From a virus: a stretch of DNA of 36,245 nt. The stretch spans positions 1 through 36,245 of IMG/VR virus record IMGVR_UViG_3300037346_000223, one strand, 5' to 3'. The translations under genes and the position numbers were made by a program. Below the pieces are notes generated by a model, which made no database searches, was not told the origin of the DNA, and saw only the letters and a program-made list of their open reading frames with translations. This document shows, piece after piece, positions 1 to 36,245 of the stretch. The number at the start of each line of letters is the position of its first letter. Within the stretch, counting starts at the first letter, position 1.

Positions 1-2
1 AT

Positions 3-686
3 ATTTATGGAACTTGTGTAGAACCTGGGGTTGCAACAACGCCTACAGCACCTACAGCAAGTAACCCCACAGGACCTACTTACACAGTTACTGGGCCCGT
101 AACTCCTATAGGCAATGGCGTGGCTACGCAACCAACTACTGATGGTGGAACTGTATTTACTGAGCCTGGTGCAGAGCCTATTTATCTAGCTCCAATTGGC
201 CCATTTAAGAGCGTTAATATAAACACCATGGTTAGAACAACTGATGGTTTAGTTGCTGCTCATGATTTAAAGGTAGGGGACAAGCTTTTATCTGCTGATA
301 TTACTGGTTTTCCTTATGACAACCTAACAACTACTAATATGGATGCTTTGTCATGGTCAGATACTAACCTAGAATTTACATTAGTAGAAACAGAAATTGT
401 TAGCTTAAGAACAAGTATTGCAGAATGGGCTGTAATTATTGACTCTGATATTTTCTCAGGACAACATTATATTTTAGTAAACCGTTCTGGAGTAGCGTCA
501 TTTGTGTTATCTACGAACATACTTAAAACAGATTTAATTTGGTCCTATAAACTAGAAGACTGGGTAAGAATTAATACACTTGAAAAAATAGATGTAGCTC
601 ACGAAGTAGTATCTATTGACTGCGAGCCTTACGATATATTCTTTACGGATAGGATGCTAACGCACGACTCTAGTACATTGGACTAA
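3..686 (+). CDS. C-terminal part of a structural-type protein ending in a degenerate Hint (intein-like) domain; 5' end outside window
   Basis: The frame is open from the first bases of the window, so the real start lies upstream; the GTG at 120 is only an internal codon. The first 45 or so visible residues are Pro/Thr-rich and look like a linker (repeated PTA units). From about base 210 the pattern TMVRTTDG, then DLKVGDKLLSAD, matches the opening of Hint/intein domains. SGQHYILV fits the block B histidine, and the end (EPYDIFF..., then LTHDS at 657-671) fits the C-terminal splice block. The residue where inteins have Cys1 appears to be Ser, and the usual His-Asn is His-Asp, so standard splicing is doubtful. 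Hint domains at the C-end of phage virion proteins are known. Its position before neck and tail genes suggests a virion protein; the exact role is unknown. Confidence 0.7.
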   Translation: MYGTCVEPGVATTPTAPTASNPTGPTYTVTGPVTPIGNGVATQPTTDGGTVFTEPGAEPIYLAPIGPFKSVNINTMVRTTDGLVAAHDLKVGDKLLSADITGFPYDNLTTTNMDALSWSDTNLEFTLVETEIVSLRTSIAEWAVIIDSDIFSGQHYILVNRSGVASFVLSTNILKTDLIWSYKLEDWVRINTLEKIDVAHEVVSIDCEPYDIFFTDRMLTHDSSTLD

Positions 687-688
687 TA

Positions 689-1198
689 ATGAATTTAAAC
701 GGCGCACAAATACTTCAAGTTGACCTGCCAGATAAGCTGGACGGGTTTTGGGTACACATATGTGTTAAACCACATAATGATCAATTTGCTTATCTGGTAT
801 CTGCGTATAAAAACGATAAGTACCCCACAGGAACTATCATTATTTCAGAAGAACTTTTTTACGACTACCCTGATATGTACGTATGCTTAGATAAAAATTA
901 CTATACTTTTAGAATATATACAAACCCTATACATAGACGTCAAGGATACTGGATCCCGTTAGGCATTTTCTTTAAACATTTCTTCAGTAAACACTTTAAA
1001 GTTGAGTTAGAAGCCTCACCAGATAGAAGCAAAGTAGCTGATTTGATATACAACCAGCAAAGAAATGTGGGGGGACAAGACTACGCATCCCCTATTTTAG
1101 CTGGCGGGCGTATAGAAAGAGAAGAAATGGAACCTCCTAGAGACCCAGCTTTTCCCCTAATATGGTTTGGGCAAAGGATTGGTGGTTTTAATGAATAA
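689..1198 (+). CDS. hypothetical protein, possibly a diverged GNAT-like fold
   Basis: The 169-residue protein begins two bases after the preceding stop. It is soluble, with no membrane segment or signal peptide. I do not recognise the family. One stretch, YTNPIHRRQGYWIPLG (about residues 77-92), has the R/Q-x-x-G-x arrangement seen in the acetyl-CoA loop of GNAT acyltransferases, followed by an aromatic helix (FFKHFFSKHF). This is weak evidence on its own. The C-terminal third is Gly/Pro/Arg-rich and probably extended. It overlaps the next gene by 8 nt (ATGAATAA), implying translational coupling. It sits in a block of small genes between a Hint-domain protein and the neck genes. Confidence 0.6.
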   Translation: MNLNGAQILQVDLPDKLDGFWVHICVKPHNDQFAYLVSAYKNDKYPTGTIIISEELFYDYPDMYVCLDKNYYTFRIYTNPIHRRQGYWIPLGIFFKHFFSKHFKVELEASPDRSKVADLIYNQQRNVGGQDYASPILAGGRIEREEMEPPRDPAFPLIWFGQRIGGFNE

Positions 1199-1649
1199 CG
1201 AACAAATCTTGCTTGGGGTTGAAAGTAAGCCGCTAGAGATTTTTTCTTCCTCGGTACCACCTAAGGCTATAAATATTAACTATGCTCTTAAAGAGATCAA
1301 AGAGTTGCTTCACGATTCCTGCAGCTACTATGAGTTGAGTCGAACTCACTCAACTTTTTATCTATCCGCAGAGTTAATATCTCAGGTAAAAACCGATGTT
1401 TGGTACGACACAGGAGGTATACGCATCCCTGTTTTCTCAGGAATTTGGGTACTCTCTAATACTCTAGGTGCTCACATAACCGTAGGCAATAAGTCTTTCC
1501 CTATAGTTCAAGGCGACCTGCATATGTGGGAAACCGGTAAACGAATTACATATAGTCATGAGAATACTGTTATGCTAGGGTTCAACATTGTAACCCCGTC
1601 ACTTCTTAAAAATCAAGACCTTTCACAATGGATATCATTACAGGAGTAA
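1191..1649 (+). CDS. hypothetical jelly-roll/cupin-like protein (first of a pair)
   Basis: I chose the ATG at 1191, which overlaps the previous stop by 8 nt and has a purine-rich stretch (ggattggtgg) upstream, over a TTG at 1167. The protein has 152 residues. The C-terminal half alternates short beta-type segments: VWYDTGGIRIPVFSG, then GAHITVGNKSFPIVQGDLHMW, ending VMLGFNIV. This looks like a double-stranded beta-helix (cupin or 2OG-oxygenase type). The gene at 1927 has the same layout and a matching ITVG block, so the two are probably distant paralogues. I see no clear HxD metal motif here, so enzymatic activity cannot be claimed. A role in virion modification or assembly is only a guess. 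Confidence 0.6.
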   Translation: MNNEQILLGVESKPLEIFSSSVPPKAININYALKEIKELLHDSCSYYELSRTHSTFYLSAELISQVKTDVWYDTGGIRIPVFSGIWVLSNTLGAHITVGNKSFPIVQGDLHMWETGKRITYSHENTVMLGFNIVTPSLLKNQDLSQWISLQE

Positions 1650-1652
1650 AAA

Positions 1653-1934
1653 ATGGAAGACAATACAAACCAATCGTTATGGCAAAAGTATAAAAATAAC
1701 CTAGGCACTACTCGTCCATGGGACTTGCTTGATAAGTCTGTTCCTAGGACTACAGACGCTGAGGCTAAAAAACGCCTTGAGATCTGCAATGGCTGTGCCC
1801 ACCTAACCAAGCTAACCCAACAGTGTAAGAAGTGCGGATGTTTCATGCACCTCAAGGTAAAGATTGCCCCTGCAGAATGTCCTATTGGCAAATGGGGTCC
1901 AGTAACAGAAGTTACGGGTAAAGACAATGAATAA
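1653..1934 (+). CDS. small Cys-rich zinc-binding phage protein
   Basis: The 93-residue protein starts at an ATG preceded by caggag at good spacing. The N-terminal half is polar and helical. The second half holds six cysteines: C45-x2-C48, C58-x2-C61-x-C63, and C76 in ECPIGKW. The arrangement CKKCGCFMHLK followed by CPxGKW resembles small phage proteins that I recall near structural genes of T4-like and other myoviruses; their function is unknown to me. The cysteine layout suggests two bound metals or a compact zinc knuckle. It lies between two jelly-roll-like genes and overlaps the next gene by 8 nt, so the three are probably co-translated. Confidence 0.75.
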   Translation: MEDNTNQSLWQKYKNNLGTTRPWDLLDKSVPRTTDAEAKKRLEICNGCAHLTKLTQQCKKCGCFMHLKVKIAPAECPIGKWGPVTEVTGKDNE

Positions 1935-2403
1935 TGTCGTCCAAGACCTTTTTTCAGAGCGAGACTTTGATTACATACAGAAGTACGCTTTAGAACACCA
2001 CGAAGCGTTAAAACAAGCCGTCTCACCGCATGAATCAAGCTACGGCGTCTTGCAGTTAAAAGACACCCCCGAACTACGCATGCTTCACGAAAAACTATTG
2101 CCATTAGCTAGAAAAATACTTCGTACTGAAAACCTTATACCTACTTGGCAACACCTAGATATCCACGCTGGACCTCAAACAACACAAACACCAACTAAGT
2201 ACACAGAAGATGCAGACTACGTAATACGCGTTGTTGTATATCAGCGCTTAGGTTGGGAAATAACGGTGGGGGAAGAAACCTTAGATATAGGGGAAAATGA
2301 GGGTTTATTTTTTACATCAGAGAAAGAAGTATTGATGTCAGAGTTCCCAGATCCGTATAGTAACGTGGTTGTTAACGCTTTTTTTTTCTTCATCGAGCAT
2401 TAA
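1927..2403 (+). CDS. hypothetical jelly-roll / 2OG-oxygenase-like protein (second of a pair)
   Basis: The 158-residue protein overlaps the preceding gene by 8 nt. The N-terminal half is helical (ERDFDYIQKYALEHHEALKQ and an LxxLxPLARKIL helix). The C-terminal half is beta-rich: WQHLDIHAG with an H76-x-D78-x-H80 cluster, VIRVVVYQRLGWEITVGEETLDI, then NEGLFFTSEKEV and a hydrophobic final strand. The shape and the HxD resemble 2-oxoglutarate/Fe(II) oxygenases, common accessory genes in myoviruses, but I cannot identify the distal His and Arg with confidence. The EITVG block aligns with HITVG in the gene at 1191. Treat it as a jelly-roll protein of unknown activity. Confidence 0.6.
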   Translation: MNNVVQDLFSERDFDYIQKYALEHHEALKQAVSPHESSYGVLQLKDTPELRMLHEKLLPLARKILRTENLIPTWQHLDIHAGPQTTQTPTKYTEDADYVIRVVVYQRLGWEITVGEETLDIGENEGLFFTSEKEVLMSEFPDPYSNVVVNAFFFFIEH

Positions 2404-2412
2404 ACTGTAGGA

Positions 2413-2979
2413 ATGCGCGGAGAACAGATACAGGGGCGCTTTGGTGTTCCCCACGAAAAAGAGTCTATTAAGTTAGGCATTACCAAAGACATCGTTCGTA
2501 CCGTAGGTATGAATATTGACTGGTGGGCGTGGGATCCTGTAGCTACTGAAGTAGACGCAATCTATGATGTGGGTTCTAGCACCGTCGGTAGACGTTGGAA
2601 GAAAGAGATTACTATTCCTGTTGTCTCAGCAAAGCTTGAGCAGGGCGTGATGCAGCGCAATGACCGAGGTCTTTACACTGTGGATCAGCTACGACTTACC
2701 TTTAACGTAGATGTCATTAGAAACAACATCTCTAAACAGCGTGGCACTACCACTACAGATGATGATTACTTTAGCCAAGACCCAGATCGTTTCCTACGTG
2801 ATCGGGTTGTCTTTAGAAGTACCGTTTGGAGCCCAGCTAAATTTTCACCCCGCGGCCTTATGGGAGATGATTTTACCATTATTAGTTTAGAATTAAACCA
2901 AGTAAACCCAGAAGAACTTGTCAATGACCCACAATTCTTAAAGTACGCTAACTACAATCCATTTATTTTAGGAGTTTAA
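2413..2979 (+). CDS. putative virion (head-neck) structural protein
   Basis: The 188-residue protein starts ten bases after the previous stop, with gtagga just upstream of the ATG. It is soluble and mixed alpha/beta, with Trp-rich NIDWWAWDP near residue 36 and an Arg/Asp-rich central part. The closing section (MGDDFTIISLELNQVNPEELVNDPQFL) reads like a beta-strand followed by an extended tail. I do not recognise a named family. It lies just before the mini-protein cluster and the tail completion genes, which is where head completion and connector proteins sit in myovirus genomes. The role is inferred from position only. Confidence 0.6.
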   Translation: MRGEQIQGRFGVPHEKESIKLGITKDIVRTVGMNIDWWAWDPVATEVDAIYDVGSSTVGRRWKKEITIPVVSAKLEQGVMQRNDRGLYTVDQLRLTFNVDVIRNNISKQRGTTTTDDDYFSQDPDRFLRDRVVFRSTVWSPAKFSPRGLMGDDFTIISLELNQVNPEELVNDPQFLKYANYNPFILGV

Positions 2980-2982
2980 ATT

Positions 2983-3120
2983 ATGGCTACAAAAGGACCC
3001 TGCTGGGAAGGTTATGTTCAGGTAGGTATGAAAGACAAAGGCGGTAAAAAGGTGCCAAACTGTGTACCTGAGGGTAAAGGAAAAAACAAAGTAACTAAAC
3101 CTAAGAAAGGTAAAAAATAA
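2983..3120 (+). CDS. 45-residue phage miniprotein, CWxGY...GMK...VPNCVP type
   Basis: A short ORF begins three bases after the preceding stop, with aggag in the overlapping gene end as ribosome binding site. It encodes a Lys-rich peptide whose core, PCWEGYVQVGMKDKGGKKV followed by PNCVP, matches a small conserved phage peptide that I recall from myovirus structural regions, either free or at the end of larger proteins. Two cysteines frame the core and the last 17 residues are almost all Lys, Gly, Pro and Thr. The strong motif conservation makes it a real gene despite its size. The function is unknown to me; nucleic-acid or capsid-interior binding is plausible from the charge. Confidence 0.8.
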   Translation: MATKGPCWEGYVQVGMKDKGGKKVPNCVPEGKGKNKVTKPKKGKK

Positions 3121-3121
3121 T

Positions 3122-3247
3122 ATGTGTGCAGCATGTGGATGTGGTAAGAAAAAAGGCGATCCAGGTTTTGGCAAAGGCCCTAAGTCAAAGTCAAAGAAGG
3201 CTTGTACCTGCGGTACTTGCAAAGTTTGTAAGGCAAAGAAGAAGTAA
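3122..3247 (+). CDS. 41-residue Cys/Lys-rich miniprotein
   Basis: It begins one base after the previous stop and overlaps the next gene by one base (TAATG). The peptide opens MCAACGCGKKK and closes with CTCGTCKVCKAKKK, giving seven cysteines arranged as CxxCxC and CxCxxCxxC around a basic Gly/Lys/Ser linker. That is enough for a small zinc knuckle. The next gene opens almost identically (MCATCGC), so the two are probably duplicates that diverged. The role is unknown; it belongs to a co-translated group of five basic mini-proteins. Confidence 0.7.
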   Translation: MCAACGCGKKKGDPGFGKGPKSKSKKACTCGTCKVCKAKKK

Positions 3248-3363
3248 TGTGCGCCACCTGTGGTTGCATGAAGCCAAAAGACAAGCACGGTATGAAGACC
3301 TTGACCGCAGCTAATAAAAAGTTTGCTAAAAAGAAGGCTACAAAAAAGAAGGAGAAAAAGTAA
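3247..3363 (+). CDS. 38-residue Cys/Lys-rich miniprotein, paralogue of its upstream neighbour
   Basis: It starts at an ATG overlapping the previous TAA by one base and ends in another TAATG junction. The peptide opens MCATCGCMKPKDKHGMK, repeating the CxxCxC start of the previous gene, but lacks the second cysteine cluster. The second half is nearly pure Lys/Ala and probably a basic helix. The three cysteines alone could coordinate a metal only with another ligand (His14) or as an oligomer. The function is unknown. Its tight coupling to neighbours on both sides argues that it is translated. Confidence 0.7.
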   Translation: MCATCGCMKPKDKHGMKTLTAANKKFAKKKATKKKEKK

Positions 3364-3527
3364 TGGCTACAAAAAAACTAAGCCCTAAGCAGAAAAAAAT
3401 TGCTACTGCTGCAAACCCTACAGATAAGATCACTGGGGCAGATTTTCAAGCCCTAAAGAACAAGTCAAAAGGTTCAACTAGGCAGCTAGGCAAAAAATCT
3501 TCTATGGTACGCAAAAAGGGTATGTGA
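3363..3527 (+). CDS. 54-residue basic miniprotein, LSPKQKKIA...DKITGADF type
   Basis: Translation starts at the ATG in a TAATG junction, with ggagaaaaag just upstream. The motif KKLSPKQKKIATAANP, then DKITGADFQALK, matches small conserved phage proteins that I recall from structural gene clusters, where they occur next to peptides like the following gene. There are no cysteines. The end is rich in Lys, Ser and Gln. The stop overlaps the next start (TGATG). The function is unknown; the charge suggests nucleic-acid contact or packing inside the head. Confidence 0.75.
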   Translation: MATKKLSPKQKKIATAANPTDKITGADFQALKNKSKGSTRQLGKKSSMVRKKGM

Positions 3528-3715
3528 TGGCTAAGTACACAGAAGCTTCAGATAAAAAGCAAGATGCCAAGACCACTAAAAGTTTAAATCCTAAACAAAA
3601 AGCCGCTTTTAAAAAAGCTGACGAGGGCCATAAAAAGCCTAAATCTCAAGAAGGCGACACCAAGATGGACAAGGCAATTGTTAAAAAGATTAAAAAGAAA
3701 GCTAAAAAGAAGTAA
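3527..3715 (+). CDS. 62-residue highly basic miniprotein, last gene before a terminator
   Basis: I place the start at the ATG at 3527, overlapping the previous TGA, rather than at the GTG one codon earlier. The peptide carries KSLNPKQKAAFKKADEGHKK, KPKSQEGDTKMDKAIV and a C-terminal run of Lys-rich helix (KKIKKKAKKK). The first motif resembles the SPKQKKIA part of the upstream gene, so the two may be related. The gene is the last of the cluster and is followed within ten bases by an intrinsic terminator. The function is unknown, and the composition recalls DNA-binding basic tails. Confidence 0.75.
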   Translation: MAKYTEASDKKQDAKTTKSLNPKQKAAFKKADEGHKKPKSQEGDTKMDKAIVKKIKKKAKKK

Positions 3716-3721
3716 TGATTT

Positions 3722-3743
3722 AGGACCCGAAAGGGTCTTTTTT
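3722..3743 (+). terminator. intrinsic (Rho-independent) terminator
   Basis: The stem aggaccc/gggtctt (3722-3728 with 3733-3739, one G-U pair) closes on a GAAA tetraloop and runs into seven T residues (3737-3743 has one C interruption at the start). It lies seven bases after the mini-protein cluster stop. This is the clearest terminator in the window and separates the head/neck-side genes from the tail genes. Confidence 0.85.
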
Positions 3744-3800
3744 CATTTACTCTTGTTTTTGACGCCGGAGCAATCCGGAACCCTGCAGCTTTACCCCGCA
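3744..3800 (+). other. intergenic gap with a small GNRA-loop hairpin; no convincing promoter
   Basis: The gap follows the terminator. It contains ccgga-gcaa-tccgg at 3765-3778, a perfect 5-bp stem on a GNRA-type loop. A promoter for the tail genes would be expected here. TTGACG at 3759-3764 resembles a -35 box, but no TANNNT-like -10 follows at 16-18 bases. Either transcription comes from a phage-specific promoter I cannot recognise, or it reads through from upstream. Confidence 0.4.
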
Positions 3801-3815
3801 TCTTCCCAAGGAGGA
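3801..3815 (+). promoter_or_regulatory. ribosome binding site inside a predicted hairpin
   Basis: AAGGAGG at 3808-3814 is a near-perfect Shine-Dalgarno six bases before the ATG at 3821. The preceding bases can fold on it: tcttcc (3801-3806) pairs with ggagga (3810-3815) across a caa loop, with one G-U pair. The same arrangement precedes the gene at 21530. Confidence 0.5.
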
Positions 3816-3820
3816 TTCTG

Positions 3821-3982
3821 ATGATTTACTTACTGGACCGTTTGGCACGCGAAGAGAGCGAAGCCGACCGGGAACAATTCGTACGCGGTGTACTTGGATT
3901 AGACAAATTTCACGCCAGTTCTATTATGGCCGGGTGGATTGCAGGTAGTCTAACTTCTAAGGTAATCGCGGGGCGTAAGTGA
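3821..3982 (+). CDS. 53-residue hypothetical protein at the start of the tail operon
   Basis: A short ORF with the strong AAGGAGG site six bases upstream begins MIYLLDRLAREESEADREQFVRGVL and ends with a mildly hydrophobic stretch (SSIMAGWIAGSLTSKVIAG, about residues 33-51). The hydrophobic part is short and could be an amphipathic or membrane-touching helix. The stop overlaps the following GTG start by four bases (GTGA), so the next gene is probably translated by coupling. I do not recognise the family. The excellent ribosome site and the coupling make it a credible gene. Confidence 0.7.
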   Translation: MIYLLDRLAREESEADREQFVRGVLGLDKFHASSIMAGWIAGSLTSKVIAGRK

Positions 3983-4302
3983 GACTATTAGAACTCCTAA
4001 CTTCTTCTTTAACTGAAGGTGCTCGTTTTGATTCTTTCGTAACAAGCAGACGTTTAAAAACCTTTTGCCGTATGAACGGCTGGCCTGAAGAAGTGGCCTC
4101 TCAAATGAGCGTTACCCAAAAAGGTGGCGAATACACTATTTCTTACCCACTCCATCTTGCAGCTAAGGTAAACTTTTTAGAGTACGGGGATCAAAATACC
4201 CCACCATCTTCCGTGCTTCGTAACTTTTTAACTAACTATATTGATGACGATGCTTTTGCTAGAGGCATGTCACGAAGCCTTAGAGGGCAGGGGGTTGTCT
4301 AA
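3979..4302 (+). CDS. putative head-tail/tail completion protein (gp10-like)
   Basis: The gene starts with GTG at 3979, overlapping the previous stop. The protein has 107 residues. The segment LAAKVNFLEYGDQNTPPSSVLRNFL (about residues 60-84) has the pattern of HK97-gp10-like neck and tail completion proteins, where an (E)YG or EFG is followed by a Pro-rich loop and LR-F. The N-terminus is helical and basic. The gene ends in a one-base overlap with the tail terminator-like gene. Position directly upstream of terminator, sheath and tube genes fits a completion protein. The assignment rests on a short motif and on order. Confidence 0.5.
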   Translation: MRLLELLTSSLTEGARFDSFVTSRRLKTFCRMNGWPEEVASQMSVTQKGGEYTISYPLHLAAKVNFLEYGDQNTPPSSVLRNFLTNYIDDDAFARGMSRSLRGQGVV

Positions 4303-4931
4303 TGCCAATCATTATTAATGAAGATAAAGCCTTAAAGATAATGCTTACCGGCATCAAAGTATCTGACAGCGCAAATGCTCAGCGTTCTGTGGGCGTATGG
4401 TACGGACAACCTGATATGGAAATTCGTGATCAGGTATACCCATATATTACTATTGATTTTATTGGTTATTCAGAAGATCAAGAACGCGCACATCGCGGAC
4501 TGATTACTATGCCTTACTACCCAGAAGGCGTGGATACTGGAACTATAAATCAAGATGGTTCTGGAGCAAAACAATACAAAACTGAATACCCAATTCCAGT
4601 AAATCTTGATTATCAAATTACTACGTATGCTCGTCAACCTAGACATGACCGCGCAATTATGGCTGAAATGCTAACCGGTCAACGCATCCCTTTGCGCTTT
4701 GGCGCAATAGTCGTCCCAGAAGATAAAACGGTTCGCCGTATGGATCTTTTGGGTTTTTCAAAAAAAGATACTACTGACAATAACGGCAAGCGCTTATTCT
4801 CTAACGTGTACAACGTACGTATTAGCGCAGAAGTTCTACCGTCAATTATAAGTCAGAAGTACCCAGTACAGCACCCACCAATAATCGACCTCGCTTATCA
4901 GGATAGTCCTTTTAGCACAACTGATCTATAA
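4302..4931 (+). CDS. putative tail terminator / tail completion protein
   Basis: The 209-residue protein begins at the TAATG junction. It is mixed alpha/beta: an N-terminal helix (EDKALKIMLTGIKV), strands with VYPYITIDFIGYSED, and then PIPVNLDYQITTYARQPRHDRAIMAEML. The last segment, a strand followed by a helix containing H/D-R-x-I/L, recalls tail terminator proteins of contractile phages and related particles. In those systems this gene lies immediately before the sheath, as here. The terminator caps the tube and joins it to the neck. I rate the fold as likely and the exact family as uncertain. Confidence 0.6.
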   Translation: MPIIINEDKALKIMLTGIKVSDSANAQRSVGVWYGQPDMEIRDQVYPYITIDFIGYSEDQERAHRGLITMPYYPEGVDTGTINQDGSGAKQYKTEYPIPVNLDYQITTYARQPRHDRAIMAEMLTGQRIPLRFGAIVVPEDKTVRRMDLLGFSKKDTTDNNGKRLFSNVYNVRISAEVLPSIISQKYPVQHPPIIDLAYQDSPFSTTDL

Positions 4932-4974
4932 TCTGGCGCCCCTAGAAAACCAACCAACCTAAGGAGTAAACCGA

Positions 4975-6501
4975 ATGGCTACATACAGCAGACCAGGAGT
5001 CTTCATCAATGAAGTTCCTCTGCCTCAAGCAGTTACGCCAGCAAATAACGGTACAGCCCGTGGAGCGTTTCTTGGAGCATTTGCTCAAGGACCAACCGCA
5101 GCACCTGTACTAGTTGAAAGCTGGTATGACTTTGGAAAAACCTTTGGCGGAATTTCGGATGCATATCCAGCAACTTTGGCTTTGTATTCATTTTTTGCTA
5201 ACGGAGGACGCAGCGCTTACGTAAAGCGTGTTACTGGTTCAGGAGCAACAGCCGCGTCTGTTACTCTTCGTGACCGTGCAGGCAGCCCACTAAGCACCCT
5301 AACAGTAACTGCAACATCTGCAGGTACTTGGGGTAACAACCTTAAAGTAGAAGTAAAAACTTCTTCTACGACTAGCTTTAATTTAATTGTTTCAGATAAC
5401 AATGGAATCTTAGAACAGTTTTCAGACTTAAGCATGAGCACTACTAACTCTCGTTATGCTGTTGCTTATATTAACTCTGCATCAAATTACATTAAACTAA
5501 CTAACCTTTCAAGCGGTACAGCTGCTCCAGATAATCAACCTGAAGCTGCCGGACTAAAGGTTCTTACAAATGGCGCTGATGGCTCTGCACCTTCTCGTGC
5601 AAATTACCAAACAGCACTTACTACATTTGATCCTATTACAAGCCCACTTCTACTAATCAACGCAGACGCAGCTTACGCTTTTGCATCAGGCGGAGAAGTT
5701 GGTGCTCGTTCAGCTAAGGTACTTCTTGACACAGATATCACAGCCTATGCAGATGCTCGCGGAGATGTCTTTGCACTTATTGACGTCCCAGCAGGATCAA
5801 CAACCGCTGAAGCTTTGACTTACGCAATTGATGGTTGTGGGGCAGTAGATGGTGGAAACGCCGCAGTTTACTTCCCATGGGTAGTAATTCCAGACTCACT
5901 TAAAGCAGCACCAGGGGCAACTCGTTTAGTACCCCCAGGCCCAATTGCAGCAGCTAAGTACTTAGAAACAGACGCATCTCGCGGAGTTTACAAGACACCT
6001 GCTGGTTTTGGAACAAAAATTAATAGTGCTGTTGCTCTTGAGCGAACACTTACTAACGCAGAACTTGACGCCTTAAACTCAGCACCAAAGCCAGTAAACG
6101 CTATTCGTAACGTTCCTGGTGCAGGTATTGTAATCATGGGTGGTCGTACTTTGAATAACTCAACCGGTGAGCGTTACATTAACGTTCGTCGTTCTATGAT
6201 TTACTTAAAGAAAGAACTAACTGATCGAAGCACCTTTGCTGTGTTTGAGAACAACGACTCACAGCTTTGGGAACAAATTAAAGGTGCGTTGCAAGGTTTC
6301 TTGCGCACGTACTGGTCACAGGGCGGACTTCGTGGAACAAGCCCCTCAGAGGCATATTACGTAAAGTGTGATGCCTCAAACAACACTGCTACAGATATCC
6401 TAAATGGCTTCGTTAACATCGAAATTGGTGTAGCTATTCAGTATCCTGCAGAATTTATTGTGATCAGCATTGGGCAGATCACCGGAAGCGCTACGGCGTA
6501 A
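4975..6501 (+). CDS. tail sheath protein
   Basis: The 508-residue protein begins MATYSRPGVFINEVPLPQ, the standard start of contractile-tail sheath proteins (Y-x-xPGVYxxE). SWYDFGKTFGG and the following ATLALYSFFANGGRSAYVKRV (residues about 48-83) are the conserved N-terminal sheath block. PVNAIRNVPGAGIVIMGGRTL and RYINVRRSMIYLKKEL near residues 375-415 form the conserved C-terminal sheath domain, with LFG/QLWEQIKGALQGFLRTYW after it. Subunits stack around the tube and contract at infection. The gene has aaggag ten bases upstream of the ATG and is followed by the tube gene after 13 bases. Confidence 0.97.
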   Translation: MATYSRPGVFINEVPLPQAVTPANNGTARGAFLGAFAQGPTAAPVLVESWYDFGKTFGGISDAYPATLALYSFFANGGRSAYVKRVTGSGATAASVTLRDRAGSPLSTLTVTATSAGTWGNNLKVEVKTSSTTSFNLIVSDNNGILEQFSDLSMSTTNSRYAVAYINSASNYIKLTNLSSGTAAPDNQPEAAGLKVLTNGADGSAPSRANYQTALTTFDPITSPLLLINADAAYAFASGGEVGARSAKVLLDTDITAYADARGDVFALIDVPAGSTTAEALTYAIDGCGAVDGGNAAVYFPWVVIPDSLKAAPGATRLVPPGPIAAAKYLETDASRGVYKTPAGFGTKINSAVALERTLTNAELDALNSAPKPVNAIRNVPGAGIVIMGGRTLNNSTGERYINVRRSMIYLKKELTDRSTFAVFENNDSQLWEQIKGALQGFLRTYWSQGGLRGTSPSEAYYVKCDASNNTATDILNGFVNIEIGVAIQYPAEFIVISIGQITGSATA

Positions 6502-6514
6502 GGAGATATAAATA

Positions 6515-7168
6515 ATGGCTACAGCACCAACAACCGGGGCATTTAGTAACGTACTTAGTACCTTAGCTACCGATCCAATCCGTAACTTTCGGTTTTTAGT
6601 TAGTTTTACTGTACCGACAGGTTCAAATACCCCAGATCTACCTGCTTTTGGTAAATTAGGAACACTTGGATTTACATCTGTTTCTGGTTTAACAGTAAAC
6701 ACAGAAGCTATTCAATACCGTGAAGGTGGCTACAACACCACCGTTCATCAGATGCCAGGACAAACATCCTTTAGCCCTATAACTTTGAGCAAAGGCGTTT
6801 TGCTAGGCAGCTCACCTCATCTAGCTTGGATGAAACGTTTATTCTCAGTTGTTAGCTCAGGAGCTAAAGCTGGGGTAGGCGCAGATTTTAGATGCGACCT
6901 TAACATTCAGGTACTAAGTCATCCAAACGCAGCAGGTCTAACAGTTGCAGCCCCTCCAGGTGTAGCTGCAGGAACTGTTGCTGCAGCTCATACCGCGCTA
7001 CAATTTAGAGTGTACAACGCTTGGATTACAAGCTTGTCATACAGTGGTTTAGATGCAGGCGGAAATAGCTTAATGGTAGAAGAGATGACTCTTGTACATG
7101 AAGGCTGGGACGCAGTATACGCAGAAAACTACACAGCAAGTGCAGACACAGCAAAGTTCATACTCTAA
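6515..7168 (+). CDS. tail tube protein
   Basis: The 217-residue protein has aaggagat upstream. It opens with TDPIRNFRFLVSF (about residues 19-31), the typical beginning of tube proteins (DP-x-R-x-F-x-F). GFTSVSGLTVNTEAIQYREGG, TTVHQMPGQTSFSPITLSKGV and the later FRVYNAWITSLSYSGLDAGGNSLMVEEMTLVHEGW are characteristic of the T4 gp19-like fold. Hexamers stack to form the channel inside the sheath. Its place immediately after the sheath and before the tail assembly chaperone supports the call. Confidence 0.95.
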   Translation: MATAPTTGAFSNVLSTLATDPIRNFRFLVSFTVPTGSNTPDLPAFGKLGTLGFTSVSGLTVNTEAIQYREGGYNTTVHQMPGQTSFSPITLSKGVLLGSSPHLAWMKRLFSVVSSGAKAGVGADFRCDLNIQVLSHPNAAGLTVAAPPGVAAGTVAAAHTALQFRVYNAWITSLSYSGLDAGGNSLMVEEMTLVHEGWDAVYAENYTASADTAKFIL

Positions 7169-7192
7169 CAACTAAAGAAAAAGGTATATAAC

Positions 7193-8023
7193 ATGTCTAC
7201 AGTAATTAACGCCGCAAGTAATCCGGCTTTGGCAAACAAGATATTAGAGGAACTAAACAACATTCCTAGTGATCAAGAAGCGGTGGGGTCAATACCAGAA
7301 GTTACGATCCCATCGCTTCCTGATACAACTGTTGAGCTAACCGCAGGTCTTTACGATCCTTTTAACGGTAATCTGCATACAACTGCAGAAATTCGTGAAT
7401 TAAACGGATTTGATGAAGAAGCAATTGTTAGGATTTCAGACCCAGGAAAAGCGTTACTTGCTATTTTAGAAAGAGCAACAGTATCTATTGGTACTGAAGA
7501 GGCTACTAAAGATATGCTAAATACGCTTCTTTCTGGAGATCGAGAGATGCTTCTTTTAGCAATTAGAAAAGCAACTTTTGGAGATGAATTAGTAGTAGAG
7601 ACTGTTTGTAGCAAATGTCCAGAATTACAGACGTTTACTATTGACCTTAACAAAGATGTTACTATTAAAAAATTAAATGATCCAGTTAAAGATCGTTACT
7701 TTACTTTAAAGCTAAAATGTGGAGAAGTTAAAGTTTCTTTGCCTACAGGTGACGTACAAGCAAAAATTATTAACTCCTCAACTAAAAACTCAGCAGAGTT
7801 AGACACTATTCTTTTGACGTCTTGCATAACTGAAATTGCTGGGCAACCAGTTATTAATGATGATCGTATTAAAAACTTAGGTATTAAAGATCGAAGAGCT
7901 ATTTTAGAAGAAATTGCAAAACGTAATCCGGGACCACAACTAAGCGAAATTAAAAAGGCCTGTGCTTCGTGTGGCCAGGAGGTTGAATTGCCAGTAACCC
8001 TGGCAGAATTGTTTCGTTCATGA
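7193..8023 (+). CDS. tail assembly chaperone / T4 gp26-like baseplate protein, zero-frame product
   Basis: The 276-residue protein has the core pattern GDREMLLLAIRKATFGDELVVETVC, seen in the T4 gp26-type family that precedes tape measure genes in many myoviruses. C139-x2-C142 and C257-x2-C260 probably form one zinc site. The N-terminal 60 residues are Pro/Asp-rich and flexible. Located between tube and tape measure, it is in the position of a tail assembly chaperone, which binds the tape measure during tail building. The stop at 8021-8023 overlaps a second reading frame continuing to 8171, suggesting a frameshifted longer form. Confidence 0.8.
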   Translation: MSTVINAASNPALANKILEELNNIPSDQEAVGSIPEVTIPSLPDTTVELTAGLYDPFNGNLHTTAEIRELNGFDEEAIVRISDPGKALLAILERATVSIGTEEATKDMLNTLLSGDREMLLLAIRKATFGDELVVETVCSKCPELQTFTIDLNKDVTIKKLNDPVKDRYFTLKLKCGEVKVSLPTGDVQAKIINSSTKNSAELDTILLTSCITEIAGQPVINDDRIKNLGIKDRRAILEEIAKRNPGPQLSEIKKACASCGQEVELPVTLAELFRS

Positions 8024-8171
8024 ACTAAGTTACCAAAACGCAATTGACTCCTATGATTTACTAGCCCAGTATTTTCCGGGTTGGTCTTTAAAAGAGTTAA
8101 GAAGTTTAACGATGAGAGAACGTTTAGTTTTTTTATCAAAAGCAACAATGAGACCTAAGGTGGTGAGATAG
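8019..8171 (+). CDS. second part of the tail assembly chaperone, probably made by +1 (or -2) ribosomal frameshift
   Basis: This frame is open from 7998 to the TAG at 8169-8171 and has no usable start near its beginning: the ATG at 8020 is in the third frame and stops after two codons, and the first in-frame ATG is around 8109. Its product reads HELSYQNAIDSYDLLAQYF..., LKELRSLTMRERLVFLSKATM, which resembles the short helical second half of tail chaperone pairs. It is in the +1 frame relative to the upstream gene. The overlap contains TTT CGT TCA TGA, where a slip at a slow stop codon could occur. Frame identity is seen; the frameshift itself is inferred. Confidence 0.6.
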   Translation, partial: HELSYQNAIDSYDLLAQYFPGWSLKELRSLTMRERLVFLSKATMRPKVVR

Positions 8172-8172
8172 C

Positions 8173-11091
8173 ATGGCAGTAGATCCAAAAGGATCCATGG
8201 GCGGTAAGGAAGAATTTACCGGTCAAAAGAGCGTGGAAAAGCTAACCACCACAATGAACACTGGGTTTAAAGAAGCCCTTAAAACTGCCACTGCCCTTGA
8301 AAAAACGTACGACAAAGTACGTCAACATATTGAAAAAGGCGCAAAGACTCAACAGCAAGCTAATGGCGCTACAAGTACTATGGGCGACAGTCTTGGACAA
8401 ATGCCCCCTAGTGCTGGGTCTTCTATGTCTGGTGGACAAAAACTTGCTATGGGAGCAATGGCTTTAGGTTCTGCAGCAATGGGCGTTATGCCAAGCACTA
8501 TGTCTGCGGTTACACAAAGACTTAGCGCTGAAGGCGTAGCTATGTACTCCAGCGGGGGTATGACTGCTCGTCAAGTAATTAGCTCTGCTAACTCTAAGGT
8601 TGGTCGTGGCAACGCTACTAGTGCAATGGGCCCAACTATGGCCATGGGACAAATTTTGTCTCAAGGCGGTTATGGGGCTCAATCCGAAGCAACTAAAAGA
8701 ATCATGGGTCAGCTTGGTGGTTTAAGCGCTATTAGCGGCATGAGTAACGAAAAAGCTGCTGGAGCCGTGGCTTCGCAGAATGGTATGAATCTTCTGCGTA
8801 TGGGTATTCGTTTAAGAGATGCCAACGGAGATCCACGCCCAACTAATCAAATTATTAATGAGATATATCAAAAGCTTTATCGTGGACGCGATCCAGTAAA
8901 GCCAGAAGAAATGTTTAGCCCTAACAGCATTGAGTATCAAACAATTATGACTATTGCTGGTGGCGATGAAAACTTATTTAGTATTTATACAAGCGGTTTA
9001 ATGGCGCGTTTTAAAAATAAAAAACCCCTTACCGCAAAGCAAATGAGCAGTGCTAAAGGCATGCTTAATACTATGGGCGTAAAAGGCGGAGTTCAAGAAT
9101 CTAATTTTAAATTTCAAGGGTCACAAAACCGTTTACTTGGTTCAACTGAGCGAGGTTTAGTAACTGGCTATCAAGGTGCTTTAAATGTTGCATCTACTGT
9201 TAATGATGGCATGTCCTCATTAGCTGAAACTTTGCCCGCTGTTACAAACGCTCTTGGCGCATTTAAAGGCATGTTAGAAACACTGCCTCAAGCCGGTGGT
9301 GCTGGAGCAACAGTCTCTGGCGCAGCTGGAAGCTTAGGAAACATGTTAATGATGCGAGCTGCTATGGGCGGTGGTGGAAGATTGACTGGGCCTACTCCAG
9401 TCGGTGGGGTGCCTGCAAGTGGTGGGGCTAGTGGATTTGCGGGAAGATTTGCTGGATTTGGTAAAGCAGTGCCTATTTTAGGAACTGCTCTTTCAGCTTT
9501 TGGTGGTTACCAAGCCGCTAAAGCTAAAGGCGGTTTTGATTTTAAATCAATGCTTTCAAGTGCTGCTATAGGTGGTGGTACGGGCGCTCTTATGGGTGCG
9601 GCTACTGGACCAGGAGCACTAGTAACTGGATTACTTGGAGCATTAATTGGTGGTGGCGGTAACGTTCTAGGTCAACTATTTGGTAAAGGCGATGGCGATA
9701 GTTCTGGCCCAGCATCTAACTCCGGTGGCGAAAATGTTGTTGGAATTAATCCCGCACCAAATTCAAAATATGTTTCATCTGCTTTTGGTTGGAGAACTAA
9801 CCCAAGCAACCCTAAAGAAAGACACCATCACGGTGGAATTGATTACGCCATGCCTGTTGGAAGCCCCGTACTTGCGGCTGCAGATGGAGTAGTAGATCAA
9901 ATTACAACACAACCCGGTAAAGACAGAAGTTTTGGACTGTACGTTGTTATTAAACACGAAGGTTTCTACACTTATTACGCTCACTTAAGTCGTACAACTG
10001 TACGCGTAGGGCAAAAAGTTAAACAAGGAGATTTAATTGCTTACTCTGGTGGTAAAAAGGGAGCTCCAGGAGCAGGTTCTTCTACTGGACCACACTTACA
10101 CTTTGAAGTTAGAAAAAGTAAATCTTCTAAACAATCTGTAGATCCAAAAAGTATTTTTGGAAAAATAAAATCTTCAGTTTCTGGTTTATTTAAAGGAAAC
10201 CAAGACGATGATATGACAGAAGAACTTTCTAAGTTTGTGTTGAGCGGTACTGGTGGTTCTAGATTAGCTGTTTTAGGTGGCGGTCAGTTATTACAAGCAA
10301 TTCAACAAGGCGGACCATTAAGCTATGGAGATTTATCTGACTCAGGAGCACTTGATTTTGCTAAATCTCAGGCGTCTGGAAACGATAAATCTGTTCTTGA
10401 TAGCTTAATGGGCGACTCTGAAATGACTTCTACAAAGGGTGACAAAGGCGGTATGGCTTTTGGTTCTCGTAAAGGGCTTATAAAAGCGCTACAAGCACAA
10501 GGTTTTAGGGGTAAATCTTTAGAAACTGCGTTTGCAGTAGCAATGGCAGAGTCTGGTGGTGTATCTAACGCAGAAGGTGACAAAGGCATAACTACAAAAA
10601 AATACGGCTCAAGCATGGGCGTATTTCAAATTCGTAGTTTAAAAGATTATAAAAAATATGGTGAAAACGGCCAATGGAGAGACCCAAAACGTTTATTTGA
10701 TCCCGCATTTAATATAAAAGCTGCTTGGAATATTTCAAATCAAGGTAAAAGTTGGAAAGCTTGGTCTGCCTATACCAACGGTCAATTTGCGCCATTCTTA
10801 GATGACGCACAAGCTGCAGCTAAAGCCGCTGGAATTCCTGGACACTTCTATGGCAAAGACACCACTAAAGAAGGTTTAGCTTACCTACACAATCAAGAAA
10901 TGGTTCTTAATAGGGGAGAAGCTGAACGTTATCGTATGAATAGGGATAACAAAAACGGTAGCGGAACTATCAATGTTACTATGACAGTTAACATTGATAA
11001 AGCGGGAGACGCTGAAGTTCAAGTTTTACTTGCTAAATTTAAAGACGCAATTGCAGCCGATAAAGATATTGCAAAGATTGGAAGCTACTAA
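8173..11091 (+). CDS. tape measure protein with M23 peptidase and lysozyme/SLT-like domains
   Basis: The 972-residue protein follows the chaperone, with aaggtggtgag upstream. The N-terminal part is helical, with Met/Ala/Gly-rich stretches (about 90-115). A Gly/Ala-rich hydrophobic region at about 455-510 could insert in a membrane. Residues 526-660 are an M23 (LytM-type) endopeptidase: HGGID with H553 and D557, YAHLS with H604, and HLHFEV with H641 and H643, so all zinc and catalytic positions are present. Residues 770-890 look like a soluble lytic transglycosylase/lysozyme domain, with AMAESGG (catalytic E793) and GSSMGVFQI at 812-820. It sets tail length and probably opens peptidoglycan during DNA entry. 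Only one base overlaps the next gene. Confidence 0.92.
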   Translation: MAVDPKGSMGGKEEFTGQKSVEKLTTTMNTGFKEALKTATALEKTYDKVRQHIEKGAKTQQQANGATSTMGDSLGQMPPSAGSSMSGGQKLAMGAMALGSAAMGVMPSTMSAVTQRLSAEGVAMYSSGGMTARQVISSANSKVGRGNATSAMGPTMAMGQILSQGGYGAQSEATKRIMGQLGGLSAISGMSNEKAAGAVASQNGMNLLRMGIRLRDANGDPRPTNQIINEIYQKLYRGRDPVKPEEMFSPNSIEYQTIMTIAGGDENLFSIYTSGLMARFKNKKPLTAKQMSSAKGMLNTMGVKGGVQESNFKFQGSQNRLLGSTERGLVTGYQGALNVASTVNDGMSSLAETLPAVTNALGAFKGMLETLPQAGGAGATVSGAAGSLGNMLMMRAAMGGGGRLTGPTPVGGVPASGGASGFAGRFAGFGKAVPILGTALSAFGGYQAAKAKGGFDFKSMLSSAAIGGGTGALMGAATGPGALVTGLLGALIGGGGNVLGQLFGKGDGDSSGPASNSGGENVVGINPAPNSKYVSSAFGWRTNPSNPKERHHHGGIDYAMPVGSPVLAAADGVVDQITTQPGKDRSFGLYVVIKHEGFYTYYAHLSRTTVRVGQKVKQGDLIAYSGGKKGAPGAGSSTGPHLHFEVRKSKSSKQSVDPKSIFGKIKSSVSGLFKGNQDDDMTEELSKFVLSGTGGSRLAVLGGGQLLQAIQQGGPLSYGDLSDSGALDFAKSQASGNDKSVLDSLMGDSEMTSTKGDKGGMAFGSRKGLIKALQAQGFRGKSLETAFAVAMAESGGVSNAEGDKGITTKKYGSSMGVFQIRSLKDYKKYGENGQWRDPKRLFDPAFNIKAAWNISNQGKSWKAWSAYTNGQFAPFLDDAQAAAKAAGIPGHFYGKDTTKEGLAYLHNQEMVLNRGEAERYRMNRDNKNGSGTINVTMTVNIDKAGDAEVQVLLAKFKDAIAADKDIAKIGSY

Positions 11092-12986
11092 TGGCGGTTA
11101 AATATTGGGCTGAAATTGTTCGTGAAACTCCAGCTGCCAAAAATGTTTGCAATGAGCAAGTTTTTTACGCGGTACGAGTATTTAAAGGCAGTACAACCGA
11201 CCCTAGTGAAGAGTATCAACTTGAATCTTTTAACAGAATAGAGTTATCTGGCTCAGATTCTCGTAGAGCTGTAGTAACTACTAAAGACCTTAAAGACCTC
11301 ACAGAAGGCGCTGTAATAAAAACTGGCGATCCTTTTAGAACACCTTTAGATAGAGATTACTTTAGAGTTAGTTTTACTGCAAGTAAACCAGGTACTTATA
11401 CACCTCAATTTACAATTAAAGTTTACGAACCATTTCAATCTGGCCTTCCTGGATTATCTACTGCTTCTACAAGCCAACTACGAGCTAGCTCTGAAGCAAC
11501 AGATATAAACAACGGCGCCTTCAAAATAGACATAATTGTCCCTAGACAAAATACAACTTTTAACTGGGGTCAAGTTGGATACAACCCAACAAAATGGCAA
11601 ACAGTGACTATTCCTAGCATTTCTTTTACAAAAGCTCCTACACCTCCAGATAGACCGGGAGCTCTAGCAGAAGCTATTACAGTTGACGGTTGGACTTGGG
11701 ATGAGTGTACTGGAAAACGTTGGGTAGCCGTGTTTGCAACTTACAGGTATGTCTTAACTAAATCTCCTTACACAGAACAAACAACTGCCGCATCGGCGTC
11801 AAGTGCTAACGTCAGTGGTTTTTATTCAAAACAAATTAAATACACCGTTCGAGCTCTTTCTGCAGCAGACATAAAAGCTCATCCAAACGATACTTTTGCT
11901 CAACATAAAGATGCAGGACGTGTAAAAGTTATTTGGACAGCAGCAGGGTGGGATTGGGCATCTACAGGTAAAATTTTTATAGATTCAAAACTTGCAAAAC
12001 CTTCTATTACTGTCCAATCATATAAAAACGAAGCTATTGCAAAACGTAAAAACTTTTCAAACCCTATTTGTAGTGGCGCAGGAACCGGAACTGGAACCGG
12101 AACCGGAAATCCCAACACTACTAAAATTGATAAATTTGCTAGAGAAGCTGATGGTTTTAACCCGCTACCTCACAATAACACTCGGTCTTTTCCCGGTTGG
12201 ATATACGACGGGGGTTTTAAACCAGTTAATCAAGAAGCTCAACACAATGAGTTAGGCATGTTTTATGTTGATCCTGACCTTTATAACTTAGGTAAAATAG
12301 ACCCAAAAGATAAAATATTTGACTACAACAAAGCTGGAAATACTGACAGACCTTGGGGATTTAGATTTTTGTTTAACCCTACCTACCTTACTTATAACGT
12401 AAGTGCTACAAGCACCGTAGACTGGACACGTCCTAATGTAAACGGAGCAACTTTAGTTGCACCAGGTATCGGTGGAGACATTAATTTAAATTTAATGGTT
12501 GATCGAGTTGCTGATATGACTTCTTTACGCACAGGTTGGCTTAATGATCGAGCTAATTGGGATAGCGCAAAACACTACCCTAAAGCTTTAACTGATGAGC
12601 AATGCGCTGGTCTTTTATACCGTGGTACAGAGTATGACTTAGAGTATTTATTCAGAGTAATGAACGGCGACCCTCAATCATCTACGCTTCTAGGACCTAA
12701 AGCAGATAGTTTAGAAATGTTTACTTCTAACTTAGGATACGTTGCTCAAATACCTTTTATATTTAAAATTAATAAGCATCTTAGGTTTAAAGTTATTTTA
12801 AGCAATGTTTCTTTTGAGCACAGCATGTTTACTAGAGATATGGTTCCAACACGAACAGTAGTTCAAATATCTTTACAACGTCTTCCAGATTTCTCAAGCA
12901 CGGGTTCAAAAGCTCTTACCGCAGATACATGGTCAGAGGCTATTAAAACACTACCCGCCGCAGCTACTGGAAGGGTGGGGCGGTAA
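11091..12986 (+). CDS. large baseplate/tail-tip protein, hub-associated
   Basis: The 631-residue protein starts in a TAATG junction after the tape measure gene. The first 330 residues are beta-rich, with a Cys pair (C20 and another near 206). A Gly-Thr linker at 331-339 separates them from the C-terminal half. There the run DRPWGFRFLFNPTYLTYNVSATSTVDW and YDLEYLFRVMNGDP resembles distal-tail/baseplate proteins that attach the hub to the tube. No enzymatic motif is visible. The order tape measure, this gene, LysM-like protein, gp27-like hub is typical of myoviruses with P2/T4-like baseplates. The exact homologue is not recognised. Confidence 0.7.
   Translation: MAVKYWAEIVRETPAAKNVCNEQVFYAVRVFKGSTTDPSEEYQLESFNRIELSGSDSRRAVVTTKDLKDLTEGAVIKTGDPFRTPLDRDYFRVSFTASKPGTYTPQFTIKVYEPFQSGLPGLSTASTSQLRASSEATDINNGAFKIDIIVPRQNTTFNWGQVGYNPTKWQTVTIPSISFTKAPTPPDRPGALAEAITVDGWTWDECTGKRWVAVFATYRYVLTKSPYTEQTTAASASSANVSGFYSKQIKYTVRALSAADIKAHPNDTFAQHKDAGRVKVIWTAAGWDWASTGKIFIDSKLAKPSITVQSYKNEAIAKRKNFSNPICSGAGTGTGTGTGNPNTTKIDKFAREADGFNPLPHNNTRSFPGWIYDGGFKPVNQEAQHNELGMFYVDPDLYNLGKIDPKDKIFDYNKAGNTDRPWGFRFLFNPTYLTYNVSATSTVDWTRPNVNGATLVAPGIGGDINLNLMVDRVADMTSLRTGWLNDRANWDSAKHYPKALTDEQCAGLLYRGTEYDLEYLFRVMNGDPQSSTLLGPKADSLEMFTSNLGYVAQIPFIFKINKHLRFKVILSNVSFEHSMFTRDMVPTRTVVQISLQRLPDFSSTGSKALTADTWSEAIKTLPAAATGRVGR
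12081..12110 (+). repeat. imperfect tandem hexanucleotide (ggaacc) encoding a Gly-Thr linker
   Basis: Four to five copies of ggaacc or ggaact run in frame within the tail-tip gene and encode alternating Gly-Thr at residues 331-339. It joins two domains. Such a repeat can change length by slippage in steps of two residues without breaking the frame. Confidence 0.7.
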
Positions 12987-13267
12987 TGGCCGTATACAAA
13001 AACTCTAGGTATTACGATGGAGATTCTCAACAAATAAAAAATAAAACTAGTAAATTGTACGCTTGGACAGTTTATCGTCAATTTCCTGGATCAGTGCCAA
13101 TTAGGTACAGTGACTACACGTGGGTTGATGGAGATCGAATAGACTATTTAGCATCTGTTTATTTATATGACGCTAAACTTTGGTGGAAAATTATGGATAT
13201 AAATCCAGAAATAAATGATCCTTTTTCTATCGATCCTGGAACTATTGTTAGAATACCAAGGGATTAA
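12986..13267 (+). CDS. LysM-like baseplate protein (tail protein X / gp53-like)
   Basis: The 93-residue protein has a one-base overlap with its upstream gene. The C-terminal half reads YTWVDGDRIDYLASVYLYDAKLWWKIMDINPEINDP and ends PGTIVRIPRD. This is the LysM-type pattern of phage tail protein X and T4 gp53-like proteins: a strand, two helices with a W-W-x-I core, and a final hydrophobic strand after a PGT turn. Such proteins sit between the hub and the tube or wedge. No catalytic role is expected. It is followed within two bases by the hub gene. Confidence 0.85.
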   Translation: MAVYKNSRYYDGDSQQIKNKTSKLYAWTVYRQFPGSVPIRYSDYTWVDGDRIDYLASVYLYDAKLWWKIMDINPEINDPFSIDPGTIVRIPRD

Positions 13268-13269
13268 CT

Positions 13270-14109
13270 ATGGCGTCAGTACCTTTAAATAAATTACCTG
13301 GAGTTAAAATACCGTCAGAAAGAAAACACGATAGAAAAGTTGTGTTTACTTCTAACCCTGATTTTTCTTTACCACTGCTTACAGCTAAACTTGATCAACA
13401 ATACAATTATCACGATGTTTTAACTCTTAATTATGCTGGTAGACTTACTGAATCAGATGCTGCTGTAAGTTCTGGGGATCCTGTAACTTTTACTTGGTCT
13501 GGAAGTGGTAAAGTGTCTACTTGGGTAGGCTATGTACACACTGTTGTACCAACAACAATAGGAAATAACTTTACTAAAATTATTTGCGTTTCTCCAACCT
13601 ATGTTTTTAAAAATACAACTCAAAAAATTTATAAAAATGTAACTGCTGATCAAATTGTTACTAAAATTGCAAAAAAATACGGACTTAAAGCCGTAACTCA
13701 AAGACATCCTAGAGTGTTCAAAAGTATATCTCAAGCTGGGCAAAGCGATTGGCAAGTACTTCGACGTCTTTCTAAACAAACTGGATTTGGTTTACGCGTA
13801 GACGGCACAACAATTTATTTTATGTCTAAATCTAAATTATCTGAGGCTAGCAAAACTAAAGCTTCTTACTTCTTTAAAGAAGAGGCTTTACCTACCTCAA
13901 GAGCTATTGTACAAATGGGGACTATCTATGAATTTGACATACAACTTTCAGACGAATCTCCGGATATGCTTGGGGCTGTAGTTGAGCGCGTAATTAGTGG
14001 TGTTCACGACGTTACAAACAAACCAATTGTTACTAAACACACTGCAAAAATTAAAACAAAATCTACTAAAGGAGCTGTTGTACCTAGTAAGAAATTTCTT
14101 AAAAAATGA
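13270..14109 (+). CDS. baseplate hub protein, N-terminal part (gp27 / P2 gpD-like)
   Basis: The 279-residue protein has strands consistent with the gpD/gp27 hub fold: VLTLNYAGRLTESDAAVSSGDPVTFTWSGSGKVSTWVGYVHTV near residues 50-93. Then comes ADQIVTKIAKKYGLKAV, followed by SQAGQSDWQVLRRLSKQTGFGLRVDGTTIYF, the classic hub helix-strand unit (S-D-x-x-LxxLaxxxGf). The expected last domain is absent here and seems to be encoded by the next gene, which overlaps by four bases. It would form the trimeric hub carrying the spike. Confidence in the family is good from the helix-strand unit. Confidence 0.8.
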   Translation: MASVPLNKLPGVKIPSERKHDRKVVFTSNPDFSLPLLTAKLDQQYNYHDVLTLNYAGRLTESDAAVSSGDPVTFTWSGSGKVSTWVGYVHTVVPTTIGNNFTKIICVSPTYVFKNTTQKIYKNVTADQIVTKIAKKYGLKAVTQRHPRVFKSISQAGQSDWQVLRRLSKQTGFGLRVDGTTIYFMSKSKLSEASKTKASYFFKEEALPTSRAIVQMGTIYEFDIQLSDESPDMLGAVVERVISGVHDVTNKPIVTKHTAKIKTKSTKGAVVPSKKFLKK

Positions 14110-14693
14110 CTAGTCCACACAGCAATAACTCAAATAAAAATAAATTTGTAAAGCACTTTCCTTTTGAAGTTGCTGTAAGTTCTGCTGAGGCAAAACTTAT
14201 TGCTGACGATATGGCTGAAAATTTAAAATATCTTTATCGTGGTCGAGCACTCTTAGCTGGAGATGCTAACGTTAAAGTAGGAGAAACTATTTATTTAGAT
14301 AACCTTGAACAAGGGATGTCGGGGTATTGGGTAGTTCTTGAGGTTTCTCATTTATTTGGAAGCGGAAATAAAAATTATCAAATGGAAATAATACTTGGAT
14401 CTGATAAAGTTGGAGATTCGTCTCCTACCGCAGGAAAAAATTCAGGAAAACGAGATTTTTCTGCTGAGTTAGCTAATCAATCTTTAGATGCTAAACAACC
14501 TCGCCTTACTAGTTATTCTGTAGGTGTTAATGGCGGAAAAACAGATTTAGGCGTTAAAAAAGCAAAAACAATTAAAAACGTAGCTTCCCCATCAAAAGCG
14601 CCAACAGCTACAAAATATACCCCTAATATATACAAGGGGGAAGTACCTGACTCTTCTCAGGTTAAACGAAAAGTGACTTGGACATCAACATGA
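14106..14693 (+). CDS. baseplate hub protein, C-terminal part (split gpD-like)
   Basis: The 195-residue protein begins in an ATGA overlap with the preceding hub gene. Its first half, AEAKLIADDMAENLKYLYRGRALLAGDANVKVGETIYLDNLEQGMSGYW and then VVLEVSHLF, corresponds to the final domain of gpD/VgrG-type hubs (G-x-x-x-x-x-G-D-x-x-x-x-G-x-x-I-x-L-x-x). The remaining 90 residues are Lys/Ser/Pro-rich and probably disordered. Together with the upstream gene it makes a complete hub split into two chains. The coupled translation would keep them equimolar. The split could be native or an old frameshift; no fused alternative is visible. Confidence 0.7.
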   Translation: MTSPHSNNSNKNKFVKHFPFEVAVSSAEAKLIADDMAENLKYLYRGRALLAGDANVKVGETIYLDNLEQGMSGYWVVLEVSHLFGSGNKNYQMEIILGSDKVGDSSPTAGKNSGKRDFSAELANQSLDAKQPRLTSYSVGVNGGKTDLGVKKAKTIKNVASPSKAPTATKYTPNIYKGEVPDSSQVKRKVTWTST

Positions 14694-15250
14694 GCCATAA
14701 TATGGACGAGCAAGACTACATGCTAGACCCACAAGGTCGACCTAGATTTTTTGGTATTTATGAAGGCATTGTTAAAGAAATTAACGACCCTAAAAAACAA
14801 GGACGAATAAAAGTTCAAGTAAGCGTTACTGGTCAAGAAGTTACTGAGTGGGCTAAAGCGGTACGACCGATTACAGATAATGCTAATCACCCTGATCATC
14901 AAGAACATACGGCTGCTCAAGTAGCCGCCCTATTAACTACTACCTCAGTAACAATAACTTCTGGAAATGGACCTTCATACCCCTCCGGAACTCATACCCA
15001 CCCAGTTACTATCCCTGCGTTGACCGTGGTAGCAAAAGCGGGCGCTGGTACCCTTAAACACCCTCATAAAACAGCAGTAAACGCAACAAAAAAATGGAAT
15101 GGTTCTGACGTTAAAACTAATATGTTTAACGACGCAACCAGTACGGATGAGCATACCCCTCATCGTTACATTCCAAATAAAGGACAACGTGTCTGGGTTA
15201 TGTTTATTGCCGGTTTAGCTGAACATCCCGTATGGATTGGAGTCCAATGA
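14690..15250 (+). CDS. baseplate spike protein with gp5-like OB domain
   Basis: I chose the ATG at 14690, which overlaps the preceding TGA, rather than a TTG four codons upstream; the product has 186 residues. The N-terminal segment FFGIYEGIVKEINDPKKQGRIKVQVSVTGQE and C-terminal HRYIPNKGQRVWVMFIAGLAEHPVWIGVQ are the two conserved halves of the gp5/VgrG OB fold (DPxxxGRIKVxV, then PxxGxxVWVxFxxG-x-x-PVWxG). Between them is an insert of about 80 residues with several histidines (HPDHQEH, THTHP, KHPHK). The domain forms the base of the cell-puncturing spike. No downstream beta-helix is attached in this gene, which is unusual for T4 gp5 but normal for simpler phages. Confidence 0.85.
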   Translation: MSHNMDEQDYMLDPQGRPRFFGIYEGIVKEINDPKKQGRIKVQVSVTGQEVTEWAKAVRPITDNANHPDHQEHTAAQVAALLTTTSVTITSGNGPSYPSGTHTHPVTIPALTVVAKAGAGTLKHPHKTAVNATKKWNGSDVKTNMFNDATSTDEHTPHRYIPNKGQRVWVMFIAGLAEHPVWIGVQ

Positions 15251-15633
15251 AAGCCATTTCTTTTCCATACACTTTAGATGTTTTTGGTAAAACTACAAGT
15301 ACTACTAATCAAGCTAAAATTTATCAAGATAGGGTTTTAACACTTCTATCAACAGCCATTGGTGAACGCCCTATGCGTCCAACTTACGGTACTGATATTG
15401 GTGCGGCTATGTTTGAAAATCAAGGGAACGTAAAAGACTCTATTAATGAGGCAATTCGTTCAGCTATTGATACTTGGATACCAGAAATAAAAGTTCAAAA
15501 AATAGACTTTATTGGGTTTTTAGATGAAGGTCAAGTTTCTGTAGCGGTTACTGTAATTTTGCCTGATTTTGTAAGTTTAGAAATACAAATTTTAAGCACA
15601 ACGCTTAATCCTGACGCGACTACTACGAGGTGA
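15247..15633 (+). CDS. baseplate wedge protein gp25-like
   Basis: The start ATG at 15247 overlaps the previous stop (ATGA). The 128-residue protein carries RVLTLLSTAIGERPMRPTYGTDIGAAMFEN, in which ERPMRPxYGTD is the hallmark of the gp25/GPW family. After it comes INEAIRSAIDTWIPEIKVQKIDF, the second conserved helix and strand. In T4 and P2, gp25/gpW connects wedge to sheath and starts sheath assembly. The next gene is the expected gp6/gpJ partner, six bases downstream. The last 30 residues are a strand plus a short Thr-rich tail. Confidence 0.95.
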   Translation: MKAISFPYTLDVFGKTTSTTNQAKIYQDRVLTLLSTAIGERPMRPTYGTDIGAAMFENQGNVKDSINEAIRSAIDTWIPEIKVQKIDFIGFLDEGQVSVAVTVILPDFVSLEIQILSTTLNPDATTTR

Positions 15634-15639
15634 TGAAAA

Positions 15640-17196
15640 ATGGCTAACGAAGTACCTGCTCAGATAGACTATACATCAAGAGACTATCAAGCATTAATTG
15701 AAGATCTTGTTGGGTTAGTAAACGTCAGAACTAACTATGCTTGGGCAGCTGATGATGTAAACGACCTAGGGACCTCGCTCCTTGAATCTTTTGCCTACAT
15801 GGGCGACATCATGTCTTATTACATAGATCGAGTAGCCAATGAATTAACCATTGACACCGCAGCTCGAAGAAAAACTTTAGTTGATATTGGTAAACTTTAC
15901 GGATATAGAATTTCAGGACCAACTCCAGCAAGAGTATCAGTAACGTTTGAAAACATAAGTGATGCGCCGCTTGACATTCCAGTTGGAACACAAGTTTTAG
16001 CAACTTTACTTTATGGTGATTTTACTGAAATTTACTTTGAAACGTTAACAAATGCTACTCAACTTGCTCCTGGAGATGTTGTAACTTTACTCTGTCAAGA
16101 AGGAAAAACCGTAAACACGGATCGTCCAGACTTAGTAAGCGTAACAACTAACAAACCTCTTCCTGTTAATTTAGGAACATCTGACGGCACAGCTAATCAA
16201 ATAGTTATTGTGGTTGATTCTAATATTGTTGACAACTCTATTGTTGTTTATGTTGGGCAAGGAGTTGCGTTTACGCCATGGTCGTTTATTGATTCTTTAA
16301 CAGAAGCTAGTCCAAATAGCCTTGTCTTCACAACTAGTATAGATGTTGATGGCCTTACCTCCATTGAGTTTGGAGATGGAATAAACGGAGCAATTCCACC
16401 AGCAAATCAAGTTATTAGTGCGCTGTATCGAACAAGTGCAGGTGTTGCAGGTAATTTAAACTCTGGATCTATTGAAGAAATAACTTTTATTCCAGGAAAT
16501 AACATTCCTGAAGCAATTGGATTTCTTTCTGTAACTAACACAACAGCTTCTTATGGAGGAGCTGATGGTGACGACAACGATCAAATTCGTGAAAAGATAA
16601 AAAATGCTATTACAACTCGTCGTAGAGCAGTAACTTTAAATGACTACGCCGCCTTAGCTACACAAGTATCTTCTGTAGGTAGAGCAAAAGCAATTGCTGC
16701 AGTTTATAGCTCTGTAACTCTTTATTTACAAAGTCAAAATGATGACTCTATAACTCCTGGAACATTGTTAGGTAGTCCTACAACTGCTTGGACGGCTCTT
16801 GCAGCAAATGTAGCAACTTACTTAGACGATAAAATGCCTGTAGGAACAACCGTATCTATACAGCCACCAACATATGTTGATTTTTACGTAGATTTAACTG
16901 TTACGTCTAAACCAGCTTATAGAAATGAAGATGTAAAACAAAATATTCAAGACGCTTTTTTAAATGCCGGAGGTTTATTTTCTTACGAAGCTGTTGATTT
17001 TGGTCAAAAAATTGCTTACTCTGCTGTAATGGCAAAAGCTGCCCTCGTAGAGGGGGTGGACTCGATCCTTATTACAAAACTTAATATTGACAATGGTGGG
17101 AGTGCATCAACTTCTGGTATTCAACTTGTTAACGGTCAAATCCCCGTATTACAGACTGTTAACCTAAACATTACTGTAACTGGGGGTTTGTCATGA
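15640..17196 (+). CDS. baseplate wedge protein gp6 / gpJ-like
   Basis: The 518-residue protein begins with PAQIDYTSRDYQALIEDLVGLVN, the typical start of gp6/J baseplate proteins (D-x-TSRDYxxL). It continues with GTSLLESFAYMGDIMSYYIDRVANELTIDTAARRKTLVDIGKLYGY, the conserved helical block. GADGDDNDQIREKIKNAITTRRRAVTLNDYAALATQV (about residues 305-345) is the central J motif (GAD.E.d..ir...p.......T..Dy..l). The C-terminal part has the usual small alpha/beta domains. The dimers form the ring holding the tail fibres. Position between gp25 and fibre genes fits. Confidence 0.95.
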   Translation: MANEVPAQIDYTSRDYQALIEDLVGLVNVRTNYAWAADDVNDLGTSLLESFAYMGDIMSYYIDRVANELTIDTAARRKTLVDIGKLYGYRISGPTPARVSVTFENISDAPLDIPVGTQVLATLLYGDFTEIYFETLTNATQLAPGDVVTLLCQEGKTVNTDRPDLVSVTTNKPLPVNLGTSDGTANQIVIVVDSNIVDNSIVVYVGQGVAFTPWSFIDSLTEASPNSLVFTTSIDVDGLTSIEFGDGINGAIPPANQVISALYRTSAGVAGNLNSGSIEEITFIPGNNIPEAIGFLSVTNTTASYGGADGDDNDQIREKIKNAITTRRRAVTLNDYAALATQVSSVGRAKAIAAVYSSVTLYLQSQNDDSITPGTLLGSPTTAWTALAANVATYLDDKMPVGTTVSIQPPTYVDFYVDLTVTSKPAYRNEDVKQNIQDAFLNAGGLFSYEAVDFGQKIAYSAVMAKAALVEGVDSILITKLNIDNGGSASTSGIQLVNGQIPVLQTVNLNITVTGGLS

Positions 17197-17246
17197 CAAG
17201 CCCTATTAGATACTAGAGAATAAACCAAGAGAAAGATAGGTAACCC

Positions 17247-17768
17247 ATGCCGGCATCATATCCAAGTGCAATTAAGTCCTTTACCCCTAAAATTGACTTA
17301 GTAGATTCAATTCTTGCTGATCACGTAAACTCTTTACAAGAAGAGGTACGTGCTGTTCAAGTGTCTTTAGGAACGGCTTTGTTAGCGTCTGGCTATGCGG
17401 GTACATTTACTCAAACAGGTACGTGGTCATCTCTTTCAAGTAGATTAACAAATATTGAAGCTGGATTACTTACTGGCGTTGTTGGAGCACCTTACTTTAG
17501 AAAAACAGGTGACACAGTAAGTCCTGCTTCTGGAATAGTTGGACTTGCGCTTAAAACCACCGCAGGCAGTGCAAACCTTGTTGAAACTAGAGATGCAGCT
17601 AATACTCTTCAATTTAATATTGATTTTAATGGTTTGCCAAAAGTAGGTTCTGCAGAAGTTCTTTACGTTGGAGGAACGTCTTACAACGCCCTTAATATAA
17701 AAGTAACAGCAACCGAAACTATTGCAAAAGGAAACCCGTTTAACCCCTTCTTACTAGCCGGCATGTAA
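17247..17768 (+). CDS. tail fibre-associated / baseplate-distal protein
   Basis: The 173-residue protein begins PASYPSAIKSFTPKIDLVDSILADHVNSLQEEVRAVQVSLG, a beginning that I associate with actinophage tail fibre and minor tail proteins (IKSF...D.VD.I.A.HVN.LQ.EV.A.q..LG). That segment is probably a coiled coil giving a trimer. A small beta-rich part follows, with GSANLVETRDAANTLQFNIDFNGLPKVGSAEVLYVG resembling a fibre shaft repeat. No receptor-binding domain is evident at the C-end. It precedes the large fibre gene by 18 bases. The 50-base gap upstream holds only a weak ribosome site and a 7-codon ORF. Confidence 0.75.
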   Translation: MPASYPSAIKSFTPKIDLVDSILADHVNSLQEEVRAVQVSLGTALLASGYAGTFTQTGTWSSLSSRLTNIEAGLLTGVVGAPYFRKTGDTVSPASGIVGLALKTTAGSANLVETRDAANTLQFNIDFNGLPKVGSAEVLYVGGTSYNALNIKVTATETIAKGNPFNPFLLAGM

Positions 17769-17786
17769 TTTTAATAGGAGCAAAAT

Positions 17787-20700
17787 ATGGCAAAGTATGC
17801 ATTTGGAATTTATGGTACCCCCGGCCTTAAATACGGGCAAACTGACGCTGATCGTCTTTACTACTCTTCAACAATAAAAACTTGGTCTTTTAACTACGGC
17901 TCTATTTCTGTGCTTTGGAAAGCTGTAAGCGCGGATCCGGTTGCTATATTAGCCGGAGAACTACTTACTCACTGGAGACTTACTAAAAACTTTTCAGGGA
18001 CTCCCGATAATCCTTACGCAGGAACTGTATTACTTTCTGGGCCTACTAGTGAGTTTGTTACTTCCTATGTAGATACCAGTTCAGACCTATCAATTGAAAA
18101 CAAAGAAGTTACTTACACTTTGTGGATTTTTAGTACTTTAGTTGGTTGGGTTAATACCGGTAGTTCATCTGTAAATGCCGTTGTCGATACTACTACTCAA
18201 CGTTACTTTAAAAGTTGGTTGCCTGCCGTTTGGGTAAACGAAACTTTGGGCGTAGGAGATGCAGTAGGAGAATACGAAGAATCAGGATTTACTGCTGTTT
18301 TAGATGCATACGGCTTTGAATACGACAAAATAAAAACTCAAGCTGAACTTTTGTATAACTCTTTAGATGCAAGCAAAATTCCTTCAAAACTATTAAAAAA
18401 TAAAATAACGGATTTAGGGTTTATTTACGAACCTACTCTTGGAGATACGTATCATCGCACCCTGTACAGAACAGGAAATTTAATTAACTCTGCTAAAGGC
18501 ACCTCTTTAGCAATTAAAACATACTCTACTGCTCTTACTCATTGGAATACAAGTATTGGGTACGGCCACAATTTAATGCTTAATTATAATGATGCGTCTT
18601 TTGAAGAGTCAATAGGAAATTGGAATGTAACTAACGGAACACTAACTCGTTCTACTTATGCGGGTACTCTTTTTGATCTAGGTACCGCGATAACTATCCC
18701 CGTACCATATTTATTTGATAAAGATTACCCGCTACGCCCAGTAGCTTTAGGAGTAGTCACTGCTTCAAGCACCAGCGATATCACTCTTAGTTGTCCAGGA
18801 ACATCATCTAGCGCCGTACTTTACGGAATACCCGTTGTTGCAGGCACTAAATATATGTTTAAAGGTTGGATTAGAGGAATTAGTGACAGTTACACAGCTG
18901 TAGCTAAAGTTCAATGGTTTGATGCTTCAGGAACTTCAATATCTACAAGTTCTGCTGGGCCTACAGTTACGGCAGGAGTTGGATTTTGGTCAGAATTTAA
19001 ATCAATATCTACAACTGTTGAAAGTGGCGTAGTAGCCCCTTCAAACGCATTTTACGCAAAACCAATTTTAATAATAACTCCAACAGCAGGAGGAAATAAA
19101 TTTGCAATTGATATGTTTGAATTTAGGGCGTTACCATCAACAAACATTGTTTTTAGCGGAAAACTTCCAGCATTAACCTATGAAGATGCAAGATTAGTAA
19201 AAGTTAATGTAAATTTAGATTTAGAAAATTTAATTCCAAACCCTGGTTTTGATTTAGGAACTGGTGGATGGTTTCCATATAACGCTGAAGTAATACAAGA
19301 AAAAGCTGCCCCATCTACTGCTGTAGTTTTTGGTGGATCTGTAGCTAAGTTAACTGCTTTATCTGATGGCCGAGTAGGTCTTGTTTCCGATTGGATTTCG
19401 GTTACGCCCGGAGCTCCCCATAGTTTTGCTATATACGCAAGTGGCTCAGCAAAACCAACCGTTGCTAGAATTGAATTTTCAGCTCCTCAATCAGAAGAAG
19501 AACAAGCTGCTGTTTTAGTTGATGAGGAAGGACGTTTCTTTAAAAAAGAACCGTATTACTATGATTCAGAACCTATTACTCTTACAGCAACCGCTCAAAG
19601 AGTAGGCGTTTCAGCAGTAGCTTCTGTAAAAACCCCTGACTACGGAACACCGCTGTGTAAGGTCTCTGTATACATAGATAATGCTGTTGTTGGAGATGTT
19701 TTTTATTTAGATGCAGCTATTCTTACAAAATCTACAGAAATAAAAGATTATTTTCAAGGAAATGGTGGACCAATTCCAGTTGATCCTAACTTAAATCAAT
19801 ACTATGACTCCAATGATTGTTTCTGGGAAAAAAGAAATCAATTAAACATGGTTTCTATATCTTCCTTAGAAAACACTAACAAATGGACTGAAGCAACCGG
19901 TACTACCAAAGCATTAGAATCTTCTATTAAACTATACGGAACTACTTCTATGCGTCTTTCTGCTACGGGCGGGGGAGCTGCAACAACCACAGTAAAACTT
20001 CCGATGGGGGCTGCCGATGGTGGCGAAGACATTGTAATTTCTTCTTACATTTACGGACCTGCAGGACTTTATTCAATTAGCACTAATGGACAAAAAGTTG
20101 GAAACTTTAAAACAACTGCAGCTAACACATGGACACGTATTCAAACAGAGCGTTTGCCTTTAGCGGGAGAAACTCAATTTGATATTACTATTGGTCTATC
20201 TGAAGCTGGATCAGGAACTAAAGTATTTTATATTGATGGTGTTCAAGCAGAATACGGCAGAATTCCAACACCTTATGTAGATCCAGCTGCCGTTACAACA
20301 TTTGTTATTTCAAATCCAAGCGATAGCGCTGAAACTATCTCTGTTGCTAACAATAGTATGGTTAGCAGCGGACAAAGTTATTACGCCAACCGGTACAGAC
20401 AAAAGGATGCTCGATTAGCGGCAACCCTTTCTAGCGTAATGCCGGCAGGAGCTACTTGGTCTATAAATACCCCAAATACTTTAATTGGTTTTTCAGAAGT
20501 AAAAACTAATTTAATTATCTCGGGATCTTTTGAAAACTCTCTTGCCGGATGGTCAGGAATTAGTAGTTCTTTAGTTAGAGTAATTGCACGTGGAAGTATA
20601 TTTGATGAAATTTTAGTTCAGGGAGCTGCTTACGGTAGAGTAAAAGCATCTTCATCAGGTACTTTTGGCATAACTACTGACTATATAACTACTCCAGCCG

Positions 20701-21215
20701 GAAAGGGATACTATTTGTCTGCAGCTGTTCGTCCGGAAAATGAAGATTCTTACGGTGTTTATACTTTAACCTTAGATTGGTATGACACTGCAAAAAACTA
20801 TCTTCGTTCAAAAACAAATATTGTCACTATTTCTCGCGGAGATAGATGGGCATATTTAGATGTTGTTGCTCCTGGATCAAAAAAAGTTTTAATTGAGTCT
20901 GCAAACATTGCTAGTAATGTTTTAACTGTTACTACAGTTGGAAACCATGGATTTTCAATAGGTGAAGAACTATACGTATCGTTAACAAACGAATCTTTTA
21001 GCGCTTTTGCTGGGAACATCCTTATAACCGCAGTAGGAACAAACACTATTTCTTGGACAGCAGTATCACCAAATATTGTTGAAACTTCAACTACCGGAAC
21101 AGCGACGTTTGTTAATACCAGCGTTGGTTTTGCTAAAATAAAAGTTGAATGCACCCCATCCGTATCCGGTACAGGTAGGGTCTTCCACCTTGACAAGGTT
21201 CTGTTCAGAGAGTAG
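17787..21215 (+). CDS. large tail fibre/receptor-binding protein with several carbohydrate-binding-like modules
   Basis: The 1142-residue protein starts after taggagcaaaat. Residues about 150-260 (SWLPAVWVNE..., DAYGFEYDKIKTQAELLYNSLDASKIPSKLLKNKITDLG, then YRTGNLINSAKGTSLAI) resemble P2 gpI-like proteins that attach fibres to the baseplate. After it come four units opening with an N-x-(2-4)-N/S-x-S/G-F-E/D-x(4-8)-W pattern near residues 262, 481, 686 and 908. These look like CBM4/9-type jelly rolls that bind glycans. Around 1038-1115 the sequence LTVTTVGNHGFSIGEEL is a small beta insertion domain seen in fibres. It likely recognises the host cell-wall polysaccharide. It ends ten bases before the membrane protein gene. 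Confidence 0.8.
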   Translation: MAKYAFGIYGTPGLKYGQTDADRLYYSSTIKTWSFNYGSISVLWKAVSADPVAILAGELLTHWRLTKNFSGTPDNPYAGTVLLSGPTSEFVTSYVDTSSDLSIENKEVTYTLWIFSTLVGWVNTGSSSVNAVVDTTTQRYFKSWLPAVWVNETLGVGDAVGEYEESGFTAVLDAYGFEYDKIKTQAELLYNSLDASKIPSKLLKNKITDLGFIYEPTLGDTYHRTLYRTGNLINSAKGTSLAIKTYSTALTHWNTSIGYGHNLMLNYNDASFEESIGNWNVTNGTLTRSTYAGTLFDLGTAITIPVPYLFDKDYPLRPVALGVVTASSTSDITLSCPGTSSSAVLYGIPVVAGTKYMFKGWIRGISDSYTAVAKVQWFDASGTSISTSSAGPTVTAGVGFWSEFKSISTTVESGVVAPSNAFYAKPILIITPTAGGNKFAIDMFEFRALPSTNIVFSGKLPALTYEDARLVKVNVNLDLENLIPNPGFDLGTGGWFPYNAEVIQEKAAPSTAVVFGGSVAKLTALSDGRVGLVSDWISVTPGAPHSFAIYASGSAKPTVARIEFSAPQSEEEQAAVLVDEEGRFFKKEPYYYDSEPITLTATAQRVGVSAVASVKTPDYGTPLCKVSVYIDNAVVGDVFYLDAAILTKSTEIKDYFQGNGGPIPVDPNLNQYYDSNDCFWEKRNQLNMVSISSLENTNKWTEATGTTKALESSIKLYGTTSMRLSATGGGAATTTVKLPMGAADGGEDIVISSYIYGPAGLYSISTNGQKVGNFKTTAANTWTRIQTERLPLAGETQFDITIGLSEAGSGTKVFYIDGVQAEYGRIPTPYVDPAAVTTFVISNPSDSAETISVANNSMVSSGQSYYANRYRQKDARLAATLSSVMPAGATWSINTPNTLIGFSEVKTNLIISGSFENSLAGWSGISSSLVRVIARGSIFDEILVQGAAYGRVKASSSGTFGITTDYITTPAGKGYYLSAAVRPENEDSYGVYTLTLDWYDTAKNYLRSKTNIVTISRGDRWAYLDVVAPGSKKVLIESANIASNVLTVTTVGNHGFSIGEELYVSLTNESFSAFAGNILITAVGTNTISWTAVSPNIVETSTTGTATFVNTSVGFAKIKVECTPSVSGTGRVFHLDKVLFRE

Positions 21216-21225
21216 GTTTCTGGGT

Positions 21226-21501
21226 ATGATTGAACTTCTTGTAGCTGCTTGGGCGACGGCCTGTGTATTAACGGCCATAGAAGAACTATTAATATCCCTA
21301 GGACGCTGGAGAGGCTTACTAGCCCTCTTTATGAGCACAATAGCTTGCTTAGTTATGCTACCAATGAGCTTAAATTTGATCTTCTACGTACTAGCCTCAG
21401 CTTTTGTTGGGCTTACTTCATCTATCGTAGTAGAGACTGTTTTTACCGGAACCCCTGAGCGAGTAAGTCGCGGTTTGCCAAGACGGGTACCACCACTATA
21501 G
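21226..21501 (+). CDS. small membrane protein, holin candidate
   Basis: The ATG at 21226 lies ten bases past the fibre stop; an in-frame longer start would overlap the fibre gene and has no reason to be used. The 91 residues contain about three hydrophobic segments: ELLVAAWATACVLTAIEELL (about 3-22), GLLALFMSTIACLVMLPMSL (about 30-49) and LIFYVLASAFVGLTSSIVV (about 52-70). The C-terminal tail is basic (RVSRGLPRRVPPL). Two or three short membrane helices plus a positive tail are holin features, and the place after the tail fibre is compatible. No endolysin gene is adjacent, so the role stays a guess. The upstream ribosome site is weak. Confidence 0.6.
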   Translation: MIELLVAAWATACVLTAIEELLISLGRWRGLLALFMSTIACLVMLPMSLNLIFYVLASAFVGLTSSIVVETVFTGTPERVSRGLPRRVPPL

Positions 21502-21508
21502 AGTCTGC

Positions 21509-21521
21509 CCTCCCAAGGAGG
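21509..21521 (+). promoter_or_regulatory. ribosome binding site within a perfect CCTCC-CAA-GGAGG hairpin
   Basis: CCTCC (21509-21513) is the exact complement of GGAGG (21517-21521) across a 3-base loop. The Shine-Dalgarno of the next gene lies inside the stem, eight bases from its ATG. The 12-base string tcccaaggagga is shared with the site at 3804-3815. The pairing may limit translation until opened. Confidence 0.5.
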
Positions 21522-21529
21522 AGATAAAA

Positions 21530-22462
21530 ATGAAATCAGCACTATCAGATCCAAGTTTATCGTTGGCTGCAAAAGGGCTATACGCATTTTTTTTAGAAAT
21601 TGGACGGGTTGCATCTGTAGATGAAATGTCTGCTGCACACCCTGAAAGTAAATACTCAATGACTAAAGCAATGAAAGAACTTAAAGACGGTCATTACATT
21701 AAAGCTGTTAGGTTTCAACAAAACGCTGGACAATGGAACACATTGTTAAAATTTACAGATCCTAGTTTGAATATATATGTGCCGGAAGCCGACACTCGAA
21801 ATACGAGTCTTCTGTCCATAAGTAGTAATAAGACTAATAGCTATATGTCTAGTAACTTAGGTATAGATACAGTTACTAACGTAACTGTATCTATAGGGGC
21901 TGCGCCCCTTAAGGAGGAACAAATGGGTTGGAACCTAGATGGTAACGAAGACAAGCCTGTAAGCAAATCTATTGTCCGACGCCTTGCCATGCAACAAGAG
22001 ATTGACTCGGCTCCAGGCACAGTCGGCAAAATTGACGACCGACAATCGCGTCTTAATAAGAAATACAAAAAAACAAACTTTGAGGCAGTGCCCGCAAGTA
22101 TGCTTCGTAACGAACGACCAGAAGAAGAATGGGGTACTGCAGACCTTGTTGCAGAGTTTTATCATCTAACCCGTAATAACTCAGATGCACCAGCACAAAT
22201 TAACGGCAAGTACTTAATCACTTGGATTAACAAGATGGTTGGAGCTGGCGTTACTAGGTTTGCTATATTAAAGGCAATGCGAATGTTTTTTGAGGATCTT
22301 CGCAATCTTCACAACAGCGGTATTGGAAAACCTATCTATCAACGATTTATGGCTTACTATCCAAGTGTTCACGGTTTAGTAAGCCGAGTTGCAGAGAAAA
22401 CAATTTTAGACGATGATATGAAAACGCATCAAGAAAAGATGCTTCGACTATTGGAGAGCTAA
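21530..22462 (+). CDS. putative replication initiator, winged-helix and DnaD-like
   Basis: The 310-residue protein has a strong aaggagg site upstream. The N-terminal 75 residues, SDPSLSLAAKGLYAFFLEIGRVASVDEMSAAHPESKYSMTKAMKELKDGHYIKAVRFQ, form a winged helix of the type found in phage initiators: S-L-x-A-K-G-L-Y-x-x-L, then a recognition helix before a wing. Residues 90-190 are low-complexity and basic. The C-terminal 120 residues are helical (ADLVAEFYHLTRNN..., LITWINKMVGAGVTRFAILKAMRMFFEDL). It is followed by a one-base overlap with a DnaC-like gene, a frequent initiator-loader pair. It would bind the phage origin; no iteron-like repeats were noticed in its neighbourhood. Confidence 0.65.
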   Translation: MKSALSDPSLSLAAKGLYAFFLEIGRVASVDEMSAAHPESKYSMTKAMKELKDGHYIKAVRFQQNAGQWNTLLKFTDPSLNIYVPEADTRNTSLLSISSNKTNSYMSSNLGIDTVTNVTVSIGAAPLKEEQMGWNLDGNEDKPVSKSIVRRLAMQQEIDSAPGTVGKIDDRQSRLNKKYKKTNFEAVPASMLRNERPEEEWGTADLVAEFYHLTRNNSDAPAQINGKYLITWINKMVGAGVTRFAILKAMRMFFEDLRNLHNSGIGKPIYQRFMAYYPSVHGLVSRVAEKTILDDDMKTHQEKMLRLLES

Positions 22463-23136
22463 TGTATAACCTTGCAGAATTAGCACCGAGTGTTCGGGCG
22501 CAGATTAAAGCAGCCAAACTTCCAATGAAAACTATTGGGTGGGAGTTGTCAGATATTGACAATTCAGAGGCTGTAGAGATGGTTAAGATTTGGCTTAAGT
22601 CTGTTGAAGATGGCAAGGTCATTCAAGCAGCCGGCAAAGCCACTTGTGGCAAAGGACTCCTACTTCTTGGTAAACCAGGTCACGGCAAGACTACTATCGC
22701 CTCTACGGCCCTTCAGAGCCTTATTAGAACCCTTTCTCCAGAGGAGTGGGGGTCAGTAGAAATTGCTCCACGTCGTCCAGGGCTGTTTATGGACTATCCC
22801 CAGCTTCTTCGCCTTCAGAAAGCTCAGTGGTCAGATTTTAACGACACCAATGAAACTATGATCAATGGGATATACGGAGAGAGTTCTAGGGAAAATATCG
22901 TTCGAACATTTGTTCTAGACGATTTGGGCAAAGAGCACAGGACTTCCTCAGGTTGGGCAGAGAACGTATTTGATGAACTACTGCGGGCTAGATTTAATGC
23001 TGGTCTACCCACTATTGTTACCAGTAACATCCCGCTGCAAAGTTGGGAAACGGCATACGGGCCAGCAATGGCTAGCTTTGCCTATGAAGCTTTTATAGCT
23101 ATTGAGGTAAACTCTGGAAAGGATCTACGCAAATGA
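22462..23136 (+). CDS. DnaC-like helicase loader (AAA+ ATPase)
   Basis: The 224-residue protein shows LLLLGKPGHGKTTIA, a Walker A motif with Lys76 and Thr77. FVLDDLGKE (about residues 150-158) is a Walker B of the DnaC/IstB kind. LPTIVTSNIPLQSW (about 187-200) is the sensor I segment with the conserved Thr-Ser-Asn. These AAA+ proteins load replicative helicases onto DNA. The DnaB-like helicase is two genes downstream. It starts in a TAATG junction after the initiator-like gene and overlaps the next gene by four bases. The N-terminal 55 residues would contact the helicase. Confidence 0.88.
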   Translation: MYNLAELAPSVRAQIKAAKLPMKTIGWELSDIDNSEAVEMVKIWLKSVEDGKVIQAAGKATCGKGLLLLGKPGHGKTTIASTALQSLIRTLSPEEWGSVEIAPRRPGLFMDYPQLLRLQKAQWSDFNDTNETMINGIYGESSRENIVRTFVLDDLGKEHRTSSGWAENVFDELLRARFNAGLPTIVTSNIPLQSWETAYGPAMASFAYEAFIAIEVNSGKDLRK

Positions 23137-23429
23137 GGATGAAAATGAAACGTTGGAACACTGCACAACTGTTCTTGTCTGAAACTGGCGTGCACGAAGT
23201 AGAAATCAACTCAGATTCTGCAAAGGTTCGTTGTAACTGCGCTGGGTTCTCGTCTCGTAGTTCTTGCAAGCACGTCCGGTTTGTTCGTAAACGTATGGAT
23301 ACAAACAACGGTATTTACCCAACTGAAATTTCTAGCAAGGTGTCAGATATTGATACGTTTATTGCTACAAAAAATCCAAAATTATTTCGTCAACTACTAA
23401 TTAATCACGGCAAGATCGAAGCTTTGTAG
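23133..23429 (+). CDS. small SWIM zinc-finger protein
   Basis: The 98-residue protein starts with ATG overlapping the loader's stop. Its centre, VRCNCAGFSSRSSCKHVRFV, has the SWIM pattern C34-x-C36-x8-C45-x-H47. SWIM fingers bind DNA or proteins in plant transposases, SNF2 enzymes and some archaeal and phage proteins. The rest is short strands before the finger and helices after it. It lies between the loader and the helicase genes and probably serves replication or gene control, but no activity can be named. The 3' end overlaps the next gene's GTG by one base. Confidence 0.75.
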   Translation: MRMKMKRWNTAQLFLSETGVHEVEINSDSAKVRCNCAGFSSRSSCKHVRFVRKRMDTNNGIYPTEISSKVSDIDTFIATKNPKLFRQLLINHGKIEAL

Positions 23430-23836
23430 TGCGTAACGGGGATATCTCAAACGAGACTCCCCTACGAGTAGTAGTTACCTTAGACTGCGTTCTTGATAGG
23501 TCACCGACTTTAAAAAGAGTTTTAGGGATACCCGTAGTAGGAGAAGAAAGCACTTACAACCGTCAGTCGTTGTCTTTGTTCTGGCGTTTTGCGGAAAAGT
23601 ATGGTTATACCTTAGAGTTAGCTGGCTTCGGCTATTCTCAAAAAGAAATGGATGAAGTCCTAGAAGATTTAAACAACATGGGGACTAATCCATTTAACTA
23701 CGTGCACGCTTATCCTGTTGTAGCAGATTTAGTAGCAGAACTTCCTTACCGTCCAGAACTAGTAGGAATTGTGGATATACCGTCAAGGGGTTTAAGGTTT
23801 GGCAGTAAGTATTTAGATATGGGAAGGTTGATGTAA
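23429..23836 (+). CDS. hypothetical protein, possibly HAD-like
   Basis: The 135-residue protein begins with GTG in a TAGTG junction. Near the start, LRVVVTLDCVLDRSPTLKRVLG resembles the first strand of HAD-like proteins, but the catalytic DxD appears as D-C-V, so phosphatase activity would be unexpected. A helix with SLFWRFAEKYGYTLELAGFGYSQKEMDEV follows, then PELVGIVDIPSRGLRFGSKYLDMGRL, a HAD-like pattern of a strand followed by G-x-K/R-x-L-D. It is coupled to the DnaB-like gene by a one-base overlap. I cannot name a function. Confidence 0.55.
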   Translation: MRNGDISNETPLRVVVTLDCVLDRSPTLKRVLGIPVVGEESTYNRQSLSLFWRFAEKYGYTLELAGFGYSQKEMDEVLEDLNNMGTNPFNYVHAYPVVADLVAELPYRPELVGIVDIPSRGLRFGSKYLDMGRLM

Positions 23837-25077
23837 TGGCAGCAGACAACGAAGTTAGATTACTGTCTCGCGCTGTTCGTACTCGTGACATATCTGCATT
23901 ACTAGAAGCCGGTGTACAAGACGATTGGTTTTTTGTTGATGAAAATAAACAGCTGTGGAGTTTCATCCGCAAACACTGGACTAAGTATCAAGAAGTCCCT
24001 ACATCAGTAACAGTTAGAGATAACTTTCCAACATATCGTTTGCTAGCAGTTGACGACACTGTTGAGTATTTACTTGATCAACTAATTGAATATCGTAAAC
24101 GTCAAAGCACTATCTCTGTAGTCCAAGATGCATCAGAGGCAATTGCTATCGGAGATCACAATTCTGCAATTGCAGTACTTAGTTCTGGTGTAGCAAAGCT
24201 TCTAGATGAAGGCGCCCGCGAGTCAACTGACATCGACTTAACAAAGAATCCTTTACAGCGTTTTGAAACATATCAAAATGTAAAGACTCGTCCTAACGGT
24301 TTGCTAGGTATTGCAACCGGCTTTAAGACAATCGATATCGCAACTGCCGGTCTACAGCCAGGGCAACTAATCACGATCATTGCTCCACCTAAAACAGGTA
24401 AGTCAGTACTTGCATTGCAGATTGCAGTCAACGTACATAAGGACGGATTTGTTCCCCTCTTTCAATCTTTTGAGATGAACAACATTGAACAACAACATCG
24501 TCACGATGCGATGCGTGCCCACATTGCCCACTCTCGATTGATTCGCGGGGGCCTGAACAAAGAAGAAGAGGCGCGTTACAAAGCTTGTCTTGAAGAGATG
24601 GAAGATATGCACAAATTCTATTTAACGGATGCAGTATCTGCTATGACTGTTACCGGACTTGGCGCAAAGATTGACAAGCTTCGTCCAGACATTGCCTTTG
24701 TAGACGGTGTGTATTTAATGGTTGATGAAGTAACGGGGGAGCAAAACAGCCCGCAAGCATTGACTAATATCACTCGAGGTCTTAAGCAACTTGCAATGGT
24801 AAAACAAATTCCAATAGTTATATCTACACAAGTCTTGTTATGGAAGATGAAGAAAAAACAGGTATCAGCCGATGCCATTGGTTACTCATCATCTTTCTAT
24901 CAAGACTCAGATGTAATTCTTGGATTACAAAAACAAGATGAAGAAGACGATACTTCCCGTGAACTACGTATTGTTGCAAGCCGTAACTGCGGACCGGCTA
25001 CAAGTGATCTGCTATGGGACTGGGAAGAGGGGAAGTTTGAGGAATATGGATCTTTATTTGGCTACAGCACCCTTTGA
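23836..25077 (+). CDS. dnaB: DnaB-like replicative helicase
   Basis: The 413-residue protein has an N-terminal helical domain (LSRAVRTRDISALLEAGVQDDWFFV, YQEVPT). The RecA-like motor follows: GIATGFKTIDIATAGLQPGQLITIIAPPKTGKSVLALQIAV, with Walker A Lys189 and Ser190. FQSFEMN is motif H1a-like. IAFVDGVYLM (about 288-297) is the Walker B with its Asp. IPIVISTQVLLWK holds the motif H3 Gln, and RELRIVASRNCGP the finger. It is shorter than bacterial DnaB (about 460-480), as in many phages. It unwinds DNA at the fork together with the primase gene downstream. The WhiB gene overlaps its end by 32 bases. Confidence 0.93.
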   Translation: MAADNEVRLLSRAVRTRDISALLEAGVQDDWFFVDENKQLWSFIRKHWTKYQEVPTSVTVRDNFPTYRLLAVDDTVEYLLDQLIEYRKRQSTISVVQDASEAIAIGDHNSAIAVLSSGVAKLLDEGARESTDIDLTKNPLQRFETYQNVKTRPNGLLGIATGFKTIDIATAGLQPGQLITIIAPPKTGKSVLALQIAVNVHKDGFVPLFQSFEMNNIEQQHRHDAMRAHIAHSRLIRGGLNKEEEARYKACLEEMEDMHKFYLTDAVSAMTVTGLGAKIDKLRPDIAFVDGVYLMVDEVTGEQNSPQALTNITRGLKQLAMVKQIPIVISTQVLLWKMKKKQVSADAIGYSSSFYQDSDVILGLQKQDEEDDTSRELRIVASRNCGPATSDLLWDWEEGKFEEYGSLFGYSTL

Positions 25078-25300
25078 TGGAACTCAAATATGCAAAGAGG
25101 TAGATCCAGAGATATTTTTTCCTGAGGACTACGACGACCGTAAGGCAGTTCTAGAAGCTAAAGGCATATGCAATAGCTGTCCGCTAACAACAAGCTGTTT
25201 AAAGTACGCTCTTACAGATAAATCACTAGATGGCATTTGGGGCGGAACTACTCCCAATGAACGACGAAACATTCGACGTAGAAAGAGAGTTCTAGTGTGA
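25046..25300 (+). CDS. whiB: WhiB-family Fe-S transcription regulator (first copy)
   Basis: I chose the ATG at 25046, after gagg, which overlaps the helicase gene by 32 bases; the in-frame upstream codons belong to helicase coding sequence. The 84-residue protein has C16, then C42-x2-C45-x5-C51, the complete set for a [4Fe-4S] cluster. GIWGGTT (63-69) is the conserved G-[VI]-W-G-G turn and RRNIRRRKR the basic DNA-contacting tail. WhiB proteins are actinobacterial regulators that act with the primary sigma factor. Phage copies can alter host gene expression or block superinfection. This is the strongest indication of an actinobacterial host. The next gene overlaps by four bases. Confidence 0.95.
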   Translation: MDLYLATAPFDGTQICKEVDPEIFFPEDYDDRKAVLEAKGICNSCPLTTSCLKYALTDKSLDGIWGGTTPNERRNIRRRKRVLV

Positions 25301-25476
25301 GTTTAGATCTTAGAGATAAAGATAATCCTATTGAGGTTTGTATTTGTGGTTCTTTTTTATGGAAAGTGCAAGCAATGTTTAACGACGGGGAGATTTCTCT
25401 TTACATGTTAGATATGGAGTGTGCGTTGTGTGGGGCGTTAGCTACCGCACCTACGCCAACTGACAATGTATCGTGA
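25297..25476 (+). CDS. 59-residue hypothetical protein with two Cys pairs
   Basis: A GTG start lies in the GTGA overlap with the WhiB stop. The peptide has C15-x-C17 (VCICGSFLWKV) and C42-x2-C45 (ECALCGALATAP), so it can form a compact zinc ribbon with two strands between. Its end overlaps the primase start by 11 bases. I do not recognise the family. The reading is supported by the paired cysteines, by overlaps at both ends, and by the absence of any alternative gene in this 165-base space. Confidence 0.6.
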   Translation: MSLDLRDKDNPIEVCICGSFLWKVQAMFNDGEISLYMLDMECALCGALATAPTPTDNVS

Positions 25477-26446
25477 TGGAGATGTAGAGAAAGTACTGCT
25501 ACGCCTTGGTGTAGATGGGTTACAGCGCAATGACGAAATCTCTGCCCTGTGTCCTATGCACTTAGAAAGAGTCGGTCGACAAGACAACAAACCGTCCTGG
25601 TCTATTAATACAGAGACCGGTGTTCACCATTGCTTCTCCTGCGGATACAAAGGAATTTTGTTAGGTCTTGTTGCCGACGTACTTGAGTTTAGAACTCAAT
25701 GGGGTAGGCCAGATTACGAAGCTGCTAAAGCTTGGTTGCAGCAGGAGATTGAAGTTGATTTTGAAGAGTTAGCTAAACAACTTGAGAAGATGCGAGATGC
25801 CTACGTTGCTCCACCGCGTCTTGTTGAGATGAGCGAGGCGCGCTTAGCAGTATTTGATGAAGTACCCGATTGGGCATTACATGAGCGGCATTTAACTCAA
25901 GCTGCTTCTTTACATCACGGGCTTAAATGGGATACCAAACAAAACTCTTGGATTATTCCTATCCGCAATGCAAAAAATGCCAAACTTATGGGTTGGCAAG
26001 AAAAAGGTCAGACGAACCGCACTTTTAGAAATCGTCCAGCTGGAATTCAAAAATCACTTACTTTGTTTGGATTGAATGTTCTTCTTGGTAGAACTATGGT
26101 CGTAGTTGAGTCACCTTTAGATGTGGTTCGTATAACCTCTTCAGGCCTTGCTTACGACGCTGTGGCTACTTATGGGGCAAGTATTAGTTCTGCTCAGTTT
26201 GAACTTTTTAGGGGTGCAGACAAGCTTATCTTTGCCCTTGATAACCCTAACCTTGACGCTGCCGGTGAGAAGGCATCTAAAGAGATGTTTGCTCGTTGCA
26301 AAGAAGAGGGCATGGAATGCTCTTTCTTCAACTATACCTCTAGCGGTATAAAAGACGTTGGTGAGATGAATAATGATGAGATAAGCTACGGCTTAGAAAA
26401 TGCAGTTCACTATGTATTTGGAGAAGGAGCAATTTATGGCAAGTAA
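25466..26446 (+). CDS. DnaG-type primase (CHC2-like zinc finger and Toprim)
   Basis: The 326-residue protein begins MYRDGDVEKVLLRLGV and has a zinc finger C29-P-M-H32 ... C56-F-S-C59 of the CHC2 primase type. The Toprim domain follows: MVVVESPLDVVRI with E215 and D219, then DKLIFALDN with D259, then D264-A-A-G. The second acidic group is spaced D-x4-D instead of the usual D-x-D. It makes RNA primers for replication. It is shorter than bacterial DnaG (about 600) because the helicase-binding domain is missing or reduced. The start overlaps the Cys-pair protein by 11 bases. The helicase lies three genes upstream. Confidence 0.88.
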   Translation: MYRDGDVEKVLLRLGVDGLQRNDEISALCPMHLERVGRQDNKPSWSINTETGVHHCFSCGYKGILLGLVADVLEFRTQWGRPDYEAAKAWLQQEIEVDFEELAKQLEKMRDAYVAPPRLVEMSEARLAVFDEVPDWALHERHLTQAASLHHGLKWDTKQNSWIIPIRNAKNAKLMGWQEKGQTNRTFRNRPAGIQKSLTLFGLNVLLGRTMVVVESPLDVVRITSSGLAYDAVATYGASISSAQFELFRGADKLIFALDNPNLDAAGEKASKEMFARCKEEGMECSFFNYTSSGIKDVGEMNNDEISYGLENAVHYVFGEGAIYGK

Positions 26447-26633
26447 AAAAGCACCCAGCGTTGCAGTTACTAAAGGTAAATCAATTGGAGGTTCTATGGG
26501 CGGAGCCATGGAATACACACGTGGTTATAAACAACGTGTAGCAGAAAAACAAAAGAAAGAAGAAAACTATTGGGCATCTATGAATGGTCCTGTTTTAATA
26601 AGAAAGGAAAGCCAATGCTGCATCGCGCAATAA
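26436..26633 (+). CDS. 65-residue basic hypothetical protein
   Basis: The ATG at 26436 follows gagaaggag at ideal spacing and overlaps the primase end by 11 bases. A longer start at 26400 lies inside the primase and is less likely. The peptide starts ASKKAPSVAVTKGKSIGGSMGGAMEYTRGYKQRVAEKQKKEE, that is a flexible basic Gly/Ser segment and then a charged helix. It has two adjacent cysteines near the end. The family is not recognised. It sits between primase and a small acidic protein with which it overlaps by 19 bases. Confidence 0.65.
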   Translation: MASKKAPSVAVTKGKSIGGSMGGAMEYTRGYKQRVAEKQKKEENYWASMNGPVLIRKESQCCIAQ

Positions 26634-26824
26634 AAGATTCAGATAATTTAACTGATTTTTATTTAGAAAAAATTCCTAACGGAATAACAATTAATGGTTT
26701 ACCCGTATATGTAGCTGATGATGATTTTATTGAGTACCTTGCTGAACAAGGATATGGCGGAAATATTGACATTAATGAGATTGGTGTTGAGTGGGATGAC
26801 TGGGCCAAGGAAAACATAATCTAG
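26615..26824 (+). CDS. 69-residue acidic hypothetical protein
   Basis: I prefer the ATG at 26615, preceded by aaaggaaag, to a TTG at 26570. The product is strongly acidic, with an alternating pattern (DFYLEKIPNGITINGLPVYVADDDFIEYLAEQGYGGNIDINEIGVEWDDW). The hydrophobic spacing suggests a small alpha/beta domain. It partly overlaps a basic protein upstream, an arrangement compatible with the two binding each other, but that is only a guess. The stop overlaps the GTG of the helicase gene by one base. Confidence 0.6.
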   Translation: MLHRAIKDSDNLTDFYLEKIPNGITINGLPVYVADDDFIEYLAEQGYGGNIDINEIGVEWDDWAKENII

Positions 26825-28389
26825 TGACCTTTACCGGAACGTTATTACCTTATCAACCAGAGGCTGTAGACGCTATGTGCGACCGTGGTCAGATGTTGGT
26901 TGCCTACGATCTTGGTTTAGGTAAAACTGTTCTTACTATTGCAGCAATAGAACGTCTTATGGACGAACAAAAAATTCAAGAGCCGGGTATTGTTATCTGC
27001 CTATCTAGCCTTAAGTATCAGTGGGCAGATCAGATAAGGAAGTTTACAGATGGATCTTCAACACCTTTGGTCATTGACGGAACGCCAAAACAAAGAGCTC
27101 AGCAATACGCAGAAGCGTTCGACTGGGGTCATTCGTTGGTGGATTATGTCATTATTAACTACGAGCAAGTTGTTAACGACTGGGAGTATGTACGACAACT
27201 CCCTACGGGATTCATTGTCTGCGACGAAGCAACCGCCATCAAAAGTTTTAAATCTCAACGATCAAAACACGTAAAAAAACTTAAGAGCGATTATAGGTTT
27301 GCTTTAACTGGCACACCGGTAGAAAACGGTAAGCCAGAAGAGCTTTACTCAATTATGCAGTTTGTTGATAAAAAACTTTTAGGAAGGTACGACCTGTTTG
27401 ATCAAACTTTTATTGTTCGTAATAAGTTTGGTGGAGTGGAGCGTTATAGAAATTTATCTCTTTTAAACTCAACGTTGTCTGAGGCAACAGTACGTAAACG
27501 TCAATCAGATCCAGATGTAGCCCCTTACTTGCCGGAGACAATCTTTGCAACTCCAATCTTGATCTCTTTTGATAGCAGTAGCCGTAAACTTTATAAGCAC
27601 ATTTCCTCTGAAATTTTAATTGATTTAGATGAAGCTATGGATTCTTACGGAACTAGTTTTGATATTTTTAGTCATTACGGACAAGGGGGTCAAACGTTTG
27701 AAGGTGCTGACGCGTTACGTGGGCGCATTATGTCTAAGCTAACTGCATTACGTATGTTGTGCGATCACCCAGAACTTTTAGAGTATTCAGCTAATTCTTC
27801 TAGGTATGTAAAAGAACTTAAAGACTCAGGAAAATTAGATACAATAGTCAAGTCACCTAAGCTAATGGCTCTTAAAGAATACGTAAATAACTTTCTATCT
27901 GAGTATGAAGGTAACAAGTTAGTTATTTTTACTAGCTATGTTCACATGGTCGATATCATCCGTTTAGAGTTAATTAATAACTGGGCAAGTGTTCCGTATA
28001 CAGGAGAGCTAAATGCAAAAGAAAAAGAAGAGAACAAAGTTAAGTTTCAAACCCAAGCGGAGATTCGTGTCCTTGTCAGCTCTGACGCTGGTGGTTATGG
28101 CGTGGATCTACCTCAAGCTAACCTTCTTATTAATTATGATCTCCCGTGGAACGCAGGACTCGCACTTCAACGTAATGGACGAATCAGAAGAGCATCCAGC
28201 ACCTGGCCCTCAATCGTGATCCAAGACTTCTTAATGGAGGGGTCAATTGAAGAGCGTCAATATGCCATGCTTGAGCAGAAGATGGCTATTGCCAACGCTG
28301 TAGTAGACGGCGAAGGCATAGATGACAAGGGCGGAGTGGCTTTAAATGCAGGTTCACTTAGGGCTTTTTTAGAAAACATCACGGTTTAG
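26824..28389 (+). CDS. SNF2/DEAD-type helicase-like ATPase
   Basis: A GTG start sits in a TAGTG junction. The 521-residue protein has all SF2/SNF2 motifs: LPYQPEAVDAM (Q-like), VAYDLGLGKTV with Lys34 (motif I), IVICLSSLKYQW (Ia), VCDEATAIK with D133-E134 (motif II), and FALTGTPVENG (motif III). The second lobe has LVIFTSYVHMVDII (IV), then VLVSSDAGGYGVDLPQANLLINYDLPWN (V) and QRNGRIRRA (VI). SNF2-like proteins in phages help remodel recombination or replication intermediates. There is no nuclease domain and no SWIM finger in this chain; a SWIM protein is encoded separately at 23133. Confidence 0.93.
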   Translation: MTFTGTLLPYQPEAVDAMCDRGQMLVAYDLGLGKTVLTIAAIERLMDEQKIQEPGIVICLSSLKYQWADQIRKFTDGSSTPLVIDGTPKQRAQQYAEAFDWGHSLVDYVIINYEQVVNDWEYVRQLPTGFIVCDEATAIKSFKSQRSKHVKKLKSDYRFALTGTPVENGKPEELYSIMQFVDKKLLGRYDLFDQTFIVRNKFGGVERYRNLSLLNSTLSEATVRKRQSDPDVAPYLPETIFATPILISFDSSSRKLYKHISSEILIDLDEAMDSYGTSFDIFSHYGQGGQTFEGADALRGRIMSKLTALRMLCDHPELLEYSANSSRYVKELKDSGKLDTIVKSPKLMALKEYVNNFLSEYEGNKLVIFTSYVHMVDIIRLELINNWASVPYTGELNAKEKEENKVKFQTQAEIRVLVSSDAGGYGVDLPQANLLINYDLPWNAGLALQRNGRIRRASSTWPSIVIQDFLMEGSIEERQYAMLEQKMAIANAVVDGEGIDDKGGVALNAGSLRAFLENITV

Positions 28390-28398
28390 ACTTATTCA

Positions 28399-28542
28399 AT
28401 GCCTAACGCACCTAAGACGCCTACACGCACTATACGCGTGTCTAACAACCTCTGGATGACCGTAAAAGAGAAGGCCGCTATCGAAGGCCGGACTGTAACG
28501 GATGTCATAGTAGAGGCCCTTAAAAAATATATCTCAGAATAG
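28399..28542 (+). CDS. 47-residue ribbon-helix-helix (CopG/Arc-like) DNA-binding protein
   Basis: A short ORF lies nine bases downstream of the helicase stop, with no clear Shine-Dalgarno. The peptide TRTIRVSNNLWMTVKEKAAIEGRTVTDVIVEALKKYISE is a textbook RHH: a strand (TRTIRVS) with alternating residues for the DNA groove, helix A (LWMTVKEKAAIEG), the turn RTVTDVI, and helix B. Such dimers act as repressors or copy-control regulators. A promoter-like gap follows (28543-28599), which might be its own or the next operon's operator. It is a compact and convincing family match. Confidence 0.85.
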   Translation: MPNAPKTPTRTIRVSNNLWMTVKEKAAIEGRTVTDVIVEALKKYISE

Positions 28543-28552
28543 CCCTGGTAGC

Positions 28553-28579
28553 TTGCATTTGTCAGTAGGGTGCTATACG
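28553..28579 (+). promoter_or_regulatory. possible promoter in the gap after the RHH gene
   Basis: TTGCAT at 28553-28558 and TATACG at 28574-28579 resemble -35 and -10 boxes but with only 15 bases between them, shorter than the usual 17. The gap 28543-28599 is one of the few non-coding stretches in this half of the window. The spacing makes this weak; a phage or alternative sigma promoter is equally possible. Confidence 0.3.
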
Positions 28580-28599
28580 CTGGTTTAAAAGGGGGCACT

Positions 28600-29034
28600 A
28601 TGCCAAAGATTATTCCACCGGACAAAAAACCGGATAGTTCAATTATGACCAAAGTACGTCAATTTATTACTCTTAAGAAACAAATTGATGACTTAACTAA
28701 AGAGCAAATTCAAGTAAAAACATTTTTATCTCAGCTGGTAGATACTGAGGGAGAACCTGACGATAAGGGAAACCTTTGGTATCCCCTTGAAGAAGATGTA
28801 GACGGGTATCGGTCTCTTCAACGTCAACGCAAAGTTTCTCAAAGTTTAGACATGGATGCTGCAACAAGCATTCTTAAGGAAAAAAGTTTAGACTCTCGTT
28901 GCTTTAGTATGGAACCTGTTTTAAATGAAGACGCAGTTATGTCTTGTTTGTACGAGGGTTTACTGACCGAAGCAGATATCGATAGTATGTACCCTAAGAA
29001 AATTATCTGGGCTTTTATACCTTCTAAGTCTTAA
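28600..29034 (+). CDS. conserved-type hypothetical protein with N-terminal coiled coil
   Basis: I chose the ATG at 28600 with agggggc upstream; an in-frame GTG at 28570 would extend into the promoter-like gap. The 144-residue protein has a coiled-coil-like start (MTKVRQFITLKKQIDDLTKEQIQVKTFLSQLV). Then come DDKGNLWYPLEEDVDGYRSLQRQRKVSQSLDMDAA and LNEDAVMSCLYEGLLTEADIDSMYPKKIIWAF. It has no catalytic signature. The pattern reminds me of hypothetical proteins in actinophage replication regions. Its position before a MerR-like regulator and SSB suggests a DNA-metabolism accessory role. Confidence 0.65.
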   Translation: MPKIIPPDKKPDSSIMTKVRQFITLKKQIDDLTKEQIQVKTFLSQLVDTEGEPDDKGNLWYPLEEDVDGYRSLQRQRKVSQSLDMDAATSILKEKSLDSRCFSMEPVLNEDAVMSCLYEGLLTEADIDSMYPKKIIWAFIPSKS

Positions 29035-29042
29035 GGAATTAA

Positions 29043-29510
29043 ATGAGCGACGAAATTGACAAACTCTTTGGAAGCCTGGATGATTACTACCCAGGGTCAA
29101 AGCGCAAACGTCGTGCTCCAGATCCAAATGTAAAACCTCGTAAAGTTTCTACACCAGAAAGTTGGGATGTTGATCCACAAGTAAAAACATTACCAAACGG
29201 AAAGGTGATAGAATTGTTTAGTGCCGGTTCGCTAGGATTGGCATTAAACAGACCAGTAGTTACTTTGAGGCTTTGGGAACGAAAAGGGTACATACCACGT
29301 GCTCCTTATCGTTTAAAGTCAATGATGGTAAAGGGTGTAAAGAAGCCCGGATGGCGGATGTACAGCAGAACTATCGTAGAAGCAACTATTGAGAGCTTTC
29401 AATCTAGAGGACTTCTTGAAGCCCCAAGGATTGATTGGAATCGACATCACGATCTATCAATTGAATTGATGGAAAAATGGATTAAGATTCATTCTCAAGA
29501 AACAATTTAA
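29043..29510 (+). CDS. MerR-like helix-turn-helix DNA-binding protein
   Basis: The 155-residue protein follows aaggaa. The first 50 residues are polar and basic (SKRKRRAPDPNVKPRKV). Residues 58-90, ELFSAGSLGLALNRPVVTLRLWERKGYIPRAPYR, follow the winged MerR/excisionase pattern: helix-turn-helix, then R-x-WE-R-x-G-x-I/L-P. GWRMYSRTIVEATIESFQSRGLL then matches the wing and third helix (R-x-Y-x-x). It has no metal-binding C-terminus, so it is closer to phage excisionase/regulator types than to metal sensors. It lies just before the SSB-like gene and might regulate it. Confidence 0.75.
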   Translation: MSDEIDKLFGSLDDYYPGSKRKRRAPDPNVKPRKVSTPESWDVDPQVKTLPNGKVIELFSAGSLGLALNRPVVTLRLWERKGYIPRAPYRLKSMMVKGVKKPGWRMYSRTIVEATIESFQSRGLLEAPRIDWNRHHDLSIELMEKWIKIHSQETI

Positions 29511-29539
29511 TATGACTATCAACCAATGATCCACTGACC

Positions 29540-29548
29540 GAAAGGAGA
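29540..29548 (+). promoter_or_regulatory. ribosome binding site of the SSB-like gene, complementary to a downstream hairpin loop
   Basis: GAAAGGAGA is a strong Shine-Dalgarno eight bases before the ATG at 29557. All nine bases are the reverse complement of 30297-30305, which sits in the loop of the hairpin after the same gene. The unusual length of this match makes it more than a plain ribosome site. Confidence 0.7.
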
Positions 29549-29556
29549 TACCTTAA

Positions 29557-30258
29557 ATGGGTATCCGAATTGAAAACAATGCAACACCTAACGTCGACTC
29601 TTACGTAGTCGAGACACCAACAGCAGATGTTCTTGAAGAAATCTTTGCTGAAGAAGACGAGACAGAAACACCGGATCGTTCTTCCGTAATTCAAACTGGT
29701 TGGGCAGCAGCTAAAAAAGCTGTAGCAAAGTCCAACAAAACATTCGCAACTGATTTCCGTTTTGACGAAGATGTCCAACTAATTAAATTCATTGGCAACG
29801 AGCCAATGAGCTTTATGCAGCACTGGGTAAACCGTCCTGGCAAGAAATCATTTATTAGCATTGGCGATGGTGACCCGCTAATTGCCGTAGGCAGTAAAGC
29901 AGATCAGAAGTTTGCATTTACTGTTCTTAATCTTTCTGACGAAGATCCACAACTTCAATTAATGATTGTTGGAGTTCGTTTATGTGGTCAGCTTGAAAAG
30001 CTTGACTCAAATTCAAAAACCGGCCCACTTCATCGTCCAGATCTTTACTGGGCAGTAAGCAAGTCCGGTACCGGAACAAAGACCGCGTACTCCATTCAAC
30101 CTGTAAAGGAACGCGATCTTGCTGAGGACTGGGGTATTGATCCTGTCAGCGCAGCCGAGCTAATTAAAACAATGAAGCCACTTGGACCAGATGCACTTCA
30201 TACATCTACCAAGGCTGAACTTGCTGAAATTGCTCGTGAAATTGCTGCAGCCAACTAA
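29557..30258 (+). CDS. putative single-stranded DNA-binding protein
   Basis: The 233-residue protein has an acidic N-terminus (DVLEEIFAEEDETETPD). A beta-rich middle follows: ATDFRFDEDVQLIKFIGNEPMSFMQHWVNRPGKKSFISIGDGDP, KFAFTVLNLSDEDPQLQLMIVGVRLCGQLEKL, then YSIQPVKERDLAEDWGI. This arrangement (an OB-like core with a conserved W, G-K-K-S/R-F, F-x-V-L-N) recalls phage SSBs in actinophages and T7-like SSBs. An Asp/Glu-rich segment is at the N-end rather than the usual acidic C-tail. The gene lies directly before the DNA polymerase, separated by a strong hairpin, and fits replication. The family call is moderate. Confidence 0.7.
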   Translation: MGIRIENNATPNVDSYVVETPTADVLEEIFAEEDETETPDRSSVIQTGWAAAKKAVAKSNKTFATDFRFDEDVQLIKFIGNEPMSFMQHWVNRPGKKSFISIGDGDPLIAVGSKADQKFAFTVLNLSDEDPQLQLMIVGVRLCGQLEKLDSNSKTGPLHRPDLYWAVSKSGTGTKTAYSIQPVKERDLAEDWGIDPVSAAELIKTMKPLGPDALHTSTKAELAEIAREIAAAN

Positions 30259-30272
30259 CCTCAACTAATCGT

Positions 30273-30322
30273 GCTGAGGGCTCATTTTCTTAAGTGTCTC
30301 CTTTCTTTAATGAGCCCTCAGC
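30273..30322 (+). promoter_or_regulatory. 14-bp perfect hairpin with anti-Shine-Dalgarno-like loop between ssb-like and polymerase genes
   Basis: gctgagggctcatt (30273-30286) is the exact reverse complement of 30309-30322, around a 22-base loop. The stem extends by a G-U and G-C pair to 30271 and 30324. The loop includes tctcctttc (30297-30305), complementary to the ssb-like ribosome site at 29540-29548 and equal in nine bases (ctcctttct) to the 3' end of actinobacterial 16S rRNA as I remember it. No T-run follows, so it is not a classic terminator. It could be an attenuator, a processing signal, or translational control. It fills the 84-base gap 30259-30342. Confidence 0.75.
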
Positions 30323-30342
30323 GCACCTAATCCGGGAGCGCA

Positions 30343-32319
30343 ATGAATATAGTTACAACTCAAGAACAGCTTGATGAATTAGTTGCTGCGTATGATGCAG
30401 TAGACGTTTTTGTTTACGACGTAGAAACCGTTGGATCGCATCGCGGAGATCCGCGTCAAAATATAATTACTTGGATTGCTTTAGCCACTCATGGTCGAGT
30501 AGACGTTATTCCTATGGGACATCCAAATGGTGAGTACTTGCGTACTGAGCACCCTCTTCTTCCTTCTGCTCAAGCCCGTGTTATTAAAGGCATGGCACTT
30601 CGTGATTCTGACTACAGCCAAGACGAAAAGAAAGCTGTACGTATCTTTGGTCCAGCCCCAGAGCAGTTAACCGCTGGGGAGGTTTTTAAAGCCCTTAAGC
30701 CTTTACTTAAGAGTTCTAAGGTAAAGGTTGGGCATAACCTAAAGTTTGATTTACAAAGCGTTAGCAAATACATTGATGGTCTTCCAGCCCAACCCTATGC
30801 GTGTACGTTAAACGCATCTTTCATCTTAAATAATCAAAATAGAAATAGCCTAGGGCTTGATGACTGCTTAAAACGAGAGTTTGGCTACGAGATGGTTAAG
30901 GGCGTAGGTAAAGAAGTAGAAAAGTACAGTTTTGAAGAGGTGGCTATTTACGCGGGTTTAGACGCAGAATGGACTTGGAAGCTTTGGCTTACTTTATCTG
31001 CTCGTTTAGATAAAGACGGATTGCGGGGTATCTTTAACTTAGAAATGGACGTGCTTGAGGTAATTTGTCGTATGGAGTTACGTGGTGCAGACATTGATGT
31101 TACGGAACTATCAAAGCTTAAGACTGATTTAGAAGTGCAGTTAGAGACTACCAAGGCATCTATCTATCGTTTTGCAGGTAAAGCATTTAACATTAATAGT
31201 GTTCAAGAAAAACAAAAACTTCTTTACTCGCTTAAGAAAGACGGTGGGCGTGGGCTTAAACCTAAGCTTCTTACTCCAGCAGGACAAAAGCGTGCTGAGC
31301 AAGGGCTTCCTGGTTCTGTAGCAGACTACTCTGTATCTGAGCCTGCCTTACAAGTACTTGCTGGTAAAGATCTTTTAGTAGATTCTCTTATTGCTTACTC
31401 AGATTTAAACAAGTTATTAACTACTTACGTAATTCCATATTTAGGTGGAGACATTACTCGTACGTTAGCCGGTAAGTCTAAGATTGTTGCAAAGAAAAGC
31501 TTGTTGCTTAAGGGCCGAATTCACACAGACTTTGTTCAGTATGGTGCGGAGACCGGCAGATTCTCTAGTCGTAATCCTAATTTGCAGAATGTGCCGGCTC
31601 CGCATACTGCTAATGGTAAAGCAATTCGTAACTTATTTGTTGCTCCAGAAGGACATTCTTTAGTGGTTGCAGATTACTCACAGATTGAACCTCGTGTAAT
31701 TGCATCGTTTAGCCAAGACAGAATTTTATGCGGTGCTTACATGAACGGTGAAGATATTTACACAACTATTGGCGATACAATGGGTGTTGATAGAAAAGCT
31801 GGAAAAGTGTTAGTGTTGTCCCTTGCATACGGCGTTGGTCCTGATAAAATTGCCGATTCTATTGGATGTTCTCTTGCAGAAGCAAGGGATCTTCTTGATG
31901 ACTTTACAAAGAAGTTTCCTGCGGTAGGTAGATACAAAAAACAAGTTATTGCTGAAAGTCGTAGGCAAGCTCCAATACCGTACGCTAGCACCCTTTTAAA
32001 ACGTCGTAGGTATATTCCAGATCTTAGGGCTAATGAGGTATGGAAACGCTCCAGAGCAGAGCGTCAGGCCTTTAATACGGTCATTCAAGGGTCGGCAGCT
32101 GATCTAATTAAACTTGCTATGATTAGGGCTAACAAGATGATCCCTGCGGAAGCCGCTCTAATTCTTACGGTACACGATGAATTAGTAACTGTTACTCCTA
32201 CAGAGATTGCAGATCAAACTGCGGAAGCAATTCGTTTTGCTATGGAAGGTATTAACGCTTTATCAGTGCCAATGTTGGCAGATGTAAAAATTGTAAAACG
32301 GTGGGGAGAAGCTAAATGA
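30343..32319 (+). CDS. family A DNA polymerase with 3'-5' exonuclease
   Basis: The 658-residue protein begins after the hairpin. The exonuclease is DEDDy: VYDVETVG with D26 and E28, HNLKFD with D136, and YAGLD with Y203 and D207. The polymerase has RFSSRNPNLQN, motif A VVADYSQIEPRVIA with D444 (the usual Leu after Glu is Pro), motif B RKAGKVLVLSLAYG with K488 and Y496, and motif C TVHDE with H611, D612 and E613. The presence of Tyr at 496 agrees with ordinary ddNTP-type selectivity. It lacks the 5'-nuclease of bacterial PolA, as expected of phage replicases. The next gene overlaps its stop by four bases. Confidence 0.96.
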   Translation: MNIVTTQEQLDELVAAYDAVDVFVYDVETVGSHRGDPRQNIITWIALATHGRVDVIPMGHPNGEYLRTEHPLLPSAQARVIKGMALRDSDYSQDEKKAVRIFGPAPEQLTAGEVFKALKPLLKSSKVKVGHNLKFDLQSVSKYIDGLPAQPYACTLNASFILNNQNRNSLGLDDCLKREFGYEMVKGVGKEVEKYSFEEVAIYAGLDAEWTWKLWLTLSARLDKDGLRGIFNLEMDVLEVICRMELRGADIDVTELSKLKTDLEVQLETTKASIYRFAGKAFNINSVQEKQKLLYSLKKDGGRGLKPKLLTPAGQKRAEQGLPGSVADYSVSEPALQVLAGKDLLVDSLIAYSDLNKLLTTYVIPYLGGDITRTLAGKSKIVAKKSLLLKGRIHTDFVQYGAETGRFSSRNPNLQNVPAPHTANGKAIRNLFVAPEGHSLVVADYSQIEPRVIASFSQDRILCGAYMNGEDIYTTIGDTMGVDRKAGKVLVLSLAYGVGPDKIADSIGCSLAEARDLLDDFTKKFPAVGRYKKQVIAESRRQAPIPYASTLLKRRRYIPDLRANEVWKRSRAERQAFNTVIQGSAADLIKLAMIRANKMIPAEAALILTVHDELVTVTPTEIADQTAEAIRFAMEGINALSVPMLADVKIVKRWGEAK

Positions 32320-32732
32320 GGTTTTGGCGTAAAAAAGAAAAACATATGGTTACTCAAGTGCCGTTAAGCGTTCTTATGCGTCAAATTGTTTACGATGCAA
32401 TGTTAACTCCTACCGAAGGTATTGCAGAGATGATGGGGTTACCTAAAATTTCCGATGAAGTAGCTGACATGGAGCAACAAGCACATGAAGATCGTTTGTC
32501 TGACATAGCCGTGCTATTGCCTTTTATAGACGCTCACGCAGACATTGTAGCTAGAGTTGCAACTTCTGCCTATGTTTTAGATGATGAACAAGAGGCATAC
32601 CCAGAAGAAGCTTTAGAGCAGCTTACTCGTTTATTTAGAATGGTTTCCTTGGCCTCGGCGGTATCTTGTGTGTCTACTTTAAACAATATAGGATTAATTC
32701 ATTCTAACGTGGAGGAAACTGATGAGTTCTAA
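32316..32732 (+). CDS. hypothetical helical protein
   Basis: The start ATG overlaps the polymerase stop and has ggggaga upstream; a Met at residue 11 is an alternative. The 138 residues are basic at the N-end (MRFWRKKEKH) and then almost entirely helical: PLSVLMRQIVYDAMLTP, ADMEQQAHEDRLSDIAVLLPFIDAHADIVARVATSAYVL, then ALEQLTRLFRMVSLASAVSCVSTLNNIGL. I see no motif. A small phage helical protein with four or five helices next to polymerase and RecA may be a scaffold or regulator, but nothing in the sequence names it. It overlaps the following gene by 11 bases. Confidence 0.6.
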   Translation: MRFWRKKEKHMVTQVPLSVLMRQIVYDAMLTPTEGIAEMMGLPKISDEVADMEQQAHEDRLSDIAVLLPFIDAHADIVARVATSAYVLDDEQEAYPEEALEQLTRLFRMVSLASAVSCVSTLNNIGLIHSNVEETDEF

Positions 32733-33105
32733 TAACTGGTGGGCAAAAAAATTGAGTACAAATCCATCACCTCAATCAACGCCTGCAACAAATCTTCCTA
32801 CCGGAAATGTTTATCGACCACCTCAGCAAACACCTAACGTTCAAGTTAGCTACGACCCTCAACAAGATCAATTAGTGACTAGAGCACAGAGTGCTAAGGA
32901 TACTGAGCGTTGTCCTAGTTGTATGTCCGGTAACTACATGGCTCCGGTTGGCACTCAACGTAAACGTTGTTATGATTGCGGGTATCCAATTGTTCAATCA
33001 GGTACAGGAGTTGGTGGCACCGGTCAAGGTGCCGCACCAATTGCAGCTAAACAACCAAACCAAGGTAATGGATTTAACCCAACAGTAATCGTAGATAGGA
33101 TGTAA
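32722..33105 (+). CDS. Pro/Gln-rich protein with a zinc ribbon
   Basis: The 127-residue protein starts at an ATG following gtggaggaaactg. Residues 12-50 are rich in Pro, Gln, Thr and Asn and likely disordered. C64-x2-C67 (RCPSCMSG) and C83-x2-C86 (RCYDCGYP) form a zinc ribbon of 23 residues. The C-terminus is Gly/Gln/Pro-rich. Zinc ribbons of this kind with flexible flanks often bind nucleic acids or partner proteins. It is joined to the polymerase-side gene by an 11-base overlap and to recA by a one-base overlap. The function is not known to me. Confidence 0.65.
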   Translation: MSSNNWWAKKLSTNPSPQSTPATNLPTGNVYRPPQQTPNVQVSYDPQQDQLVTRAQSAKDTERCPSCMSGNYMAPVGTQRKRCYDCGYPIVQSGTGVGGTGQGAAPIAAKQPNQGNGFNPTVIVDRM

Positions 33106-34187
33106 TGATGGTCACCAAAATATTTAGCCCAGAACTTTTAAAGATTGTTGCAGGTATAAACAAGAAGCTTGGCCCTGGAACAGTTGTAACTGCAAACGCT
33201 GTTATTGTTCCTAAGCGCATTACTACCGGTTCTCTAACACTAGATGTAGTTCTTGGTGGAGGTTGGCCTATGAACCAGTGGGTAGAGCTTGTTGGTGAGG
33301 CTTCTCACGGTAAAACAGCTTTAGCTCACCGCACAATTGCAGCTAATCAAATTAAAGATCCAAATTTTACTGCCGTATGGATTGCAGCAGAAGGTTACGA
33401 TAAAGACTATGCAGAGCTATGCGGAGTAGACACTGCTCGAGTTATTCTTGTAGAAACCACTAGCATGGAGGACGCATTTGATTCAGTTATTCAGTTCATG
33501 GAAAGCAAGGCTTGTGATCTTGTTGTTGTCGACTCCCTTCCTGCTCTCGTACCTAGTGCAGAAGATGAAAAGCATATGGAAGAGTTCACCATTGGACGAG
33601 GAGCGCTTTTAGTTAATAAGTTTTTTCGCAAAGTTGGCGCAGCTACTAAGCGCAGCTTGGTAGAAGAAGAGCGCCCAGTGCTTGGAATTATGATTAATCA
33701 GTATCGTATGAAGATCGGTGTTATGCACGGAGATCCTCGCACAACCCCTGGCGGTCAAGGCAAAGATTACTCTTACACCGTACGCTGTGAAGTAAAACGC
33801 GATGAGTGGTTAGAGGTAGGAACTGGAGAGTCTAAGCGACGTGTAGGTCAAACTATTCGTGTGCGTACTATTAAGAACAAGACTTTTCCGCCACAACAGA
33901 CCGCTTACCTTGACTTTTACTTTGCTGAAGGTGGCGCTATTGACGCAGGTAAGTACGACACCGGTAAAGAGATTGTTGCTTTAGGTATTCTTAATGGGAT
34001 CATTGAGCGTCGTGGCGGTTGGATGTACTACAAAGATCGTAAATGGCAAGGAGCTCAGAACCTTATTGAGTCTTTAAGAGAAGAACTTGATTTAAGCGAA
34101 GAGATTAGCGCAGCTGTTATGGATACGCTTAAAACCGGACCTATTATTCAAGCAGTAACTAACGAGGAGGGCGTGTATGAAGAGTGA
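33105..34187 (+). CDS. recA: RecA-family recombinase
   Basis: The ATG at 33105 is in a TAATG junction; the second Met one codon later is also possible. The 360 residues show GSLTLDVVLGGGWPMNQWVELVGEASHGKTALA with Walker A Lys70. AVWIAAEGYDKDY has the conserved Glu96, ACDLVVVDSLPALVP the Walker B Asp143, and GIMINQYRMKIGVMHGDPRTTPGG the L2/C-terminal-core. The canonical GPESSGKTT is replaced by GEASHGKTA, as in some phage recombinases. It pairs homologous strands in repair and replication restart. A resolvase-like gene overlaps its end by 11 bases and a Cas4-like nuclease follows two genes later. Confidence 0.95.
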   Translation: MMVTKIFSPELLKIVAGINKKLGPGTVVTANAVIVPKRITTGSLTLDVVLGGGWPMNQWVELVGEASHGKTALAHRTIAANQIKDPNFTAVWIAAEGYDKDYAELCGVDTARVILVETTSMEDAFDSVIQFMESKACDLVVVDSLPALVPSAEDEKHMEEFTIGRGALLVNKFFRKVGAATKRSLVEEERPVLGIMINQYRMKIGVMHGDPRTTPGGQGKDYSYTVRCEVKRDEWLEVGTGESKRRVGQTIRVRTIKNKTFPPQQTAYLDFYFAEGGAIDAGKYDTGKEIVALGILNGIIERRGGWMYYKDRKWQGAQNLIESLREELDLSEEISAAVMDTLKTGPIIQAVTNEEGVYEE

Positions 34188-34494
34188 AGGTCAAAAACAA
34201 TCTCTTAAGCACGAAAAACGATTAGAAAAGAAGATCAACGGCTCACGCACAGCCGCTTCTGGAGCTTTTTGGTCCCGTAAAGGGGATGTTAGAAACGATG
34301 AGCTTTTGATTGAGCACAAATGGACTGGTAAAAAATCAGTAACCATTAAATCAGAAGTTCTTAAAAAAATAACGACAGAAGCAATACTAGACAGCCGGAT
34401 CCCGGTCCTAGGGCTTCACCTTGACGGCGAGAACTACGTAGTTTTAGGGGAGGAGGATTTCTTTGAACTTCGTAACTCAGTCAGGAGTGACTAA
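34177..34494 (+). CDS. small PD-(D/E)XK nuclease, Holliday-junction resolvase-like
   Basis: The 105-residue protein has gaggagg before its ATG. KQSLKHEKRLEKKINGSRTAASGAFWSRKGDVRNDELLIEHKWTGKKSVTI is the pattern of small phage junction resolvases: basic helix with a Glu, then R-x-x-x-S-G, GD (D37), E46-x-K48, then T/S. The strands LILE-HK and LGLHLDGENYVVL complete the core. It would cut branched DNA produced by RecA and replication. It is only about 105 residues, fitting the minimal archaeal-type fold. The gene overlaps recA by 11 bases and abuts the second WhiB gene. Confidence 0.75.
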   Translation: MKSEGQKQSLKHEKRLEKKINGSRTAASGAFWSRKGDVRNDELLIEHKWTGKKSVTIKSEVLKKITTEAILDSRIPVLGLHLDGENYVVLGEEDFFELRNSVRSD

Positions 34495-34824
34495 ATGGAT
34501 TATGCAGACGAGCCTAGTTGGGCTTGGCGTAATAAAGCAAAATGTCGTGGAGAAGATACAGAGATATTCTTTCCACCAAGAGATAAAGCATTATACAAAC
34601 CTATTGCAGACAAGGCTAAAGCTATCTGTTGGGGTAAAGATGGTAGACCGGCGTGTCCGGTTAGGAAAGAATGTTTAAAAGAGGCTATCATAAACAATGA
34701 GCTTCACGGAATATTTGGCGGTATGTCACACAGAGAAAGAAATGCAGCTAAACGTAAGTATGAAAAACAAGGGTTAAAACTAGAAGAATGGATAGACCAG
34801 GATGGTAAGTACGGGAAAACCTAA
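34495..34824 (+). CDS. whiB: WhiB-family protein (second copy) with C-x8-C spacing
   Basis: The 109-residue protein starts one base after the resolvase stop. The cysteines are C17, C45, C54 and C60. WhiB proteins usually have C-x2-C-x5-C; here C45 and C54 are separated by eight residues (WGKDGRPA), so a six-residue loop is added between cluster ligands. The GIFGG (71-75) replaces the usual G-x-WGG, and HRERNAAKRKYEK gives the basic tail. The four cysteines remain, so a [4Fe-4S] cluster is possible. A long acidic-basic tail follows. The next gene overlaps by 23 bases. Two WhiBs in one phage suggests two control steps. Confidence 0.85.
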   Translation: MDYADEPSWAWRNKAKCRGEDTEIFFPPRDKALYKPIADKAKAICWGKDGRPACPVRKECLKEAIINNELHGIFGGMSHRERNAAKRKYEKQGLKLEEWIDQDGKYGKT

Positions 34825-35689
34825 AACAGTATCTCTTAAGTCATACCTAGACGCTAACAAGCGTGAAACCAGGTTAGTTGGCGCTGTAGAACGTCATGTT
34901 CTTGCAAAGCCCTTTGACAATAGAAATATGGAAGTCATCCACCCATCAGATATTATTAAACCGGAGTGGTGCGCTCTTGCTCAGTACCACGCTTTGTTAG
35001 GAAACTACAAAGAGGTTAGAGAAAAACCAGCCCTACGTTTAGCTTCTATCTTTGCCGAAGGCCACACTATTCATGATAAGTGGCAGAAGTGGTTAACAGA
35101 AATGGGTGTTCTATACGGCAAGTGGGAGTGCTCAGGGTGTGGTCCTGGTGAGTGGGAACTTTCAGCTGATCTAGCTGAAGACGATTCATGCGGTGTATTT
35201 AGCTACAACGAAGTTCCGTTGTGGAGTAATAAGCACAAGATTGCTGGTCATTCTGACGGCTGGGTAAAGAACCTTGGCGCAGATTACCTAATTGAGATTA
35301 AGTCTATTGGCGCAGGAACACTGCGCTTTGAAGCTCCGGCTTTGTTAGCTCAAGCAGACGGCGATTTAGAAAAAGCTTGGCGCAATATTCGTCAACCATT
35401 TCGCACACATCAGTTACAAGGTCAGGTTTATCTACACTTAACTCATTTGATGGTTGAGGACGGTGAGCTAGAGTCTGCTCCAGACGAGATTGTTTTTATC
35501 TATGAGCTTAAATCAAACCAAGATTACAAAGAATTCTCTGTCAAATATAACCCAGAGTTTACTAAAGACATTTTTGACAAAGCTCTTGATGTCTCTTGGG
35601 CAGTTGACAACAAGCGCCCACCTGTGTGTAGTATTGACTCCGTGAAGGGTTGCAAGCGATGCGAACCATTTAGGGGAGAAGATGCCTGA
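34802..35689 (+). CDS. Cas4/RecB-like PD-(D/E)XK nuclease with likely Fe-S cluster
   Basis: The 295-residue protein overlaps the WhiB gene by 23 bases. It has HPSDIIKPEWC with C57, EGHTIHDKW with H88, GHSDGWV with D152, YLIEIKS with E165 and K167, and HQLQGQVYLHL with the motif QxxxY (Q206, Y210). This is the RecB-type nuclease core. C276, C284 and C287 at the end, with C57 at the start, match the four cysteines of AddB/Cas4-type Fe-S nucleases. An additional pair C110-x2-C113 lies in an insert. It likely trims DNA ends for RecA; no CRISPR array or other Cas gene is nearby. Confidence 0.85.
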   Translation: MVSTGKPKTVSLKSYLDANKRETRLVGAVERHVLAKPFDNRNMEVIHPSDIIKPEWCALAQYHALLGNYKEVREKPALRLASIFAEGHTIHDKWQKWLTEMGVLYGKWECSGCGPGEWELSADLAEDDSCGVFSYNEVPLWSNKHKIAGHSDGWVKNLGADYLIEIKSIGAGTLRFEAPALLAQADGDLEKAWRNIRQPFRTHQLQGQVYLHLTHLMVEDGELESAPDEIVFIYELKSNQDYKEFSVKYNPEFTKDIFDKALDVSWAVDNKRPPVCSIDSVKGCKRCEPFRGEDA

Positions 35690-35852
35690 TTACGATTACA
35701 AATGCGCAGAGTGTCAAGAAGTTACTGAGAGTTTTTTTTCAATTCAAGATAATCCAGCACCTGCAATTGTTTGCAAGTGTGGTGGAGAGTCTTTTAGACA
35801 GTATTCTTCTTTTGGTATTCAACTTAAAGGTGGAGGGTGGGGCGGTCAATGA
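35682..35852 (+). CDS. 56-residue FmdB-type zinc ribbon protein
   Basis: A small ORF starts at an ATG that overlaps the nuclease stop by 8 bases, with taggggagaag upstream. The peptide PDYDYKCAECQEVTE, then IVCKCGGESFRQYSSFGIQLKGGGW, is the FmdB/CxxC-CxxC family: Tyr-x-Tyr-x-C-x2-C, C-x-C-GG, then F and the Gly-Trp end. Such ribbons are widespread in bacteria and phages and bind one zinc. The function in phage is not known. It is coupled with the next gene by a four-base overlap. Confidence 0.85.
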   Translation: MPDYDYKCAECQEVTESFFSIQDNPAPAIVCKCGGESFRQYSSFGIQLKGGGWGGQ

Positions 35853-35968
35853 GCAAGGTTATATGTAAAGTATGCAGCCCTAATGCACCTACGCCTTGTA
35901 AATTATCAACTACGTTTTGTCCCTATAGAGATGTAGACACCATTAAGGGAAAGAAAATTGAGCGATAA
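35849..35968 (+). CDS. 39-residue Cys-rich miniprotein
   Basis: The ATG overlaps the FmdB-like stop (ATGA). The peptide MSKVICKVCSPNAPTPCKL, followed by TTFCPYRDVDTIKGKKIER, has C6-x2-C9 and C17, C24, probably one zinc. The sequence is Pro/Thr/Lys-rich otherwise. The reading is supported by the coupled start and the paired cysteines, but a family cannot be named. It overlaps the next gene by 11 bases. Confidence 0.6.
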   Translation: MSKVICKVCSPNAPTPCKLSTTFCPYRDVDTIKGKKIER

Positions 35969-36071
35969 TATTAACTGCCCTACTTGTGGGGTACAGACGA
36001 GACGAGCCAGACATAGGGGAAAATATTGCGAACCATGCTGGAACGATTGGCAATATGTAGGTCACGCGTAA
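35958..36071 (+). CDS. 37-residue zinc ribbon miniprotein, TTG start
   Basis: The TTG at 35958 is the only plausible start and overlaps the previous gene by 11 bases. The peptide SDNINCPTCGVQTRRARHRGKYCEPCWNDW has C7-x2-C10 and C24-x2-C27 around a basic loop, a minimal zinc ribbon with a Trp after the second pair. The stop is in a TAATG junction with the next gene. The rare start means low but steady production. The function is unknown. Confidence 0.55.
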   Translation: MSDNINCPTCGVQTRRARHRGKYCEPCWNDWQYVGHA

Positions 36072-36223
36072 TGCTTAAACCACGAATACACATGCGAGGT
36101 CGCTATGTGCCACTTAAACCAAAACATGAACACGATTTTGTACTTGATCAAGATGGGCAAGTCACCTGCAAGGACTGTGGTGCTATGGATGATGAGAAAG
36201 AGTTAATACATGATTTCGAGTAA
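36071..36223 (+). CDS. 50-residue zinc-binding miniprotein
   Basis: The ATG at 36071 overlaps the preceding stop by one base; a longer ORF from 36026 starts inside the upstream gene and has no better ribosome site. The peptide has a basic beginning (LKPRIHMRGRYVPLKPKHEHDF) with H19-x-H21 and then CKDCG (C32-x2-C35), giving an HxH-CxxC site common in phage miniproteins. The end is acidic. It is the fourth small zinc-type protein in a row from 35682. The function is unknown. Confidence 0.65.
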   Translation: MLKPRIHMRGRYVPLKPKHEHDFVLDQDGQVTCKDCGAMDDEKELIHDFE

Positions 36224-36241
36224 AACAGCAGGAAATAACAA

Positions 36242-36245
36242 ATGT
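36242..36245 (+). other. possible start of the next gene, cut by the window end
   Basis: aggaa at about 36230-36234 is followed by an ATG at 36242 with a spacing of about seven bases. Only one codon is visible, so this is only a hint that the operon goes on. Confidence 0.3.

Follow-up and report, generated by a model that had tools for sequence, protein, structure and literature searches.

Hairpins and pseudoknots in mRNA leaders can act in cis through a segment complementary to the Shine–Dalgarno (SD) sequence, which competes with the ribosome. Similar complementarity is found in small RNAs (sRNAs). The alpha-r14 or 'cuckoo' sRNAs of alpha-proteobacteria, such as NfeR1 and CcsR, present an ultraconserved, unpaired anti-SD motif on stems that vary greatly; each CcsR RNA follows a protein gene, from whose transcript it is processed, and NfeR1 pairs to block ribosome sites (PMC10746234, PMC10253847). 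In Gram-positive bacteria, RNAIII and the Rsa RNAs use UCCC loops to pair with the SDs of their target mRNAs (PMC3861533). Finally, the gene 43 and gene 32 operators of phage T4 are RNA structures upstream of the ribosome sites of two replication genes, those for the polymerase and SSB, respectively (PMC3014915).

Here, we describe a strongly supported structured RNA, without a match in Rfam, that carries the anti-SD tail of the ribosome in the middle of a phage replication operon. It is a hairpin found in phages of freshwater actinobacteria between an ssb-like gene and a DNA polymerase gene (polA), and the phage message probably covers gene start sites with the loop, keeping translation low. 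If true, this would be a simple, protein-free setting of the SSB:polymerase ratio, and possibly a phage RNA acting on translation generally.

The element shares features with each of the known systems. Like the cuckoo sRNAs, it has an invariant anti-SD loop on variable stems. Unlike them (their motif is CCUCCUCCC, and NfeR1 has three hairpins), it is a single hairpin with ACCUCCUUUCU and the core CUCCUUUCU, and it sits on an actinophage mRNA, in the ssb-polA gap, without a clear promoter of its own. It resembles the UCCC-loop sRNAs in its presumed action, a pyrimidine-rich hairpin loop set against SDs, but its loop lacks UCCC, sits inside an operon and is an exact copy of the 16S rRNA tail. 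The phage hairpin shares with the T4 operators its place ahead of a replication gene's ribosome site; it lies just 5' of the polymerase SD. The T4 operators, in contrast, are bound by protein, and the gp43 loop is UAAC with no anti-SD, where the phage element has the core CUCCUUUCU. The gp43 polymerase also belongs to a different family from the family A enzymes. Unlike the cis-acting leader structures, the phage loop matches the 16S tail in full and not a single local SD, and it hardly varies while the stems differ widely. In action, the closest systems are the cuckoo sRNAs and the Gram-positive UCCC-loop sRNAs, and the phage element is a member of neither.

Gene context and hosts

The window, that is, the whole 36,245-nucleotide stretch of DNA analysed, is a 36 kb virus record with contractile-tail genes, an SNF2-type helicase, a weakly MerR-like gene, the ssb-like gene, a family A polymerase and RecA. 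The ssb-like gene (29557..30258, plus strand; 233 amino acids) has homologues annotated as SSB in the Streptomyces phages GiJojo and LuckySocke. Its protein has no match in Pfam or PHROG, and its AlphaFold model is poor (pLDDT 59). Downstream, polA (30343..32319, plus strand) encodes, by domain and profile matches, a family A DNA polymerase with a 3'-5' exonuclease domain. BLASTn against cultured phages returned no match, and the bacterial genomes searched for homologues contained none. Cultured homologues of the ssb-like gene occur in Streptomyces phages, for example GiJojo, LuckySocke and BRock. One to three WhiB-like proteins each are encoded by 12/12 large relatives tested (G001, G002, G003, G007, G008, G010, G011, G015, G016 and G018-G020). 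These proteins, together with the synteny with Streptomyces phages, indicate that the hosts are actinobacteria.

A conserved RNA hairpin between ssb and polA

In the window, the hairpin consists of a 5' arm (30271..30286), a 22-nt loop (30287..30308) and a 3' arm (30309..30324), all on the plus strand. A sequence-only reading of this DNA had reported a 14-bp perfect stem at 30273-30286/30309-30322. The stem is indeed there, and its base is extended by a T.G and a G-C pair (30271-30272/30323-30324). Folding gives a minimum free energy z of -4.3, and an equally good fold was seen in 0/200 shuffles. The same reading had remarked on the lack of a T-run. No U-tract follows the hairpin on its 3' side and no terminator-like site was called there, which excludes an intrinsic terminator (a GC stem followed by a U-tract).

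Protein scans of IMG/VR found the ssb-like gene on well over 100 contigs, and each of the 75 distinct gaps gathered between ssb and polA contains a strong hairpin. In dozens of uncultivated actinophages this gap holds an element with the anti-SD loop (53 distinct elements). We assessed covariation in an alignment of 42 such elements. Both sides have changed with pairing kept in 12 of the 13 aligned stem pairs, which support both arms of the window's hairpin, and 95.6% of the alignment cells across the 13 pairs are paired. The covariation score is 0.665, against 0.269 +/- 0.018 in shuffles and <=0.19 in slid controls, and RNAalifold recovers the identical 13 pairs. Wobbles in the stem are strongly biased (27 G.T vs 2 A.C). 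Since a function in DNA or on the minus strand would lack such a bias, the hairpin belongs to the mRNA strand; a role as an SD for the opposite strand or as a cruciform is excluded by the same counts. A short minus-strand open reading frame after the loop is not conserved in three sequences compared by eye. The ssb-polA gap element is therefore a functional RNA on the mRNA strand, a hairpin that is conserved and covaries.

A search with a covariance model and the 9-mer found one copy of the element per genome. This excludes a repeated element, and most further matches to CTCCTTTCT look like SD complements of genes on the other strand. A loop-plus-stem pattern search of all viral contigs returned 53 stretches. 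Nine matches came from beyond the contigs already collected, four of them following the ssb-like gene (L292, L293, L307, L309). Spread to other contexts was considered and rejected: L288, L315 and the three matches in bacterial genomes (L327-L329) correspond to neither this ssb nor this polymerase. All structured copies found with the family's stem sit in the ssb-polA gap. Covariance models from Rfam gave no match at E<=1 across 29400-30500, and no phage anti-SD hairpin of this kind was found in the literature searched, where the element is apparently undescribed.

The loop and the 16S rRNA tail

The constant part of the element is the loop core CUCCUUUCU, mostly ACCUCCUUUCU. The 53 distinct elements have 28 distinct loops, all with [C/T]TCCTTT; CTCCTTTCT is found in 47 and ACCTCCTTTCT in 33. 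Their loops contain CUCCU and lack UCCC. UCCUU, present in nearly all of them, occupies invariant alignment columns. Column identity is 95-100% in the core CTCCTTTCT, a mean of 71% in the stem and 60% at the next base past the core.

The free 3' tail of 16S rRNA is identical in actinobacteria and B. subtilis. The B. subtilis tail has been published as GAUCACCUCCUUUCU (PMC6107228). In the window, the loop stretch TCTCCTTTC that the earlier reading had placed at 30297-30305 is present, the loop includes CUCCUUUC, and the core CTCCTTTCT (30298-30306) equals the last 9 nt of the tail, taking the B. subtilis sequence. The resemblance to the 16S tail remarked on in that reading thus amounts to identity of the core with the single-stranded tail. 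The window's clade differs from the tail on the 5' side of the loop (UGUCUCC for ACCUCC). Because identity falls to 60% one base past the terminus, the conserved block ends where the 16S rRNA ends. For the freshwater clade, the best explanation of the loop would be a decoy anti-SD, a copy of the 16S rRNA 3' tail.

History of the stem and the loop

A tree built from 40 ssb-like proteins and labelled by the presence of the anti-SD loop needs four changes of the label. It suggests that the loop was gained about once, where a clade with strong support (100/99) begins, and lost about three times (L074, L144, L189). These three close relatives keep the ssb-polA pair and a 14-18 bp stem, with short unrelated loops (GTTT, TTCTCGT, CCTATC) in place of the anti-SD loop, and in two of them the polymerase SD is altered too (GGGGGAG, GAGGGG). 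Distant relatives, Streptomyces phages included, have a hairpin in the gap without the anti-SD loop. In the phages GiJojo, BRock, pSt2308 and LuckySocke (L275-L278), a very strong hairpin with an unrelated loop follows ssb; in GiJojo and pSt2308 it is separated from the polymerase gene by one or two small annotated genes. By this distribution, the hairpin is older than the anti-SD loop.

Candidate partners of the loop

The sequence-only reading had proposed that the loop is the exact complement of the SD belonging to the ssb gene that it follows, GAAAGGAGA at 29540-29548. This match is confirmed as the sole other exact copy in the window, and the pairing is longer than the nine nt noted: 12 consecutive pairs, one of them G-U, join the SD and following bases (GAAAGGAGATAC, 29540..29551, plus strand) to 30294-30305. 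Among 200,000 22-mers drawn at random from the window, as few as 85 match the ssb leader over 9 nt, and nearly all of these should overlap the loop, so the complementarity is non-random. Its reason is the resemblance of the loop to the 16S tail.

That the loop contacts the ssb SD at long range and shuts off ssb translation appears unlikely. In its favour are the 12 bp in the window, exact complementarity of 8-9 nt in 21/49 relatives, and the UGUCUCC of the window's clade, which happens to lengthen the pairing with the leader GGAGAUA. Across 49 distinct relatives, however, the longest match between loop and ssb leader ranges from 3 to 9 nt. It is <=5 nt in 11/49 with the core unchanged (3 in L064; 5 in L059, L080 and L153), so the complementarity was kept along with the stem only in part. 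Variants of the ssb SD within the window's clade (GAAAGGAATATC, GAGAGGAATATC) have no answering changes in the loop. Own leader/loop pairs do slightly better than permuted ones (P about 0.02, confounded by relatedness). The ssb SD is the strongest of 42 genes in the window, but in six near-complete relatives it ranks 17, 3, 10, 5, 42 and 83 of about 130 (crude gene calls); it is somewhat above average in strength, for which high expression would account too. Of the kissing model, the functional hairpin and the anti-SD loop are supported, and the dedication of the loop to its own ssb SD is not, in the form proposed. The alternative raised with it, masking of other SD sites by the loop, is the better fit.

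The nearest such site is the polymerase SD (GGGAG, 30334..30338, plus strand), which could pair with the loop CUCCU as a pseudoknot; in the window, 10 nt separate the end of the stem from its GGAG. The loop is complementary to this downstream SD, as an H-type pseudoknot over it requires. In most relatives the SD is AGGAG, giving 5 nt with the loop CUCCU in 34/49 and 6-7 nt in 6 more. The linker from stem to polymerase SD is 7-15 nt (one 24) in anti-SD elements vs 18-24 nt in distant relatives that lack the loop; spanning a 14-16 bp stem with it would be tight, though possible. The polymerase SD is of average strength (about rank 50 of 130). Own pairs of loop and polymerase SD do only slightly better than permuted ones (P about 0.006, confounded by relatedness), and covariation is uninformative here because both partners are near-invariant. 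Counting against the pairing, L074 has the same AGGAG without an anti-SD loop. Moreover, the polymerase SD uses only CUCCU of a 9-11 nt block, so it cannot alone account for the conserved UUUCU. One loop could possibly serve both genes, as the ssb register (GAAAGG/CCUUUC) and the polymerase register (AGGAG/CUCCU) would together cover the conserved core.

We give about an even chance to the reading that the element is an mRNA mimic of the anti-SD, set on an older intercistronic hairpin, that pairs with SDs and damps translation, that of polA before others. Damping by pairing with SDs is the most economical reading because the derived loop copies the anti-SD. In this lineage of actinophages, an intercistronic hairpin lies between ssb and polA; the ancestral stem probably keeps a highly expressed ssb apart from a polymerase gene of low expression. 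About 12 nt lie between the stop codon of ssb and the stem, which a terminating ribosome would therefore not need to open. The loop may pair with SDs and reduce translation initiation. The polA SD would be at the highest local concentration, its AGGAG forming an H-type pseudoknot with the loop CUCCU, and the polymerase would then be made sparingly and the upstream ssb in large amounts. The loop might also reach the ssb SD through the GAAAGG register, and the SDs of other messages if the hairpin persists as a 3' fragment of the ssb mRNA.

Alternative explanations

The main rival takes this last step as the function. A stable hairpin, released during infection, would accumulate as a 3' ssb mRNA fragment and, in the manner of the cuckoo sRNAs, compete in trans with ribosomes for strong SDs of phage early genes or host genes, blocking them and shifting translation between phage phases or off host messages. 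We regard this as possible, with a clearly smaller chance than damping of polA first. Its weight comes from conservation of the tail in full, beyond the part that polA needs: the block spans the entire free 16S tail, ends with it and exceeds the need of either cis SD. In addition, the element follows ssb, which is expected to be highly expressed, and in each genome near-ideal AGAAAGGAGG SDs precede a few genes, among which are several small ones on the opposite strand. On the other hand, no separate promoter or terminator for the hairpin was seen, and its constant place before polA suggests a role in cis.

The remaining explanations each fit a part of the element. A translational operator bound by the polymerase or SSB, with the protein reading the loop sequence, would suit a fixed loop on a variable stem immediately before the polymerase ribosome site, and T4 gp43 binds a hairpin before its own ribosome site (PMC3014915). 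It explains the place of the hairpin and not its identity with the 16S tail, and L074, L144 and L189 have lost the loop yet keep the gene pair; we consider it improbable. That the stem alone matters, as an mRNA 3' stabiliser, a factor-dependent attenuator or a processing site between ssb and polA, agrees with the strong hairpin in the same gap of distant relatives and Streptomyces phages that lack the anti-SD loop. Such a role likely fits the ancestral stem, but it leaves the near-invariant 9-nt loop core of 53 elements unexplained and is very unlikely as an account of the loop. Least probable of all is that host nucleases acting on the anti-SD are decoyed by the loop or cleave it. MazF-mt3, one such nuclease, recognizes UCCUU (U^CCUU) and cuts the 16S anti-SD (PMC5408214), and nearly all loops have this pentamer, but a single copy on a single mRNA makes a poor decoy and the conservation extends past the pentamer.

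Two minor observations concern other sites. A few small genes, several of them transcribed in the opposite direction to ssb-polA, have near-ideal SDs (AGAAAGGAG or GAAAGGAGG) and are candidate targets of the loop in trans; they lie at G007:C1:95662, near 48920 and 46165 in G011, near 98945 in G002 and near 26875 in G016. Elsewhere in the window, a perfect inverted repeat of 15 bp around a 4-nt loop (TATAGATACAGTTAC/GTAACTGTATCTATA) occupies 21862-21895, within the open reading frame 21530-22462.
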